From NCBI RefSeq assembly GCF_001180165.1, contig NZ_CVSQ01000001.1:1-64000 (forward strand): a DNA stretch of 64,000 nt, given 5' to 3'. The notes under the pieces were generated by a model. It saw nothing but the letters and a program-made list of their open reading frames with translations, searched no databases and was not told the DNA's origin. The translations under genes were made by a program, and so were the position numbers. This document shows positions 1 through 64,000 of the stretch, piece by piece. The stretch's first letter is position 1; the number at the start of each line of letters is the position of its first letter. The stretch is from Candidatus Pelagibacter communis. Lineage in GTDB: Bacteria; Pseudomonadota; Alphaproteobacteria; Pelagibacterales; Pelagibacteraceae.

Positions 1-255
1 ATAAACAACACAATCGATATCCTGATCAGGCAATATATCTTTTGTTACCTCAGTTACTTTATTTGACATTTTGATCAAATTTTCTTTTGTTAGCGGGTTA
101 TAGCATTCGATACGATTTACAAAGAAATCAACTTCTCTGTCTTTAATTACGTTTATAAAATCTCTTTCAATCATAAAATCACTTGCAAGCGCAATAAGTC
201 CAATTCTTGGATTTGATTTAGTAATATATTTGGGATCTATTTTTGTTGAATTCAT
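1..255 (-). CDS. Asp/Glu racemase superfamily protein, EutA/maleate-isomerase-like (partial)
   Basis: Only the first 85 codons are in the window; the gene runs off the left edge. It starts at ATG 255-253 and stays open to base 1. The motif PRIGLIALAS (residues 16-25), an acidic patch with ERDF, and the segment ending DCVVY (81-85) resemble the N-terminus of the arylmalonate decarboxylase / maleate cis-trans isomerase / EutA group, where a catalytic Cys follows this point in full-length proteins. That Cys is outside the window, so activity cannot be judged. It is transcribed divergently from the neighbouring exporter across a 58-base gap. Confidence 0.6.
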   Translation of the reverse strand, partial: MNSTKIDPKYITKSNPRIGLIALASDFMIERDFINVIKDREVDFFVNRIECYNPLTKENLIKMSNKVTEVTKDILPDQDIDCVVY

Positions 256-313
256 ATTTTAAAAGGTGAATATATCAGAAGTTCTTTAATAATCATTAAT
301 ATAAAAAATAGGT

Positions 314-1186
314 ATGAATATAAAAGATACTTTCGTAGCGTCCTTGGTGCCTATTTTTTTAGGGTTTGGTTTTGTAATAGCTAAACCAGCATTTGAATCT
401 TTTCCTCCTATTCTTTTGATGGGCATAAGATTTACTTTTGCAGCTTTATTGTTGATATGGTGGTTTCCAATCCCAAAAGGTTATTTAAAAAGAATATTTG
501 CTGCATCATTAGTTGCTAATACTTTACAATATAGCATTACTTATTCAGGGTTAGATTTAATAGATGCATCTGCTGCAGTTCTTTTGGTTCAAACAGAAGT
601 TCCGTTTGGAGTTATTTTTGCTTACTTCATGCTTAAAGAAAAACCAACTATTAGAGCTTTGATTGGTATAGCTATCGCTTTTGTTGGTGTTTACATTTTA
701 ACCGGATCCCCTAACCTGGATGGAAAATTTATTGGAATTGGACTTACGATTTTAGGTTCGGCTGTATGGGCTCTTGGGCAAGTTATGGTTAAACCTTTAA
801 GTAAAGAAATAAATCCTTTAGCGTTAGTTGCTTGGTTAGCCTTATTCTCTGGACCAATATTAGTGATGCTATCTGCAATAATTGATGGAAACACAATTAA
901 TTATTTTACAAATGCAAAATTTGATCATTGGATTATTGCAATTTATATAGGTTTCATCATGCAACCAATTACTTATGGTTGTTTCTATTATGTTTTGAAA
1001 AACAACCCACTTTATAAAGTACTGCCGATTGTAACTATGGGGATACCGCCAACAGGTTTATTAGCTGCTATTTTTCTTTTAGGAGAAAAACCAACGCCAG
1101 AATTATTTATAGGTGGTGCAATAATCATAGTTGGTGTGATTTTAATTGTATTTACAAAAAACAAAAAAGAAGAGGAAATAAAATGA
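314..1186 (+). CDS. EamA/DMT-family transporter
   Basis: A 290-residue inner-membrane protein with about ten hydrophobic segments in two repeated halves, the usual architecture of the drug/metabolite transporter (EamA) family. The second half shows the typical LLGEKPTPELFIGGAIIIVG ending of EamA repeats, followed by a short basic and acidic tail. These proteins often export amino acids or metabolites, but the substrate cannot be told from sequence. Its stop overlaps the next start as ATGA, so it is probably translated together with the dehydrogenase that follows. Confidence 0.85.
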   Translation: MNIKDTFVASLVPIFLGFGFVIAKPAFESFPPILLMGIRFTFAALLLIWWFPIPKGYLKRIFAASLVANTLQYSITYSGLDLIDASAAVLLVQTEVPFGVIFAYFMLKEKPTIRALIGIAIAFVGVYILTGSPNLDGKFIGIGLTILGSAVWALGQVMVKPLSKEINPLALVAWLALFSGPILVMLSAIIDGNTINYFTNAKFDHWIIAIYIGFIMQPITYGCFYYVLKNNPLYKVLPIVTMGIPPTGLLAAIFLLGEKPTPELFIGGAIIIVGVILIVFTKNKKEEEIK

Positions 1187-2124
1187 AAATAGGATTTATT
1201 GGTTTAGGTAATGTTGGAGGAAAACTTGCGGGAAGTTTATTAAGAAATAACTTTGATCTTACAGTAAGAGATTTAGATGAAACTTTAACAAATTCTTTGA
1301 AAGACTTAGGTGCTAAAGTTGCAAAATCTCCAAAAGAATTAGCTGAACAATCCGATTTAATCATTACCTCTCTTCCTTCTCCTGAGGTTTCTGCAGAAGT
1401 GATGGAAAGTGAAGATGGAATTCTAAATGGTTTATCAGAAAAGAAAATTTGGCTAGAAATGAGTACCACAGACGAAAATGAAGTAAAAAGACTTGGAAAA
1501 AAAGTAATAGAAAAAAAAGCTATCCCTTTGGATGGACCTGTGAGTGGTGGATGTCATAGAGCTGCAACAGGTAATATTGCTATATTCGTGGGTGGAGAAA
1601 GAAAAGCATTTGAAAAAATTTTACCTGCATTAACTGTTATGGGGAGAAAAATATTACACACTGGTGAACTTGGTACAGCAAGTGTATTAAAAGTAATTAC
1701 AAATTATCTAGCATCTACACATTTAGTTGCTTTAGGTGAGGCTTGGACTGTAGCAAAAAAATCTAATTTAGATTTAGCAAAAACTTATAAAGGAATTGCT
1801 ATTTCCTCGGGTAATTCATTTGTGCATGAAACTGAAAGTCAGGTTATATTAAATGGATCTTATAATATAAATTTTACAATGGATTTGGTTTTAAAAGACA
1901 CAAGTCTATTTGACAATCTTGCAAAAAAACTGAATGCTCCTTTAGAAATTTCTCCACAAATAGTTGAAATTTTTAAAGATGGTCAAAAAAAATATGGTTC
2001 CAGAGCTTGGTCATCAATGATTGTGAAAAGGATGGAGGATTTAAATAATATTAATTTTAGAGCTAATGGTTTTCCTGATGAGTTGGTTGATAATGAACCT
2101 GAGGAAAAAGGATATGAAATTTAA
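1183..2124 (+). CDS. NAD(P)-dependent 3-hydroxyisobutyrate dehydrogenase-like (beta-hydroxyacid dehydrogenase)
   Basis: A soluble 313-residue protein with an N-terminal Rossmann motif GLGNVG (7-12), the family substrate loop DGPVSGG (117-123) and the catalytic Lys in LKVITN (K170, with N174). These are hallmarks of the beta-hydroxyacid dehydrogenase family, which oxidises 3-hydroxyisobutyrate, tartronate semialdehyde partners and related 3-hydroxyacids. It overlaps the exporter upstream by four bases (ATGA) and is followed 20 bases later by an aldehyde dehydrogenase. That pairing fits a hydroxyacid-to-semialdehyde-to-acid route, but the exact substrate is unknown. Confidence 0.85.
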   Translation: MKIGFIGLGNVGGKLAGSLLRNNFDLTVRDLDETLTNSLKDLGAKVAKSPKELAEQSDLIITSLPSPEVSAEVMESEDGILNGLSEKKIWLEMSTTDENEVKRLGKKVIEKKAIPLDGPVSGGCHRAATGNIAIFVGGERKAFEKILPALTVMGRKILHTGELGTASVLKVITNYLASTHLVALGEAWTVAKKSNLDLAKTYKGIAISSGNSFVHETESQVILNGSYNINFTMDLVLKDTSLFDNLAKKLNAPLEISPQIVEIFKDGQKKYGSRAWSSMIVKRMEDLNNINFRANGFPDELVDNEPEEKGYEI

Positions 2125-2144
2125 TTAATGTGTTAAGATAAAAA

Positions 2145-3575
2145 ATGTTAGATAAAAGAAAATTTTACATAAATGGTAAGTGGGTTGATCCAATTAAAAA
2201 AAATGATTTTGACGTAATTAATCCATGCAATGAAGACCCGTTTGCTGTTATTTCTCTAGGTTCAAAAGAGGATACAGATTTAGCTGTTAAATCAGCAAAA
2301 AATGCCTTTGATACTTGGAAAGAAACTAGCAAAGAAGAAAGACTCGGATTACTTGAAAAGTTATCATCAGTTTATAAAAAAAGATTTAATGAAATGGCTG
2401 AGGCTATTTCTCTTGAAATGGGTGCGCCAATAGATTGGGCAACAAATGTTCAAACAGCTTCAGGGAAAGATCATTTAGATGATTTTATTTTAAGATTAAA
2501 AAATTTTAAATTTGATGAACACTTTGATAATAAATCAAATAATCATATCTATTATGAGCCAATTGGAGTTTGTGGATTAATCACACCGTGGAATTGGCCA
2601 ATTAATCAAATTGCTTTGAAGGTTATTCCAGCATTCGCAACTGGATGTACAATGATTTTAAAACCATCAGAGATAGCTCCTATTTCTGGAATATTATTTG
2701 CAGAAATGATTGATGAAGTAGGTTTTCCAAAAGGAGTATTTAATTTGGTAAATGGAGACGGCGCAGGAGTGGGAACCCACATTTCAAGCCACCCTGATAT
2801 TGATATGGTTTCTTTCACAGGTTCAACACGAGCAGGAAGATTAATTTCAAAAAACGCTGCAGAAACAATTAAAAGAGTTTGTCTTGAATTAGGTGGAAAA
2901 GGTGGAAATATTGTTTTTGCTGACAGTTATAAAAATGCAGTAAGAGACGGTATTAGAAATGTAATGAGCAATTCTGGTCAATCTTGTGATGCACCAACAA
3001 GGATGCTGGTTGAAAAATCAATTTACGAAAGAGCTGTTAAAGAAGCTGTAGATGAAGCAAACAAAATCAAAGTAGATCAAGCTTCAAAAAAAGGAGATCA
3101 TATAGGACCAGTAATTTCTAAAATTCAATATGATAAAATTATAAATCTTATTGAAAGTGGAATTTCTGAAGGTGCAACTCTTGCAGCAGGTGGACCTGAG
3201 CTACCGAATGGTTTGAACAAAGGATACTTTATCAAACCAACTATCTTTACAGATGTAACTAATGAAATGAGAATTGCTAAAGAAGAAATTTTTGGACCTG
3301 TGTTATCTATAATTCCATTTGAAACTGAAGATGAGGCAGTCAATATTGTAAATGATACTTCTTATGGTCTTGGAAATTATTTACAAACTGAAGATAGAGA
3401 GAAAGCACATAGAGTTGCAAAAAAATTAAGATCAGGCTGTGTTTATATTAATGGCAATGGAGCTGATGCTGGAACTCCATTTGGTGGTTACAGGCAATCA
3501 GGTAATGGGAGAGAAGGAGGTGTTTGGGGCCTTGAGGAATATCTTGAAGTAAAGAATGTTACTGGTTGGAGTTAA
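2145..3575 (+). CDS. NAD(P)-dependent aldehyde dehydrogenase
   Basis: A 476-residue member of the aldehyde dehydrogenase superfamily. The oxyanion Asn is in TPWNW (N150), the nucleotide-binding turn in FTGST (224-228), the general base Glu in LELGG (E248) and the catalytic Cys in SGQSC (C281). All key residues are present, so the enzyme should be active. It probably forms an operon with the exporter and hydroxyacid dehydrogenase upstream. Its 3' end overlaps the end of the convergent dioxygenase gene by 17 bases, a tight tail-to-tail junction. The aldehyde substrate cannot be assigned. Confidence 0.88.
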   Translation: MLDKRKFYINGKWVDPIKKNDFDVINPCNEDPFAVISLGSKEDTDLAVKSAKNAFDTWKETSKEERLGLLEKLSSVYKKRFNEMAEAISLEMGAPIDWATNVQTASGKDHLDDFILRLKNFKFDEHFDNKSNNHIYYEPIGVCGLITPWNWPINQIALKVIPAFATGCTMILKPSEIAPISGILFAEMIDEVGFPKGVFNLVNGDGAGVGTHISSHPDIDMVSFTGSTRAGRLISKNAAETIKRVCLELGGKGGNIVFADSYKNAVRDGIRNVMSNSGQSCDAPTRMLVEKSIYERAVKEAVDEANKIKVDQASKKGDHIGPVISKIQYDKIINLIESGISEGATLAAGGPELPNGLNKGYFIKPTIFTDVTNEMRIAKEEIFGPVLSIIPFETEDEAVNIVNDTSYGLGNYLQTEDREKAHRVAKKLRSGCVYINGNGADAGTPFGGYRQSGNGREGGVWGLEEYLEVKNVTGWS

Positions 3576-4710
3576 CCGAATTTTTTAAATATCTAAGTCT
3601 TCCAATAATTTCATCTCGATCCATGTAATAACCTTGTAAATGTCTATGTCCTGAGTTTGGATCATATTCTGTTCTACCGTGTAATAATCTTCTATTGTTA
3701 AAAGAAAAAATATCGCCTGGCCCTAATCTAAATTTAATCTGGAATTGATCGTCATGAAGCAAATTTCCAAATCGGTGATGAGCTTTATAAACTTTATCCA
3801 TCAAATCAGGATGGCAATCTAAAGCATCCATGGTTGCTACACTAAACCTTATATCATGGTAATCGTTATCTTTTGTTAGAGATATCGCGGGTGCATAATA
3901 ACTTCTAACAGACTCTTGTGTATAATCCATGTCTCTAAATTTTAAATGAACGTTTACTAGCGTATCAAATATTTCTTTCTCATTTTTTCTTAAATAATCC
4001 GCTACTGCAAAGCCATCTACGGCGGACGAGTCTCCTCCAGATGCAGAATTTACTAAACAATGAAGAAATTGGTAACCAGGTGGTGTTTCAAACCATGGTA
4101 AATCCATATGATTTCTTAGGGCATGTGCTGTGTAAGCAGAATTATTTGGTTTAGGGATGTTAATTACTTCAAACGGTGTTTTAAAAAAAGTTTCTCTGGT
4201 ATGGCTAATTCTATTTAAAATTTTAAAGCCAGAATTATTTTCAGTTGGAGCATTTTTTACTATAGCAATTCCAGTATGATGTAAAAGCTCTAACCATCTA
4301 ATAAGTCCTTCATCTGAGCTCATAATTTCATCATGTTCAATCTCAATTGATTTCAGGTCATTTTGCAAAGAGTTATCCCAAAGTTGATATGGTGATTTAT
4401 ATTCTAAATTATTTTTTATTGTATAGCAGTTTTCTCTTAACCAATTTTGATCATAATAACTTATATGATCACCTTCACTCCATTCAATTTCAAGCTTACC
4501 TTCATTATTTACTGCAAATTTTTTCGGATTAATTTTGTTTGATACTTTTAAAATATTAAACATTCTATGACGTGAGTCTTTATCGTGTGCAGTTGGACAA
4601 TTATCTCTTAACCATAAATAATTAAATTTACTTTTTTTTCCATCGCTCCAGTCAACTTCTAAATTTGTAGAATTTTTAGTTATGTTTTTAATTGTAAAAT
4701 TTTGTTCCAT
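3559..4710 (-). CDS. Gamma-butyrobetaine hydroxylase-like 2-oxoglutarate/Fe(II) dioxygenase
   Basis: A 383-residue protein resembling gamma-butyrobetaine dioxygenase / trimethyllysine hydroxylase. It has the N-terminal beta-rich region with WLRDNC (33-38), then a TauD-type jelly roll with iron ligands H201 and D203 in NHMDLP, the family motif PPGYQFLHC (210-218), and the distal His in LLHGR (H344). The family makes carnitine from gamma-butyrobetaine, or hydroxylates similar quaternary amines. Its ATG overlaps the stop of the upstream aldolase gene (TAATG), so the two are coupled. A betaine-type ATPase lies just across the divergent promoter, supporting a link to quaternary amine use. Confidence 0.8.
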   Translation of the reverse strand: MEQNFTIKNITKNSTNLEVDWSDGKKSKFNYLWLRDNCPTAHDKDSRHRMFNILKVSNKINPKKFAVNNEGKLEIEWSEGDHISYYDQNWLRENCYTIKNNLEYKSPYQLWDNSLQNDLKSIEIEHDEIMSSDEGLIRWLELLHHTGIAIVKNAPTENNSGFKILNRISHTRETFFKTPFEVINIPKPNNSAYTAHALRNHMDLPWFETPPGYQFLHCLVNSASGGDSSAVDGFAVADYLRKNEKEIFDTLVNVHLKFRDMDYTQESVRSYYAPAISLTKDNDYHDIRFSVATMDALDCHPDLMDKVYKAHHRFGNLLHDDQFQIKFRLGPGDIFSFNNRRLLHGRTEYDPNSGHRHLQGYYMDRDEIIGRLRYLKNSVNSNQ

Positions 4711-5441
4711 TAATTTTTATAATTTGAATGTTCTCTCTCTAGTTTTCTTAATAAAGCAGCCCACTCTGTTTTTCCATCATAATTATAATCATCAGAGTCA
4801 CTCATGTTTTCCCAAAAATATGCAGCTTTTTGTTTATCTATTTCATGTTTATTTAAACCCATAGCAAGATTTTTTACCTGAACTGAGCATGCTTGCTCTA
4901 GATAATAAGCTCTGAAAAATGCTTCTGCAGCAGTTTTTCCTACTGTGTAATATCCATGATTTCTAGTAATCAAAATATCATGTTTGCTAATTAGATTTTC
5001 AAATTTACTTCCAAATTCTTTGTCCTCAACAAATTCATAGTCAATATATCCAACAAGATGATTTAAATAAACTGCAGCCTGTGAAAGATACATTAAACCC
5101 TCTTTAGTGCCACCAACTGCCATCACATCATTGGCATGTCCGTGAACATAAAAGTTTACATCATTTCTTTTATTAAAAATCCATTGAGCAAGATTAATGC
5201 ATCCGTCGTTTAACCAAGGTCCGTTTGAATCTAATTTTTTTCCGTTTTGATCAATTTTAACTAAAGATGAAGCAGTAATTTCTTCATAAAACATTCCATA
5301 TGGATGAACAAAAGAACAATTCTTGTCTTCAGCAGATCTTGCACCCGCACATTGGTTAGCAAGGTCTGTCATACCGTACATATGTAAAATTCTATAGAGA
5401 GCAGACAACTCTAGTCGCACATCTTTATCTGTTTGCGCCAT
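4710..5441 (-). CDS. Class II aldolase/adducin-domain protein
   Basis: A 243-residue protein of the class II aldolase/adducin family. Zinc ligands are visible in HGH (100-102) and in RNHGYYTVG (His near 162); the acidic base is expected in the GMFYEE region. Family members cleave sugar phosphates such as fuculose-1-phosphate or related hydroxy-aldehydes and acids. The ATG at 5441 is preferred over an in-frame TTG two codons upstream. It is the first gene of a two-gene minus-strand unit with the gamma-butyrobetaine-hydroxylase-like gene, which is an unusual partner; the substrate is unknown. Confidence 0.8.
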   Translation of the reverse strand: MAQTDKDVRLELSALYRILHMYGMTDLANQCAGARSAEDKNCSFVHPYGMFYEEITASSLVKIDQNGKKLDSNGPWLNDGCINLAQWIFNKRNDVNFYVHGHANDVMAVGGTKEGLMYLSQAAVYLNHLVGYIDYEFVEDKEFGSKFENLISKHDILITRNHGYYTVGKTAAEAFFRAYYLEQACSVQVKNLAMGLNKHEIDKQKAAYFWENMSDSDDYNYDGKTEWAALLRKLEREHSNYKN

Positions 5442-5516
5442 ATACAAAATTCTTATTTAAAAAATAATTAAAAGCAAATAAATACAACCTTTATTTCTTA
5501 AAACAATTGTAAGTTG

Positions 5517-5522
5517 TATAAT
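5517..5522 (+). promoter_or_regulatory. Candidate -10 box before the ProV-type gene
   Basis: A perfect TATAAT lies 44 bases before the start codon, in the 125-base divergent gap between the aldolase and the ABC ATPase. No convincing -35 is seen at the right distance. Downstream, ATGATGT (5536-5542) can pair with ACATCAT (5562-5568), which covers the start codon, and no Shine-Dalgarno is present. Confidence 0.4.
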
Positions 5523-5566
5523 ATTTGTTTTACATATGATGTTTGTAACTGTTAGAACATTACATC

Positions 5567-6592
5567 ATGTCAAAAATTGAGATCAACAACGTATACAAAA
5601 TTTTTGGAAACAACCCATCTTCTGTACTGCCAATGGTAAAAGAAGGTGCAACAAAAGATGAAATTTTAGAGCAAACTGGTCATACCGTTGGATTAGATAA
5701 TGTTTCTCTTAAAATTGAAGAAGGAGAAACCTTTGTTTGTATGGGTTTATCGGGATCAGGAAAATCAACACTAATAAGACATTTAAATAGACTAATCGAT
5801 CCAACTGATGGTGAAATTTTAGTTGAGGGCACGAATGTAATGTCACTTGATAAAGATAAGCTTATTGAATTTAGAAGACATAAAATGAGCATGGTATTTC
5901 AAAGATTTGGTTTGTTCCCACATAAAACAGTAATTCAAAATGTTGGATACGGACTAGAAATGCAAGGGAAAGGTGAGGATGAAAGAAATAAAATCTCAAT
6001 GGAAAAAATTGATTCAGTTGGTCTAACTGGTTTTGAAAATCAATACCCTGCCCAATTATCAGGAGGAATGCAGCAACGTGTTGGTTTAGCAAGAGCATTA
6101 GCTACTGATACAGATATTATGTTAATGGATGAAGCTTTCAGCGCTCTAGATCCTTTGATCAGAAGTGATATGCAAAAACAATTAATTGATCTTCAAGCAG
6201 AACTAAAAAAAACAATTGTATTTATTACTCACGATCTAGATGAATCATTAAGATTGGGTGATCATATTGGGATATTAAATTCTGGTAAATTGGTTCAAGT
6301 AGGAACTCCTGAGGAAATTATTATGAACCCTGCTGATGATTATGTAAAAGCTTTTGTAAAAGATGTGAATAGAGCAAAAGTTATCAAGGCAAAAATTATT
6401 ATGAAAACTGCTGATCAAGCTAATGATATAGATAAATCAAACTTAATAAAAGTAAATGAAGATGAATTTATAGAGGATTTTTTACCAAAAATCGTATGCT
6501 CTGATTCAAATTGTGAAGTGGTTGATAAAAGTGGAAATGTAAAGGGATACATTTCAAATCAAGAATTACAGTCTTCATTAACAAGATCATAA
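5567..6592 (+). CDS. proV: Glycine betaine/proline-type ABC transporter ATPase (ProV/OpuAA-like)
   Basis: A 341-residue ATPase with Walker A in LSGSGKST (61-68), signature LSGGMQQ (164-170), Walker B ending DEA (188-190) and switch His in ITHDLDE (H222). The long N-terminal part before Walker A, with GHTVGLDNVSL, is typical of ProV/OpuAA rather than of amino-acid importers. The C-terminal 60 residues resemble a degenerate CBS-type regulatory tail. No permease (ProW) or binding protein (ProX) gene is adjacent, so either the partners are elsewhere or this ATPase serves another transporter. The next gene starts one base after its stop. Confidence 0.85.
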   Translation: MSKIEINNVYKIFGNNPSSVLPMVKEGATKDEILEQTGHTVGLDNVSLKIEEGETFVCMGLSGSGKSTLIRHLNRLIDPTDGEILVEGTNVMSLDKDKLIEFRRHKMSMVFQRFGLFPHKTVIQNVGYGLEMQGKGEDERNKISMEKIDSVGLTGFENQYPAQLSGGMQQRVGLARALATDTDIMLMDEAFSALDPLIRSDMQKQLIDLQAELKKTIVFITHDLDESLRLGDHIGILNSGKLVQVGTPEEIIMNPADDYVKAFVKDVNRAKVIKAKIIMKTADQANDIDKSNLIKVNEDEFIEDFLPKIVCSDSNCEVVDKSGNVKGYISNQELQSSLTRS

Positions 6593-6593
6593 A

Positions 6594-7055
6594 GTGTTTT
6601 TAAAAAATTTCGAAGTAAAAAAGGAATGGGTTGATTACAACAATCACATGAACATGGCTTATTATGTTCTTGTTTTTGATCAAGCATGGGAAGTTGCTCT
6701 TGAAAAATTTAAAATGGGAGGAACTGCAGCAAAAAATCTTGGTAGAAGCACTATGGTTGTTGAAACAAATACTAAATACTTAAATGAAGTTAAAGAAGGT
6801 GAAAAAGTAAATGTTAATCTAACCTATTTCGACCATGACAAAAAAAGACTTCATTTAAAAATGGAAATGATTTCTCAAAAAACTAATAAAATTTCAGCCT
6901 CTATGGAATGGATATCGCTGTATATTGATTTAAGTAAAAGGAAAGTCACAGAATTTGAGGAAGAAAAAGTAAAAATAATGAGAGATTTTATTGAACAAAA
7001 TAAGTCAAAATTTTCAAATGAAGGTCTTCTGTTCACCTCTAAATTGAAGAAATAA
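6594..7055 (+). CDS. Acyl-CoA thioesterase, 4HBT hot-dog family (carnitine-operon type)
   Basis: A 153-residue hot-dog fold protein. The catalytic-type motif VDYNNHMNMAYY sits at residues 12-23 and requires the GTG start at 6594, since the next ATG falls inside it. In other proteobacteria a similar thioesterase accompanies carnitine dehydrogenase and is thought to act on betainyl-CoA. Its position one base after a betaine-type ATPase, and near a gamma-butyrobetaine-hydroxylase-like gene, suggests a similar role here, but that is inference. No carnitine dehydrogenase gene is present in the window. Confidence 0.75.
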   Translation: MFLKNFEVKKEWVDYNNHMNMAYYVLVFDQAWEVALEKFKMGGTAAKNLGRSTMVVETNTKYLNEVKEGEKVNVNLTYFDHDKKRLHLKMEMISQKTNKISASMEWISLYIDLSKRKVTEFEEEKVKIMRDFIEQNKSKFSNEGLLFTSKLKK

Positions 7056-7095
7056 TTAAATTTTCGAGAGATTTTTTTTTTGATATAGGTGCATA

Positions 7096-8049
7096 ATGAG
7101 CACTGATAATAACTCAAAAGGAATTCTTTTAATAATTGCGGCAATGACTTTGTTTGCAATGCAGGATTCTTTAATTAAATTTATTTTTGAAAAAGCGGCA
7201 CTTTATGAAATCTTCTTTGGAAGATATTTTGTTGCTGCAATTTTGCTATTTTGTTACATTAAATTTAGAGGTCAAAAAGTTTCTTTAAAAACCTATTATC
7301 CTTTTTTAACATTTATTAGAGTAATTCTTCATTTTTTAGCCTTTTCTGCATTCTTTATTTCTTTAACCTATATGCCTTTAGCTACAGCAAATGCTTTATT
7401 TTTCTCATGTCCATTTTTTGTCTCAATTTTTGCAAAATTTTTTTTGAAAGAATTTATTGGTATAAGAAGATGGTCTGCAATTGTGTTTGGTTTTATTGGT
7501 GTATTTATTGTTTTAAATCCAAACTTTGATGATTTTGAATATAAAAGTCTACTACCAGTCCTATGCGCATTTTTTTATGCAGCTTCAATGACAATAACAA
7601 AATATACATCTGATAAAGATGACGTTAATACTCAACTTTTTTATTTCTACCTAATAGCACTAATACTTTGTGGTATTATCTTCGTTTTTATGGGCAATGG
7701 TCAACTTAACGATCCTAATTTTGACCCCACTACGCAATTTATATTTAGAGAATGGTTTTCAAACTTTGATTATACTTGGAAGTTTATTTTATTTTTTGGT
7801 TTTGCTGCATCGATTGCTTTTGTATGTATTTTTTCAGCGTATATAGTTGCTTCACCATCTGTTGTTTCATTGTTCGAATATTCTTTAATTATAATGTCTA
7901 TGATACCTGGTTATTTTCTATTTAACGAAATACCTTCAGCTAGAACCTTCATTGGAGTTGCGTGCATAATAGCAGCTGGAATTTATATTTATATGAGAGA
8001 GCGAGTTAGAGATCAATATATTGCAACTGAAACTCCAGTAAGAAGATGA
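7096..8049 (+). CDS. EamA/DMT-family transporter
   Basis: A 317-residue membrane protein with about ten hydrophobic segments in two EamA-type halves. It begins in a short intergenic gap with a T-rich tract just upstream and a TATA-like box close to the ATG. Its stop overlaps the next start as ATGA, coupling it to an IPNS-like dioxygenase. Export of a metabolite made or modified by that oxygenase is possible; no substrate can be read from the sequence. It is the second of three EamA proteins in the window and is clearly distinct in sequence from the first. Confidence 0.83.
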   Translation: MSTDNNSKGILLIIAAMTLFAMQDSLIKFIFEKAALYEIFFGRYFVAAILLFCYIKFRGQKVSLKTYYPFLTFIRVILHFLAFSAFFISLTYMPLATANALFFSCPFFVSIFAKFFLKEFIGIRRWSAIVFGFIGVFIVLNPNFDDFEYKSLLPVLCAFFYAASMTITKYTSDKDDVNTQLFYFYLIALILCGIIFVFMGNGQLNDPNFDPTTQFIFREWFSNFDYTWKFILFFGFAASIAFVCIFSAYIVASPSVVSLFEYSLIIMSMIPGYFLFNEIPSARTFIGVACIIAAGIYIYMRERVRDQYIATETPVRR

Positions 8050-9014
8050 GTAAAAGCTTTATACCTACAATCAATATATCTTCTCTAATTAAAAATAATT
8101 TTGAAACCCAAAATGCACTTAAAACAATTTCAGAAATTGAAAAAGCTTGTGTCAATGTAGGTTTTTTTCAAATTACTGGTCATGGAATTAATCTTAAAGA
8201 AATTAAAAAAACTTGTGAAGTAGGAAATAAATTTTTTAATTTACCAGACAGTAATAAAAGAAAATTATCACCTAAAAAATGGAATAAAAAAAATAAAAAT
8301 TTATACAGAGGATATTTTCCTAATGATGTGAACGGAAAAGAAGGTTTAGATATAGGTGATTTAAAGGTAACTAAAAAATATTCTTCAGATATAAACAATC
8401 AGTACATAGAGTATCTTAATCTGAGTTTATGTTTTAATAAAAACTCAATTGATATTTTAAATAAATATTTTGACAATATTTATAAATTAAGTGAAACTTT
8501 ATTTAAAAGTTTAATAAAACTTAATAAAAAAAATCCTGATATTTCTAGTGCAGCTTTTTCAAGATTAAAAACATTAAGTACATTAAGATTTAATTATTAT
8601 CCTAATCAAACAAAACCGGTAGAAATATCTAAACAAGATGGGGTTGCTCTTGGATGTGAAACACATGTTGATAGTGGTGTATTCACAGTTCTCTATCAAG
8701 ATAGAAAAGGTGGATTGCAGGTACAAAATAGAAAAAATAAAAAATGGTATGATGTGCCATTTAACAAAAAAGCTTTAGTAGTAAACACTGGTAGAGCTTT
8801 GGAGTTTCTAAGCAAAGGTAAATTTAAAGCAACTAATCACAGAGTTTTGTGGAATAAAAGTAAGAGACTCTCTGTTCCTTTTTTCTTTGAACCTTCATAT
8901 GATTTCAAAATGAACCAATCATTTTTAAATGGAAGCAAATTCAAAAATAATGGTCCAATTTATGAGAAATTTCTTAACAAATCCTTAAAGAAATTTATTG
9001 AATATCAACGCTAG
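8046..9014 (+). CDS. Isopenicillin-N-synthase-like 2-oxoglutarate/Fe(II) oxygenase
   Basis: A 322-residue soluble enzyme with the non-haem dioxygenase N-terminal region (GFFQITGHGI, 39-48) followed by the catalytic jelly roll. Iron ligands are H207 and D209 in ETHVDSG and H265 in ATNHRV; the 2-oxoglutarate-binding pair is R274 and S276 in RLSVPFF. All are intact. Family members hydroxylate or cyclise small molecules and include plant-type and antibiotic-type oxygenases, so the substrate is unknown. It is translationally coupled to the exporter upstream. Confidence 0.82.
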   Translation: MSKSFIPTINISSLIKNNFETQNALKTISEIEKACVNVGFFQITGHGINLKEIKKTCEVGNKFFNLPDSNKRKLSPKKWNKKNKNLYRGYFPNDVNGKEGLDIGDLKVTKKYSSDINNQYIEYLNLSLCFNKNSIDILNKYFDNIYKLSETLFKSLIKLNKKNPDISSAAFSRLKTLSTLRFNYYPNQTKPVEISKQDGVALGCETHVDSGVFTVLYQDRKGGLQVQNRKNKKWYDVPFNKKALVVNTGRALEFLSKGKFKATNHRVLWNKSKRLSVPFFFEPSYDFKMNQSFLNGSKFKNNGPIYEKFLNKSLKKFIEYQR

Positions 9015-9052
9015 TAATAATAAAGTTTACCTATAAAGCGATACATAACTCG

Positions 9053-9111
9053 TCGTTAAATTCAAAAATTTACGAAAGTGGGATCGGTCGTCTTTAAATT
9101 AATTTTTAAAG
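9053..9111 (+). promoter_or_regulatory. Two-hairpin leader before the luciferase-like gene
   Basis: Hairpin 1 pairs TCG-TAAATT (9053-9062, one bulged T) with AATTTACGA (9067-9075) around a CAAA loop. Hairpin 2 pairs CTTTAAA (9092-9098) with TTTAAAG (9105-9111); its last G is the first base of the strong GGAGG ribosome site at 9111-9115. The arrangement could gate translation. It matches no riboswitch class that I can name, and AT-rich DNA forms such hairpins by chance. Confidence 0.3.
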
Positions 9112-9119
9112 GAGGCTTT

Positions 9120-10286
9120 ATGAACTTTGGATATTTTTGTAATACTACTAATTGGGATAAAAAACCTTATACCCAACTTCTAGACGAAGCTAGAGAAATC
9201 ACTGAATATTGTGATCAAAATAATTGGAATTCTATTTGGTATACCGAACATCATTTTAATCATGAGGGAATGGAGTCTTGCACTAACCCACTAATGATGT
9301 GTACTGATGCTGCTGCAAGAACTAAAAATATTCGTTTAGGACAAGCTTGCAACGTAATAACATTTCATAATCCTATAAGACTTGCAGAAGATATTGCTAC
9401 CCTTGACCAAATGTCAAAAGGAAGAGTGGAAGTTGGTATTGGAAGAGGGGTTTACGGAAGAGAAGCCATTAACATGAACATAGAAGCTGACTTAAAAGAT
9501 CAAGCAAAAAATTTTAGACTATTTTCTGAAACATTGGACATAATGAAAAAAGCTTGGTCTGAGGACTTCTTTTCTCACCAAGGTGAATTCTATACTTATC
9601 CCTCACCAAATTTTATTTGGCAGCACGATATGAGTCCTCCTAGAGAAAATGTAGTAGATTTAAAAACAAATGAATTAAAACAAATATCTGTTTTACCAAA
9701 ACCTTATCAAAAACCCTTTCCACCAATTTCTCAAGTTGTTGATGGAGAAAGATCAATTCAGTGGGCAGCAGAAAATGGACTTAATACAATTATGTGGATC
9801 CCAACTGTAAAAGCTTTGAAAAAAAGATTTGAAATTTATAAAGAGGCAAAATCTAAAGCTGAAAATAGAGATGTACCACTGGGTGAAGGTATTAGTTTAG
9901 TTAGAGATATGTTTGTTGCAGAAACTATGGAAGAGGCTGAAAAAATGGCTGGAGAACATATAGTTAATTATATGAGATGGGTTTGCCATTGGAGAGGATT
10001 GGGAAATCATATGGATCCAGATGAAAAATTACCAGAGACAAAAAATAAGCTAGATTTATTAAATTATGAATTTCTTCATAAAAGAAATCTTTTATTTGGA
10101 ACACCTGAGTTTGTAATAGAAAAAATAAAAGAACTTCAACAAGAATTAAATCTTCAAAATTTACAAGTCTGGTCTAACTTTCCAGGTATCAAACATGAAG
10201 ACTGTATGAGAAGTATCAAGTTATTTACAGAAGAAGTTATTCCAAATATAAAACCAATAGATACAAACATACAAAGAGCTAGCTAG
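9120..10286 (+). CDS. Luciferase-like (LLM) flavin-dependent monooxygenase
   Basis: A 388-residue member of the bacterial luciferase-like family. It shows the early strand with FGYFC, the conserved YTEHHF segment, the IRLGQ strand, a typical RLAEDIATLDQMSKGRVEVGIG-type flavin-barrel region, and family length. The ATG at 9120 is chosen because GGAGG sits four bases upstream; an in-frame GTG at 9078 has no such site. These enzymes use reduced FMN and oxygen to cleave or hydroxylate substrates. It heads a run of four genes (DUF1185, hydrolase, aldehyde dehydrogenase) that ends near a Liv-type binding protein, so it probably catalyses the first oxidation in a catabolic route. Confidence 0.85.
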   Translation: MNFGYFCNTTNWDKKPYTQLLDEAREITEYCDQNNWNSIWYTEHHFNHEGMESCTNPLMMCTDAAARTKNIRLGQACNVITFHNPIRLAEDIATLDQMSKGRVEVGIGRGVYGREAINMNIEADLKDQAKNFRLFSETLDIMKKAWSEDFFSHQGEFYTYPSPNFIWQHDMSPPRENVVDLKTNELKQISVLPKPYQKPFPPISQVVDGERSIQWAAENGLNTIMWIPTVKALKKRFEIYKEAKSKAENRDVPLGEGISLVRDMFVAETMEEAEKMAGEHIVNYMRWVCHWRGLGNHMDPDEKLPETKNKLDLLNYEFLHKRNLLFGTPEFVIEKIKELQQELNLQNLQVWSNFPGIKHEDCMRSIKLFTEEVIPNIKPIDTNIQRAS

Positions 10287-10289
10287 TAA

Positions 10290-10874
10290 ATGAATTTAAA
10301 ACTGAGAAAATTTGCAAAATTTGTAGATAAAACTTTTATTGAAGGTGGAAAAAAAGCAAAAGAACCTGTTCTGTTAGTTTCGGTTGCAGCTGTTATAGAA
10401 AACCCTTGGGCTGGAAAAGGTTTTGTAGAAGATTTAAAACCAGAAATACTAGATCTTGCACCTCAATTAGGAGATCTTTTAGTGCCAGAGTTAACAAAAG
10501 AAATTGGATCAGGTGAAAAAATTTTAGCTTATGGAAAAGCTGCTATGGTTGGATTGAATGGTGAAATAGAACATGCATCTGCATTTATTCATACTTTAAG
10601 ATTTGGAAATAAATTTAGAGATGCTGTTGGTGGAACTTCTTATTTAAGTTTTACTAACACTAGAGGTCCCGCAGGTGCAAAAATTTCAATTCCAATGATG
10701 CATAAAACTGATGCTGGATTAAGACCTTTTTATCTAACGCATGAATTTACAATTCATGATGCACCTAATGAAGATGAAATAGTTGTTGCAATTGGAGGCG
10801 CTCCAACTGGACGAGCTCATGCAAGAACGGGTGATAGATATCAGGATATGAAAGAGATGGGCATCGATAACTAA
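10290..10874 (+). CDS. DUF1185 'amino acid synthesis' family protein
   Basis: A 194-residue protein matching the DUF1185 family, which databases label amino acid synthesis although no reaction has been established to my knowledge. Conserved stretches visible here are GKAAMVG, EHASAFIH, the central GGTSYLS and the C-terminal IGGAPTGRAHAR. No signal peptide or membrane segment is present, so it should be cytosolic. It lies three bases after the monooxygenase and immediately before a hydrolase, a grouping that suggests it handles an intermediate of the same pathway. Confidence 0.8.
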   Translation: MNLKLRKFAKFVDKTFIEGGKKAKEPVLLVSVAAVIENPWAGKGFVEDLKPEILDLAPQLGDLLVPELTKEIGSGEKILAYGKAAMVGLNGEIEHASAFIHTLRFGNKFRDAVGGTSYLSFTNTRGPAGAKISIPMMHKTDAGLRPFYLTHEFTIHDAPNEDEIVVAIGGAPTGRAHARTGDRYQDMKEMGIDN

Positions 10875-10877
10875 TTG

Positions 10878-11663
10878 ATGTCTTACAATTTTGATAACAA
10901 TCAAAATCATTATTATTTTAATAACAAAAATTCGTTACCAATAATTTTTATTCATGGTGTTGGTTTAAATCAACAAATGTGGAAACCACAAATTGAATTT
11001 TTTAAGAACAATTCCTTTATAACTTATGATCTGTTGGGACATGGGAAAACACCTTTTAAAAAGCCAAATTTATCAATGGAAAATTTTATTGATCAATTAT
11101 CAAATTTAGTAAAAAACCTAAAGATAGAGAAATTCAATTTAATTGGTTTTTCTATCGGATCTTTGATTGCAATTGAATTTGCTTCAAAATATGAAAATTA
11201 TTTAAATTCTTTAACTCTAATATCCACTACATATCAAAGAACAGCAGAGGAAAGACAAAATGTAATTGATAGAGTGAATTTGGCAAAGAAAAATATGCCA
11301 ATATCTCAAATGGCAATGAAGAGATGGTTTTCAGATAAATACCTTGAACAAAATCCTGAGTTATATGATGAGTTTATGAAAATTCTTAACAAGAAAGGAA
11401 TTGATCAAGAAAATTTTATTAAATCTTATGAGGTGTTTGCAAACTATCAGGACAATCTTGAAAATATAAAAAATATAAAAACAAATACTTTAATAATAAC
11501 AGGATCGGATGATCCAGGATCTACACCTGATATGTCTAAAAATTTAAATAAAGATATAGAAAATTCAACATATGTTGAAATCAAAAATGGAAAACATCTA
11601 TGCACTATTGAATATGCAGACGAAGTAAATAATGCAATAATGAAACATATAAATAATGCCTGA
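10878..11663 (+). CDS. Alpha/beta-fold hydrolase
   Basis: A 261-residue serine hydrolase. The oxyanion segment HGVG is at 26-29, the nucleophile elbow GFSIGS gives S92, the acid is in TGSDDPG (D211 or D212) and the catalytic His is in NGKHL (H240), so the triad is complete. ATG 10878 is used in preference to the TTG three bases earlier. It resembles enol-lactone hydrolases and carbon-carbon bond hydrolases of degradative pathways, such as the PcaD and RutD types. It overlaps the next gene by eight bases. The substrate is unknown. Confidence 0.82.
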   Translation: MSYNFDNNQNHYYFNNKNSLPIIFIHGVGLNQQMWKPQIEFFKNNSFITYDLLGHGKTPFKKPNLSMENFIDQLSNLVKNLKIEKFNLIGFSIGSLIAIEFASKYENYLNSLTLISTTYQRTAEERQNVIDRVNLAKKNMPISQMAMKRWFSDKYLEQNPELYDEFMKILNKKGIDQENFIKSYEVFANYQDNLENIKNIKTNTLIITGSDDPGSTPDMSKNLNKDIENSTYVEIKNGKHLCTIEYADEVNNAIMKHINNA

Positions 11664-13137
11664 ATTAAAAAAATATCAAATGTTTATAGATGGTCAGTGG
11701 GTAGACTCTGATACAAAAAAAACTTTTGAAACTTTAAATCCAGAAAATAATAAGCCTTGGGCTATAGTTCCTGAAGCTAGCGCAAATGATGTAGATAGAG
11801 CTGTAAAAGCTGCACAAAAAGCTTTTGAAGGTGAATGGCCAAAGATGCTTGCAAGAGATAGAGCAAAATATTTAAGAGCCATTGGAAATAAGCTAAGAGA
11901 AAATTCTGAATTATTAGGAAAAATTGAAACCATTGATACAGGAAAACTGTACAGAGAAACTTATCAACAAGCAAAATACATTGCAGAATATTATGATTAC
12001 TATGCAGGTTTAGCTGATAAAGTTGAAGGAACAGTTCTTCCAATAGATAAACCAAATATTCAAGCGATCACAACAAGAATTCCAATAGGTGTTATTGCAG
12101 CTATCATTCCTTGGAATTCTCAAATGTTTTTAACTGCAACAAAAGTCGCTCCTGCTTTAGCTATGGGCAATACAGTAGTAATTAAATGTTCTGAACTAGC
12201 ACCAGCAACTATGTTTGAATTTGCAAAGTTAGTTGAAGAAACTGGAATACCAAAAGGTGTTGTAAATGTAGTTTCTGGGTTTGGAGATCCATGTGGTAAA
12301 GCTTTAACTACTCACAACTTAGTTGAGAAAGTAGCTTTTACAGGAGGTCCTGAAACTGCAAGGCATATAATTAGAAACTCTGCAGAAAATTTATCTGAGG
12401 TAAGTTTAGAATTAGGAGGCAAAAGTCCTGTTGCTGTTTTTGATGATGCTAAACAAGAAAATGCAATTAATGGAATAACCGCTGGAATATTTGGAGCAAG
12501 TGGTCAAAGTTGTATAGCAGGTTCAAGGTTGTACTTACAAAAAGGAATTTATAACGAATTTTTAGATAAGTTAGCATCAAGAGCAGAAAAAATTAAAATA
12601 GGTGCTCCTATGGACTCTGATACTGAAATGGGTCCACTAAGTAACTTCAAACAATTAGAAGTAATAGAAAAAAATATTAAATTAACTGTTGAACAAGGTG
12701 GAAAAATTAAATGTGGTGGTAAAAGACATCCCTTTTCAAATGAAGGTTATTATTTTCCTCCAACAATTATTGAGTGTGAAAATCATAATTTACCGGCTGC
12801 TGAGAATGAATTGTTTGGACCTGTTTTATCGGTGATGAAATTTGATACTGAAAAAGAGGTAATAGAATTAATGAACGACAATCAATATGGTCTTTCTTCA
12901 GGTGTTTATACTAGTGATCTTGCAAGAGGCATGAGGGTATCTAATGCTATCCGAGCAGGAATAACATTTGTAAATACTTATAGATTAATTTCACCTTCAG
13001 CTCCATTTGGGGGTATCAAAGATAGTGGATATGGAAAAGAAGCAGGAATTGACTCAATTAAAGACTACACAAGAGTAAAAACAACTTGGTTCTACACATC
13101 GGATGAACCCTCGCTAGACCCCTTCTCAATAAGATAA
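11656..13137 (+). CDS. NAD-dependent aldehyde dehydrogenase
   Basis: A 493-residue aldehyde dehydrogenase with the oxyanion Asn in IPWNS (N154), nucleotide-loop FTGGPE (228-233), general base Glu in LELGG (E252) and catalytic Cys in SGQSC (C286). It resembles the betaine-aldehyde/hydroxymuconic-semialdehyde group more than the copy at the left of the window, but the specificity cannot be fixed. It is the last enzyme of the oxygenase-hydrolase run and overlaps the hydrolase gene by eight bases. A 107-base gap separates it from the binding-protein gene on the same strand. Confidence 0.87.
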   Translation: MPELKKYQMFIDGQWVDSDTKKTFETLNPENNKPWAIVPEASANDVDRAVKAAQKAFEGEWPKMLARDRAKYLRAIGNKLRENSELLGKIETIDTGKLYRETYQQAKYIAEYYDYYAGLADKVEGTVLPIDKPNIQAITTRIPIGVIAAIIPWNSQMFLTATKVAPALAMGNTVVIKCSELAPATMFEFAKLVEETGIPKGVVNVVSGFGDPCGKALTTHNLVEKVAFTGGPETARHIIRNSAENLSEVSLELGGKSPVAVFDDAKQENAINGITAGIFGASGQSCIAGSRLYLQKGIYNEFLDKLASRAEKIKIGAPMDSDTEMGPLSNFKQLEVIEKNIKLTVEQGGKIKCGGKRHPFSNEGYYFPPTIIECENHNLPAAENELFGPVLSVMKFDTEKEVIELMNDNQYGLSSGVYTSDLARGMRVSNAIRAGITFVNTYRLISPSAPFGGIKDSGYGKEAGIDSIKDYTRVKTTWFYTSDEPSLDPFSIR

Positions 13138-13244
13138 TCTGTACCAATTTACCCATCTAAAATAGGATAATTTTGTCATTGAATATTGATTGTATTCATA
13201 CTTAAATTGGATTTTATAAATTGTTAACAATAAAGAGGAAGATA

Positions 13245-14435
13245 ATGAGAAAACTATTTATCGCTGTATTTATGTTTGTATCAAGTTTTGGTTCAAATGT
13301 AATGGCAGACGGACATTCGATTAAAATGGGGATCATCTTAGGATTCACTGGTCCTATTGAATCTCTAACTCCAGCTATGGCTGCATCTGCAGAGCTTGCA
13401 TTTAAAGAAGCTTCTGATTCAGGTTCACTATTAGGCGGAAAAAAAATTGAGCCAGTAAGAGCAGACTCAACTTGTGTTGACTCAGCAGCAGCAACAGCTG
13501 CAGCTGAAGGGTTAATTTCAGGTGGTGTAGCTGCAATTATGGGAGCAGACTGTTCAGGTGTAACTGGTGCTATTGCAACTAACGTTGCTGTACCAAATGG
13601 TGTAGTAATGATTTCACCTTCAGCCACTTCTCCAGGATTAACAACTCTAGATGACAAAGGGTATTTCTTTAGAACTGCTCCATCAGATGCTAGAGGTGGT
13701 CAAATTTTAGCTGATATAACTAAAGACAGAAAAGTAAAAAGTGTTGCAATCACTTATACTAACAATGACTATGGTAAAGGTTTGGCTGATGTTTACAAAG
13801 CAGCAGTTGAAGCTCATGGTATCAAAGTTACAACTGTAACTGCTCACGAAGATGGAAAAGCAGATTACTCATCTGAAGTAGCAACTCTTGCTTCTGCTGG
13901 TGGTGATGCTGTAGCAGTTATTGGTTATCTTGACCAAGGAGGAAAAGGAATTATTCAAGCTTCTTTAGACTCTGGTGCGTTTGATAGATTTATTTTATCA
14001 GATGGTATGATTGGTCAATCTTTAGTTGATGCATTCGGAAAAGATTTAAGTAAATCATTTGGATCATTACCAGGTTCTACTGGTAAAGGTGCAGGTATAT
14101 TTGCTGAAGTTGCAAAAGCTGGGGGTGTAGAAGCTTCTGGTCCTTACACAGGTGAATCTTACGATGCAGCTGCTTTAATCGTTCTTGCAATGCAAGCAGG
14201 TAACTCTGCTGATAGAGCATCAATTGCAAAAAATGTAATGGATGTTGCTAATGCTCCTGGAACTAAAATTTATCCAGGTGAAATTAAGAAAGGTTTAGAC
14301 TTACTAGCAAAAGGTAAAAAGATTAATTACGAAGGTGCTACTGGAGTAACTTTTACTAGTGTTGGTGAAGCTGAAGGTTCTTTCTTAGAACAAGAAGTTA
14401 AAGGCGGAAAATTCAAAACTAAAAAACAAAGATAA
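13245..14435 (+). CDS. Liv-type ABC transporter periplasmic substrate-binding protein
   Basis: A 396-residue protein with a signal peptide (basic start, hydrophobic core, probable cleavage after VMA near residue 21) followed by a type I periplasmic binding fold of the branched-chain amino acid (LivK) family: KMGIILGFTG at the start and ITYTNNDYGKG in the middle. ATG 13245 is preceded by AGAGGAAG at 13235-13242. It probably feeds the LivG-F-H-M set that converges on it from the other strand, whose operon lacks a binding protein. The ligand could be an amino acid, amide or urea-like compound. A strong terminator follows. Confidence 0.87.
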   Translation: MRKLFIAVFMFVSSFGSNVMADGHSIKMGIILGFTGPIESLTPAMAASAELAFKEASDSGSLLGGKKIEPVRADSTCVDSAAATAAAEGLISGGVAAIMGADCSGVTGAIATNVAVPNGVVMISPSATSPGLTTLDDKGYFFRTAPSDARGGQILADITKDRKVKSVAITYTNNDYGKGLADVYKAAVEAHGIKVTTVTAHEDGKADYSSEVATLASAGGDAVAVIGYLDQGGKGIIQASLDSGAFDRFILSDGMIGQSLVDAFGKDLSKSFGSLPGSTGKGAGIFAEVAKAGGVEASGPYTGESYDAAALIVLAMQAGNSADRASIAKNVMDVANAPGTKIYPGEIKKGLDLLAKGKKINYEGATGVTFTSVGEAEGSFLEQEVKGGKFKTKKQR

Positions 14436-14449
14436 TTTTTCATCTTAAT

Positions 14450-14489
14450 TAAAAAAACCCCAGTAATTTAATTACTGGGGTTTTTTTTT
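14450..14489. terminator. Bidirectional intrinsic terminator
   Basis: A ten-base-pair stem, CCCCAGTAAT (14458-14467) with ATTACTGGGG (14471-14480), has a three-base loop, an A tract before it and nine T after it, so it works in both directions. It serves the binding-protein gene on the plus strand and the MFS gene on the minus strand. The MFS stop codon (14470-14468) is the loop itself. Confidence 0.9.
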
Positions 14490-15637
14490 AAATCAGCTCT
14501 TATTGTAGATAGAGCTATGATAATTAGAAAAATCAAACATATTAAATTCATAGTTTTCCAGCTAGTTAAGCTAAGAAATACTCCTGCAGATAAAGAAGCT
14601 AATGCTTGTATAGAATAAACAATTAAATCATTATAACCTTGAGCTCTAAATTTTTCCTCTTCTCTGTAACACAAAACAAGTAAGCTTGTTCCTGAAATGA
14701 ATAGAAAGTTCCACCCTAGCCCCAGAAAAATAAGTGCAACCATATAGTTAATATAATTCTGTTCAAATAAACTGGTAATAATTGTGACTAAAAACAATAA
14801 AACTCCCACGTACATTATTTTACTATGACCAAACCTTTTAATTAAATTTCCTGTAACTAGTGAAGGTAAAAACATGGCTGCTATATGAAGCTGAATAACA
14901 AATCCAGTCTTGCTTAAACTTATTTTCTCCATCAGATGCATACTTATAGGAGTTGCTGTCATTAAAAAAGTCATTACAGCATAGGCAAAAGCTGAAGCTA
15001 CGAGCGCCTGTAGAAATCTAGGTTGAGAGATAAGCTCAAAAAAACTTCTTCCAGTTTTATATTGATTACTAGATATCGTTTTTGGTTCCTGATAAAAAAT
15101 TAAAAATATTGTTGATGAGATAGATAAAATGGCAAGTGCAAGATAAGAACCTGCATACATATGATCTGAAATAAATCCTTTAGAAATGTTTGCAATGTTT
15201 GGACCAATAAACGCTGAACCTATTCCTGCTAACAAAATGATAGAAATTGCTTTTGGTGCATAATCCTTATCCACAACCTCCACTGCTGCAAAACGATACT
15301 GATGGCTAAACGCTATTCCTCCACCAATTAAAAAACATCCTAAATTATATAAGACAAAGCTTTCTATAATTATAGAGTATGCAGTTAAAAGAGATGCAAA
15401 ACATGTACCTACTGATGCATAAATGAAACCCAATTTCCGTCCAATTATACTCATTAACTTTGCAGCAAAAAAAGCGAATAAGGCAATTCCAACGACTGAC
15501 AAAGCCATTGGAAGAGTTGCTAAAGATTTTATTGGACTAAATTTTGAACCAATTATACCACTTAAAAAAACAGTGACTGGGGCAGCTGTAAAAGCAAAAA
15601 TCTGGCTTAATATAAGTAACGAAAGATTTTTATTCAT
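14468..15637 (-). CDS. MFS-family transporter
   Basis: A 389-residue membrane protein with about twelve hydrophobic segments and the cytoplasmic-loop pattern IGRKLG near residue 65 that marks the major facilitator superfamily. No substrate-specific motif is recognised; efflux is the commonest role of this branch. Its ATG overlaps the stop of a 23-codon small ORF as TAATG, so it belongs to the end of the first Liv-type operon. Its own stop codon lies in the loop of the bidirectional terminator. Confidence 0.8.
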   Translation of the reverse strand: MNKNLSLLILSQIFAFTAAPVTVFLSGIIGSKFSPIKSLATLPMALSVVGIALFAFFAAKLMSIIGRKLGFIYASVGTCFASLLTAYSIIIESFVLYNLGCFLIGGGIAFSHQYRFAAVEVVDKDYAPKAISIILLAGIGSAFIGPNIANISKGFISDHMYAGSYLALAILSISSTIFLIFYQEPKTISSNQYKTGRSFFELISQPRFLQALVASAFAYAVMTFLMTATPISMHLMEKISLSKTGFVIQLHIAAMFLPSLVTGNLIKRFGHSKIMYVGVLLFLVTIITSLFEQNYINYMVALIFLGLGWNFLFISGTSLLVLCYREEEKFRAQGYNDLIVYSIQALASLSAGVFLSLTSWKTMNLICLIFLIIIALSTIRADLKKNPSN

Positions 15638-15708
15638 TAAAAGAATAAATACTTGTCAGCAATATACAAAGCCCAAGCAGCAGCAGCACCTAATATAATA
15701 TATTTCAT
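15637..15708 (-). CDS. Small hydrophobic ORF, 23 residues, coupled to the MFS gene
   Basis: An ATG at 15708 opens a 23-codon frame that ends with TAA overlapping the MFS start (TAATG). It begins five bases after the LivM-type stop. The predicted peptide has a basic start, a hydrophobic alanine-rich core of about 15 residues containing a Trp, then ADKYLFF, so it looks like a one-span membrane peptide. The exact fit between two genes and the overlapping stop/start argue for translation, but the length is too short to exclude chance. It may be a transporter-associated small protein or simply a coupling leader. Confidence 0.5.
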   Translation of the reverse strand: MKYIILGAAAAWALYIADKYLFF

Positions 15709-15713
15709 TACGT

Positions 15714-17084
15714 TTACTTTATTTCTATTTTTTCAGGAAGTATACCTTTAGGTCTATACCTCATTATAAACAATAATCCTAATCCCATCAGTAAAAATCT
15801 GAAATAAGGAACGCTTTCAATTAAATGAGCTTTAAGTGCATTTGTTTCAGGTATTCCCGCAGTGAAAAAGTTTATTAAGAATAATGATATTGGTGCAGCT
15901 TCAATCCATAAGAACCAAACAACAAATCCTCCTAAAATTGCTCCAAAATTATTTCCACTTCCTCCAACAATTACCATCACCCAAATCAAAAAAGTATATC
16001 TCATAGGTCTATAACTTCCTGGAGTAAATAGACCATCTTGTGTAACAAGCATTGCACCCGCAATTCCAACAATTGCAGAGCCTAAAATAAAAATTAATAA
16101 ATGTTGCTTAACAACATTTTTACCCATTGCATTTGCAGCTTCCTCATTATCTCTAATTGCTCTCATCATTCTTCCCCAAGGAGAATAAAGAGCTTTTTGG
16201 GTTAAAATTAAAAGAATAATTACTACTACTAAGAATAATCCTGAATAACACAGTTTTACAAATACTGATGAACCTTCAATAACAAGTTGGTTTAAAGCAG
16301 CTTGTCTATCAGCTAAATTCTCAATTACACTTAATTTTCCTGCATTAAACTTTTCAACTAATTTAATAAACCAATCTGTTGTTTGAAGATCTACTTCATA
16401 AGGTGCAGGTCTTTTTAATCCAATAACATTTTTAACTCCTCTTGTGAGCCAATCTTCGTGTTTAATAATTGCAATAACAATTTCAGAAATAAGTAAAGTG
16501 GCAATAGCTAAATAATCTGCTCTAAGACCAAGTGCAACTTTTCCAACTATAAATGCTAAACCCCCCGCAAAAAGAGCTCCAACTATCCAAGAAAATATAA
16601 TTGGTAACCCAAATCCTCCTAAGAAACCAGTTTTAGCAGGATCAACTGCTTCAATAGCTTCTATACCTGGCTCTGCAGAAAATCTAATAAGTAAAATACC
16701 TGAAATTATTATTGCAGCTATGCTGTATGTTCTGATTTTTGATTTTTCAAATCTTTTTAAAATAAAGCGTATAACTAATACCATTACTACTATCAGCCAT
16801 AATGACATTAGAATGTCGAAACCTCCTGCCCTCCAGGCTTCTTGAACAGGATCGACAGATATCAATACCGCAGCTAAACCACCTAAAGCTGTATAACCCA
16901 TAATTCCAAAATTAATTAAACCAGCATACCCCCATTGAATATTCGCACCCATTGTCATCACTGCAGAAATCAAACAAAGATTAAATATTGATAAAGCAAT
17001 ATTCCAAGACTGAAATATCCCAACCATTAAAATAAGCACCATCATGATGCTGTAAGCTGCAATTACATTTAGGTTTTTTCTCAC
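15714..17084 (-). CDS. Liv-type ABC transporter permease (LivM-like, long)
   Basis: A 456-residue inner-membrane permease of the branched-chain amino acid family. Typical features are GYAGLINFG (residues 53-61), ALGLRADYLAIATL, the coupling motif with RAIRDNEEAANAMG that contacts the ATPase, and GGSGNNFGAILGG near the end. It is longer than usual LivM proteins by roughly 100 residues, mostly in a hydrophilic stretch around residues 215-265. It overlaps the LivH-like gene by four bases. Together with that permease and two ATPases it forms a full ABC core. Confidence 0.86.
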   Translation of the reverse strand: MRKNLNVIAAYSIMMVLILMVGIFQSWNIALSIFNLCLISAVMTMGANIQWGYAGLINFGIMGYTALGGLAAVLISVDPVQEAWRAGGFDILMSLWLIVVMVLVIRFILKRFEKSKIRTYSIAAIIISGILLIRFSAEPGIEAIEAVDPAKTGFLGGFGLPIIFSWIVGALFAGGLAFIVGKVALGLRADYLAIATLLISEIVIAIIKHEDWLTRGVKNVIGLKRPAPYEVDLQTTDWFIKLVEKFNAGKLSVIENLADRQAALNQLVIEGSSVFVKLCYSGLFLVVVIILLILTQKALYSPWGRMMRAIRDNEEAANAMGKNVVKQHLLIFILGSAIVGIAGAMLVTQDGLFTPGSYRPMRYTFLIWVMVIVGGSGNNFGAILGGFVVWFLWIEAAPISLFLINFFTAGIPETNALKAHLIESVPYFRFLLMGLGLLFIMRYRPKGILPEKIEIK

Positions 17085-18091
17085 AATACTTTCCCCTTAA
17101 ATATTCCCGAAGGTCGATAAATTAAAACAATTACCAGAATAGAGAACGAGACTGCAAACTTATAATCAGTAGATAGTAACTGAACCAAACTATTTGGCTC
17201 CATACTTTCTGGTAAAATATACATAAAGAATTTTTTATATGCGTAAGTGAGCAGTATTTCAGAAAAAGCAATTACATATCCGCCTAAAAAAGCTCCAAAT
17301 GGATTTCCAATTCCTCCAACAATTGCAGCAGCAAAAATTGGAAGCATATTGTTAAAATAAGTAAACGGTTTAAAACTTTTATCTAAACCATACAATGCTC
17401 CACCTATTGTAGCTAAAATTCCAGCAATTATCCAAGTAACTAAAACTATTTTTTTTGGATCAATACCTGATAATAAAGCAAGATCTTCATTATCAGAATA
17501 AGCTTTCATACTTTTTCCAGTTTTGGTTCTATTTAAAAACCAAAATAATAAAGAAACTAAAACTATTGTTACAAAAATAGTTATTACTTGAGTTGATTTT
17601 AATGCAAGACCTTCATTTAAACCCGTCATCTCTTTAAATTCACGGGCTTTAATAATAAATTTTTCTCCATCAAAAAATCTTCTGTCACCAGGTCCAATTA
17701 TAATTCTTACCACTGCTTGAGTTACAAACATTACACCAATACTTACCATTGCAAACTGAACTGGAGGGCTTTTCTGATGTCTATAATATTTGAATACAAA
17801 TTTATCTATTAAAAGCATGTAAAGAATCATGAAAATAATTCCAAATGGGATAGCTAACAAAGCGGTAGGTAAAACCCCTAAAGAAACACCTAAAGATTGA
17901 AAATACCATGTAAATAAAATCGTTGCCATGGTTCCAAAAGACATCATGTCACCAGTTGCAAAATTAGCAAAGCGTAAAATTCCATAAATAAGTGTTACAA
18001 ATATTGCACCCAGTGCTAACTGAGAACCATAAGTTAATGCAGGAATAAAAATATAATTTAATAAAAGAATTATTGCATTTATAAAATCCAT
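17081..18091 (-). CDS. Liv-type ABC transporter permease (LivH-like)
   Basis: A 336-residue inner-membrane permease with about eight hydrophobic segments. The N-terminal YGILRFANFATGDMMSFG is the family LivH signature, and SMKAYSDNEDLALLSGID is the cytoplasmic helix that docks on the ATPase; GGIGNPFGAFLGGY follows near the C-terminus. It starts two bases after the LivF-like gene and overlaps the LivM-like gene, consistent with one polycistronic mRNA. The substrate specificity would come from the binding protein. Confidence 0.87.
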   Translation of the reverse strand: MDFINAIILLLNYIFIPALTYGSQLALGAIFVTLIYGILRFANFATGDMMSFGTMATILFTWYFQSLGVSLGVLPTALLAIPFGIIFMILYMLLIDKFVFKYYRHQKSPPVQFAMVSIGVMFVTQAVVRIIIGPGDRRFFDGEKFIIKAREFKEMTGLNEGLALKSTQVITIFVTIVLVSLLFWFLNRTKTGKSMKAYSDNEDLALLSGIDPKKIVLVTWIIAGILATIGGALYGLDKSFKPFTYFNNMLPIFAAAIVGGIGNPFGAFLGGYVIAFSEILLTYAYKKFFMYILPESMEPNSLVQLLSTDYKFAVSFSILVIVLIYRPSGIFKGKVL

Positions 18092-18092
18092 A

Positions 18093-18800
18093 TTACCCTC
18101 CTAAAAAAGAGCTTCTTACTCTTTGATCGTCTAATAATTCTTTTCCAGTTCCTGAATAACGATTTTCTCCAGTCACTAGTACATAGCCTCTATCTGAAAT
18201 GCTTAAGGCTTGCTTTGCATTTTGTTCTACCATTAAGATTGCAACGTTTGTCCTTTTTACTTTTACGATATGATCAAATAATTCATCCATCACAATTGGT
18301 GATACACCTGCAGTTGGTTCATCTAACATTAAAACTGTGGGTTTAATCATTAAAGCTCGACCTAGAGCTACTTGTTGTCTTTGACCTCCAGAAAGTTCAC
18401 CAACCATCTGATTTCTTTTCTCTCTTAAAATTGGAAACAATTCATAAATTTCTTCAATTATATTTTTGATTTCATTTTCAACAAGAAATGCACCCATTTC
18501 TAAGTTTTCTTCAACAGTCATCCCTGCAAAAACATTTTTAGTCTGTGGCACAAAAGAAATACCTTGCTTAACGCGGTCTTGAGGAGATAATTTTGAAATA
18601 TCCTTACCGTCAATCTTTACTGATCCGGACTTTAAATTCAGCAAGCCCAACATTGCTTTCATGGCAGTTGATTTACCAGCTCCATTAGGACCTAAAATAG
18701 AAACTATTTCACCTTTATTAACATTTACTGAACACGAACTAATAATGTCAGGACCATTACCATAACCACCTGTCATTTCTATTCCTTCAAAATATGCCAT
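18093..18800 (-). CDS. Liv-type ABC transporter ATPase (LivF-like)
   Basis: A 235-residue ATPase with Walker A in GPNGAGKST (37-45), signature LSGGQRQ, Walker B in VLMLDEPTAG and the switch His replaced by Gln in MVEQNA, as is normal for LivF. Length and these motifs separate it from LivG, which carries His at that place. It shares one base with the LivG-like gene upstream, a strong sign of translational coupling. Confidence 0.88.
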   Translation of the reverse strand: MAYFEGIEMTGGYGNGPDIISSCSVNVNKGEIVSILGPNGAGKSTAMKAMLGLLNLKSGSVKIDGKDISKLSPQDRVKQGISFVPQTKNVFAGMTVEENLEMGAFLVENEIKNIIEEIYELFPILREKRNQMVGELSGGQRQQVALGRALMIKPTVLMLDEPTAGVSPIVMDELFDHIVKVKRTNVAILMVEQNAKQALSISDRGYVLVTGENRYSGTGKELLDDQRVRSSFLGG

Positions 18801-19588
18801 TAATTTTTATCCTTTAATTTTGATCCTCTTCCAAGATAGCTTTCGATAACTTTCTCATCTTTTTTTGCTTCTTCAACACTTCCTTCAAATAATACTGACC
18901 CCTCAGCCATTACAATCACTGGATCACACAATCTTCCAATAAAATCCATATCATGTTCAATCATACAAAAAGTATAACCTTTTTCTTTATTTAACTTTTC
19001 TATTGCAGTTCCAAGATCTTTTAACAAAGTTCTGTTAACTCCAGCCCCCACTTCATCTAATAGTACTAATTTTGCATCAACCATCATGGTTCTTCCAAGT
19101 TCTAGTAATTTCTTTTGTCCGCCTGAAAGATTTCCAGCAAGCTCATTAGATAGATGTCCTAGATTTAAAAATTCAACAACTTCTTTTGCTTTTTCTTTAA
19201 CTACAGCTTCTTCTTTTGCAACTAAACCTGGTTTAAATAATGCAGTCATTATCTTTTCACCAGATTGATTTCCAGGAACCATCATTAAATTTTCTAAAAC
19301 AGATAAATTTGAAAACTCGTGTGCAATTTGAAATGTTCTTAATAACCCTTTAGAAAATAATTCATAAGATGGAACATCAGTAATATTTTCATCATCAAAA
19401 ACAACATTGCCACCAGAGGATTTTAAGTTTCCAGCAATTAAATTGAATAAAGTTGTTTTACCAGATCCATTGGGTCCAATAATACCAGTGATTGTTCCTC
19501 TTTTAACTTTTATTGAACAATCCGAAACTGCAGCTAATCCTCCAAAATATTTACTTAAATTATTAATCTCTAAAATATTTTCAGACAT
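18800..19588 (-). CDS. Liv-type ABC transporter ATPase (LivG-like)
   Basis: A 262-residue ATPase with Walker A in GPNGSGKTT (38-46), the LivG-typical LLRTFQIAHEF Q-loop, signature LSGGQKK, Walker B in LVLLDEVGAG and switch His in MIEHDMD. In the Walker B region the usual DEP is DEV, a minor deviation that keeps the catalytic Glu. It is preceded five bases upstream by a ProC-like gene and followed by the LivF-like gene with a one-base overlap. Confidence 0.88.
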   Translation of the reverse strand: MSENILEINNLSKYFGGLAAVSDCSIKVKRGTITGIIGPNGSGKTTLFNLIAGNLKSSGGNVVFDDENITDVPSYELFSKGLLRTFQIAHEFSNLSVLENLMMVPGNQSGEKIMTALFKPGLVAKEEAVVKEKAKEVVEFLNLGHLSNELAGNLSGGQKKLLELGRTMMVDAKLVLLDEVGAGVNRTLLKDLGTAIEKLNKEKGYTFCMIEHDMDFIGRLCDPVIVMAEGSVLFEGSVEEAKKDEKVIESYLGRGSKLKDKN

Positions 19589-19593
19589 TTGAT

Positions 19594-20361
19594 TTATTTG
19601 TTTAGTCTTCTGTGGATACTATTTAAAGTTTTTTCTAGAGATTTATAAAAACCTGATTTGGTTAATTCTTTCACGCCTTGTTCATTTAACCCTTTTGGCG
19701 TTTGAGACTCTTTTACTAAATTCTTTAAATTTTCTTTTGAATTTACTACAGCATCTTCAGATAAAGCTAAAAATAAAGAAGTAATATATTTTTGTGCATT
19801 ATTTCTTTTTACCCCTCTTTTAACCAACCAATCAGTCATTACTCTCAACATCTCATAAAAAGGCGCCATCATGCCAGAGGTTGACCAAAAATTTATAGAC
19901 GATTTTTCATTCTTAATTTCTACAGTTGTGCCCAAGTTATTGAAAAACGCTTTAACTTTTGAATTAGGGGGACAAATAGGTACAGGACCTTTCTTTAATG
20001 AAATTGGAGGTAGAGGTATTGCTCTTACAATTTTTGCTTTTACTTTAATTGCTTTCTTTAATTGAGATAAAGTAATTGTTGAAATAAAACTAATAACTGT
20101 TTGGGTCGATTTAAATTTTAAATCTTTAATAATTTTTTCACCAACAGTAGGTGTAACAGATAAAAATACCCAATTAGATTGATCTACAATTTGTTGATTA
20201 TCTTTGGCAATAACTATTTTTTTAAACTTTCTTTTTAACCCAAGAGCTATTTTTTTATTTCTTGGAGAAATAATAATTTTCTTATAGGAAATTTTTGATT
20301 TACATATTCCAGTAATCACTGAAGCTGCAATTTTTCCAGTACCAATAAAACCTAAATTCAT
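19594..20361 (-). CDS. Pyrroline-5-carboxylate reductase-like protein (ProC family)
   Basis: A 255-residue protein with the N-terminal dinucleotide motif GFIGTGKIA (4-12) and the ProC-like order of an NAD(P)-binding domain, the VRAIPLPPISLKKG segment in place of the usual VRAMPNTP-type motif, and a helical C-terminal domain. It may reduce a cyclic imine other than pyrroline-5-carboxylate or be the cell's ProC. It is the first gene of the Liv-type operon, five bases before the ATPase, so it may act on the imported compound. The altered substrate motif leaves the reaction open. Confidence 0.7.
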   Translation of the reverse strand: MNLGFIGTGKIAASVITGICKSKISYKKIIISPRNKKIALGLKRKFKKIVIAKDNQQIVDQSNWVFLSVTPTVGEKIIKDLKFKSTQTVISFISTITLSQLKKAIKVKAKIVRAIPLPPISLKKGPVPICPPNSKVKAFFNNLGTTVEIKNEKSSINFWSTSGMMAPFYEMLRVMTDWLVKRGVKRNNAQKYITSLFLALSEDAVVNSKENLKNLVKESQTPKGLNEQGVKELTKSGFYKSLEKTLNSIHRRLNK

Positions 20362-20393
20362 AATTTTGGATACTTTATATTGATTATATTGAA

Positions 20394-21305
20394 TTAATTA
20401 ACAAAAAAAGAACCTCTAATTCTTAGTAATTCTCTGCTTAATTCCTTGTTTTCTTTGAAGGGTTTTCTTCCATGAAGCCAGAAATAATTATTTGCAATCA
20501 CAGAGAATCCAACAGGTAATTTTGTAATTATTTTATTTTTACTTTCCTCTAATCCATCAGATAATCTTTGTAAAAAATTTCCTTGATCCATATTTTGAGG
20601 TTCTGGAAATTGATCTATATAAGATATCGTTGGTCTTCCCTCTTTATCAGTTGAAAAAACTGGATGCTCTACCTTGTAATCAATATTTTTACTTTTTGGT
20701 GACCCCCAAACAAAATTTTGTCTCCCAACTGGATCATTGTATAAATCATCACAATGCTCCCAGTCATCAAGGTGCAACATAGCTGTTTCACCACCTTCAA
20801 CATTTTGCTCATCAATTTTTGTCATAATTAACCAGTCGGTTATATCTTTCACATATGTCCCATCTGTATGAAGATCCATATTCCTATAAGCCTTTCTTAA
20901 ATAAGAGTCGCTACTATCTTCATGTTTAACATGAAAACGAGCATAATATTTTCCTGCCATGGCATCATGATTAGGTACACCAATTAGATGAGCTATAGCA
21001 GTTGATAACTTAACTAAAAATGTATCATTAATTTTTGCAGTTATATTTTTTGGTCCAATAATAAAGCAACCTGTAGATCTATCTCTAATAATTGAGTTCA
21101 TTAATTCGCTTAATTTATTATTTGATAAATCATCTAAACTTTTAGCTAAAGTAAATCTTGTAAATGGTTTTAGCTCTAATGCTGTTAAATCAAATTTATT
21201 AAACGGAAAAATTAATTTATCTATTATATCATTTTCTAAACTAATTTTTATAATCCTATTTGATTTATCGTGTTTTTGAATGTCTATGCCTTTAATTTTT
21301 TGCAT
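20394..21305 (-). CDS. glaH: Glutarate 2-hydroxylase (GlaH/CsiD-like), 2-oxoglutarate/Fe(II) dioxygenase
   Basis: A 303-residue protein that aligns by eye along its length with E. coli CsiD/GlaH: shared blocks include AHLIGVPN, DAMAGKYYARF, DSSDSYLRKAYR, the iron motif in DLHTDGTYV (H146, D148), MTKIDEQN, HLDDWEH, YIDQF and the distal His in FWLHGR (H278). GlaH converts glutarate to L-2-hydroxyglutarate in lysine catabolism. E. coli pairs it with LhgO and GabDT, which are not nearby. Here it follows azlD after 39 bases, so it seems to belong to the second Liv-type operon. That hints that the transporter may bring in a glutarate-yielding compound, but this is inference. Confidence 0.88.
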   Translation of the reverse strand: MQKIKGIDIQKHDKSNRIIKISLENDIIDKLIFPFNKFDLTALELKPFTRFTLAKSLDDLSNNKLSELMNSIIRDRSTGCFIIGPKNITAKINDTFLVKLSTAIAHLIGVPNHDAMAGKYYARFHVKHEDSSDSYLRKAYRNMDLHTDGTYVKDITDWLIMTKIDEQNVEGGETAMLHLDDWEHCDDLYNDPVGRQNFVWGSPKSKNIDYKVEHPVFSTDKEGRPTISYIDQFPEPQNMDQGNFLQRLSDGLEESKNKIITKLPVGFSVIANNYFWLHGRKPFKENKELSRELLRIRGSFFVN

Positions 21306-21344
21306 TTCAAATTTTATTTTACCTTATTTTATAAATCAATTTAA

Positions 21345-21668
21345 TCAGATATAATTATTAATTATTGCCATACAAATAGCTGAAAAAATTGTAGGATAAA
21401 CAAAGTTTTTCTTAGAAATAAAAAAAACAAATAAGGATAAAAATACAACAATTGATCTACTGTAATAACTAGATTCTATTAATACACCAGCAGGAAAAAT
21501 TATAGTTCTTGCTATTAATGCTGCTAAAGTTGCATAGGCTAAACAATTGAACCACTTAAAAAGTTTTGATGTTTCTTTAATACCCTGAGAGGTAAGAGCA
21601 CCTAAAAATCTAGATAAAAATGTAGCAAGAGATGTAACTAAAATTGCATAAACGATATTAGCTGACAT
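21345..21668 (-). CDS. azlD: AzlD-family branched-chain amino acid exporter subunit
   Basis: A 107-residue protein with three or four hydrophobic segments, matching AzlD in size and in its place after AzlC; ATLAALIARTI is family-like. ATG 21668 is chosen over a TTG four codons upstream because GGAGAG lies just before it. The start overlaps the end of azlC by 11 bases. AzlCD together form an amino acid exporter in the known cases. This gene sits at the downstream end of a Liv-type import operon. Confidence 0.8.
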   Translation of the reverse strand: MSANIVYAILVTSLATFLSRFLGALTSQGIKETSKLFKWFNCLAYATLAALIARTIIFPAGVLIESSYYSRSIVVFLSLFVFFISKKNFVYPTIFSAICMAIINNYI

Positions 21669-22362
21669 TATACTCTCCAACTAAATAGGCTATCGTTCCA
21701 CCGATTACACCTGCTAACAGAATTGACCACTCAGGTGAAAATAAATAAATAATTGGTCCTAAAATTATTCCAAGTAATACAGATAATGTAACTTGTATAG
21801 TTTTTGATGCTCCAACCATCATGCATAAAAAATATACAGGATTAAGAATTGCCAATCCAACCATCATATCTTTATTCATGTACTCTGAAAAATAAAAACC
21901 TATAAATGTTCCAATAACAGATACACTTACTGTTGCACTTCCGATTCCAATCCAATAATCAATCCTATATTCTTTTGGAATTTTCTTATAATTGCTTTTC
22001 ATGATTAACCACGCCGAAACAGCAATAAAATGACAAGAAAAGTAATACTTCCACTTAGGTTGAGATTTGTGCATCATTAATGGAAATAAAGATACAGCCA
22101 TTGGATAAAGTCGAGCATTTACAAACCAAACTGCTAGAAAAATATTTAATAAAGATGCTCCAATCAACATAGACTCTGCCATTACCAATGAACCTGGTAA
22201 AGCGTAAGTTAAAACAGTTGAAAAAATACTTTCCTGGATATTAAAACCTAAATTTTTAAAGAGAGCACCAATTGCTATAAAGCAACAAGTAAGAGCTATA
22301 GCTGGACTATCATAAGTAAATATAGATCTATATCCTTTAAAGAAAAAATTTTTATTAATCAT
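21658..22362 (-). CDS. azlC: AzlC-family amino acid exporter subunit
   Basis: A 234-residue inner-membrane protein with AzlC features: FKGYRSIFTYDSPAIALTCC-type start, the FSTVLTYALPGSLVMAE segment around residues 44-60 and FVNARLYPMAVSL. In known systems AzlC works with AzlD in efflux of branched-chain amino acids or their analogues. It shares one base with the ATPase gene upstream, which places importer and exporter subunits on one transcript. That arrangement would suit relief of amino-acid overload. Confidence 0.85.
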   Translation of the reverse strand: MINKNFFFKGYRSIFTYDSPAIALTCCFIAIGALFKNLGFNIQESIFSTVLTYALPGSLVMAESMLIGASLLNIFLAVWFVNARLYPMAVSLFPLMMHKSQPKWKYYFSCHFIAVSAWLIMKSNYKKIPKEYRIDYWIGIGSATVSVSVIGTFIGFYFSEYMNKDMMVGLAILNPVYFLCMMVGASKTIQVTLSVLLGIILGPIIYLFSPEWSILLAGVIGGTIAYLVGEYNVS

Positions 22363-23147
22363 TATCCACCTAGGAACAGTCTACCAACATCAGGATTTTG
22401 GAGTAAATCGTCTCCTTTACCTGCAATTGCAGTTTGCCCTGATACTAAAACGTATCCTATATCCGCAAACTCCAATCCTTTTTTGGCATTTTGTTCTACT
22501 AGAATGATTGTTTTTTTTTCATTTTGCTGAAGATCTCTTAATATTTCAAAAACCATCTCAATATATCTGGGTTCAAGTCCAATTGACGGCTCGTCTACTA
22601 AAAGCACTGAAGGTTTCATAACTAATGCTCTAGATATTTCTAACAATCTTCTCTCCCCACCAGATAAAACTTTTGCTGGTTGGTTTCTTCTATTTCTTAA
22701 CCTTTCATACTTTTCAAAAATTCTTTCAGCCTCTTCATATGACTCATCTGTTTTTTCTTTTATATATCCTCCCATTAATAGGTTTTCTTCTACTGTCATA
22801 TCCGGAAATACAGAGTTATCTTGCAATATATAAGCTATACCAACTGACTTTAACTTTTCTGCTGGGGTAAGATTTGTAATTTCTTTTCCTTCAAGTTCAA
22901 TTTGACCAGAAAAAATATTTGTAAAACCATATATTGAATGAAGAATTGTAGATTTACCTGCACCATTAGGTCCAATTAAACATAAAGACTGAGCTTTATT
23001 TACGAATAAATCAAAATTATGTAAAATTTCCATTTTTCCATAACCTGCGTTTAAATTTTTAATAGTTAAATGAACTTCGTTTGGAGATAATTTTTTTAAA
23101 TCATCTGGTGTCGGAGCTTTTCCTAATACTTCATATTGGTTAGACAT
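22362..23147 (-). CDS. Liv-type ABC transporter ATPase (LivF-like, second system)
   Basis: A 261-residue ATPase with Walker A in GPNGAGKST, signature LSGGERRLLEISRA, Walker B in VLLVDEPSIG and Gln in place of switch His in LVEQNA, all LivF traits. It has a hydrophilic extension of about 27 residues before the first beta strand. It shares one base with both azlC downstream and the LivG-like gene upstream. Confidence 0.87.
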   Translation of the reverse strand: MSNQYEVLGKAPTPDDLKKLSPNEVHLTIKNLNAGYGKMEILHNFDLFVNKAQSLCLIGPNGAGKSTILHSIYGFTNIFSGQIELEGKEITNLTPAEKLKSVGIAYILQDNSVFPDMTVEENLLMGGYIKEKTDESYEEAERIFEKYERLRNRRNQPAKVLSGGERRLLEISRALVMKPSVLLVDEPSIGLEPRYIEMVFEILRDLQQNEKKTIILVEQNAKKGLEFADIGYVLVSGQTAIAGKGDDLLQNPDVGRLFLGG

Positions 23148-23887
23148 TATTGAGCTCCTAAATACGCGTCAATGACACGTTTGTCATTTTTAATTTCATC
23201 TGGCGATCCATTGGCTAACATTTTACCATGAGCTAAACAAAAAATATTCTCTGCTAATTGCATAATCACTCTCATATTGTGCTCAATAACCAAAAGCGTT
23301 ATTCCAAAATCTTGGTTAACTTTAATTAATCTATCAATAATACCATTTATTAGTGTTGGATTAATCCCAGCTGTGGGTTCATCAAGTAATAACATCTCTG
23401 GTTCATTCATTAATGCCATAGCAAGCTCCAGTAATTTTTGTTGACCAAAAGATAAATCTCCAGCTCTTAGCTTTCTTTTTTGATATAATCCCACAAAATT
23501 TAATAAATTTTCAGCTTTATCTGTTAATTCTTTTGGGATCTTTGAAAATATTTTCATTAAATCTGCGTCACTACCTTTATGACTAATAAGCATATTTTCT
23601 ATACAATTAAGTTTTCCATAAATTCTTGTTTGCTGAAAAGTTCTCAATAATCCTAACTTAGCAATTACAGGGACTGGTAACTCAGAAACTTCTTTTCCAT
23701 TAAATTTAATAGATCCTTTATCGATTGGGTAAGTTCCTACAATCGAATTGAATAATGTAGTTTTTCCTGAACCATTTGGCCCAATTAATCCAACTATCTT
23801 CCCTTTTTCAACATTCATTGAAATGTCAACGTTAGCTTTAACACCTCCAAAAGATTTACTTACATTGCTAACTTCTAAAATGCTCAT
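23147..23887 (-). CDS. Liv-type ABC transporter ATPase (LivG-like, second system)
   Basis: A 246-residue ATPase with Walker A in GPNGSGKTT, Q-loop LLRTFQQTRIY, signature LSFGQQK (a divergent LSGGQ), Walker B in MLLLDEPTAG and switch His in VIEHNMR. The change of the first signature Gly to Phe is common in this group of LivG-like proteins. The start overlaps the stop of the LivM-like gene by four bases (ATGA). It pairs with the adjacent LivF-like ATPase as the motor of the second transporter. Confidence 0.87.
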   Translation of the reverse strand: MSILEVSNVSKSFGGVKANVDISMNVEKGKIVGLIGPNGSGKTTLFNSIVGTYPIDKGSIKFNGKEVSELPVPVIAKLGLLRTFQQTRIYGKLNCIENMLISHKGSDADLMKIFSKIPKELTDKAENLLNFVGLYQKRKLRAGDLSFGQQKLLELAMALMNEPEMLLLDEPTAGINPTLINGIIDRLIKVNQDFGITLLVIEHNMRVIMQLAENIFCLAHGKMLANGSPDEIKNDKRVIDAYLGAQ

Positions 23888-24933
23888 TTAAGTTCCACCT
23901 GTGCTTTACGATCTTTTTCATCAACCACTTCACCAAATCGCTCTGGATATTTTTCTCTAAGCCATCCCATAATTCCTTCTGGAAAATAAATCACAATCAC
24001 AACAATCAAAACTCCAAGAGCAACATACTGCCAACCCAAAAAGAATGTCCAAAAGCCTTCTTTAAAAATGTGAAATATAGTTGCACCAATAATTGGGCCC
24101 CAAAGAGTTCCTTTACCTCCAAGTATTGCCATCAGTACCATGAATACTCCCATTTCTCTTCCGTCAAATGCAACATCTGTTGAATCGATGTATCCAACCA
24201 AGCCACCCATAATTCCTCCTGCCAATCCACAAAAGAAAGCTGAGATCATCCAACCAATAATTTTATACTTCATTGTTTCAATACCCATTGCTTCAGCTTT
24301 ATCCTCATTATCTCTAATAGCGTTAAGTATTAATTTAAATCTTGTAGAATAGATTGAACGAACTGCAATGAATGTGAGCACTAATGTAAAGAAGCTTAAG
24401 AAATAGAAAAACTCCCCCCTTGCTTCTAAGCTACCAACATTTGGAAAAGGTGGTGTAGTAAAGCCTTGACCTGCTCCAATAATTTCTATTCCACCAGAAA
24501 TTTCACCCGCAGCTACACCTAAACCTAATGTACAAATTGCAAAATAATGTCCTCTAAGCCCAAGAATAGAATATCCTATCAAACCAGCTACAATAGTTGG
24601 AACTACAGCAGCTACGACAAGTCCAACTGCCATACCTTGAAAAAACTGTGTTGGAGTATGAACAAATGTTTTTTCCCCTCCACTCTCTGTCCATTCAGCT
24701 AATGGAAAAAACATTCCAACTTGAACAGAAGCACATAAGTACATTCCTAATCCGTAAAATAATATATTTCCAAATGAATTATACCCCATCTCCCCACCTT
24801 GGATGTTCCAAGTAGTAGCAAGAACTATTAAAACACAAAGAATTGAGAGCTGAACTTTAAAGGCTGGAAATAGAAAAGGGGCAGCTAATCCAAATATTAA
24901 TATTGCTGCATATAAAACAAAATTCTTATTCAT
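23884..24933 (-). CDS. Liv-type ABC transporter permease (LivM-like, second system)
   Basis: A 349-residue membrane permease of normal LivM length. Family stretches are LATTWNIQGGEMGYNSFGN near residues 39-57, GLRGHYFAICTLGLGVAAGE, the docking helix NAIRDNEDKAEAMGI and GGKGTLWGPIIGA. Unlike the first system's counterpart it has no large hydrophilic insertion. It ends with a charged cytoplasmic tail. It starts 14 bases after the LivH-like gene and overlaps the ATPase gene downstream. Confidence 0.87.
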   Translation of the reverse strand: MNKNFVLYAAILIFGLAAPFLFPAFKVQLSILCVLIVLATTWNIQGGEMGYNSFGNILFYGLGMYLCASVQVGMFFPLAEWTESGGEKTFVHTPTQFFQGMAVGLVVAAVVPTIVAGLIGYSILGLRGHYFAICTLGLGVAAGEISGGIEIIGAGQGFTTPPFPNVGSLEARGEFFYFLSFFTLVLTFIAVRSIYSTRFKLILNAIRDNEDKAEAMGIETMKYKIIGWMISAFFCGLAGGIMGGLVGYIDSTDVAFDGREMGVFMVLMAILGGKGTLWGPIIGATIFHIFKEGFWTFFLGWQYVALGVLIVVIVIYFPEGIMGWLREKYPERFGEVVDEKDRKAQVELK

Positions 24934-24947
24934 TTTTCATCTCAATC

Positions 24948-25841
24948 TTACTTTAAATATTCTCTTTTTCTTGAAAGTTTAAACCTTCTATAAACAAGGA
25001 TTAATACTAATAATAAAAATACTGAACCAATTCTAAATTCTGTACCCAGTATATAATCTGCAAATTCTTCAAATACTCCTAATCCCATTCCCGACATTGC
25101 TACACCAGGTAAGTTTCCTAATCCTGCAACAATTACGATCATGAAAGATCTGATTGTGTAGGGCAATCCCATGTAAGGATGAATTGTGAAAGTTATAGAT
25201 ATCAAAGCACCAGCAACACCACAAAGAGCAGCATTTATTCCAAATGTTGCAGCATAAACTTTTTCTGTATCGACACCTAAAATCTTTGCAGCTCTTGCAT
25301 TTTGAGCTGTAGCTCTAATTGCACGTCCTAACTTAGATTTTTTCATGTAAATAACCAAACAAACTGCAAATACAATGCTTATAAACGCTGAAAATATTTT
25401 TGAATTTGGTAACACAACATTATTATCAAACAACATAGTTGTTCCGTAACCAGAATTTGCAAGTACGACGTCTGCACCAAATGCAAAATTCATTAGTTGC
25501 ATGAAAAGAATACTTATTCCAAAAGTTGCTAAAATAGAGATAAATAGATCTCTATCTACTACTTTATTAATTACGAGTTTGTAAATCGCTATACCAACAA
25601 AGTACATTATTACTGGCGCAACAATTACTCCCCATGCTGGATGAATACCATAGAGATACATAAAGTATGCAATGTATCCTCCTAAAATTACAAGATCTCC
25701 TTGTGCAATGTTAATTATATTCATCACACCCCATTGAAGTGCCATTCCATATGCAATCAATGCAAACAAAACTCCTAGCAAAATACCATCCAAGCAAGCT
25801 TGAAGAGTTATCATAGGATATTGGAATACAAGAAAATCCAT
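24948..25841 (-). CDS. Liv-type ABC transporter permease (LivH-like, second system)
   Basis: A 297-residue permease with the LivH signature ALQWGVMNIINIAQGDLVILG (the segment starts near residue 29), the docking helix AIRATAQNARAAKILGVD and AGLGNLPGVAMSG. It lies just downstream of the binding-protein gene, separated from it by a strong hairpin, and upstream of the LivM-like gene. The hairpin probably lowers permease expression relative to the binding protein. Confidence 0.87.
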   Translation of the reverse strand: MDFLVFQYPMITLQACLDGILLGVLFALIAYGMALQWGVMNIINIAQGDLVILGGYIAYFMYLYGIHPAWGVIVAPVIMYFVGIAIYKLVINKVVDRDLFISILATFGISILFMQLMNFAFGADVVLANSGYGTTMLFDNNVVLPNSKIFSAFISIVFAVCLVIYMKKSKLGRAIRATAQNARAAKILGVDTEKVYAATFGINAALCGVAGALISITFTIHPYMGLPYTIRSFMIVIVAGLGNLPGVAMSGMGLGVFEEFADYILGTEFRIGSVFLLLVLILVYRRFKLSRKREYLK

Positions 25842-25863
25842 AAAAAGTATTTTTGGGTTATAT

Positions 25864-25894
25864 AAAAAAAAGCCCCCTATGACTAGGGGGCTTT
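25864..25894 (-). terminator. Intercistronic terminator or attenuator between binding protein and permease
   Basis: An 11-base-pair stem, AAAGCCCCCTA (25869-25879) with TAGGGGGCTTT (25884-25894), closes a four-base loop. On the minus strand it is followed by a T run, so it looks like an intrinsic terminator placed inside the operon. Partial read-through would give much more binding protein than membrane parts. Confidence 0.8.
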
Positions 25895-25905
25895 AGTATT
25901 TTATT

Positions 25906-27144
25906 TTATCTTTCTGACCACTTAGGAATTGGATGTATCAACTTAGCTGATGCCCATTTTAATGGAGCAACAACTTTGTTTTCACAACTTCCTGAAGCAT
26001 CACACATTACTTGGAAAAGTACCATTGGTTTGTCAACGTTCTGACCACCAGGTGCAAATTTAATATTTCCATAGAATGTTTGCATATTCGTAGCTGCAAG
26101 AGCATCTCTTACTTTCTTTTGATCGAAAGAATTTGCTCTTTCAAATGCATCTTTGAATACCAATAAAGCAGCTGAAGATTCAGCAGATTGGTAAGGTGGA
26201 TCATATCCAAACTCTTTCTCAAAGTCTGCAGCATAAGTCATACCATCTTTAAAGAAATCATCTTTATAAGTTAATGACTTGTGCCATTGAGAAGCACAAA
26301 GAGCGTACTGTGAGTTCTTACCATGCTGTTTAGATAGCTTAGCAGCATCACAGTGAGTCATAGCCAACATAGGAACATCAACTTTCATTTCAGCAATTTG
26401 TCTGATCGCAGTTAACGCACCTTTTGTGTGACCTGATACAACAAGTACATCTGGTTTCATCTGTTTTACTTTAACCAAAGTAGCAGCCATATCATTAAGC
26501 TCTTTAGGTAATTTATCGTCGATTATAATTTTAGAACCAGTTCTTTCTGCAGCATCTAAAATACCTAATCTAACGTCCTGTGAGAATGCATCTTGTTCAA
26601 ACGCTTGTGCAATTCTTACTGGTTTTCCACCATTTAACTCAACCGCTGTTTCGATAGCAACATCAAGATACAAGTTAGCTGGAGCTAATACAGCAAATAG
26701 ATATTTGTAACCTTTTGTAAACAAAGATCTAGATGCACCATTTGCTTCAACCATTGGAACACCATATTTTTCAGTCACTGGCGCAATCGCTTTAGTTAAA
26801 CCAGAACTGTAAGGGCCAAGCATAAACTCAACACCATCTTGTGAAATTAATCTTTCTGCAAGCTGTGCAGCTCTCTTAGGGTTTGACTCATCATCGTAAT
26901 AAATAATATCAAACTTATAAGTTTTTCCACCAACTTTAACACCACCCATGCTGTTAATTCTGTCAACGGCCATGTTATAACCATTTTGAGTATGAACACC
27001 ATTAGATGAGTATTTACCAGTTAGGGAAATTGCAGCACCTAAAATAATTTTATCACCAACAACTTTTGCAAATGATGCAACTGAAGTTGAGAATAAAATT
27101 ACTAATGCAGAAACAAAACTTAAAATTATTTTATTTAATCTCAT
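25906..27144 (-). CDS. Liv-type ABC transporter periplasmic substrate-binding protein (second system)
   Basis: A 412-residue protein with a signal peptide (cleavage likely after SFA near residue 26) and a type I periplasmic binding fold: GDKIILGAAISLTGKYSS near the start, DDESNPKRAAQLAERLI and LGPYSSGLTKAIAPV as in branched-chain amino acid and amide binding proteins. AGAGGAAAT precedes the ATG. It is the first gene of the second Liv-type operon, and a hairpin after its stop probably boosts its relative level. The ligand is unknown; the operon's glutarate hydroxylase and exporter genes are the only hints. Confidence 0.87.
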   Translation of the reverse strand: MRLNKIILSFVSALVILFSTSVASFAKVVGDKIILGAAISLTGKYSSNGVHTQNGYNMAVDRINSMGGVKVGGKTYKFDIIYYDDESNPKRAAQLAERLISQDGVEFMLGPYSSGLTKAIAPVTEKYGVPMVEANGASRSLFTKGYKYLFAVLAPANLYLDVAIETAVELNGGKPVRIAQAFEQDAFSQDVRLGILDAAERTGSKIIIDDKLPKELNDMAATLVKVKQMKPDVLVVSGHTKGALTAIRQIAEMKVDVPMLAMTHCDAAKLSKQHGKNSQYALCASQWHKSLTYKDDFFKDGMTYAADFEKEFGYDPPYQSAESSAALLVFKDAFERANSFDQKKVRDALAATNMQTFYGNIKFAPGGQNVDKPMVLFQVMCDASGSCENKVVAPLKWASAKLIHPIPKWSER

Positions 27145-27196
27145 TTTATTTCCTCTTTAATTAATTAATTATGTAATGATTAAATAAAGAAATTTT

Positions 27197-27224
27197 ATTT
27201 TATGCAAGTGGCAATAAAGGCCAA
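27197..27224 (-). promoter_or_regulatory. Candidate promoter of the second Liv-type operon
   Basis: Read on the minus strand, TTGGCC (27224-27219) and TAAAAT (27202-27197) are 16 bases apart, upstream of the binding-protein start. A short inverted repeat TGGC/GCCA (27209-27223) overlaps the -35 and spacer and could be an operator. Confidence 0.4.
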
Positions 27225-27230
27225 ATCTAA

Positions 27231-27845
27231 TTAATATTGTTGAGTTACAACAATTATTGCGGCAATAATTACTAAAACACTCGCAGAAATTGTATTAATT
27301 GTTTTTGGATTAGCAGTTATCCACTTTATTAATTTTTGTGCGAGCATTGCATAGCCAATCAAAGATAAAAAATCTAAAACTATGTAAGTTGTAATTAAAA
27401 TTACAAACTGAACCACTAAATTAGAATTAAAGTCTATAAATTGAGGAAAAATAAAAGGAAAAAACATCCAAGCCTTAGGACTTGTACCAGCAACTAAAAA
27501 ACCATCTCTAAAAAAAGATAAGTTACTTTTTTCTATTTCTCCATCGCTTGAAATACTTTTTGGTCGAGATTTATAAATATCATAAGCTAAATATAATAAA
27601 TAAATTATTCCGATCCATTTAAACGCATTAAGTATCATTGAGTTCTCTGAAAAAAAAGATCCAATGACAAAAATAACTAAAGTTGCTTGAATTAAATTTG
27701 CTGTAACATCACCTAAAGCAGACCATATACATTTTCCAACTCCATAATTCATTGAATAAGAGATAATTACAATCCTGGGAGTTCCGGGTGTAATAAATAA
27801 AAAAATAATTATCTGTAGATAAAGTATAAAATCTAGGGGGAGCAT
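27231..27845 (-). CDS. LysE/RhtB-family amino acid exporter
   Basis: A 204-residue membrane protein with five or six hydrophobic segments. The LysE/RhtB hallmark is present as FITPGTPRIVIISYSMNYG near residues 17-35, where the usual TPGPN is TPGTP, and the GTSPKAWMFFPFIFPQF block at the middle is family-typical. These proteins export lysine, homoserine, threonine or other amino acids. The ATG at 27845 follows directly on a terminator-like hairpin with a U run, with no room for a Shine-Dalgarno, so expression is likely controlled in the leader. It is divergent from the TIGR03643-type gene. Confidence 0.83.
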   Translation of the reverse strand: MLPLDFILYLQIIIFLFITPGTPRIVIISYSMNYGVGKCIWSALGDVTANLIQATLVIFVIGSFFSENSMILNAFKWIGIIYLLYLAYDIYKSRPKSISSDGEIEKSNLSFFRDGFLVAGTSPKAWMFFPFIFPQFIDFNSNLVVQFVILITTYIVLDFLSLIGYAMLAQKLIKWITANPKTINTISASVLVIIAAIIVVTQQY

Positions 27846-27900
27846 AAAAAAAGATAGTCCTTAAAAACCGGGAGCTAAAGATGGCTAAGAAGGACTATCT
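27846..27900 (-). promoter_or_regulatory. Terminator-like leader hairpin abutting the LysE-family start codon
   Basis: A perfect 11-base-pair stem, AGATAGTCCTT (27852-27862) with AAGGACTATCT (27890-27900), encloses a 27-base loop holding a second small complementarity (AGC/GCT). Read on the minus strand it is followed by six T and then at once by the ATG at 27845. On the plus strand no T run follows. It therefore looks like an attenuator or cis-acting RNA for the exporter; no known riboswitch class is recognised. Confidence 0.6.
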
Positions 27901-27962
27901 AATACATAATATCAGAGGCTAAAAAAAATGCATTAAATATTTTTTTCAAATATAAAGGATTT

Positions 27963-28259
27963 ATGAAAAAAAAAGGTCACAGGCCAATTACCAGAGTCAA
28001 AAATCCAGAGCCCAAAATGGACGATCCGGATTGGATCATTTGGGCAGCCTGGGCAGATAGGATCACTTTCGAGGAAATTGAAAAAAAAACAGGAAAGAAA
28101 GAGTCTGATGTAATTAAAATTATGCGAAGATCTCTAAAACCATCATCTTTCCGGTTATGGAGAAAAAGAGTAAACCAAAAAAGTATAAAACATCGAAAAA
28201 AATTTGAATATTCTAGAAAAGAAATAGCTAGTAAAATTAAGAAAGGTGACTATCTATAG
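27963..28259 (+). CDS. TIGR03643/DUF2805-family small protein
   Basis: A 98-residue basic protein. The block with DPDWIIWAAWADRITFEEIEKKTG (starting at residue 22) followed by VIKIMRRSLKPSSFRLWRKRV is the conserved core of the TIGR03643 family, whose function is not known to me. The helix with a following EIEKKTGKKESDV looks like a helix-turn-helix, so nucleic acid binding is possible. It ends three bases before the glutaredoxin gene and probably shares its transcript. Confidence 0.75.
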   Translation: MKKKGHRPITRVKNPEPKMDDPDWIIWAAWADRITFEEIEKKTGKKESDVIKIMRRSLKPSSFRLWRKRVNQKSIKHRKKFEYSRKEIASKIKKGDYL

Positions 28260-28262
28260 TTC

Positions 28263-28520
28263 ATGAAAAAAATTACCATGTATACAGGTCCGCTATGTAA
28301 TTATTGTGAGGCTGCAAAAAGATTATTAGCTAGAAATAATGCGCCTTATAATGAAATTGATATTTCAAAAGTTGATGGAGCAATGGATGAAATGATTAAA
28401 AAAGCTAATGGAAAAAGAACTATTCCACAAATTTTTTTTGATGACCAGCATATTGGTGGTTATGATGAAGTAAGAGCATTAGAAAAAGAAAATAAACTTC
28501 AAGATCTTTTAAATAATTAA
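28263..28520 (+). CDS. grxC: Glutaredoxin (GrxC-type, dithiol)
   Basis: An 85-residue glutaredoxin with active site CNYC (12-15), the glutathione-binding TIP motif in RTIPQIFF and GGYDEV near the end. Full length for the family and without a signal peptide, so cytosolic. It reduces disulfides and glutathionylated proteins. It lies downstream of the TIGR03643 gene. Its stop codon overlaps the end of the convergent DUF1479 gene by four bases. Confidence 0.92.
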   Translation: MKKITMYTGPLCNYCEAAKRLLARNNAPYNEIDISKVDGAMDEMIKKANGKRTIPQIFFDDQHIGGYDEVRALEKENKLQDLLNN

Positions 28521-29749
28521 TTCCATTCCTCTAAAGCTAATTGTTTCTTAGCTAAAGTGCTTAAATCTTTTAGTTTAACTCTATCTTTATATTTAATTTC
28601 ATAATCTTCAGCTGCAAAATCTGGTGGACTCTTTCCTTCTAAAAATTTTTTTGATTGTTTTACTGTATAATCCAAATTTTTTTTACAATATGGTGTTGCA
28701 CCAACGTAAACAACATTTGAATAATTTTTTCCTGAATGTTTGTCTTCAACGGCATGAACAACGTCTGGATGCCACCAAACAGTGTCACCTGGTTTCATTT
28801 TTGGAATTGAAACTAAACCTTTTAACAGTAATGAATGATAATCTTTGTTTACTGATAAAGCTCTACCAAGTTTTGATCCACACAATTCATTTTCTTCAAC
28901 ATCATCTAGTAATGCTCTGGTTAAAACATAAGCAATTCCTTTAGCAATAGGTATTAATTGTAAAGTTCCATCACTTGGTCCTTGCTCTGTTAAAGCAGTC
29001 CATCCTTGAAATGTTCTAAATACATGTGCAACCGCAGGTGACTCGAATTCTATTGTTCTATCTCTATACTTTGCATCAAATGGATTATATTTTTCAAAGT
29101 TGTCAGAAAAAATATCTCTATAAATTTTTTGATAATAACTGTCGGTCCATCTTTCAATTGATCCAGCATCACAATGAGGAGAAAGTCCCAAAGTATCATC
29201 CCCTGGCTCTCTTCTTCTTACTCTATCTGCATAAGATAATTCTTTATTTGGATCAAAAACTTTATATTCAGAGTTTTCATAAATCCAAAGATTATTTAGC
29301 CATTTTTTTACTTTAGCCATTTGCTCTGAGTGTCTAATTTCAATCTGTGCTCTTGACCAATAAAGACCATAAATTTGAGGTTTTGCAGACTGTAAGTCAC
29401 TAAAATATTTATCTAAATTAGATTTTTTTTTTTGATCCTCATAATAATTATTTTCATCGATGTATTTCTCTAATTTCTCATTCAAATTCTGTATCATTTT
29501 GTCATCAAAAACATCACGGATAATTACGCAGCCTCTTTTTTTAATATTTCTTATTTCTTGAATATTTTCCTGATCTATCTGATTAAAACTTATCTCAGGA
29601 ATTATAGATTTATTCTTTTTTTTAAGAGTTAAAATTTCATCTATTTCAGATTTTAAAAATTTTTCTATTTTATTGAAATTTTCTATGTAATTTTTTGAAA
29701 AATTTCTTAATTCTTTTTTTATTGTCTTTATATCAATATCTTCAAACAT
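28517..29749 (-). CDS. DUF1479-family protein (YbiU-like putative Fe(II) dioxygenase)
   Basis: A 410-residue protein of the DUF1479 family, which includes E. coli YbiU and has the fold of 2-oxoglutarate/Fe(II) oxygenases. Iron ligands are likely in SPHCDAGSIERW (HxD) and in WWHPDVVHAVED (distal His). The region KKRGCVIIRDVFDD is family-typical, as are the LTEQGPSDGTLQLIP and YVGATPYC stretches. No substrate is known. It follows msrB after five bases in a minus-strand operon. Confidence 0.8.
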   Translation of the reverse strand: MFEDIDIKTIKKELRNFSKNYIENFNKIEKFLKSEIDEILTLKKKNKSIIPEISFNQIDQENIQEIRNIKKRGCVIIRDVFDDKMIQNLNEKLEKYIDENNYYEDQKKKSNLDKYFSDLQSAKPQIYGLYWSRAQIEIRHSEQMAKVKKWLNNLWIYENSEYKVFDPNKELSYADRVRRREPGDDTLGLSPHCDAGSIERWTDSYYQKIYRDIFSDNFEKYNPFDAKYRDRTIEFESPAVAHVFRTFQGWTALTEQGPSDGTLQLIPIAKGIAYVLTRALLDDVEENELCGSKLGRALSVNKDYHSLLLKGLVSIPKMKPGDTVWWHPDVVHAVEDKHSGKNYSNVVYVGATPYCKKNLDYTVKQSKKFLEGKSPPDFAAEDYEIKYKDRVKLKDLSTLAKKQLALEEWN

Positions 29750-29754
29750 TAAAT

Positions 29755-30129
29755 TTAGCTCTTTGGTTTAAAAACTAAACATACTCCGTTATTGCAAAAT
29801 CTCTTTCCAGTTGGTTTAGGACCATCATCAAATATATGACCATGATGTCCGCCACATTTTTTACAATGATATTCGGTTCTTGCATAACCTAAATAGTGAT
29901 CTGTTTTTGTTTCAAACACATCTGGTAGAGACTCATAAAAAGAAGGCCAACCTGATCCACTCTCATATTTCGTTTTCGAGTCAAATAATTTTTCTCCACA
30001 ATTTGCACAATGAAAACTTCCTTCCCTTTTTTCATAATTTAACTCACTTGATCCTGCACGCTCAGTCCCCTCTTCGAATAAAATTAATTTTTGTTCTGCA
30101 GTTAAATTTGGATTTATTTTTTTTGTCAT
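29755..30129 (-). CDS. msrB: Peptide-methionine (R)-S-oxide reductase
   Basis: A 124-residue MsrB with both zinc CxxC pairs (C41/C44 and C89/C92), the GSGWPSF substrate loop (58-64) and the catalytic Cys in KRFCNNG (C112). It repairs methionine-R-sulfoxide in proteins using thioredoxin. There is no signal peptide, so it acts in the cytosol. Its start overlaps the end of the upstream deacetylase-like gene by four bases. An msrA gene is not in the window. Confidence 0.93.
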   Translation of the reverse strand: MTKKINPNLTAEQKLILFEEGTERAGSSELNYEKREGSFHCANCGEKLFDSKTKYESGSGWPSFYESLPDVFETKTDHYLGYARTEYHCKKCGGHHGHIFDDGPKPTGKRFCNNGVCLVFKPKS

Positions 30130-31025
30130 GATCCTATATATTTAGCACAAGATTGATGTAACAATGAATGTAATTCAACAAGTTTATTGAAATCCTTGTT
30201 GTAACCACCACCCAAAACTCCACAAAATGGTATCCGTCTAGAAAAAAAGTTTTCTACCACAAGCTCATCTCTAAGTTTTATTCCCTCGTCAGAGATTTTT
30301 AATTTACCCAATCTATCATTAAAATGAATATCAACACCTGCTATATAAAAAATAAAATCAAAATTTTCTTGATTTAGCTCTTTTAAATAATGTTTAAGTG
30401 TTTTGATATAAGCGTCATCTTCTAAGTTATCCTCAAGTTCTACATCTAAATCACTATTTGATTTTTTAGCAGGATAATTAGTTTTGGAATGCATGCTGAA
30501 TGTAAAAACACTTCTGTTGTCTCTAAAGATTTCTGAATTGCCATTACCTTGGTGAACATCTAGATCAACAATCAAAATTCTATTTGCTAGACCTCTATTA
30601 AGTAAATAATGTGCTGCAACTGCAACGTCATTAAACACACAATAACCTGCACCTCCGTCATAACTTGCGTGGTGACTACCTCCTGCTGTATTACATGAAA
30701 TACCATAATTTATTGCAAGTTTAGATGCGAGAACAGTTCCGCCTGTAGCAACTAAGGATCTTTGCACAACACTATCTACAAGTGGAAATCCAATTTTTTT
30801 TACTCCTTCTTTGCTTAAAGTTTTATTTTTAATATCCAATATATAATTTTTTGAATGTGCGTAGCTTAATGTTTCAAATGAACAGGCTGAAGGTTTATGA
30901 AATTTACTTACTATTTTGTTTTGAGTTAAGTAGTTTGCTAACTCTCCAAATTTATTAATTGGAAATTTATGATCATCGCCAATTTTGGCAAAATAATCCT
31001 CATGATTAACAACAGGGAGATCCAT
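30126..31025 (-). CDS. Histone deacetylase superfamily protein (acetoin-utilisation/HDAC-like)
   Basis: A 299-residue zinc hydrolase of the arginase/deacetylase fold. The His pair is in GGSHHASYDGG (H118, H119), the zinc ligands in VDLDVHQGNG (D156, H158), and the second Asp follows in IAGVDIHFND. Start ATG 31025 lies two bases past the stop of the upstream dehydrogenase; earlier in-frame starts would run into that gene. It most resembles bacterial class IV-like deacetylases. The substrate may be an acetylated amine or protein lysine; the operon gives no clear hint. Confidence 0.82.
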   Translation of the reverse strand: MDLPVVNHEDYFAKIGDDHKFPINKFGELANYLTQNKIVSKFHKPSACSFETLSYAHSKNYILDIKNKTLSKEGVKKIGFPLVDSVVQRSLVATGGTVLASKLAINYGISCNTAGGSHHASYDGGAGYCVFNDVAVAAHYLLNRGLANRILIVDLDVHQGNGNSEIFRDNRSVFTFSMHSKTNYPAKKSNSDLDVELEDNLEDDAYIKTLKHYLKELNQENFDFIFYIAGVDIHFNDRLGKLKISDEGIKLRDELVVENFFSRRIPFCGVLGGGYNKDFNKLVELHSLLHQSCAKYIGS

Positions 31026-31027
31026 TT

Positions 31028-31978
31028 TTACTCTAGAACTCTGATAGGCTTTCCATTTACACAAGCCTCTAGTCCTTCAATCATTTGGTTATAAAAAATG
31101 CTATAATTTTCAGCTGTTACATAACCTATGTGCGGAGTAAGCAATGCATTTGGTAAAAATCGAAGTTTGTTATTCTCTGGTAAGGGTTCTTTGTCATAAA
31201 CATCTATTCCAGCTCCTGCAATTACATTCGTTGACAATGCAATAATTAAGTCATCTTCATTAACAATAGGTCCTCTAGAAGTATTAATCAAAAATGCTGT
31301 TTTTTTCATTTTATCAAATTCTTTTATGGTAATACAGTCTTTGTATCTTTCACCTCCTTGAACGTGAATTGAAAGTACATCAGAGTTTGTAATTAAGTCA
31401 TCTTTGCTACAAGGGAGTACGTCTAATTCTTTACACTTATCTAAGCTCAAGTTTTCACTCCAGGCCATTACTTGCATTCCAAATGCTTTTCCAATTTTTG
31501 CAACTTCTGTACCTACTCTGCCTAGACCAATTAAGCCTAGGATTTTTCCTTTTAATTCTACTCCGATTGTAGTTTGCCAATACCCTTGATACATATTGTC
31601 AAACTCCTCTTTAAAATTTCTAGCCAAGCCAAGAATTAATGCCCAAGTTAATTCAGGTGTTGGGTTTAAATTTATATCTGTACCACAAACTGTAATTTTT
31701 CTTTTCTTTGCAGCTTCTAAATCAATAGATCTATTACGTAATCCACTTGTGATTACAAATTTTAAATCATTTAAATTGTCAATTAAATTTTTTGTGATTG
31801 GAGTTCTTTCTCTCATTATTAGTAAAGCTTCAAAATTAGCTAACTGATCAATTGCATCTGCTTCATCTAAAAAAGGTTCGCTAAAAATCTTAAACTCATA
31901 TTTCCCAGATAGTTTTTCTAAATCTACAAACTGTTGGGCAACGTTTTGGTAATCATCTAATATAGCAACTTTAAGCAT
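31028..31978 (-). CDS. D-2-hydroxyacid dehydrogenase family protein
   Basis: A 316-residue protein of the D-isomer 2-hydroxyacid dehydrogenase family (SerA-like catalytic core without ACT domain). The dinucleotide motif is GLIGLGRVGTE near residues 146-156, the catalytic Arg is in INTSRGPIVNE, and the acid/His segment ends in TPHIGYVT. It reduces 2-oxoacids or oxidises D-2-hydroxyacids; specificity is unknown. It overlaps the exporter upstream by eight bases. Confidence 0.85.
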   Translation of the reverse strand: MLKVAILDDYQNVAQQFVDLEKLSGKYEFKIFSEPFLDEADAIDQLANFEALLIMRERTPITKNLIDNLNDLKFVITSGLRNRSIDLEAAKKRKITVCGTDINLNPTPELTWALILGLARNFKEEFDNMYQGYWQTTIGVELKGKILGLIGLGRVGTEVAKIGKAFGMQVMAWSENLSLDKCKELDVLPCSKDDLITNSDVLSIHVQGGERYKDCITIKEFDKMKKTAFLINTSRGPIVNEDDLIIALSTNVIAGAGIDVYDKEPLPENNKLRFLPNALLTPHIGYVTAENYSIFYNQMIEGLEACVNGKPIRVLE

Positions 31979-32873
31979 TTTTAACTTTCTTATTTGATAA
32001 CAATATTCCTGTAATAATAAAACAAGCGCCTAAAATATGATAAAACATAAATTTTTCACTAAAAAAAATCATCGCCATTATTGCGCTTAAAATTGGCATT
32101 AGGTGTAAAAAAACACCAGAACGATTAGCACCAATCATAGATATTCCTTTTATCCATAAAATAAAAGATGCCAAACCTGGAAACAAAACTACATAAGATA
32201 AAATTAAAATAAAAGGTAATTCTAAATTAATCCTAAAGCCAATTTGATATTCTATAAAATAAACTGGTATCAAAAATATTAAACCAAAAGTAATTACTAC
32301 TTGAAGTAATGATATTTGAGTTAACTCATATTGTTTTCCCTTTAACAATGTTGAATATAATGCCCATGAAAACATTGCTATCACCATTGTAATATCACCT
32401 TTATTGAAATCTAAATTTTTTAATATTTCCAAATTTGCTTTTGTAATAATCATAACTACACCAGCAAAAGAAAAGACTACCCCTATAATTTGAAAAATAT
32501 TTGTCTTTTCAATTTTTAAAATTGAAGAAAACAACATAATCATCACAGGTATAGTTGAAATCATTAAAACTCCACTAATCACCTGAGTAAAATTTAATGA
32601 ATAATAAACAATTGAATTAAAAACTGTAATACTAGTAACTCCCAAAACAATAAAAAGTTTATAGTTTTTAATTATATAGTTTCTTTTCTCTAATATTTCA
32701 GGAATTGTAAAAGGTGCTAAAATTAACCAAGCAAAAAGCCATCGATAAAAATTTAATGAAAAAGGAGGAACTTCATAAAAACTTGCAAGTTTACCTACTA
32801 CAAAATTTCCTGCCCAAAAAGTTACTGTTAAAAATAGATATAAATAAGCTAAAAAATTATTATCTTTAGTCAC
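31971..32873 (-). CDS. EamA/DMT-family transporter
   Basis: A 300-residue ten-span membrane protein with two EamA halves; WAGNFVVGKLA near residues 20-30 and GANRSGVFLHLMPILSAIMA in the second half are characteristic. It is the third EamA protein of the window. It starts on the base before the stop of the upstream amino acid oxidase and overlaps the next dehydrogenase gene, so one transcript carries oxidase, exporter and dehydrogenase. Export of an oxoacid or amino acid is plausible but unproven. Confidence 0.83.
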   Translation of the reverse strand: MTKDNNFLAYLYLFLTVTFWAGNFVVGKLASFYEVPPFSLNFYRWLFAWLILAPFTIPEILEKRNYIIKNYKLFIVLGVTSITVFNSIVYYSLNFTQVISGVLMISTIPVMIMLFSSILKIEKTNIFQIIGVVFSFAGVVMIITKANLEILKNLDFNKGDITMVIAMFSWALYSTLLKGKQYELTQISLLQVVITFGLIFLIPVYFIEYQIGFRINLELPFILILSYVVLFPGLASFILWIKGISMIGANRSGVFLHLMPILSAIMAMIFFSEKFMFYHILGACFIITGILLSNKKVKNA

Positions 32874-34115
32874 TTAACTAAATCTAAGCGAACTATAAGG
32901 TTTTAAATCTAAATTTGTATTTTCGTTCGCTATCATCCCTGAAACAATCTTTCCAGAAATTGGACCTAAAGTCCATCCTAAATGATGATGCCCAAAACAA
33001 TAATAAATATTTTTGTAATTTTTTGATGGCCCCATAACAGGTAAAAAATCTGGTAAAGTTGGTCTAAAACCTAGCCACTCATCCTCATGTTCAGGTAAAT
33101 CACCAAGCATATATTTTGCATTATTTATCAAATTTTTAACTCTTGATTTAGATAATGGATTATCTAATCCACCAAATTCTACAGTTCCAACAACTCTTAA
33201 ACCTTGTTCCATCGGTGTAATTCCGAATCCACGGTTGGAAAATATGACGGGTCTACTTAATAAATGATCACAATTTTTAAAATGAACATGATATCCACGC
33301 TCTGTATCTAAAGGAATTCTTTCACCAAGATTATCTGTTAATTTTTTTGAAAAAGCTCCACAAGCTATTACTGCTTTATCAAAAACATAACTTTGAGTTT
33401 CAGTTTTAAAAACTGGTTTTTCTTCATCAAAACTAATATCTTTAATATTTACTTTGTTAAATTTTCCACCTTTTTGCAAAAATAAATCAAATAGTTTTAA
33501 AAGAATTCTTTTCGGATTTCTTGCATGTCTTGCATAAGGATAATATACGCCAGCATGGTAAAATGGTTTAATATGTGGTTCAAGATCGTGTATTTCGGCT
33601 TTAGTGACCAATTGTTGTTCAACACCTAATTCATCTCTAACTTTAATTTCTAATTCTCTACTTTTTAAATCTTTATCATTCCAGATATAAAGAATTCCTT
33701 TGTTTTCAACCAAACCTTCTAAGTCTATCTCTTCAAATAATTCATCATATGCAGGTAAAGCTAGATCTAAAATTTGGTGCATATTTTTAGCAGTATGCAT
33801 CATCTTAGTTTTGGTAGTATTCATAATAAATTTTATAAACCATGGAATCATTTTAGGTACATAATTCCATTTTAAAGCAAGGGGACCTGTGGAACTGAGT
33901 AACATAGCTGGGACGTCCGCTAAAACATCAGTTCTATTTAAAGAAAGAGATGCATAAGGTGAAAAGTGACCTGCATTACCATAAGAGGCGGCTTGGCTAC
34001 CAGGGTTGTCTCTGTCAAAGATAGTTACATTGAAACCTTTTTTTTGAAGAAACAATGCGTTAGATACACCTTGAATTCCTGCTCCAACTATTCCTACTTT
34101 AAGATTTTTATTCAT
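32874..34115 (-). CDS. FAD-dependent D-amino acid dehydrogenase-like oxidoreductase (DadA family)
   Basis: A 413-residue flavoprotein with the N-terminal FAD motif VGIVGAGIQG followed by DRDNPGSQAASYGNAGH, and C-terminal YYCFGHHHLGWTLGP, the DadA layout. ATG 34115 is preferred to an in-frame TTG five codons upstream. Family members oxidise D-amino acids, glycine or N-methylated amino acids to oxo acids and pass electrons to the membrane chain. As first gene of an operon with an exporter and a D-hydroxyacid dehydrogenase it suggests processing of D-amino acids to oxoacids and hydroxyacids. Confidence 0.83.
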   Translation of the reverse strand: MNKNLKVGIVGAGIQGVSNALFLQKKGFNVTIFDRDNPGSQAASYGNAGHFSPYASLSLNRTDVLADVPAMLLSSTGPLALKWNYVPKMIPWFIKFIMNTTKTKMMHTAKNMHQILDLALPAYDELFEEIDLEGLVENKGILYIWNDKDLKSRELEIKVRDELGVEQQLVTKAEIHDLEPHIKPFYHAGVYYPYARHARNPKRILLKLFDLFLQKGGKFNKVNIKDISFDEEKPVFKTETQSYVFDKAVIACGAFSKKLTDNLGERIPLDTERGYHVHFKNCDHLLSRPVIFSNRGFGITPMEQGLRVVGTVEFGGLDNPLSKSRVKNLINNAKYMLGDLPEHEDEWLGFRPTLPDFLPVMGPSKNYKNIYYCFGHHHLGWTLGPISGKIVSGMIANENTNLDLKPYSSLRFS

Positions 34116-34158
34116 AAGATTGTTATACAAGTAAAAATTAATTTATCAGAGTGACAAA

Positions 34159-35283
34159 TTATGCAATCATTTGTTTATGATTGATTTTAGCACTCAAAAC
34201 TATACCAAAGCCAATCATTGTAGCCAACATTGAAGAACCTCCATACGACATGATAGGTAATGGAGAGCCAACTATAGGTAGTAGACCCAAAACCATAGAT
34301 AAGTTTACAACAATATAAATAAATATCGCAAAAGCATAACCAAAACAAAAGAGTCTAGCAAAATTACTTCTCGAAATTGCTCCTATTCTTACAATTCTAA
34401 AAATTATTATTGAGTATAATATTAATAGACCAACTGAGCCTATAAAACCAAACTCTTCTGAAAATAAAGTAAATATAAAATCTGTATGTTTTTCAGGTAA
34501 AAAATCTAAGTAGCTCTGAGTTCCTTTTAAAAAACCTTTTCCATTAAGGCCACCTGAGCCAATAGCTATTTTTGACTGTATAATTTGATATCCAGCACCC
34601 AATGGATCTCTATCTGGATCTAAAAAAGTTAATATTCTTAGTTTTTGATATGGTTTAAGAAATGAGATTATAAATGGGAGCGAAATTAAGAAAGTAATAA
34701 ATGAATATATAAAATATTTAATTTTCATCCCTCCTAACCACAAAATAATTAATCCACTTAAAGCAATTAATATTGAAGTGCCAAGATCAGGTTGAGAAAT
34801 TACAAAAATTATTGGAATTATTATAATCGATAACACAACAGTTATACTGGTAAATGAATTAACATTTTCTATTTTTATTCTATGAAAATATTTTGCAAGA
34901 CACATTATGATTGCTACTTTCATAAGTTCTGAAGGTTGCAAAACAAATAAATAAAGGTCCATCCATCTTTGTGAACCAGAAGACTTTAATCCAAAAAATG
35001 AAACATAAATTAATAAAAGTATTACTATAAAATAGATTATATAAGAAAAATTATGCCAAAACTTTATATTAAATAAAGCCACAAAAATCATTAAAGGAAA
35101 AAAAACTACAAGTTTTACAAAATGATTTTTAGTATGAAAAAGTATTTCACCTCCATCTGTAGAATACATAACAAAAACACTTAATACAGAAAGAAGGATG
35201 ATAGAAATCAACAATATATAGTCTAAGTTTTTTATTTTTTGAAATAATGTAATCTCATTACTCAATCTATCGTGTTGAAACAT
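34159..35283 (-). CDS. rodA: Peptidoglycan glycosyltransferase RodA
   Basis: A 374-residue SEDS-family protein with about ten membrane segments. Family motifs are GSQRWMDL (residues 106-113), VISQPDLGTS, LPEKHTDFIFTLFSEEFGFIG and the C-terminal PLPIMSYGGSSML. RodA polymerises glycan strands during elongation together with PBP2, whose gene lies directly upstream with no gap. It is the last gene of the mre/mrd cluster. Confidence 0.95.
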   Translation of the reverse strand: MFQHDRLSNEITLFQKIKNLDYILLISIILLSVLSVFVMYSTDGGEILFHTKNHFVKLVVFFPLMIFVALFNIKFWHNFSYIIYFIVILLLIYVSFFGLKSSGSQRWMDLYLFVLQPSELMKVAIIMCLAKYFHRIKIENVNSFTSITVVLSIIIIPIIFVISQPDLGTSILIALSGLIILWLGGMKIKYFIYSFITFLISLPFIISFLKPYQKLRILTFLDPDRDPLGAGYQIIQSKIAIGSGGLNGKGFLKGTQSYLDFLPEKHTDFIFTLFSEEFGFIGSVGLLILYSIIIFRIVRIGAISRSNFARLFCFGYAFAIFIYIVVNLSMVLGLLPIVGSPLPIMSYGGSSMLATMIGFGIVLSAKINHKQMIA

Positions 35284-37206
35284 TTAAACAGTGATCCTTT
35301 CAAAATTTGATTGTTTATTTCTTAAATCATGTCTATCGATGATTAATTTAAATAATTTTTTTGCAATTGGTGCTGCCGCCTTACTTCCCGAACCACCATG
35401 CTCTACAATTATACTTAATGCATATCTTGGATTTATATAGGGACCATAAGCAACATATAACGCATGATCTCTATCTTTGTATGGTATTTGCTCTAATTCT
35501 AAATCTAATTCCCTCTCTCTTTTACTAATTCTCTTGACCTGAGCTGTTCCAGTTTTTCCTGCAAATTGATATTTAGGGTCATCAATTCTTGATTTATAAG
35601 AGGTTCCAAATCTCTCATTTGTCGAAGAAAACATGGCCTCTTGAACAATCTTAATATTTTTTTGGTTCTTAAATAACTTTTTGTCTAACAATTCCTCAGA
35701 GTCGGTATCAAATAATAACCCACTTTCCATTGATTGTTTTGCATCTTCGTAAGAAATTGGATTACTGTCCACAATTATTTTTGGTTTTATTGCATATCCT
35801 CCATTTGCAATTTGTGCAGTCATCATGCAAAGTTGTAAAGGAGTTGATTGTATATAACCTTGTCCAATACCTGTTATTAAGGTCTCTCCTAATACCCAGC
35901 CTTTACCAAGATTGTTTTTTTTCCATTTTGTATTTGGAAATAATCCTTTTTTTTCATTATCAAAATAATCTCCGAGAACTTTTTTACCTAAGCCAAACTT
36001 TTCAGCTGTAATGTTTAATCTATCAACACCTAATAACCTAGCAACCTCATAAAAATATGTATCACAAGATTGTTTCATTGCATTTTTCAGACTAACCCAA
36101 CCATGTCCCTTTTCCTTCCAACAGTGAAATGTTTGTCCATATAACTCCATTTTTCCTGTGCATTTTACTTTAAACTTTGTATCTATTACTTTGTTTTCTA
36201 AAGCAGAGAGCGCAACGATAGGTTTTATTGTTGAACCTGGTGAGTATAGACCCGAAAGAGTTTTGTTTATTAGTGGTTTTAATGGATTATTTCTAATTAA
36301 TTGCCACTCATCTTGACTTATTCCGAATAAAAATAAATTTGGATTATAAGATGGAGATGAATACATTGCTATTATATCTCCAGTATAGATATCCATTACA
36401 CTTATAGATCCTGCTTTTTCATTTAATAATTCTCCACAAGCTTTTTGTATTTCTGTATCTACAGTTAAACGTATTTTTGATCCTTGCTTACCTTTTTGAT
36501 GCTCGAGTTGATTAATTCTTTTACCGTAAGCATTTACTTCATATCTTTGAATAGCATTTGTTCCAATTAAATGATTTTCAAGTCTTTTCTCTAAGCCCAG
36601 TTTTCCAATTTTCATCCCAGGTACAAATCTTTCTTGGATAATTTCATTTTCTAAAATTTCTTGTTCGTTTGGCTGACTCACATATCCAAGAACATGTGTG
36701 TACACATCATTAAATGGATAGTTTCTGGAAATTGTCATTACTGGTTTAACACCAACAAGATCGTATAAATAATTATTAATTTTTACAAATTGACTCCAGC
36801 TTAAGTTTTCAGAAACAATAATACTGTCCCACGGTTTTAGCTCTGCTTTTAATTTATTTATTCTTGCAATTCTTTTGTCACTTAGATTTAAAAGATTTTT
36901 CAATCTAACTAGTAGATAATTAAAATTCTCAACTTGCTCTGGAATTATATGTAATTGATAAACTTTTAAATTCCCTGCAATTACATTTCCAAAATAATCA
37001 ACAATATTTCCCCTTGTAGGAGGGAGTTTCCATTCTCTAATTCTATTTTTGTCTGAAAGTGTTAAATATTTTTTATTTTCGTTTATTTGAAGAGAAAATA
37101 AACGAGCAATGATACCAACAAAAACTACTACTTTTGCTGCTCCGATTATGAACATCCTTCTATTAATTACATCTGTTTTTCTTATTCCTGAATTAGATTT
37201 AATCAT
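35284..37206 (-). CDS. mrdA: Penicillin-binding protein 2 (elongasome transpeptidase)
   Basis: A 640-residue class B PBP. One N-terminal membrane anchor (about 18-38) precedes the dimerisation domain with LPPTRGNIVDYFGN, and the transpeptidase domain has SxxK in GSTIK (S325, K328), SxN-type SCD (S380) and KTG in GKTGTAQ. It cross-links lateral-wall peptidoglycan and is partnered by RodA. It overlaps mreD by eight bases and abuts rodA. Confidence 0.95.
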   Translation of the reverse strand: MIKSNSGIRKTDVINRRMFIIGAAKVVVFVGIIARLFSLQINENKKYLTLSDKNRIREWKLPPTRGNIVDYFGNVIAGNLKVYQLHIIPEQVENFNYLLVRLKNLLNLSDKRIARINKLKAELKPWDSIIVSENLSWSQFVKINNYLYDLVGVKPVMTISRNYPFNDVYTHVLGYVSQPNEQEILENEIIQERFVPGMKIGKLGLEKRLENHLIGTNAIQRYEVNAYGKRINQLEHQKGKQGSKIRLTVDTEIQKACGELLNEKAGSISVMDIYTGDIIAMYSSPSYNPNLFLFGISQDEWQLIRNNPLKPLINKTLSGLYSPGSTIKPIVALSALENKVIDTKFKVKCTGKMELYGQTFHCWKEKGHGWVSLKNAMKQSCDTYFYEVARLLGVDRLNITAEKFGLGKKVLGDYFDNEKKGLFPNTKWKKNNLGKGWVLGETLITGIGQGYIQSTPLQLCMMTAQIANGGYAIKPKIIVDSNPISYEDAKQSMESGLLFDTDSEELLDKKLFKNQKNIKIVQEAMFSSTNERFGTSYKSRIDDPKYQFAGKTGTAQVKRISKRERELDLELEQIPYKDRDHALYVAYGPYINPRYALSIIVEHGGSGSKAAAPIAKKLFKLIIDRHDLRNKQSNFERITV

Positions 37207-37717
37207 TTATTTGATATGAAATTCTTTCGTTTAAAAAATTAAAAAATAAAAAAAATATTGGATAAAATAAAAAAGTAAAACCTGAGTTAATCAAATAATT
37301 AGTGTAATCAACTTTAATTAAAAAGACTAAATCCAAAATAATTACTTGAATTGAATTTATTAATAAAATTGTGAATAATAATGATATCCAGTCCTTCATA
37401 AAGTTTGGGGATAAAGTAATGTTTCTAATATAAGCTGTTACTGAGCAAAGAATAAGGTAACAAAAACTACTAATTCCTATTGGTATACCTATCACAACAT
37501 CATTAATTATCCCTGCAAAAAAAATTGCTAGATAACCTAATTGATCAGGATTTCTCAAAGTCCAAAAGAAAATTAATAGATGAACAAAATTAAAAGAAAA
37601 ATAATCAAGTTTTAAGTAATTAAAATCAAATTCATTAAATACAGAAAAAAATAACATTATAAATGGTACGTAGGATAAGAATATTTTTAAAAAAGGACTT
37701 TTATTAAGTGATGACAT
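37199..37717 (-). CDS. mreD: Rod shape-determining protein MreD
   Basis: A 172-residue hydrophobic protein with about five membrane segments, in the position between mreC and mrdA that MreD always occupies. Sequence is poorly conserved in this family; GYLAIFFAGIINDVVIGIPIG (starting near residue 57) is the recognisable stretch. Its start overlaps the stop of mreC by one base (TAATG). Assignment rests mainly on context and topology. Confidence 0.85.
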   Translation of the reverse strand: MSSLNKSPFLKIFLSYVPFIMLFFSVFNEFDFNYLKLDYFSFNFVHLLIFFWTLRNPDQLGYLAIFFAGIINDVVIGIPIGISSFCYLILCSVTAYIRNITLSPNFMKDWISLLFTILLINSIQVIILDLVFLIKVDYTNYLINSGFTFLFYPIFFLFFNFLNERISYQIND

Positions 37718-38565
37718 TATTCTTCTCCACCTATTTTATAAGAAACTATTTTTACATAGTTGAGTTGTGTAAAATCAGAAAAAAAATTAATTTTTCCTTC
37801 TGATATGCTGTTAATTTTTCCAATTGGTATACCAGGTTTAAATAAACCACCAAGACCTGAGGTGTAAGCAAAAATTTCTTTATTTTTAAAATCTTCTCTA
37901 AATTCTTCTTGAGTATGTTCAATTTTTCCAAAATCACTTCCTGTACCAGAAATTACAGCTTGTATGTCATCTGGCTCTAGAACAGATGGTATTTTGCTAT
38001 TAAGGTCAGACAATAGTAATGCCCTTGAATTAGTATAATTTACCTCAATTATCTGGCCAACTAGATAAACATCATCAATAACTGCCATTCCAATTTTTAC
38101 TTTATCTTTTGTACCTTTATTTAATACTACTGATTTTAAATATGGGCTGTCTTTATCAATTAAAACTCTGGCAAAAATTTCTTCAGAATTTATACTTTCA
38201 TCAAGTAACTCTCTAAGCTTTTTATTTTCTGCAGTTAAAAACTCATTTTGTATTTTAAGTTGATCAGAATTTTCTATTTTAATTAAATCTTTCTGATGAC
38301 TTTCATATAAGTCCATATGTGATTTGAATTTTGAAGTAATTTCTTTTAATTTATTTTCCGGGATTGATGCAATATGAGATGATCTATAAATTACTTCATT
38401 AATTCCTAATTTAACAAATTGTATTGCTTTAAAATTAAAATTACTTAGAACAATTACAAAAATTGATAAAATAATTAAAGTTAGTAAAGAAAATTTTTGT
38501 TTATCTTTTTTTTTTAAGAAAGCTGACCTAATGGCAATTACAAAATCATCTCTGCCAGTAGCCAT
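37717..38565 (-). CDS. mreC: Rod shape-determining protein MreC
   Basis: A 282-residue protein with a short cytoplasmic start, one membrane segment (about residues 25-42), a coiled coil near 70-125 ending in LRELLDESI, and the periplasmic beta domain with KSVVLNKGTKDKVKIGMAV and GLGGLFKPGIPIG. It organises the elongasome at the inner membrane. The start codon lies five bases after mreB. Confidence 0.92.
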   Translation of the reverse strand: MATGRDDFVIAIRSAFLKKKDKQKFSLLTLIILSIFVIVLSNFNFKAIQFVKLGINEVIYRSSHIASIPENKLKEITSKFKSHMDLYESHQKDLIKIENSDQLKIQNEFLTAENKKLRELLDESINSEEIFARVLIDKDSPYLKSVVLNKGTKDKVKIGMAVIDDVYLVGQIIEVNYTNSRALLLSDLNSKIPSVLEPDDIQAVISGTGSDFGKIEHTQEEFREDFKNKEIFAYTSGLGGLFKPGIPIGKINSISEGKINFFSDFTQLNYVKIVSYKIGGEE

Positions 38566-38570
38566 TTTTC

Positions 38571-41176
<2,606 letters not shown>

Positions 41177-41198
41177 AACTAAAATTTTTAGAAAATCT

Positions 41199-41226
41199 AT
41201 AATACAATCTATGAGAGAGATTGCAA
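41199..41226 (-). promoter_or_regulatory. Candidate promoter of leuA and the mre cluster
   Basis: On the minus strand TTGCAA (41226-41221) and TATTAT (41204-41199) are 16 bases apart and lie about 22 bases before the leuA start. The 102-base gap that contains them separates leuA from the Dpp-type operon; no terminator hairpin is obvious in it and no classic leader-peptide attenuator is seen. Confidence 0.4.
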
Positions 41227-41278
41227 AATAATTAGTTAAATAATCATTTTTAATGGACCATTTTAGGCTTACGAAAAA

Positions 41279-42961
41279 TTAATTATAAATAGACTCAATT
41301 TTAGGCATTAATCGTAAAAGTTCTCTTGTGTATTCGTGGTTGGGTTTTAAAAATAAATCTTCAGTGTTTGAAACTTCACATAATTTGCCATCTTTTAAGA
41401 CACCAATTCTATCGCACATTTGTCTAACAACAGGTAGGTCATGACTTATAAACAAAATTGTTAAATTTAATTGTTCTTGAAGATCTTTAAGTAAATTTAA
41501 TATTTGCGCCTGGATACTTACGTCCAAAGCAGAAGTAGGTTCATCACAAACTAAAAGTCTTGGTTGTGTGGCAAGAGCTCTTGCAATTGATATTCTCTGT
41601 CTCTGTCCTCCTGAAAATTCATGTGGATATCGATCTGCAGATTTTTGAGTTAATTCTACAGACTCTAGTAAATCATAAATGTAATTATTCAAATCTGTAT
41701 TTGATATTGATGGGTTATGAAGTTTAATTGGTTCTGCAATTATATCTTTTACTTTTAATCTCCCATTTAGTGAAGAATAGGGATCTTGAAATATCATTTG
41801 AATTTGCTTTCTAAATTTCATTAATTCAGATCTATGTTTAATTTTTGTTATACAAACATTGTCAAAGAAAATATCACCGGAAGTAGGTTTGAATAAATTT
41901 ACAATCATTTTAGCTATTGTAGATTTCCCACTCCCACTTTCTCCCACTAAGCCAAAAGATTCGCCTTCTTTTATTTCAAATGAAACATCATTAACAGCCA
42001 TCACAGAATTTTTAGAATTTTCTGTAAAAAAATTATCATCAAAACTTTTATTAAGATTTTTTACTTCTACTAAATCTTGGTTTACAATTTCTTTCTTTGA
42101 CCATCTATTTAATATCTTAATATTATTTTCTTTATTATCATTATTTTCTTTTTCAACTATTACAAATCTTGAAATTTTTTTGTTAGTTGGCGGAACTGAG
42201 CTCACTAAACTTTTGGTATAATTTTCCTGTGGGTTGGTTAATATTTTTTTAGTTTCACCGATTTCAACTAAATTACCACTTTTCATAACTGCTACACGAT
42301 CTGCTGTTTCAGCTATAACTCCCATGTCATGAGTAATTAAGATAACTGCAAGATTTCTTTCTTTTGTTAATTTTTTAATAAGTTCTAAAATCTGAGACTG
42401 AATTGATACATCTAATGCTGTTGTTGGCTCATCCGCAATTAACAATTCTGGTTCACAACATAGAGCTAAAGAAATTACTACTCGCTGTCTCATTCCACCT
42501 GAGAATTGATGAGGATAATTATCAAATCTTGTTTCTGCATCTTTTATGCCAACCTCTTTCAATAGATTTATAGATTTATTTTTTGCTTCCTCTTTACTTA
42601 ATTTAAGATGAGTTTGAATTGTTTCAATTAACTGTTCACCCACAGTAAGAATTGGGTTAAGTGAAGTTTGAGGATCTTGAAATATCAATCCAATTTTATT
42701 TCCTCTATATTTTACAATGCTTTCAGAATTTTCATGAATATTAAGATCGCCTAAAATAACTGAGCCACTAGAAACCTTACCAGGTTCATCAATTAAATTT
42801 ATAATAGCGTTTCCTACAGTACTTTTTCCTGATCCGGATTCTCCTACTAATCCTAAAATTTCTCCTTTGTTAACCTCAATATTTACATTCTTAGCAGCGT
42901 TAACTGTTTCTTTTCTCATTTGATAATCAACACTAAGATTATTTATTTTTAAAAATGTCAT
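41279..42961 (-). CDS. Peptide-type ABC transporter ATPase, two fused nucleotide-binding domains (DppD-DppF-like)
   Basis: A 560-residue protein made of two complete ATPase halves. Half one has Walker A in GESGSGKST (40-48) and signature FSGGMRQR; half two has Walker A in the same words (about 340-348) and signature FSGGQRQR. Both have DEPT Walker B and His switch segments. Each half carries the C-terminal oligopeptide-transport type extension. Start ATG 42961 overlaps the permease stop (ATGA). It powers the adjacent permeases. Confidence 0.9.
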   Translation of the reverse strand: MTFLKINNLSVDYQMRKETVNAAKNVNIEVNKGEILGLVGESGSGKSTVGNAIINLIDEPGKVSSGSVILGDLNIHENSESIVKYRGNKIGLIFQDPQTSLNPILTVGEQLIETIQTHLKLSKEEAKNKSINLLKEVGIKDAETRFDNYPHQFSGGMRQRVVISLALCCEPELLIADEPTTALDVSIQSQILELIKKLTKERNLAVILITHDMGVIAETADRVAVMKSGNLVEIGETKKILTNPQENYTKSLVSSVPPTNKKISRFVIVEKENNDNKENNIKILNRWSKKEIVNQDLVEVKNLNKSFDDNFFTENSKNSVMAVNDVSFEIKEGESFGLVGESGSGKSTIAKMIVNLFKPTSGDIFFDNVCITKIKHRSELMKFRKQIQMIFQDPYSSLNGRLKVKDIIAEPIKLHNPSISNTDLNNYIYDLLESVELTQKSADRYPHEFSGGQRQRISIARALATQPRLLVCDEPTSALDVSIQAQILNLLKDLQEQLNLTILFISHDLPVVRQMCDRIGVLKDGKLCEVSNTEDLFLKPNHEYTRELLRLMPKIESIYN

Positions 42962-43887
42962 TTTTTTAATTTTGGATTTAAAGTATCTCTCATCCAATCC
43001 CCTAATAAATTAATTGAAAATGCTAAAATAACTAAGAAAATTGCTGGAAAAAAAGTTATCCACCACTCTCCTGAAAATAAAAAGTCATTACCAAGTCGTA
43101 TCAATGTCCCTAAAGAAGGTGTTGTTGGAGGCACGCCAACTCCTAAAAAACTTAAAGTAGACTCAGCTAAGATAGCAAGAGCTAAACCAATAGTTCCAAT
43201 TACTAAAACCGGCCTTAAAATATTTGGTAAAATATGTTTAAACATAATAATTATATTTGAAACCCCGATTATTGTTGATGCTGAAACATAGTCTTTATTT
43301 TTTTCGACCAAAGTTGCTGCTCTTGAAACTCTTGCAAATTGTGGCCACTCTGAAATTCCAATAGCAAATATTAAAACATAAATTGCCATTTCATCATGCA
43401 TTTCTCTTGAGATTAATCCTCTTGCTATCCCATCTACTAACAATGCCATCAAAATACTTGGTACTGTTAACTGAACATCGGTTAACCTCATTACTATCAT
43501 TTCATATTTTCCCCCAAAAAATCCAGCCGTTAATCCCAATCCAACTCCAAGGATTAAACTAAAAATTATCGCAGAAAAACCTACAATTAAAGAAATCCTG
43601 CATCCATACAAAATTGTTGATAGCATATCTCTTCCTTGTCCATCAGTACCTAAAATAAATTTAGCAAGACCATCTTCTGTCCATGATGGTGGTGTGAATG
43701 CATCCATCAGTGAGAGAGAAGATGGATCAAAAGGATTGTAAGGTGTTATCAGCTCAACAAAAAAAGAGCAGAAAAAAATTATAAATAAAATAGTAGATGA
43801 TACAATTGCAGTAGGAGATTTAATAAAGCTATGATAAATATCACTATCTTTTACTCTTTCCCAAGTACTTAAAGATTTGTTATCCAC
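42958..43887 (-). CDS. Peptide-type ABC transporter permease (DppC-like)
   Basis: A 309-residue permease with about six membrane segments. The N-terminal cytoplasmic part and hydrophobic span are followed by LGTDGQGRDMLSTILYGCRISL, typical of DppC/OppC, and the EAA-like loop with SRAATLVEKNKDYVSASTI. It overlaps the DppB-like gene by eight bases and the ATPase gene by four. Together they form the membrane part of a peptide, opine or related importer. Confidence 0.88.
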   Translation of the reverse strand: MDNKSLSTWERVKDSDIYHSFIKSPTAIVSSTILFIIFFCSFFVELITPYNPFDPSSLSLMDAFTPPSWTEDGLAKFILGTDGQGRDMLSTILYGCRISLIVGFSAIIFSLILGVGLGLTAGFFGGKYEMIVMRLTDVQLTVPSILMALLVDGIARGLISREMHDEMAIYVLIFAIGISEWPQFARVSRAATLVEKNKDYVSASTIIGVSNIIIMFKHILPNILRPVLVIGTIGLALAILAESTLSFLGVGVPPTTPSLGTLIRLGNDFLFSGEWWITFFPAIFLVILAFSINLLGDWMRDTLNPKLKK

Positions 43888-44863
43888 TTGCTGTATCTCC
43901 TTTAACTCTTATTCTTGGATCAATTAGATAATAAAGAATATCAACTATAAAATTTATCATTACAAAAACAAAAGCTATAAAAACTAAATAAGCTGACATG
44001 ATTGGTATATCGACGAATTGTACAGCTTGAATAAATAAGAAACCCATACCAGGCCATTGAAAAACAGTTTCAGTAATAATTGAAAACGCAATTAAAGTTC
44101 CAATATTTATTCCTGCTATAGTTATTACAGGTATCAATCCATTTTTTAGAGCATGTTTATATTTAATACTATTTTCACTAATACCTCGAGCACGTGCAAA
44201 TTTAATATAATCTGTTTGTAATATTTCCATCATCTCTGCTCGTACAAGTCTGATGATATAAGTCATTTGGAAAAGGCTTAACGTTACTGAAGGAAGTATG
44301 ATTGCTTTCAGTCCTGAAACTGTTAAAAAACCTGTAGTCCAAAAACCTAAATCAACAACTTCTCCTCTCCCAAAAGAGGGTAAAATTCCTAATATTACCG
44401 CAAACAGATATATAAATAATATACCAATTACAAATGTGGGGAGTGAAACTCCAAGCAAGGAGACGGCTAAGACAAAATCACTTAAAAAACCTTTTCGATT
44501 TATACCTGTATAAACTCCCAATAATGTACCACTTACAAGTGCAATTAGTGCTGAAATAACCACAAGTTCAATAGTTGCAGGCAATCTTTCAACTATTAAT
44601 TCTGAAACAGGTCTTCTTAATTGATATGAAATTCCAAACTCACCCTTAGAAGCATTAACTATAAATCTTGAAAACTGTACATGAATTGGATCCATTAAAC
44701 CTAATGTTTCTCTTAATTCTGCTCTTTCCTCATCAGAAGTCTCTTCTCCAACCATGTTATTGATTGGATCTCCAACAAAATTAAATAAAGAGAAAGAAAC
44801 AAAGGCGACAACCAACATCACCAAAGCAGATTGAAACAGCCTTTTAAAAAAATATTTTATCAA
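43880..44863 (-). CDS. Peptide-type ABC transporter permease (DppB-like)
   Basis: A 327-residue permease with the DppB features: first span at the very N-terminus, DPIHVQFSRFI after a charged loop, FGISYQLRRPVSELI, and the EAA-type loop RAEMMEILQTDYIKFARARG. It is separated from the binding-protein gene upstream by a strong hairpin, which probably lowers its expression relative to the binding protein. Confidence 0.88.
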   Translation of the reverse strand: MIKYFFKRLFQSALVMLVVAFVSFSLFNFVGDPINNMVGEETSDEERAELRETLGLMDPIHVQFSRFIVNASKGEFGISYQLRRPVSELIVERLPATIELVVISALIALVSGTLLGVYTGINRKGFLSDFVLAVSLLGVSLPTFVIGILFIYLFAVILGILPSFGRGEVVDLGFWTTGFLTVSGLKAIILPSVTLSLFQMTYIIRLVRAEMMEILQTDYIKFARARGISENSIKYKHALKNGLIPVITIAGINIGTLIAFSIITETVFQWPGMGFLFIQAVQFVDIPIMSAYLVFIAFVFVMINFIVDILYYLIDPRIRVKGDTASG

Positions 44864-44881
44864 TTTGTGAAGGTTTAAATA

Positions 44882-44914
44882 TACAAGCCCTTTAAATTTT
44901 TTAAAGGGCTTGTA
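44882..44914 (-). terminator. Intercistronic hairpin between Dpp-type binding protein and permease
   Basis: ACAAGCCCTTTAAA and TTTAAAGGGCTTGT form a stem of 14 base pairs around a short T-rich loop. It lies between the binding-protein stop and the permease start and has only a weak T run on the minus strand, so it may act more as an mRNA-stabilising 3' end than as a full terminator. Confidence 0.7.
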
Positions 44915-44925
44915 ATAATTTTTAA

Positions 44926-46488
44926 TTAGTTAAAACTAGCAGTTCTAAATAACGGTTCGTTATTCGGTCTGATAGGAACATTAACATTGCTTTTAGATGC
45001 CCAAGAAATTACTTGGTGATGTAAAGGAAGATAAGAAATATCATCTTTTACAATTTTCCAAGCTTTTGCAATTGCAGCATTTCTTTTATCTAAATCAACT
45101 TCACCTTCCATAACTCTAATTGCAGCATCAACATCAGCGTTACTAAAGTTAACTTTGTTCCAGCTAGCACCAGTTTCATATAAATAATGGAAAACATAGT
45201 GACTATCTAAAGTTGGAACACCCCATCCTAGCATATAGAAATCACCTTGATCATCTTTAAGCTCTTTGAAGTGTTTACTTTTAGTTTGAGCGAATAAGTT
45301 AACATTAACTCCAATTTTACCTAACATACCAACAACAGCAGTACAAATTGCTTCATCGTTTACATATCTGTCGTTAGGACATCTAAGTTCAACATCAAAA
45401 CCATTAGGATAACCTGCATCAGCTAAAAGTTTTTTTGCAGCATTAACATCGTAAGGTAATCTTTTATCAAGATCAGCTGTATATCCATTTACACCTGGGA
45501 AAGTTATAATTCCTGCTGGTTCACTTAAACCCCTCATAACTTTTTTCTTGATCGCTTCAATATCAATTGCTTGATAAAGAGCTTGTCTTACTGCTTTTTT
45601 CTTAAATGGATTATCACCTGTATTACCAGTTCTTAATTTGTCAGCTGCTTGATCCATACCTAAGAAAATTGTTCTCATTTGAGCTGTACTTTCAACCTTG
45701 TGGCCTGAAGAAGATCCGATTCTTTTTAAGTCTTGAACAGGAGCATCAGTAACTAAATCAATCTCACCAGATAATAAAGCCGCAACTCTAGTCGCTGCAT
45801 TTTTAATAGGCATTAATTCGATTTGAGTTACTTTTTTATCCTTCATTTCACCCCACCAGTGTTTATTTCTTTTAAACACTGTTTTAGTATTTGGCTCTCT
45901 TAAAGTAATTTTAAAAGGACCAGTTCCTAATGCATTAGTAGCTGAAAATGTTTCTTGTCCTGCATCCCAGTTTTGTGGTGACATTGCAAAGTTTTTTTCT
46001 GACCATGCTTTAGACATTATAAAAATGTTTGATAGCTGGTTTAAAAGAATAGGGTTTGGTTTGCTCGTTGTTATTTTAACAGCATAATCCCCAACTGCCT
46101 CAACATTAGAAATGGTGCTGATATATTCTTTAAAGTCAGATGTTCTTTGTTTTGCTCTTAATATACTGAAAACAACATCAGCTGATGTCATTCCTGAACC
46201 ATCTGAAAATTTAGCATCTTCTCTTAAAGTAAATATCCAAGTATTTGGATCTGTAGCTTTCCATTTTGTTGCTAAAGCAGGTCCTATTTTCATGTCCAAA
46301 CCTCTTTGAACTAGAGCTTCATAAACTTGTCTAGATACTTGTGTAGTTGGACCCTCATTTTGTGCATGTGGATCTAGTGTTAGACTGTCTCCTTGCATAG
46401 ACCATTTAATAGTTTTTGCCCATGCTGAAGAAAATCCGAATACTAGAACTAATGACAATAGTATTCTTACTATATTTTTAGTCTTCAT
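44926..46488 (-). CDS. Family 5 periplasmic substrate-binding protein (peptide/nickel type)
   Basis: A 520-residue protein with a signal peptide (cleavage likely after AWA near residue 24), then the family 5 binding fold with SLTLDPHAQNEGP, the LREDAKFSDGSGMTSADVVFS segment typical of DppA/OppA, and ALGTGPFKI. Ligands of this family include di- and oligopeptides, opines, glutathione and nickel. GAGGGG lies just before the ATG. It is the first gene of the transporter operon. Confidence 0.88.
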   Translation of the reverse strand: MKTKNIVRILLSLVLVFGFSSAWAKTIKWSMQGDSLTLDPHAQNEGPTTQVSRQVYEALVQRGLDMKIGPALATKWKATDPNTWIFTLREDAKFSDGSGMTSADVVFSILRAKQRTSDFKEYISTISNVEAVGDYAVKITTSKPNPILLNQLSNIFIMSKAWSEKNFAMSPQNWDAGQETFSATNALGTGPFKITLREPNTKTVFKRNKHWWGEMKDKKVTQIELMPIKNAATRVAALLSGEIDLVTDAPVQDLKRIGSSSGHKVESTAQMRTIFLGMDQAADKLRTGNTGDNPFKKKAVRQALYQAIDIEAIKKKVMRGLSEPAGIITFPGVNGYTADLDKRLPYDVNAAKKLLADAGYPNGFDVELRCPNDRYVNDEAICTAVVGMLGKIGVNVNLFAQTKSKHFKELKDDQGDFYMLGWGVPTLDSHYVFHYLYETGASWNKVNFSNADVDAAIRVMEGEVDLDKRNAAIAKAWKIVKDDISYLPLHHQVISWASKSNVNVPIRPNNEPLFRTASFN

Positions 46489-46540
46489 TATTCCCCTCGT
46501 TTTTAAAATTTATTTAAAAAAGTATAAGTGAAATAATTGA

Positions 46541-46546
46541 ATTATA
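46541..46546 (-). promoter_or_regulatory. Candidate -10 box before the Dpp-type operon
   Basis: A perfect TATAAT on the minus strand lies about 50 bases before the binding-protein start, in the 82-base gap after ilvC. Only weak -35 candidates are seen. No terminator hairpin for ilvC is obvious, so read-through from the ilv operon is possible. Confidence 0.4.
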
Positions 46547-46570
46547 GTAGCAATAATTTACTGATAAAAT

Positions 46571-47611
<1,041 letters not shown>

Positions 47612-48160
47612 TTAATTAAATATTTTAGCACCTCTCGTCATAGCTACTGCCCCTGTTCTCGAAGTACTTATAAGTCCCAAAGGCTTTAATTTTTTATTCA
47701 TTACATCAATCTCTCTTCTAAGAGCAGTTATTTGAATTACTGCTGAAGATTTTGTTTCATCTAATATTACGGGATTAAATTTTTTACAAGCATTTAAGCA
47801 TTTTTCTATTTTATTTCTTTTGCCTACTACTTTAAATAAAGCCATTTCCTTAAATATTACGTCTTTGTCTTCTCTTTTAAACTCAGCAACTTTATGAACA
47901 GGCACTAATTTAGTTAACTGAAGTCTTATTTGTTCAATTACTTGAGGCGTTCCAGTAGTAACAATTGTTATTCTTGAAATATTTTTAACTGCATCAACCT
48001 CAGCAACAGCTAACGACTCGATGTTATAACCTCGACCAGAAAATAAACCGACTACTCTTGCAAGAACTCCAGCTTCATTATCTACCCAAACAACAAATAT
48101 ATATGTGTCTGATTTTTGTTTCTTTGTAGGAATGCTATAAGCTGATTTTGATTTCGGCAT
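47612..48160 (-). CDS. ilvH: Acetolactate synthase small (regulatory) subunit
   Basis: A 182-residue protein with an N-terminal ACT domain (DNEAGVLARVVGLFSGRGYN starts near residue 27) and the C-terminal IlvN/IlvH domain. It activates IlvB and mediates valine inhibition. It carries a longer N-terminus of about 15 basic residues before the ACT domain. It lies five bases after ilvB. Confidence 0.95.
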   Translation of the reverse strand: MPKSKSAYSIPTKKQKSDTYIFVVWVDNEAGVLARVVGLFSGRGYNIESLAVAEVDAVKNISRITIVTTGTPQVIEQIRLQLTKLVPVHKVAEFKREDKDVIFKEMALFKVVGKRNKIEKCLNACKKFNPVILDETKSSAVIQITALRREIDVMNKKLKPLGLISTSRTGAVAMTRGAKIFN

Positions 48161-48165
48161 TTTGA

Positions 48166-49932
48166 TTATACTAAGGCTTTGCCTTTTCCTTTGATTTTAT
48201 TTTCCTCTTGATCATTTGGACCTAAGATCATTTGGTTATGAGGTTTTCCAGATGGAATCATTGGGAAGCAATTCTCGTTAGGATCTACATGACAATCAAA
48301 TATAACTGGTCCATCATAATCAATCATTTCTTGAATTTTATCATCAAGCTCATCTGGATTGTCTGCTTTAATTCCCTTGCAACCATATGCCTCTGCCATT
48401 TTCATAAAATCAGGTAATGCTTCGGAATAACTCTCAGAATAATTTTTTTCATGCAGTAATTCCTGCCATTGTCTTACCATTCCCATATATTGATTATTTA
48501 AAATAAATATTTTTATAGGAAGATTGTATTGAACTGCCGTAGACATTTCTTGCATAGTCATTAAAACTGAAGCTTCTCCAGCAATATCAACTACTAATTT
48601 TTCAGGATGAGCAATTTGAACCCCAACTGCTGCTGGTAATCCATACCCCATGGTTCCTAAACCACCTGATGTCATCCATCTGTTTGGTTTATTAAATTTA
48701 TAATGTTGAGCAGCCCACATTTGATGTTGCCCAACCTCGGTAGTGACATAAGTATCTTTGTTCTTAGTTAATTCATAAAGTCTTTGAACGGCATGTTGAG
48801 GCTTTATACTTTCATTACTATTTACGAAATTAAGAGAATTTTTTTCTCTCCATTTTTCAATTTGTTCCCACCACTTAGCTATATTTGATTTATTTGATTT
48901 GCTATGACCATTTTTTCTTTTAGCAATTGTCTTATTAATTTTACTGATAACACTCGTAACGTCTCCAACTATTGCAAGATCTACTTTGATAATTTTATTA
49001 ATTGATGATGGATCTATATCAATATGAACCTTTTTTGAATTTGGTGAAAACTCATCAATTTTTCCAGTAATACGATCATCAAATCTTGCGCCAATGTTAA
49101 TTAAAAGATCACAGTCATGCATGGCATTATTTGCTTCGTAAGTACCGTGCATACCAAGCATTCCTAAAAATTGATTATCATCTCCAGGGTAAGCACCTAA
49201 TCCTTGGAGTGTAGAAGTTATAGGAAAACCAGTGAGCTCAACAAATTCTCTTAGAGCCTGACTTGCTTTTGGACCTGAGTTAATTACTCCTCCGCCACTA
49301 TAAATAATTGGTTTTTTAGATTTACTTAATAAATTTACTAATTGATCGATTTGATCTTGAGAAAATTTATTGTGAGATTTTCCATTTAATTTTTTTTCTT
49401 TGTTTAGTTTTTTGTATTTTGTTTTTGCAAACTGAATATCTTTTGGAATATCAATTAAAACTGGTCCAGGTCTCCCTGTTGTTGCAACTCTAAATGCTTC
49501 ATGAATAACTTTTGAAAGATCATTAATATCTTTAACTAGCCAATTATGTTTCGTGCAAGGTCTTGTGATTCCCGTGGTGTCACATTCCTGAAAAGCATCT
49601 GTTCCAATTAAATGCGTTGGAACCTGACCAGAAATACAAACCAATGGCACAGAGTCCATATACGCATCGGTTAATGCTGTAACTACATTAGTGGCTCCAG
49701 GGCCTGATGTAACTAAAACTACACCTGGTTTTCCTGATGATCTAGCATAACCTTCAGCCGCGTGACCAGCACCTTGCTCGTGTCTAACTAAAATATGTTT
49801 TATAGAAGGATGATTTTTTAATTCATCATAAATCGGTAGCACTGCTCCACCTGGATAACCAAAGATATGTTCTACCTTTTGGTCTTCAAGACACTTAAAT
49901 ACAATTTCTGCTCCAGTTAATAATTTTGGCAT
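48166..49932 (-). CDS. ilvB: Acetolactate synthase large (catalytic) subunit
   Basis: A 588-residue thiamine-diphosphate enzyme. The cofactor-activating Glu is in [12 protein letters not shown] (E52), FAD-type residues lie in the middle domain, and the C-terminal ThDP motif starts IAGEAS and ends NN at 479-480. At the metal-binding position the usual Asp is Glu (E453), a conservative but unusual change. It catalyses the first shared step of valine, leucine and isoleucine synthesis. A promoter-like pair lies so close to the ATG that the message may be leaderless. Confidence 0.95.
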
Positions 49933-49937
49933 TAGGC

Positions 49938-49967
49938 AATCTAGCTGAAGTTGTGCTCATTGGTCAA
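49938..49967 (-). promoter_or_regulatory. Candidate promoter of ilvB giving a leaderless message
   Basis: On the minus strand TTGACC (49967-49962) and TAGATT (49943-49938) are 18 bases apart. Only five bases separate the -10 from the ATG at 49932, so transcription would start at or next to the start codon. No Shine-Dalgarno is present. Confidence 0.5.
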
Positions 49968-49984
49968 GTTTAAGAATGAAAATT

Positions 49985-50893
49985 TTAAATTTTTTTCAAA
50001 AATTTATTTATGTCCTGAGGCTTAAGTTTCATCCAGCTCATCATATTACCTCTAGCCCAAGTGCTTTGTCTTTTGGCGTATTGTCTAGTTTTTATGGCTA
50101 TTTTTTCTTTAGTATCATTCAAATCTTTTTGTTTTTTTAAATATTCTCTAATTTCATTAACTCCAATAGCCTTATTGGCAGTTTTATCTTTTTTAACCCT
50201 TAGCTTTACGAAATCTTGTACTTCTTTTATTGCTCCATTTTCTATCATCTCCCTTGTTCTTAAATTGATACGCTCAATTAGTTCTTGTCTAGGATAATCA
50301 ATGTAAACTTTAAAGAAATCATCTTCCACGAAGTTTGATTTTGTGTTTTTAAACCACTCATGTAGAGATTTTCTTGTAAACTTTTTTACTTCATAGGCTC
50401 TGATAGATCTTTGAGAGTCTGTAGGGTTTATTTTTCCTTTTGAGGATGGATCTAATTTTAATAATTTTTCATAAAACTTCTTTTGTCCCAGTTTTTTTTG
50501 TAAATCTCTAATTTGAGTTCTTAATTTTAATGAGATATTTGGTATTTTAACTAAACCATCAGTTAAAGCTTTAAAGTACAAACCTGTACCTCCAACAAGA
50601 ATTGGGGTTTTTTTTCTTTTTTGAACTTCCCTAATTTTTTTAATTACTAAGTTTAGCCAATCACCTGTTGAGAAGTTTTTTGTAACATTATGAAAACCAT
50701 ACAAATGATGTTTTATTTTCTGGTATTTTTTTGGATCTGGTCTAGCCGATAAAATTTTAAGCTGCTTGTATACCTGCATACTGTCTGCATTAATAATCTC
50801 TCCATTAACTTTTTTTGCAAACTTAATTGCAAAACTTGATTTACCTGAAGCTGTTGGACCTGAGATTAATATGATCTTGGATTTTAAATCCAT
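49985..50893 (-). CDS. miaA: tRNA dimethylallyltransferase
   Basis: A 302-residue enzyme with P-loop GPTASGKSS (12-20), the substrate-specificity segment DSMQVYKQL, DPSSKGKINPTDSQRSIRA and the late KTRQYAKRQSTW helix. It prenylates A37 of tRNAs that read codons starting with U. It lies two bases after degP and ends just before the ilvB promoter. Confidence 0.95.
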   Translation of the reverse strand: MDLKSKIILISGPTASGKSSFAIKFAKKVNGEIINADSMQVYKQLKILSARPDPKKYQKIKHHLYGFHNVTKNFSTGDWLNLVIKKIREVQKRKKTPILVGGTGLYFKALTDGLVKIPNISLKLRTQIRDLQKKLGQKKFYEKLLKLDPSSKGKINPTDSQRSIRAYEVKKFTRKSLHEWFKNTKSNFVEDDFFKVYIDYPRQELIERINLRTREMIENGAIKEVQDFVKLRVKKDKTANKAIGVNEIREYLKKQKDLNDTKEKIAIKTRQYAKRQSTWARGNMMSWMKLKPQDINKFLKKI

Positions 50894-50895
50894 GA

Positions 50896-52311
50896 TCAGT
50901 CTAACTTAACACCGATGTATCTTCGTTGATTTTGATTGTTATAGATTGCAAGTAAAATGGTTTTCTGATTTGAATTAAGAACTTCTTGAGTAATATCTCT
51001 TAAGTCATCAGCTGATCTAATTTTTTTCTTTTGAGCTTCAATTATAATACTGTTAAGCTCTATTGAATTTGCTACAGGGCTGTTGTTTGCAATTTTTGTT
51101 ATTACCAGTCCTGTTAATTGGTTTGGTAATTTTCTGTTTTTAATATCTTCTTTAGTTAATGGTCTTACTGCAATTCTTAAGCTCTCAATGATCTCTTCAT
51201 TATTTTGTTTTTCAGTTTCTTGATTTTTACTTATTTTAAAATCATCTGAAGTTTCTAATCTTCCTAAAACAACATTTTTAATAATCTCTTTTTTATCCCT
51301 CCAAACTTTGACTTCAACTTTTTTCCCAACTTCTGTTCTTGCAACGATCGCTGGAAGTTCTTTCATTTGGTTTATTTTTTCTCCATTAAATTCTAAAATA
51401 ATATCACCAGCTAGTATTCCTGCTTTTTCTGAAGGACTATTTTCAGCAACACTTGCAACAAGTGCTCCTCGTGCTTTATCTAATTTTTCAACTTCAGCAA
51501 TTTCTTTTGTTACATCTTGAATTCTAACACCTAACCATCCTCTTTTTGTTTCACCAAATTCTATTAATTGTTTAATTACGATTTGTGCACTGTTGGATGG
51601 TATAGAAAATCCAATTCCTATAGAACCATTACGTCCAAGAATTGCTGTATTAATTCCAATTACATTTCCTTCCATATCAAACAGAGGTCCACCTGAATTA
51701 CCAGAATTTATAGAAGCATCTGTTTGAATAAAATCTTCATATCTCGATAAACCTATTGATCGATTTCTTGCTGAAATAATTCCAGCAGTAACAGTTCCGC
51801 CTAAACCAAATGGATTTCCAATTGCTAAAACCCAATCTCCAATTCTTGCTTTATCAGAGTTACCAAATGCAACCGGAATAAACTTTTCATCTGTTTCTAA
51901 TTGTAAAACAGCAATATCCATTAATGGATCAGCACCTAGAACCTTAGCTTTAAATTCTTGGTCACCGTTTACCCTAACAATAATGTCATCAGCATCTTGG
52001 ATAACGTGATTATTCGTAACTACAATTCCTTTCTCGTCTATTATAAACCCAGAACCTAAAGCAGCTGATTGTCTTTCCTGAGGTGTTCCAAATTCTTTAA
52101 ACATATCCTCAAAAGGAGACCCTGGAGGAAATTGAAAAGGAAAAGGATTAGAATTTGTTGTGATGGTAGTTGTTGTAGAAATGTTTACAACAGATGGCAT
52201 TAATTTTTCTGCAAGATCTGCAAAGGAAGTAGGAACTGGTTTGGAGTTTACATTTAACGAAAAGCTAAATGATATAACTAGGGTTAAGAATATAAGTTTA
52301 ATCTTATTCAT
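50896..52311 (-). CDS. degP: Periplasmic serine protease of the Do/DegP-HtrA family
   Basis: A 471-residue exported protease. A signal peptide (cleavage near residue 23) is followed by the trypsin-like domain with triad H102 (TNNHV), D132 (MDIAV) and S206 (GNSGGP), then two PDZ domains beginning GWLGVRIQ and, less clearly, in the last hundred residues. It degrades misfolded envelope proteins. It begins two bases after a DUF2065 gene downstream of hflC, a common arrangement in alphaproteobacteria. Confidence 0.94.
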   Translation of the reverse strand: MNKIKLIFLTLVISFSFSLNVNSKPVPTSFADLAEKLMPSVVNISTTTTITTNSNPFPFQFPPGSPFEDMFKEFGTPQERQSAALGSGFIIDEKGIVVTNNHVIQDADDIIVRVNGDQEFKAKVLGADPLMDIAVLQLETDEKFIPVAFGNSDKARIGDWVLAIGNPFGLGGTVTAGIISARNRSIGLSRYEDFIQTDASINSGNSGGPLFDMEGNVIGINTAILGRNGSIGIGFSIPSNSAQIVIKQLIEFGETKRGWLGVRIQDVTKEIAEVEKLDKARGALVASVAENSPSEKAGILAGDIILEFNGEKINQMKELPAIVARTEVGKKVEVKVWRDKKEIIKNVVLGRLETSDDFKISKNQETEKQNNEEIIESLRIAVRPLTKEDIKNRKLPNQLTGLVITKIANNSPVANSIELNSIIIEAQKKKIRSADDLRDITQEVLNSNQKTILLAIYNNQNQRRYIGVKLD

Positions 52312-52312
52312 A

Positions 52313-52498
52313 TTAACTTTTTATAAAATAAATAATTATAAAACCTATCAATGCAAAAATAAGTCCACCTGATCTAAGCTGACTATCTTTAACAAGTTCT
52401 AATTTTTTCAACATACTTTTCATTTTTGCTGGAAATAAGGCGTACAAAATTCCTTCAATAAACAAGAAAAGACCAAAAGCTATAACTAGCTCACGCAT
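52313..52498 (-). CDS. DUF2065 small membrane protein
   Basis: A 61-residue protein with two hydrophobic spans (about 1-19 and 43-60) around a basic loop FPAKMKSMLKKLE. This is the size and layout of DUF2065 (YjeT-like) proteins, which are usually encoded next to hflC. Its function is unknown. It lies seven bases after hflC and two before degP, suggesting a shared envelope-quality transcript. Confidence 0.85.
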   Translation of the reverse strand: MRELVIAFGLFLFIEGILYALFPAKMKSMLKKLELVKDSQLRSGGLIFALIGFIIIYFIKS

Positions 52499-52505
52499 TT
52501 AAGAA

Positions 52506-53378
52506 TTATTGTTGGATTTCAGGTTTTATATTTCCAAAAAATTTAAAAAATTCACTATCAGGTGATAAAATTAATGAAGTTTCTCCACCAATAAGAGCTT
52601 TTTCATATGCCTGCATAGCTCTGTAGAAAGCAAAAAATTCTGGATCTTGTCCAAAGGCGTCAGCAAATATTTTATTTCTTTGTCCATCACCTTCCCCTTT
52701 CATGATCTCTGATTGTTTTTGAGCATCTGCCAAGATTACTGTAACTTCTTTGTCTGCAGTTGATGTGATTGTAACTGCCATCTCTGCACCTTTTGCTCTA
52801 AATTCTTTTGCTTCCCTCTCCCTTTCAGTTTGCATTCTTCTATAAATCGCATCACTGTTAGCTTGGGGTAGATCTGCTCTTTTAATTCTAACATCAACAA
52901 TATTAATTCCAAAGTTTTGTGCTTCGTTATTGACACCTTCTTTAATTAGAGCCATTTGCTTAGATCTATCTTTAGATAACAATGTTTGTAACTCCTCTTG
53001 ACCTAATACATTTCTTATTCTTGAATTTATAATTGTCGATAATCTTGATCTTGCAACTCTTTCGTTTCCAACTGAAATATAAAACTTCAGTGGATCAACA
53101 ATTTGAAATCTTGCAAATGCATCCACAATCAAACGCTTCTGATCTGATGCAATAACCTCTTCTGGCGGAGCATCTAAATTTAAAATTCTTTTATCTAAAT
53201 AAACAACATTTTGAATAAAAGGAATTTTAAAGTTTAATCCCGGCTTCATTATAATTCTTTTTGGATCACCAAATTGAAGAATAATTGCTTGGTTAACCTC
53301 TTTAACTATAATTACTGATAAAAAAGCTACAACACCAATTGCAACTAATACTCCTGCTAATATTTTTCCAGCTTTCAT
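52506..53378 (-). CDS. hflC: HflC, membrane protease modulator
   Basis: A 290-residue SPFH/band-7 protein with one N-terminal membrane span (about 5-25), the VVKEVNQAIILQFG-like start of the band-7 domain, and a coiled-coil rich region with REREAKEFRAKGAEM. With HflK it forms the large periplasmic-facing cage that regulates FtsH. One base separates it from hflK. Confidence 0.94.
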   Translation of the reverse strand: MKAGKILAGVLVAIGVVAFLSVIIVKEVNQAIILQFGDPKRIIMKPGLNFKIPFIQNVVYLDKRILNLDAPPEEVIASDQKRLIVDAFARFQIVDPLKFYISVGNERVARSRLSTIINSRIRNVLGQEELQTLLSKDRSKQMALIKEGVNNEAQNFGINIVDVRIKRADLPQANSDAIYRRMQTEREREAKEFRAKGAEMAVTITSTADKEVTVILADAQKQSEIMKGEGDGQRNKIFADAFGQDPEFFAFYRAMQAYEKALIGGETSLILSPDSEFFKFFGNIKPEIQQ

Positions 53379-53379
53379 C

Positions 53380-54480
53380 TTAATTTGTCGCTTTCTTTTT
53401 TAATTCAGGTAAAGGTAAATATGGAACTACTCCTGAACCTGCATTTTTTTCTATAATTACTTTATCTATATCTGCTAGAACTTTTTCCATAGTTTCTAAA
53501 TACATTCTCTCTTGAGTAACTGCTTTTGCATTTTTATACTCATTATAAATTGCTATAAATCTGCTTGCCTCACCCTCAGCTTTTGCAACAACTTCTTTTT
53601 TATACGCTTCTGCAGCTTGTAAAATTTTTTGTGCTTCCCCTCGTGCTCTTGGAATTACATCATTTGCATAAGCTTCTGCCTCATTTTTAGATCTTTCCAT
53701 GTCCGCTCTTGCAGCCTGTACATCTCTAAATGCATCAATTACTTGATCGGGCGGATCTGCTTTTTGAGTTTGTACTTGAGTAATTTGAATTCCACTTTCA
53801 TAATCATCTAAAATTGTTTGAATAATTTCTTGAGTTTCAAGCTCAATTTTAGATCTTCCTTCTGTCAGGATTGGTTGAATATCACTTTTAGCAATAACTT
53901 CTCTCATAGCAGTTTCAGCGGCTGCTTTAACTGTGCCTTCTGGGTCTTGAATTTTAAATAGAAAATTACCAGCATCTTTGATTACCCAAAATACTGAAAA
54001 ATCTATGTTAACAATGTTTTCATCTCCAGTTAACATTAAGCTTTCTTGTGGAACATCAGCAACACCGCCACCTGTAGAAAAACCACTGTCTCTTTCAGAT
54101 CTAAATCCTATATCCATTCTATTAACTTTGGTGACTTTCGGTGTTTGAACAGTCTCAACAGGAAAAGGTATATGATAGTTCAACCCAGGCTGTGTAGTTT
54201 TTACAAACTTACCAAATCTTAGCACAACCCCTTGTTCATCGGGTAACACTCTATAAAGTCCACTCGCTAACCATACAAAAACTAAAACTAATAAAATTAG
54301 ACTTATTGATTTTCCTCCTGAAGTTTTTCCACCAGGTAAAAATCTTTTAATTTTATCTTGAAGATCTCTAATTAATTCGTCGACGTTTGGTGGTGTTGGA
54401 CCTCTACCTGATCCATTACCACTACCACCTCCGCCAGGAGGTGCTCCCCAAGGACTTTGACCTTTAAAATCATCTGACAT
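53380..54480 (-). CDS. hflK: HflK, membrane protease modulator
   Basis: A 366-residue SPFH/band-7 protein. A glycine- and proline-rich cytoplasmic head (residues 8-30) precedes the membrane span (about 60-77) and band-7 domain starting VLPDEQGVVLRFGKF, then a coiled coil with RARGEAQKILQAAEAYK. It partners HflC around FtsH. Its start codon is part of a 12-base palindrome that also contains an ATG of the divergent mrp frame. Confidence 0.94.
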   Translation of the reverse strand: MSDDFKGQSPWGAPPGGGGSGNGSGRGPTPPNVDELIRDLQDKIKRFLPGGKTSGGKSISLILLVLVFVWLASGLYRVLPDEQGVVLRFGKFVKTTQPGLNYHIPFPVETVQTPKVTKVNRMDIGFRSERDSGFSTGGGVADVPQESLMLTGDENIVNIDFSVFWVIKDAGNFLFKIQDPEGTVKAAAETAMREVIAKSDIQPILTEGRSKIELETQEIIQTILDDYESGIQITQVQTQKADPPDQVIDAFRDVQAARADMERSKNEAEAYANDVIPRARGEAQKILQAAEAYKKEVVAKAEGEASRFIAIYNEYKNAKAVTQERMYLETMEKVLADIDKVIIEKNAGSGVVPYLPLPELKKKATN

Positions 54481-54531
54481 ATGTCAACTTATATAGTGTC
54501 TTTAATGCAAAAAACAAGTAATGATACTTTT

Positions 54532-55356
54532 ATGACTGATAAAAAACCTGAACTTAGTGCCGCAATGAAAAGTAAGCTAGAGCCTAAAAAATTCACTAAA
54601 AATCCAATCCTTGGAACTAAATTTACTATAGCCATTTCTAGTGCAAAAGGAGGTGTTGGAAAATCTACTTTTGCAACGAATCTTGCATTGGCATTAAAGA
54701 AGGTTGGATGCAAAGTTGGTCTTTTAGATGCAGATATTTACGGTCCATCAATTCCTAAAATGTTTGATATTAATGAAAAACCAAAAAGCGATGGTCAAAA
54801 ATTAGATCCAATTACAAAATATGACATTCAATGTATGTCAATTGGTTTTTTAGCTGATCAACAAACACCAATGATATGGCGTGGTCCTATGGTTACAAGT
54901 GCAATTAAAACTTTTACTCAAAAAGTTAATTGGAAAGATTTAGATTTTATTATTGTTGATATGCCGCCTGGAACTGGTGATACTCAACTTACCTTTTCTC
55001 AAGAAATTAAAATGGATGGTGCAATAATTGTAAGCACACCTCAAGAAGTGGCTCTTTTAGATGTTAAGAGAGGAATTAAAATGTTTGATAAACTTGGAGT
55101 TAAAATTTTAGGTTTAGTTGATAATATGAGTTTCTTTATTGGTGATGATGGAAAAAAATATAAAATTTTTGGACAAGATGGGGTAAAAAAAACTGCAGAA
55201 GAATTTCAAAAAGAATTTTTGGGTGAAATTCCAATTAATCCTGAAGTTGGTAAAACTGGAGATGAAGGAAAACCAATTGTAGAAGCTAGCCCTGAACATG
55301 AAATTTCTAAAATATATTTAAATTTTGCTGAAAAAATTAAATCAACTTATCTTTAA
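54532..55356 (+). CDS. mrp: Iron-sulfur cluster carrier / P-loop ATPase Mrp (ApbC)
   Basis: A protein of 274 residues from ATG 54532, with deviant Walker [11 protein letters not shown] (37-46), [12 protein letters not shown] and the switch/Walker B-like [11 protein letters not shown] typical of Mrp/NBP35 ATPases that carry Fe-S clusters. The N-terminal DUF59 domain found in many Mrp proteins is absent. The usual C-terminal CxxC is not seen. In-frame ATGs at 54481 and 54505 are alternatives; none has a good ribosome site. It is divergent from hflK and convergent with thyX, whose end overlaps it by 20 bases. Confidence 0.88.
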
Positions 55357-56284
55357 GATCAAAAGCAATCATTAATTCATTCCACTCTCTTTTAGACAGG
55401 CCAGAGCTTTCAACATCTACATTCTCACCTTTAATAAGTTTTTGAATAATTAGCTTTCCTTTTGCAGAAACCTCGGTACCACCTACTCTATAATCCATAA
55501 AAGCATCATAAGTTGTGGGAACCCATTTTTTTACAGTATCCAGCATTATGTCGGCATAAACTCTAATTTCATATTGAGCATGACTATCAGCTCTTAATCT
55601 TAAAAAATTCATTAAGTTCAATAAATCAGTTTTCCAATACCATTGCGTATAGGTATTTAGTGTTAAATTCATTCTTGCAAGTTCTCTTGCTAAACCTTTT
55701 TTATTTTCATCAATAGTTGATCCATCAAATCTTTCATTAAGCATAGTCTCATAATTATCATAAGTTCTCTCTGCATCACTTTTTAAAAGTTCTAAAACTT
55801 CCTCTGCCTGTTTTCCTTCTAAGACATCCCCTCTACCCTGTCGGTTACTAGTTGATTGAGCAGCTAAATTTTCTTGTGAAGGCAAATAAAATTCTTTGTC
55901 TAAAATTGAATATCTTGCAGAATATTCATTAACATTTGCAGTTCTATGTCTAATCCATTGTCTTGCAATAAATATTGGAAGCTTAACATGGTATTTAATT
56001 TCACACATTTCAAATGGAGTGCTGTGCCAATGCCTCATTAAATATTTAATTAAACCTTTGTCAGTTGAAACTTGTTTGGTTCCTTTTCCGTACGATACTC
56101 TGGCTGATTGAACTATAGATGTGTCGTCACCCATATAATCAACAACTCTTACAAAACCATGATCTAAAGCTGGAATTGCTTCATATAGGATTTTTTCAAG
56201 CTCAGGAGCAGTAACTCTTTTTGTTTGGTTGCTTTGAGATTGTTGATTTTTTATTTCTTCTTGTTGTTCTTTAGTTAATTTCAT
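55337..56284 (-). CDS. thyX: FAD-dependent thymidylate synthase
   Basis: A 315-residue flavin-dependent thymidylate synthase with the ThyX motif [13 protein letters not shown] (112-124). It methylates dUMP using methylene-tetrahydrofolate and FADH2. The start at 56284 is chosen because longer in-frame starts would be the antisense of the tmRNA acceptor piece. The N-terminal 25 residues are Gln- and Lys-rich, and an insertion rich in Gln and Arg lies near residue 140-155. Its promoter must lie near or within the tmRNA gene's upstream flank. Confidence 0.93.
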
Positions 56285-56324
56285 GATTGTTATTGAATCT
56301 GTTGTAATTACTTTTATATTAATA

Positions 56325-56584
56325 ATGTTGGTTTTCCAACTACGACGATAAACGAATTTCGTAATAACCATTGCGGACGTGGGGGCAGTACCCACCACCT
56401 CCACCATTACAACTTATGGGGGTGAACTAGATTCGACGGGTGACTAAAGGCTATTCTTTCGTTCGGGATTGTTCCACCGTAACGGGCTAATTTATAATTG
56501 CTAACGAAAGTTATGCACTTGCTGCCTAATTAACTTTGTTAATTAAGCAAACGGGGTCTGGGGCACCTGGCAACAGAACGCCCC
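56325..56584 (+). ncRNA. ssrA: Two-piece, circularly permuted tmRNA
   Basis: The acceptor piece comes first and ends CACCTCC-A-CCA (56396-56406). After an 11-base spacer the coding piece begins GGGGGTG (56418-56424), which pairs fully with CACCTCC as a seven-pair acceptor stem with one G-T wobble. The coding piece continues with the universal AGATTCGACGGG-type start, then a tag frame GCT to TAA at 56500-56529 that encodes ANESYALAA, then a hairpin and GGGGC (56560-56564) pairing with GCCCC (56580-56584). The T arm is GTGGG/CCCAC (56379-56395) with loop GGCAGTA, which lacks the usual TTC. The 5' limit near 56325 is approximate. It rescues stalled ribosomes with SmpB. Confidence 0.93.
56569..56584 (+). 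repeat. tmRNA 3'-end repeat, copy 1 (intact gene side, attL-like)
   Basis: GGCAACAGAACGCCCC is the 3' end of the tmRNA coding piece. The same 16 bases recur at 58724-58739, and the last 12 recur at 57444-57455. Integrases commonly use the 3' end of ssrA as target and duplicate it at the far side of the insert. Confidence 0.8.
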
Positions 56585-56642
56585 TTATATTATGTTTAAA
56601 AAAGAATTACCAACTAGACACTTTTGATAATTATAAATAAAT

Positions 56643-57083
56643 CTAACTATTCTTCCAAAACTCTAAACTTATTGGATTTATCTTATTCTCATTACCTTTG
56701 ATTAAGTTCAATACACTATTTTTAAAATTCTCTGCCTCTTCATTGCTATGAATTAAATGCAAGGACTTTATTGCTCTTGTTATTCTGAAATGATTATGGT
56801 TGCTTTGACATATCCAGTATGAATTCCTTGTTAAGAAATTCAAAAACCAATCTGCTGACTTTTTTACGTTTTGCTTTGCAATTTCTGATTGTTTGATATC
56901 GATGATTTCTTGTTGAGTAAGAATTGGGGAGTTAGGAACTGCTCCACTTCTCTCATTGAGAGGAAAGGTCCATTGTATAAAATTATGAACACTCTCTATG
57001 TCCTCATCAGACATTTTCCAAATATCTTCAAGATATCGATTATAGATATCTGGTTGTTCTCCAATTAAAAAATCTAAAATCAT
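56643..57083 (-). CDS. Opioid growth factor receptor (OGFr)-domain protein
   Basis: A 146-residue cytosolic protein. The block ESVHNFIQWTFPLNERSG (35-52) followed by LTQQEI matches the conserved core of the OGFr N-terminal domain, known from animals and from scattered bacteria; the role in bacteria is unknown. No catalytic motif is apparent. The ATG overlaps the stop of a 75-residue membrane protein gene (ATGA), so they are translated together. Both lie in a module bounded by tmRNA-end repeats, which makes them likely mobile cargo. Confidence 0.7.
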   Translation of the reverse strand: MILDFLIGEQPDIYNRYLEDIWKMSDEDIESVHNFIQWTFPLNERSGAVPNSPILTQQEIIDIKQSEIAKQNVKKSADWFLNFLTRNSYWICQSNHNHFRITRAIKSLHLIHSNEEAENFKNSVLNLIKGNENKINPISLEFWKNS

Positions 57084-57307
57084 AATTTACTTCTGTTTTT
57101 TTTCTTTTCTTTTCTCCAAAGAATAAAAAATAAAAGAATTAGTGCTGGTTGCAAAATAACAAAAATAATGATGTTGATTAATTCATAAGATATTCCAAAT
57201 AACTCTGCCAAATCAACTAAAACGATAACACATATTTTAAAGAGGAAGTCTATAAATTCAAAACCTGAATTCCCCATGGTATTGTATGCATCTATATATT
57301 TATTCAT
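57080..57307 (-). CDS. Small membrane protein coupled to the OGFr-domain gene
   Basis: A 75-residue protein with two hydrophobic segments (about 22-38 and 45-64) and a basic tail WRKEKKKNRSKL that should stay in the cytoplasm. I do not recognise a named family. It overlaps the OGFr-domain gene by four bases. Three direct repeats CTATGTACCT lie 24 to 90 bases before its start, so they could be regulatory or recombinase sites. It may anchor or signal to its cytosolic partner, but this is inference. Confidence 0.65.
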   Translation of the reverse strand: MNKYIDAYNTMGNSGFEFIDFLFKICVIVLVDLAELFGISYELINIIIFVILQPALILLFFILWRKEKKKNRSKL

Positions 57308-57330
57308 AAAATAAATTTAATCAGATATTG

Positions 57331-57397
57331 CTATGTACCTCAAACACAAGTCTATTACAAAAAAACCTCAAATTACTATGTACCTAACTATGTACCT
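57331..57397. repeat. Three direct repeats CTATGTACCT (arm-site-like)
   Basis: Identical ten-mers lie at 57331-57340, 57376-57385 and 57388-57397. The last two are 12 bases apart, start to start, and end about 47 bases before the tmRNA-end repeat at 57444. This resembles arm-type binding sites beside an integrase core site. They could also be operators for the small membrane protein gene. Confidence 0.6.
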
Positions 57398-57434
57398 TTC
57401 CAAAAAGTTATATTTTATGGTAGTCTCTGACCGA

Positions 57435-57455
57435 GGGCGGGATACAGAACGCCCC
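57435..57455. repeat. tmRNA 3'-end repeat, copy 2 (internal)
   Basis: ACAGAACGCCCC (57444-57455) repeats the last 12 bases of the tmRNA coding piece. Like the original it can form a stem, here GGGCG (57435-57439) with CGCCC (57450-57454). A T run follows. It splits the accessory segment into two modules. Confidence 0.7.
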
Positions 57456-57462
57456 TTTTTAC

Positions 57463-57999
57463 TTAGTTAAGTTTCATTTCATCAAAAATATTCTCTGGGA
57501 ATTCTATTTCCACAACCTTCCACTTTATTCCAATTCTTTTAAAGTGAACTGAAATTTCTTCTCCATCATTTTCTAAGTTTACATGGAAAGAACTTAAACC
57601 ATCAAATTTCATTATTGAAATTCCTCCAATTAACGTTCCTAAATTTGGTTCAGGTATTTCAGACTTTTTATCAGATTTTTGTATTAACAAACTTAATCCC
57701 TCAGGATTAATATATGTATCAATTGCGTAGTCGACGAATTTACTTGCAAGACCTGTAACTAAAATTCCAAGTTCACCTAAGTCTTTAAATTCTTTTTCAT
57801 TTGACATTTTATCAAGTAGATTAGCGTTAAAAAAATTTTTGAAATTTTTTTTTACTTCGTCCCATTCAACATAATTTTTACTCAGTTGTTTATCATTGTA
57901 ATATATTGATTTATGAACTTGATGAAATGAATGCATTGCACTGAAAATGTAAAAAAATAATAAAAAAATTGGTAAAATTATTATTGATAATTTTTTCAT
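57463..57999 (-). CDS. DUF2939-like membrane-anchored protein
   Basis: A 178-residue protein with an N-terminal hydrophobic segment (about 5-24), probably an uncleaved anchor, then a soluble part. The order YYNDKQLSKNYVEWDEVKKN and a later FVDYAIDTYINPEGLSLL match the general pattern of DUF2939 proteins, whose role is unknown. It stops just after the internal tmRNA-end repeat. It shares its module with an exported protein of no known family. Confidence 0.6.
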   Translation of the reverse strand: MKKLSIIILPIFLLFFYIFSAMHSFHQVHKSIYYNDKQLSKNYVEWDEVKKNFKNFFNANLLDKMSNEKEFKDLGELGILVTGLASKFVDYAIDTYINPEGLSLLIQKSDKKSEIPEPNLGTLIGGISIMKFDGLSSFHVNLENDGEEISVHFKRIGIKWKVVEIEFPENIFDEMKLN

Positions 58000-58059
58000 G
58001 AATAAATATTAATCAAGTTTAAACTGTTATACGCGCAGATGCGACTAAAACAATTTTTA

Positions 58060-58584
58060 TTATTTTACATTAGTGCAATTCTTATCAAAAAGTTCAGCAA
58101 AACCTCTAGTATCATATTTATAAAACCTTTTACCGTCTTGATAATGATTAAATTGTATCCAAATTTCATCATTTTGTCTCATTAGTCTAGTAACTGTTTT
58201 TTTATCACTATCCAACATATCAAAAAAAATAAATGACGCTCCATGTTCTTGGGATGCCATTACTTTATGAAAACCATCTTTTGCTTTAATTTCTAATGTA
58301 TATGAATAATAACCATCGCCTATATTTCCATCTACTAAATTTACTTTATTGAAGTGTACATATGCCCAATAATGACTATTTACTTTACAACCTACCATCA
58401 AAGTACTTTTTGTATCCTCATATGGAAATGATAAGGGTAAATTGGGACTTACACTGCTAGTTCTAATATAATGACTAGTCGTACCTTTAAACTCATCTTT
58501 TGAAACACTGTGTGTCATTTGTGAATAAGAATTTGATACTGATAATAGAAAAATTAATAAAAATTTAGTTAATATATTTTTCAT
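58060..58584 (-). CDS. Hypothetical exported protein
   Basis: A 174-residue protein with a clear signal peptide (basic MKNILTK, hydrophobic core, likely cleavage after SYS near residue 21). The mature part is beta-rich and polar with two Cys (in VGCKV and KNCTN) that could form a disulfide. I do not recognise its family. Its position between tmRNA-end repeats suggests recently acquired cargo. A triplet of nine-base repeats lies upstream of its start. Confidence 0.6.
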   Translation of the reverse strand: MKNILTKFLLIFLLSVSNSYSQMTHSVSKDEFKGTTSHYIRTSSVSPNLPLSFPYEDTKSTLMVGCKVNSHYWAYVHFNKVNLVDGNIGDGYYSYTLEIKAKDGFHKVMASQEHGASFIFFDMLDSDKKTVTRLMRQNDEIWIQFNHYQDGKRFYKYDTRGFAELFDKNCTNVK

Positions 58585-58606
58585 AAATCGATTTTATTAA
58601 AATTTA

Positions 58607-58678
58607 CAACGAAGTGATAGTTAAAAGACAAACTAAAGACAAAATAGGCAATTCTGACAATGAAGTTTGCAATGAAGT
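58607..58678. repeat. Three direct repeats CAAYGAAGT (arm-site-like)
   Basis: CAACGAAGT at 58607-58615 and CAATGAAGT at 58658-58666 and 58670-58678. The last two are again 12 bases apart and lie about 45 bases before the tmRNA-end repeat at 58724. The layout copies that of the CTATGTACCT triplet in the neighbouring module although the sequence differs. Confidence 0.6.
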
Positions 58679-58723
58679 ATTTTAATAAAGTGAGTAATTA
58701 TGCTACTTTCCAATCTAATGCCG

Positions 58724-58739
58724 GGCAACAGAACGCCCC
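58724..58739 (+). repeat. tmRNA 3'-end repeat, copy 3 (distal, attR-like)
   Basis: An exact 16-base copy of the 3' end of the tmRNA coding piece (56569-56584), 2,155 bases away. GGGC (58723-58726) can pair with GCCC here as well. It ends ten bases before the ppdK stop codon and so marks the right edge of the accessory segment. Confidence 0.8.
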
Positions 58740-58748
58740 CTACTTAAT

Positions 58749-61409
58749 TTATTTTTTTTTAATTTCAGCTTGAGCGGCAGCCAACCTTGCAACAGGAACT
58801 CTATAAGGTGAACAAGAAACATAATCCAATCCCACATTTGAACAAAAAGATATACTATGTGGATCTCCTCCATGCTCTCCACAGATACCTAACTTTAGTT
58901 TTTTGTTTTGTTTTCTTCCTTTTTCTACTGCTATTTCAACTAAATCTGAAACTCCTTCATCTATTGAAACGAAAGGATCAACAGAAAATATTTTGTTTTC
59001 TAAATAATCATTTAAAAATTTACCACTATCATCTCTACTGATGCCAAAAGTAGTCTGAGTTAAATCATTTGTTCCAAAACTAAAGAATTCTGCGTGCTTC
59101 GCAATCTCCTTTGCTTTTATAGCCGCTCTAGGTAATTCAATCATCGTTCCTACTAAAAATTCTATTTTCAATTTATTGTCTTGCTGAACTTGGCTAGCAG
59201 TTCTGATTACTAATTCTTTCATTATTTTAATTTCAGCCTCTGTAGATACTAAAGGTATCATTATTTCAGGAAATGCAGATTTAATTTTATTTTTTTTGAG
59301 GTAAATCAAAGCCTCGAATATTGCTTTGCATTGCATTTCATAAATTTCAGGAAAAGATATTCCCAGACGACATCCCCTATGACCTAACATAGGATTTTGC
59401 TCATGGAGCTCTTCAATTCTTGACTCAACCTCTTTAACTGGGAGATTAACTATATTGGCAACCTCAATAATTTCTTTTTCTGTTCGTGGTAAAAATTCAT
59501 GTAATGGTGGGTCCAACAATCTAACTGTAACTGGTAATCCACTCATGATTTTAAAAATATCTATAAAATCTTTTCTTTGATGCGGTAAAAGTTTTTGTAA
59601 TGCTATTGCTCTGTCTTCTTTTGTTTTAGATAATATCATTTCTCTTACAGATAAAATTCGTTCTTCATCAAAAAACATATGCTCAGTTCTGCATAATCCA
59701 ATACCCTCTGCACCAAAATCTTTTGCAGTTTTGGTATCTTTTGGAGTTTCAGAATTTGTTCTTACTTTTAATTTTCTAAAACTATCTGCCCAATACATTA
59801 ACTTGGAAAAATCACCAGATATTTCAGGCTTCACAGTTGAAACACTTCCAGCAATAATTCTTCCGGTTGATCCATCAATAGTGATTACGTCTCCTTCTTT
59901 AATCTCCATTGAGGGAGTTTTAAAAGATTTATTCTCATAGTTTATATCAATTTCACTTGATCCTGATACACATGGTCTACCCATACCTCTTGCAACAACA
60001 GCTGCATGACTTGTCATTCCCCCTCTAGCAGTTAAGATACCTTTTGCAGCATGCATTCCTTGTATGTCTTCTGGAGAGGTCTCCACTCTAACCAAAATTG
60101 TATCTTGCATCATTGCGGTTAATCTTTCGGCCTCTTCTGATGTAAATACAACTTTACCACTGGCTGCACCTGGTGATGCTGGCAGTCCACTTGCTATTAC
60201 ATTAATTGAACTTTTTTCATCCAAGGTTGGGTGCAAAAGTGTATCTAAAGAGTTTGGGTCAATTCTTAATACAGCTTCCTTTTTAGAAATTAATTTTTCT
60301 TTAACCATGTCAACTGCGATCTTTACTGCTGATTTTGCTGTTCTTTTTCCTGATCTTGTTTGAAGCATCCATAGTTTACTATTTTCAACTGTAAACTCTA
60401 CGTCTTGCATATCTTTGTAATGCATCTCTAATTTTTTCAAAATTTTTTGAAGTTCTTTAAAGACTTTAGGCATAGACTCTTCCATTGATAATTCTTTTAC
60501 TTTAGCGTCTCTCCTAGCATTTTTTGTTATGTATTGAGGAGTCCTTGTACCCGCTACAACATCTTCACCTTGTGCATTAATCAAATACTCACCATATATT
60601 TCATTTGATCCATCTGATGGATTTCTTGTAAACACAACTCCTGTTGCACAATCATCACCCATATTTCCAAAAACCATTGATTGAACATTTACAGCAGTTC
60701 CCCACTCGGCTGGGATTTGATTTAATTTTCTATAAACTTTTGCTCTATTACTTTCCCACGATAAAAATACTGCGCTTATTGCTCCTAGCAATTGTTCATG
60801 AACATCTTGGGGAAAATCTTTTTTTGCCTTTTCTCTTACTGTTCTTTTAAAATCTTCAATTAATCCATCCCAATCACTCTCATCTAAATCTGTATCTAAC
60901 AAAACACCTTTAGTAAGTTTATAATTTTCAATTAATTCTTCAAAATGATAACCTTCAACACCCATAACAACGTTACCGTACATTTGAATGAATCTTCTAT
61001 AACTGTCTTTAGCAAATCTTCCATTTGAAGTTTTGATTGCTAAAGCTTTAACTGTTTTATCGTTCAGACCCAGATTTAGAATAGTATCCATCATACCTGG
61101 CATTGATACTCTTGCGCCAGAACGTACAGACAGCAAAAGTGGATTTTTTAAGTCTCCAAATTTTTTAGAAACATCTTTCTCAATTAATTTTAATTCTTTT
61201 TTAATTTGAGAAATTAAACTTTTATTTAATTTTTTTTTATCCTTATAAAAAATTTCACAAACTTTTGTAGATATTGTAAAACCAGGAGGCACTGGAAGAC
61301 CCATTCTTCCCATTTCAGAAAGATTAGCACCTTTTCCTCCTAAAAAGTTTTTAGGATTTTTAATTTTTTTACTATCCTTGGAATTAAAGTTTAATATAAG
61401 TTTTTTCAT
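58749..61409 (-). CDS. ppdK: Pyruvate, phosphate dikinase
   Basis: An 886-residue enzyme of full length. It has the N-terminal nucleotide-binding domain with NPLLLSVRSGARVSMPGMMD, the phosphoryl-carrying His in GGMTSHAAV (H468) and the C-terminal pyruvate barrel with catalytic Cys in GICGEHG (C843). It interconverts pyruvate, ATP and phosphate with phosphoenolpyruvate, AMP and pyrophosphate; in SAR11-like cells it probably serves gluconeogenesis or PPi-linked glycolysis. It shares one base with glyS upstream (TAATG). Confidence 0.96.
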   Translation of the reverse strand: MKKLILNFNSKDSKKIKNPKNFLGGKGANLSEMGRMGLPVPPGFTISTKVCEIFYKDKKKLNKSLISQIKKELKLIEKDVSKKFGDLKNPLLLSVRSGARVSMPGMMDTILNLGLNDKTVKALAIKTSNGRFAKDSYRRFIQMYGNVVMGVEGYHFEELIENYKLTKGVLLDTDLDESDWDGLIEDFKRTVREKAKKDFPQDVHEQLLGAISAVFLSWESNRAKVYRKLNQIPAEWGTAVNVQSMVFGNMGDDCATGVVFTRNPSDGSNEIYGEYLINAQGEDVVAGTRTPQYITKNARRDAKVKELSMEESMPKVFKELQKILKKLEMHYKDMQDVEFTVENSKLWMLQTRSGKRTAKSAVKIAVDMVKEKLISKKEAVLRIDPNSLDTLLHPTLDEKSSINVIASGLPASPGAASGKVVFTSEEAERLTAMMQDTILVRVETSPEDIQGMHAAKGILTARGGMTSHAAVVARGMGRPCVSGSSEIDINYENKSFKTPSMEIKEGDVITIDGSTGRIIAGSVSTVKPEISGDFSKLMYWADSFRKLKVRTNSETPKDTKTAKDFGAEGIGLCRTEHMFFDEERILSVREMILSKTKEDRAIALQKLLPHQRKDFIDIFKIMSGLPVTVRLLDPPLHEFLPRTEKEIIEVANIVNLPVKEVESRIEELHEQNPMLGHRGCRLGISFPEIYEMQCKAIFEALIYLKKNKIKSAFPEIMIPLVSTEAEIKIMKELVIRTASQVQQDNKLKIEFLVGTMIELPRAAIKAKEIAKHAEFFSFGTNDLTQTTFGISRDDSGKFLNDYLENKIFSVDPFVSIDEGVSDLVEIAVEKGRKQNKKLKLGICGEHGGDPHSISFCSNVGLDYVSCSPYRVPVARLAAAQAEIKKK

Positions 61410-63475
61410 TAATGGGAGTCGATTAGAGAAAAATTAACATAATTGTTGAACGTTTTACACATCATTTGGATTAGTTCCAACCTATTCTTTTTTATAATCG
61501 GATCATCTTCGTTCACAATTACATTGTCAAAAAATTCAAAAACCTCTCTTTTTACACTAGCTAAATTGTCCAATGTTTGAACATAATTTTCATCTTTATT
61601 AATGCCTGAAAAATATTTCTTTAATTCACTTATTTTTTTAAATAAGTTTTTTTCTAACTCAGTTTTAAAAATACCAGGATCAGTTGTATTTGATAATTCT
61701 ATTTTATCATTTTTTAATTCACCATCTAAAATGTTTGAGGCTCGTTTATAGCTTGCAATAATATCTAAACCATTTGGTTTGTTAATAATTTTATTTAAAT
61801 GTTTGGCTTTATTAAAAATGATAACAGATTGATCTAAGTTAAAAGAATTGGTTGATGCTTGAATTATGTCATTTCTAATATTTTCCTCCTTCATATGATA
61901 TTTTAATCTATCCATTAAAAAATCTGATAATTCATTTTGTAAAGATTGGTTGTCAATTTCAAAACCTTGTTCTAAATACAGGCTTGAAGAATAATTAATT
62001 AAATCTTTTATTTTAAAATCTCTTTTATTTTCAACTATTATTCTTATTACTCCTAATGCTAATCTTCTTAGAGCATATGGATCTTTAGAACTTGTTGGTT
62101 TTTGATTTAAACCAAAAAAACCAACCAAAGTATCTATCTTATCAGCCAAAGAAAGGGCTATACTAAATGGTTTCTTGGGAACTCTTGAGCCAGAACCTGT
62201 GGGTAAATATTGCTCACTTATGGCCAAAGCCAAATCTTTATCAAAACCTTGTGCAATAGCAAAATAACCTCCCATCACACCTTGAAGTTCTGGGAATTCA
62301 CCCACTAGTTCCGATAATAAATCAACTTTACAAATTGATGCTGATAATTCAACTTTTTCTTTACTGATTAAAAGTTCATCAGATATCATTCCACCCAATT
62401 TTCTCATTCTTTGTGCTTTATCAAAATAGCTTCCTAATCCTTTAAAATAATTCATTGATTTTAAATCGGTAACTTTTTTGACCATATTTTGAGATTTATC
62501 TTTTTTCCAAAAAAATTCTGCGTCACTTAATCTTGCCTCAACCACTCTTTCATTTCCTAATTTAATTAATCCTTTTTTATCTTTTTTGTTTGCAACCACT
62601 AAAAACTCATTGGTAATATTTTCTTTATTATCAAATATAGGAAAATATTTTTGATGGTATTGCATGGTAATAATTAATATTTCTTTTGGAATATTTAAAA
62701 ATTTCTTATCAAATTCACAAAGAATGATATTTGGTTGATCTGTTAAATCTACAACTTCATTAAGTAATCTAGGATTATGTTGAATCTTAATATTTTTATT
62801 TTTTAATATATTGTTGAATTTTTTTTCTATTAACTTTTTTCTTTCATTGTGATCAACGATAATGTCAATTTTTTTAAAAAAACTTTTATAATTTTTAAAT
62901 TCTAAGAAAGACTTTTTATTTTCCTCAAATTCTTTGTCAATAAAAGTTGAGTTAGAAGATATTAAGTGATGAAAATTAAAATTTAACTTTTTTTTATCAA
63001 ATACAGCTAGAATTGACTTTAATGGTCTGCCCCAATTTAGGTCAAAAGTTCCCCAATACATTGATTTTTTCCATTGAATTTTATTTAATAATATTGGGAT
63101 AAATTCCTCCAGTAATTCATGTGTGTTTAGTTTTCTTAATTTTGTCTTGAAAAAATAAAATTCTCCTTTGTCTGTTTTCTTTTGATAAAGATCCTTTTTT
63201 AAGATTTTATTTGACCTAACAAACCCCTCCAGTGCTTCCTCTGGTGACTTAATATTTGGACCTTTAATCTCCTCAGATTTTATTACAACATTTTTTTGAA
63301 CACCTTCAAATAATACCACTAGTCTGTTTGGTGTTGAGTATGATGAACTTTTTTTAAATAAAATTGATTTTTCTAAAAATAAATCATTAAAACTTTTAAG
63401 TAGGTCTTCTCTTAAATTTTGTTGAAGATTTGAAGGTATTTCTTCACTAAATAATTCTAAAAAAAACTCTGACAT
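61409..63475 (-). CDS. glyS: Glycine--tRNA ligase beta subunit
   Basis: A 688-residue beta subunit of the bacterial heterotetrameric enzyme. The N-terminal FFLELFSEEIPSN, the SAEFFWKKD-like block here as LSDAEFFWKKD, GVMGGYFAIAQG and LADKIDTLVGFF are characteristic. The C-terminal anticodon-binding part includes a segment with VNEDDPIIKKNRL. It shares one base with glyQ and one with ppdK. Confidence 0.95.
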   Translation of the reverse strand: MSEFFLELFSEEIPSNLQQNLREDLLKSFNDLFLEKSILFKKSSSYSTPNRLVVLFEGVQKNVVIKSEEIKGPNIKSPEEALEGFVRSNKILKKDLYQKKTDKGEFYFFKTKLRKLNTHELLEEFIPILLNKIQWKKSMYWGTFDLNWGRPLKSILAVFDKKKLNFNFHHLISSNSTFIDKEFEENKKSFLEFKNYKSFFKKIDIIVDHNERKKLIEKKFNNILKNKNIKIQHNPRLLNEVVDLTDQPNIILCEFDKKFLNIPKEILIITMQYHQKYFPIFDNKENITNEFLVVANKKDKKGLIKLGNERVVEARLSDAEFFWKKDKSQNMVKKVTDLKSMNYFKGLGSYFDKAQRMRKLGGMISDELLISKEKVELSASICKVDLLSELVGEFPELQGVMGGYFAIAQGFDKDLALAISEQYLPTGSGSRVPKKPFSIALSLADKIDTLVGFFGLNQKPTSSKDPYALRRLALGVIRIIVENKRDFKIKDLINYSSSLYLEQGFEIDNQSLQNELSDFLMDRLKYHMKEENIRNDIIQASTNSFNLDQSVIIFNKAKHLNKIINKPNGLDIIASYKRASNILDGELKNDKIELSNTTDPGIFKTELEKNLFKKISELKKYFSGINKDENYVQTLDNLASVKREVFEFFDNVIVNEDDPIIKKNRLELIQMMCKTFNNYVNFSLIDSH

Positions 63476-64000
63476 TATTTTTGACTATCCAACCAAACGC
63501 CTGCTGCAGATTTTGTAATATCTCTTATTCTAGCAATATAACCAGCTCTTTGTGCGACACTGATTGCACCTCTTGCATCTAGAATATTAAACACATGACT
63601 TGCTTTTAAACATTGATCATATGCTGGTAAAGAAATTTTTTTTTCGACCAAATCTTTTGCCTCAGACTCATGCATTTCAAACATTTTCAAAAGTGTTTCT
63701 ACATTTGCGTGTTCAAAATTATACGCTGAAAATTCTTTTTCAGCTTGGTGAAAAACTTCGTGATATTTTACACCTTCATCATTCCACAATAAATCATAAA
63801 CATTTTTTTCTTTTTGAGTGAACATACAAATTCTTTCTAAGCCATAAGTGATTTCAACTGATACAGGTTTACAATCAAATCCAGCCATTTGTTGAAAGTA
63901 GGTGAATTGAGTAATTTCCATTCCATCACACCATACTTCCCATCCCAATCCTGCGGCACCTAGTGTAGGACTTTCCCAATCATCTTCGACAAACCTTATA
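63475..64000 (-). CDS. glyQ: Glycine--tRNA ligase alpha subunit (partial)
   Basis: The frame is open to the right edge; 175 codons from the C-terminal part are present. The first readable residues [17 protein letters not shown] run into [23 protein letters not shown], the well-conserved core of GlyQ, and YGLERICMF follows. The N-terminus lies beyond base 64000. It overlaps glyS by one base as the first gene of the glyQ-glyS-ppdK run seen here. Confidence 0.95.

Follow-up and report, generated by a model that had tools for sequence, protein, structure and literature searches.

Genomic islands reportedly lie in the 3′ ends of tRNA and tmRNA genes, and Williams is said to have included the permuted ssrA gene of cyanobacteria among them in 2003. 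Such islands target a stable RNA gene at its 3′ end, which is restored upon insertion, as it is in the small modules described here from SAR11-type bacteria; these modules differ in having no internal integrase, in their cassette size and in occupying an alphaproteobacterial permuted gene. Small modules without a recombinase of their own, set between recombinase sites, also make up the dif/pdif modules of Acinetobacter plasmids, which are moved by the host Xer system and whose pdif sites resemble dif, whereas the SAR11 cassette site is unlike the palindrome to which a dif-like role is presumed in these bacteria. Integron cassettes likewise form arrays of small modules with one site each, some of whose genes start near one site and stop near the next, but in SAR11 most genes are oriented against the array, behind a leader. 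The ssrA islands of Dehalococcoides are tandem elements behind ssrA with short direct repeats of its 3′ end, variable cargo and in some cases no integration genes; they differ in their 20-bp repeat and in that many have a characteristic integration-gene cluster (PMC3146451). By comparison, the SAR11 modules measure 129–5,810 bp, no recognised integrase was seen in them, and their sites also lie behind protein genes. Early work on SAR11 variable regions noted no clear integron signature (PMC2217521).

The locus described here lies in a 64-kb stretch of DNA (the window), where two precise inserts totalling 2,155 bp and four genes separate a permuted ssrA gene from ppdK. Its features are as follows.

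56289..56588, + strand: ssrA, the permuted tmRNA gene (RF01849, 223.1 bits; ARAGORN, tag ANESYALAA), host gene and putative primary attachment locus
56560..56584, + strand: proximal site GGGGCACCTGGCAACAGAACGCCCC, the hairpin at the 3′ terminus of the tmRNA coding piece, with arms GGGGC...GCCCC (sequence; folding z −2.56 against shuffles)
56585..57455, no strand: module 1, 871 bp core to core, two genes and the distal site (module cutting)
56643..57083, − strand: 146-aa gene with an OGFr_N-like domain (PF04664, E 2.4e-12, 47.3 bits, cut-off 22); no match in an NCBIfam search
57080..57307, − strand: 75-aa putative membrane protein (judged by eye)
57337..57454, + strand: right-hand part of module 1, which resembles at 77% the corresponding end of the apparently mobile 661-bp module of genomes G066 and G025 (M14 and M54 against M63, 121 columns)
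57444..57455, + strand: middle site copy, ACAGAACGCCCC, 12 bases (window scan)
57456..58739, no strand: module 2, 1,284 bp core to core, two genes and the distal site (module cutting)
57463..57999, − strand: 178-aa gene, DUF2939 (PF11159, E 3.1e-13)
58060..58584, − strand: 174-aa gene whose start resembles a signal peptide by a crude rule; profile scans gave no family match
58577..58738, − strand: 'family A' leader, the site and about 150 bp ahead of the gene, conserved
58724..58739, + strand: distal site copy, GGCAACAGAACGCCCC, 16 bases (window scan)
58740..58751, + strand: right flank, which aligns with the post-ssrA flank of six empty sites (alignment)
58749..61409, − strand: ppdK, the host gene past the insert (TIGR01828, 1368.5 bits)

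The permuted tmRNA gene, the 12- and 16-base repeats of its 3′ end and the division of some 2.15 kb into two modules of two small genes each are as the original prediction had them. All four genes are on the minus strand, and no recognised integrase is present in either module. The repeats are real and not due to chance: with up to two mismatches, AACAGAACGCCCC occurs at exactly three places in the window, all on the plus strand, where 0.33 would be expected, and three places were reached in 0 of 100 shuffles. The proximal hairpin sequence is identical, or almost so, at the other ssrA loci read. It had also been proposed that both downstream copies keep a hairpin with a GCCC or CGCCC right arm, and such hairpins are indeed predicted there, but folding of the 76-nt stretches around the middle and distal copies is not more stable than that of shuffled sequences (z 0.04 and −0.70). 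Among eight site stretches folded, z fell below −2 in two, one being ssrA, and several distal copies have no left hairpin arm.

Evidence for insertion at the 3′ end of ssrA, as predicted, comes from the alignment of empty and filled sites in 44 genomes that have ssrA and ppdK on one stretch. ssrA is followed directly by ppdK in six of them, and the precision of the insert is apparent from the window flank, which can be aligned with all six; the last core lies 13 positions from the aligned ppdK end in the window, compared with 12–24 in the empty sites. In eight genomes, that of the window among them, one to three further site copies stand between the two genes, and neither conservation of the four genes in place in all relatives nor absence of the repeats from strains with the same genes was encountered. 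The remaining 30 stretches hold other DNA (226–5,120 bp) with no second core, so that not all variation between ssrA and ppdK is of the cassette kind. Comparison of close relatives indicates that array content turns over among them: genome G188, which matches the window at 94.8% identity across 3,879 bp, last leader to ppdK inclusive, has four different modules where the window has its two, and in G076, whose ppdK is 95.5% identical over the 1,652 bp available, the site is empty.

The same site is widespread in relatives; most of the genomes compared are incomplete. Within the genus, 42 of 101 genomes have at least two exact copies (0 for the reversed control), and within family f1 sites were found in 185 of 194 genomes, compared with 0 of 53 in family f2. 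From 104 chosen stretches, comprising ssrA loci and secondary sites, 65 modules of 129–5,810 bp were cut from 32 genomes, using cores with up to two mismatches; the overlapping stretches L032–L044 were excluded, and the stretches fetched are a selection of the multi-copy places. One or two mismatches occur in 19 of 169 sites, spread over 15 of the 104 stretches. Modules are bounded by copies of a single site in direct orientation, and outside the window arrays reach seven modules and are present in single-contig genomes too (G103 and G251). Sites and modules also lie behind rnhA, pnp and other genes, 15–46 nt past the stop codons. Some inserts, such as those of G086 and G031 at rnhA, have an element-like left end, with the right core absent as judged by eye.

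Judged by their sequences, modules recur whole, at differing sites and across genera. G188 (genus g1) and G316 (g6), whose ssrA regions share 85.7% identity over 321 bp, carry a 274-bp module that is 100% identical between them. Another of 661 bp, 99.5% identical, lies behind rnhA in G066 and within the ssrA array of G025, the tmRNA stretches of which are 88.7% identical, and a 343-bp module is shared at 96.8% identity between the ssrA locus of G014 and contig C16 of G019. The original prediction had taken the window modules for degraded or minimal leftovers of islands. This is unsupported, because no recognised integrase was seen in any of the 65 modules from 32 genomes, some modules are shared as whole units and sites lie behind other genes as well.

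Leaders are conserved between modules, often over 100–190 bp, while cargo is not. The family A leader of the window is 77–85% identical to those of ten modules from other genomes (M64 against M01, M13, M20, M24, M30, M34, M35, M39, M51 and M55), and homologues of the 75-aa protein occur in modules of G095 (M32, 83% over 72 aa) and G061 (M51, 61% over 59 aa). The longest frame lies on the strand opposite to ssrA in 62 of 88 modules, and where a module has an opposite-strand gene, as 49 do, the start codon is 109–154 nt from the distal core in 38 cases; the leader may carry the promoter for the cargo gene. In 23 of the 88 the longest frame is on the ssrA strand, and many of these frames stop 9–45 nt ahead of a core. 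A 129-bp element in G036 has no frame of 60 aa. Family scans covered 91 module proteins, 8 of 99 having been left out as more than 85% identical. Among the matches listed (the best 25 of 242) there is defence cargo, namely type I restriction-modification and a type II methyltransferase, and no recombinase family is among the 25 of 56 Pfam families listed. Many small module proteins have secretion-like starts by a crude rule. A homing endonuclease (GIY-YIG and NUMOD1) was set aside as a general mover because just one was seen, as cargo of a module in G092.

We consider it likely that SAR11-type bacteria harbour a population of small mobile cassettes, the window modules among them, that lack an integrase, attach at the tmRNA 3′ hairpin and depend on an enzyme acting in trans. 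The site is the 3′-terminal hairpin of the permuted tmRNA gene, with ACAGAACGCCCC as its common core, and an enzyme of the tyrosine recombinase kind, supplied in trans, would exchange strands within this core. A module would be released as a single-site circle and could enter any resident site; since each module is flanked by two direct site copies, ssrA stays whole. Entry would be at ssrA in the first place and secondarily behind rnhA, pnp and other genes. Modules are stacked in arrays whose content differs between close relatives, and their cargo appears to take two forms: longer modules with a gene oriented opposite to ssrA and preceded by a site-linked leader of about 110–150 bp with a presumed promoter, and short, integron-cassette-like modules in which the gene starts shortly past one site and stops right ahead of the next.

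Of the candidate enzymes, serine recombinases (PF00239) were found in 0 of 101 genomes, and a search of ten array genomes for PF00589 tyrosine recombinases gave one in each of nine and two in G188. By contig and position none of these lies within an array; the second G188 integrase is near a tRNA-Arg gene. It is rather doubtful that the family's single resident tyrosine recombinase moves the cassettes in trans, in the manner of IntI or host Xer, which would be one form of the cassette explanation. It is the sole PF00589 protein found in nine of the ten array genomes, including the single-contig G103 and G251, and its distribution parallels that of the site, being present in 169 of 194 f1 genomes and giving no match in any f2 genus; f1 against f2 is nevertheless a single evolutionary contrast. 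Among 58 f1 genomes at least 95% complete, the four without it (G039, G198, G130 and G151) carry one core each, but the difference in genomes with at least two cores, 24 of 54 with the recombinase versus 0 of 4 without, is not significant (one-sided p ~0.11). Its neighbourhood, read at 29 of 30 loci, holds a 35-bp palindrome upstream, which occurs just once per genome in 8 of the 12 examined. Tried as the cassette site, this palindrome is absent from the 65 modules (best 12 mismatches, against 11 in shuffled sites). With a palindrome of its own, unlike the cassette site and missing from the modules, the resident recombinase is apparently a dif-type resolvase; a general dif consensus was not found in two genomes at up to three mismatches.

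It is unlikely that the modules derive from ordinary ssrA islands by loss of a tyrosine integrase that these once had. Islands commonly target ssrA, and in Dehalococcoides 15 ssrA islands without an integration module stand beside others that have one (PMC3146451), but no element combining an integrase with the cassette site was found in nine integrase stretches, in G188 or, among the matches listed, in viral contigs, and integrase-less modules have recently been shared as entire units. In the nine other stretches of the genus that have an integrase, six of them with tRNA genes, there is no core at 0–1 mismatch, and three chance-like matches occur at two. Of 120 viral stretches among the matches listed, 12 have less than 40% G+C, and six of these are tmRNA genes; in the AT-rich L216 and L232, inspection by eye showed frames of phage structural or replication type but no integrase. 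Eight stretches from a second viral scan are tmRNA genes by sequence, a third scan for the site gave no match, and phage records gave four weak, unrelated ones. The viral matches listed are thus phage-borne tmRNA genes or have no visible link to cassettes.

Short-repeat or homologous recombination after DNA uptake, through the 12–35 bp site and the leaders and without a dedicated enzyme, is an improbable explanation: shared leaders, often 100–190 bp, might allow arrays to trade modules, but for first insertion into an empty ssrA, and between rnhA and ssrA modules, the site itself is all that is common to both ends, and 12–25 bp is short for homologous recombination. It is most implausible that the site copies are merely terminators selected between convergent genes, the modules being chance gains, as their position 15–46 nt past stop codons, those of rnhA and pnp among them, and their hairpins and T runs might hint, given that several distal copies lack the left arm, six of eight folded stretches have z above −2 and terminators leave identical whole modules at different sites unexplained.

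With regard to integrons, three resident recombinases scored 20.8–31.1 bits on TIGR02249 (cut-off 265) and no IntI was found; the RYYYAAC/GTTRRRY pair of attC occurs in 2 of 168 sites, compared with 2.0 in shuffles. As in ssrA islands, the cassettes are inserted at the 3′ end, the gene is restored and a repeat stands at the far end, but they have no integrase of their own. No description of a cassette system of this kind was found among the open-licence papers listed. A bolder possibility, put forward tentatively, is that the system is new and independent of integrons, with arrays at the tmRNA 3′ hairpin and behind core genes, a trans-acting recombinase (possibly the family's single resident Cre/Xer-like enzyme) and ready-made leaders that would give new cargo expression. 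Few cells in the sea are as abundant as SAR11 bacteria, and site-defined cassette traffic, with identical modules between genera, offers a testable route for variation in their gene content. Packets marked by the tmRNA end would point to cassette-like gene exchange in some of the sea's commonest cells.

The permuted tmRNA gene (ssrA) of the window lies at 56289-56588, with its 3′ hairpin at 56560-56584, and copies of this hairpin (hereafter sites, their common sequence being the core) recur at 57444-57455 and 58724-58739. With up to two mismatches, AACAGAACGCCCC occurs at three places in the whole 64-kb window, all of them the tmRNA hairpin and its two copies, for a chance expectation of 0.33. 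The four minus-strand genes between the site copies encode an OGFr_N-like 146-aa protein, a 75-aa protein, a DUF2939 protein and a 174-aa protein that has a signal-peptide-like start and no family match. Relatives of the 75-aa gene are found with different partner genes in modules (DNA from core to core) of genomes G095 (83%) and G061 (61%). Elsewhere in the window, the minus strand at 27837-27917 matches the rhtB sRNA (Rfam RF01814; 81.1 bits, gathering cut-off 55).

The original prediction read this DNA as two elements inserted one after the other behind ssrA, and the ssrA-ppdK interval was compared in 44 stretches carrying both genes, the window included. Empty sites, where ssrA is followed directly by ppdK, are seen in six (G038, G060, G068, G055, G076 and G024), the core lying 12-24 nt from the aligned ppdK end; the distal copy in the window lies 13 nt from this end, and its flank can be aligned with the empty sites, the mark of a precise insertion. 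One to three extra cores are present in eight stretches, while 30 hold other DNA (226-5,120 bp) with no second core, and hence the interval varies in other ways too. The element of G036 measures 129 bp and is devoid of a frame of 60 aa. Among near relatives of the window, G076 is empty (ppdK identity 95.5% across the 1,652 bp present) and G188 carries four modules. Its identity to the window is 94.8% across the 3,879 bp that extend from the last leader (a conserved stretch of about 110-150 bp between distal site and opposite-strand gene) through ppdK; between the modules of G188 and those of the window, matching is limited to leader and site. In G103 (L411) the ssrA module is followed by a 123-aa gene and then by a gene that is fumarase-like by eye, with ppdK not there, so gene order around ssrA is itself variable. 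HTCC1062 has its tmRNA within the 217 bp that separate thyX from a COG4696 gene (PMC2704228), an arrangement in keeping with an unfilled site.

The site is found well beyond the window. Across 101 genomes of the genus it occurs in 83, at least two exact copies being present in 42, and the reversed pattern, used as a control, in none. Within the order (247 genomes) it is found in 185 of 194 genomes of one family (f1) versus 0 of 53 of the other (f2). The longest array, in G316, has seven consecutive modules. Leaders of the window type were found on 23 named contigs, labelled Pelagibacteraceae (21), Ca. Pelagibacter ubique (one) and Alphaproteobacteria (one); we take the names AG, AH and SCGC to denote single-cell genomes, yet some titles contain MAG.

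Individual modules move as units and recur in different settings. G188 and G316, which belong to different genera and have ssrA regions that are 85.7% identical, share a 274-bp module at 100% identity. Similarly, G066 has behind rnhA a 661-bp module that G025 carries in second position at ssrA (99.5% identity), and the flanks differ on either side; the tmRNA stretches of these genomes share 88.7% identity. A 343-bp module is common to G014, where it is at ssrA, and G019 (96.8% identity).

From 104 stretches, 65 modules of 129-5,810 bp were cut, representing 32 genomes; with 23 additional modules, 88 were tallied by strand. In 62 of them the longest frame is oriented against the array and in 23 along it, with three undecided. 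In the opposite-strand form, distal-site ends, often of 100-190 bp, are common to modules with unrelated genes, and 38 of 49 modules with an opposite-strand gene of at least 60 aa have the start codon 109-154 nt from the core; we infer that this shared leader contains a promoter. A crude rule, applied without a control, assigns a signal-peptide-like start to 28 of these 49 genes. Genes of the same-strand form start soon past a core and frequently end 9-45 nt ahead of the next one. Cargo includes type I restriction-modification, a type II methyltransferase, a polysaccharide lyase, and trypsin-like, SHOCT and DUF805 proteins; no recombinase is among the family matches listed. One module, in G092 (L140:2395-3816), encodes a homing endonuclease (GIY-YIG/NUMOD1).

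Sites also occur away from full ssrA, in 34 listed stretches. The first site lies 15-18 nt behind rnhA in ten; other hosts are pnp (three), a 68-aa gene (four), a 63-65-aa gene (three), a homocysteine S-methyltransferase-like gene (two) and others (two), and in ten no frame ends near the site. A check against families covered one gene of each of three kinds (rnhA, pnp and methyltransferase); the ten rnhA hosts were also matches of a separate rnhA search, and the remaining pnp (two) and methyltransferase (one) were assigned by similarity. Of 30 rnhA ends, 28 were read: 13 have a site (six altered), one a decayed form and 14 none, the last including G055, where there is perhaps a remnant. Four genomes (G001, G028, G062 and G074) have a variant tmRNA end, and the variant loop is present in all ten sites fetched from them, four at ssrA and six elsewhere (one further, eleventh, site of G074 is left out of this tally); the remaining sites in the 104 stretches all lack this loop. 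The copies thus fit the local ssrA. The 68-aa gene, with a site behind it, stands at single-site places in four genomes (L172, L183, L184 and L185), and a similar protein is module cargo in G014 and G019 (L132 and L087), a possible case of gene capture.

In eight viral contigs (L238, L253, L268, L273, L291, L298, L337 and L338), phage-like genes stand next to an exact tmRNA 3′ end of SAR11 type; this is probably phage-borne tmRNA, of which a similar case is published (PMC9004378). The AT-rich viral contig L216 has GGGGGAACAGAACGCCCCC near 3874, with phage-like frames on either side; this is either a terminator or a related site.

The SAR11 system works like the tandem ssrA islands of PMC3146451, but its elements are cassette-scale and without an integrase. 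The arrays resemble those of integrons in part; however, the site lacks the defining integron features, and no integron integrase was found. Earlier SAR11 work described hypervariable regions where clear signs of integrons were absent (PMC2217521), and a literature search of open-licence papers found no prior description of a tmRNA-site cassette system in SAR11.

In ten array genomes, PF00589 proteins number one each in nine and two in G188. The one they share is divergent and Xer/Cre-like (XerD model 72.5 bits, cut-off 329.6), and its structure matches include Cre and Xer. Among the 194 f1 genomes 169 have it, and no match was found in the four f2 genera; an example of the gene is L348:7037-7987 (contig C51 of G000), with further loci in L437-L466. 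Much stronger PF00589 matches occur in 12 of 12 f2 genomes, with two such in 11, a pair that we take to be XerC and XerD. A 35-bp lox/dif-like near-palindrome lies upstream of the f1 gene, at one place per genome in eight of 12 genomes (1-4 nt away in six, 59 nt in G105, the gene position in G107 not being listed). Upstream DNA is conserved at all 29 loci read, and downstream DNA is of 13 kinds. The arrangement resembles a dif system with a single recombinase and, set against the stronger pairs of f2, perhaps reflects a replaced chromosome-dimer system. The palindrome was not found in the 65 modules. The cassettes may be moved by this resident recombinase, or the enzyme may be supplied by phages or larger elements.
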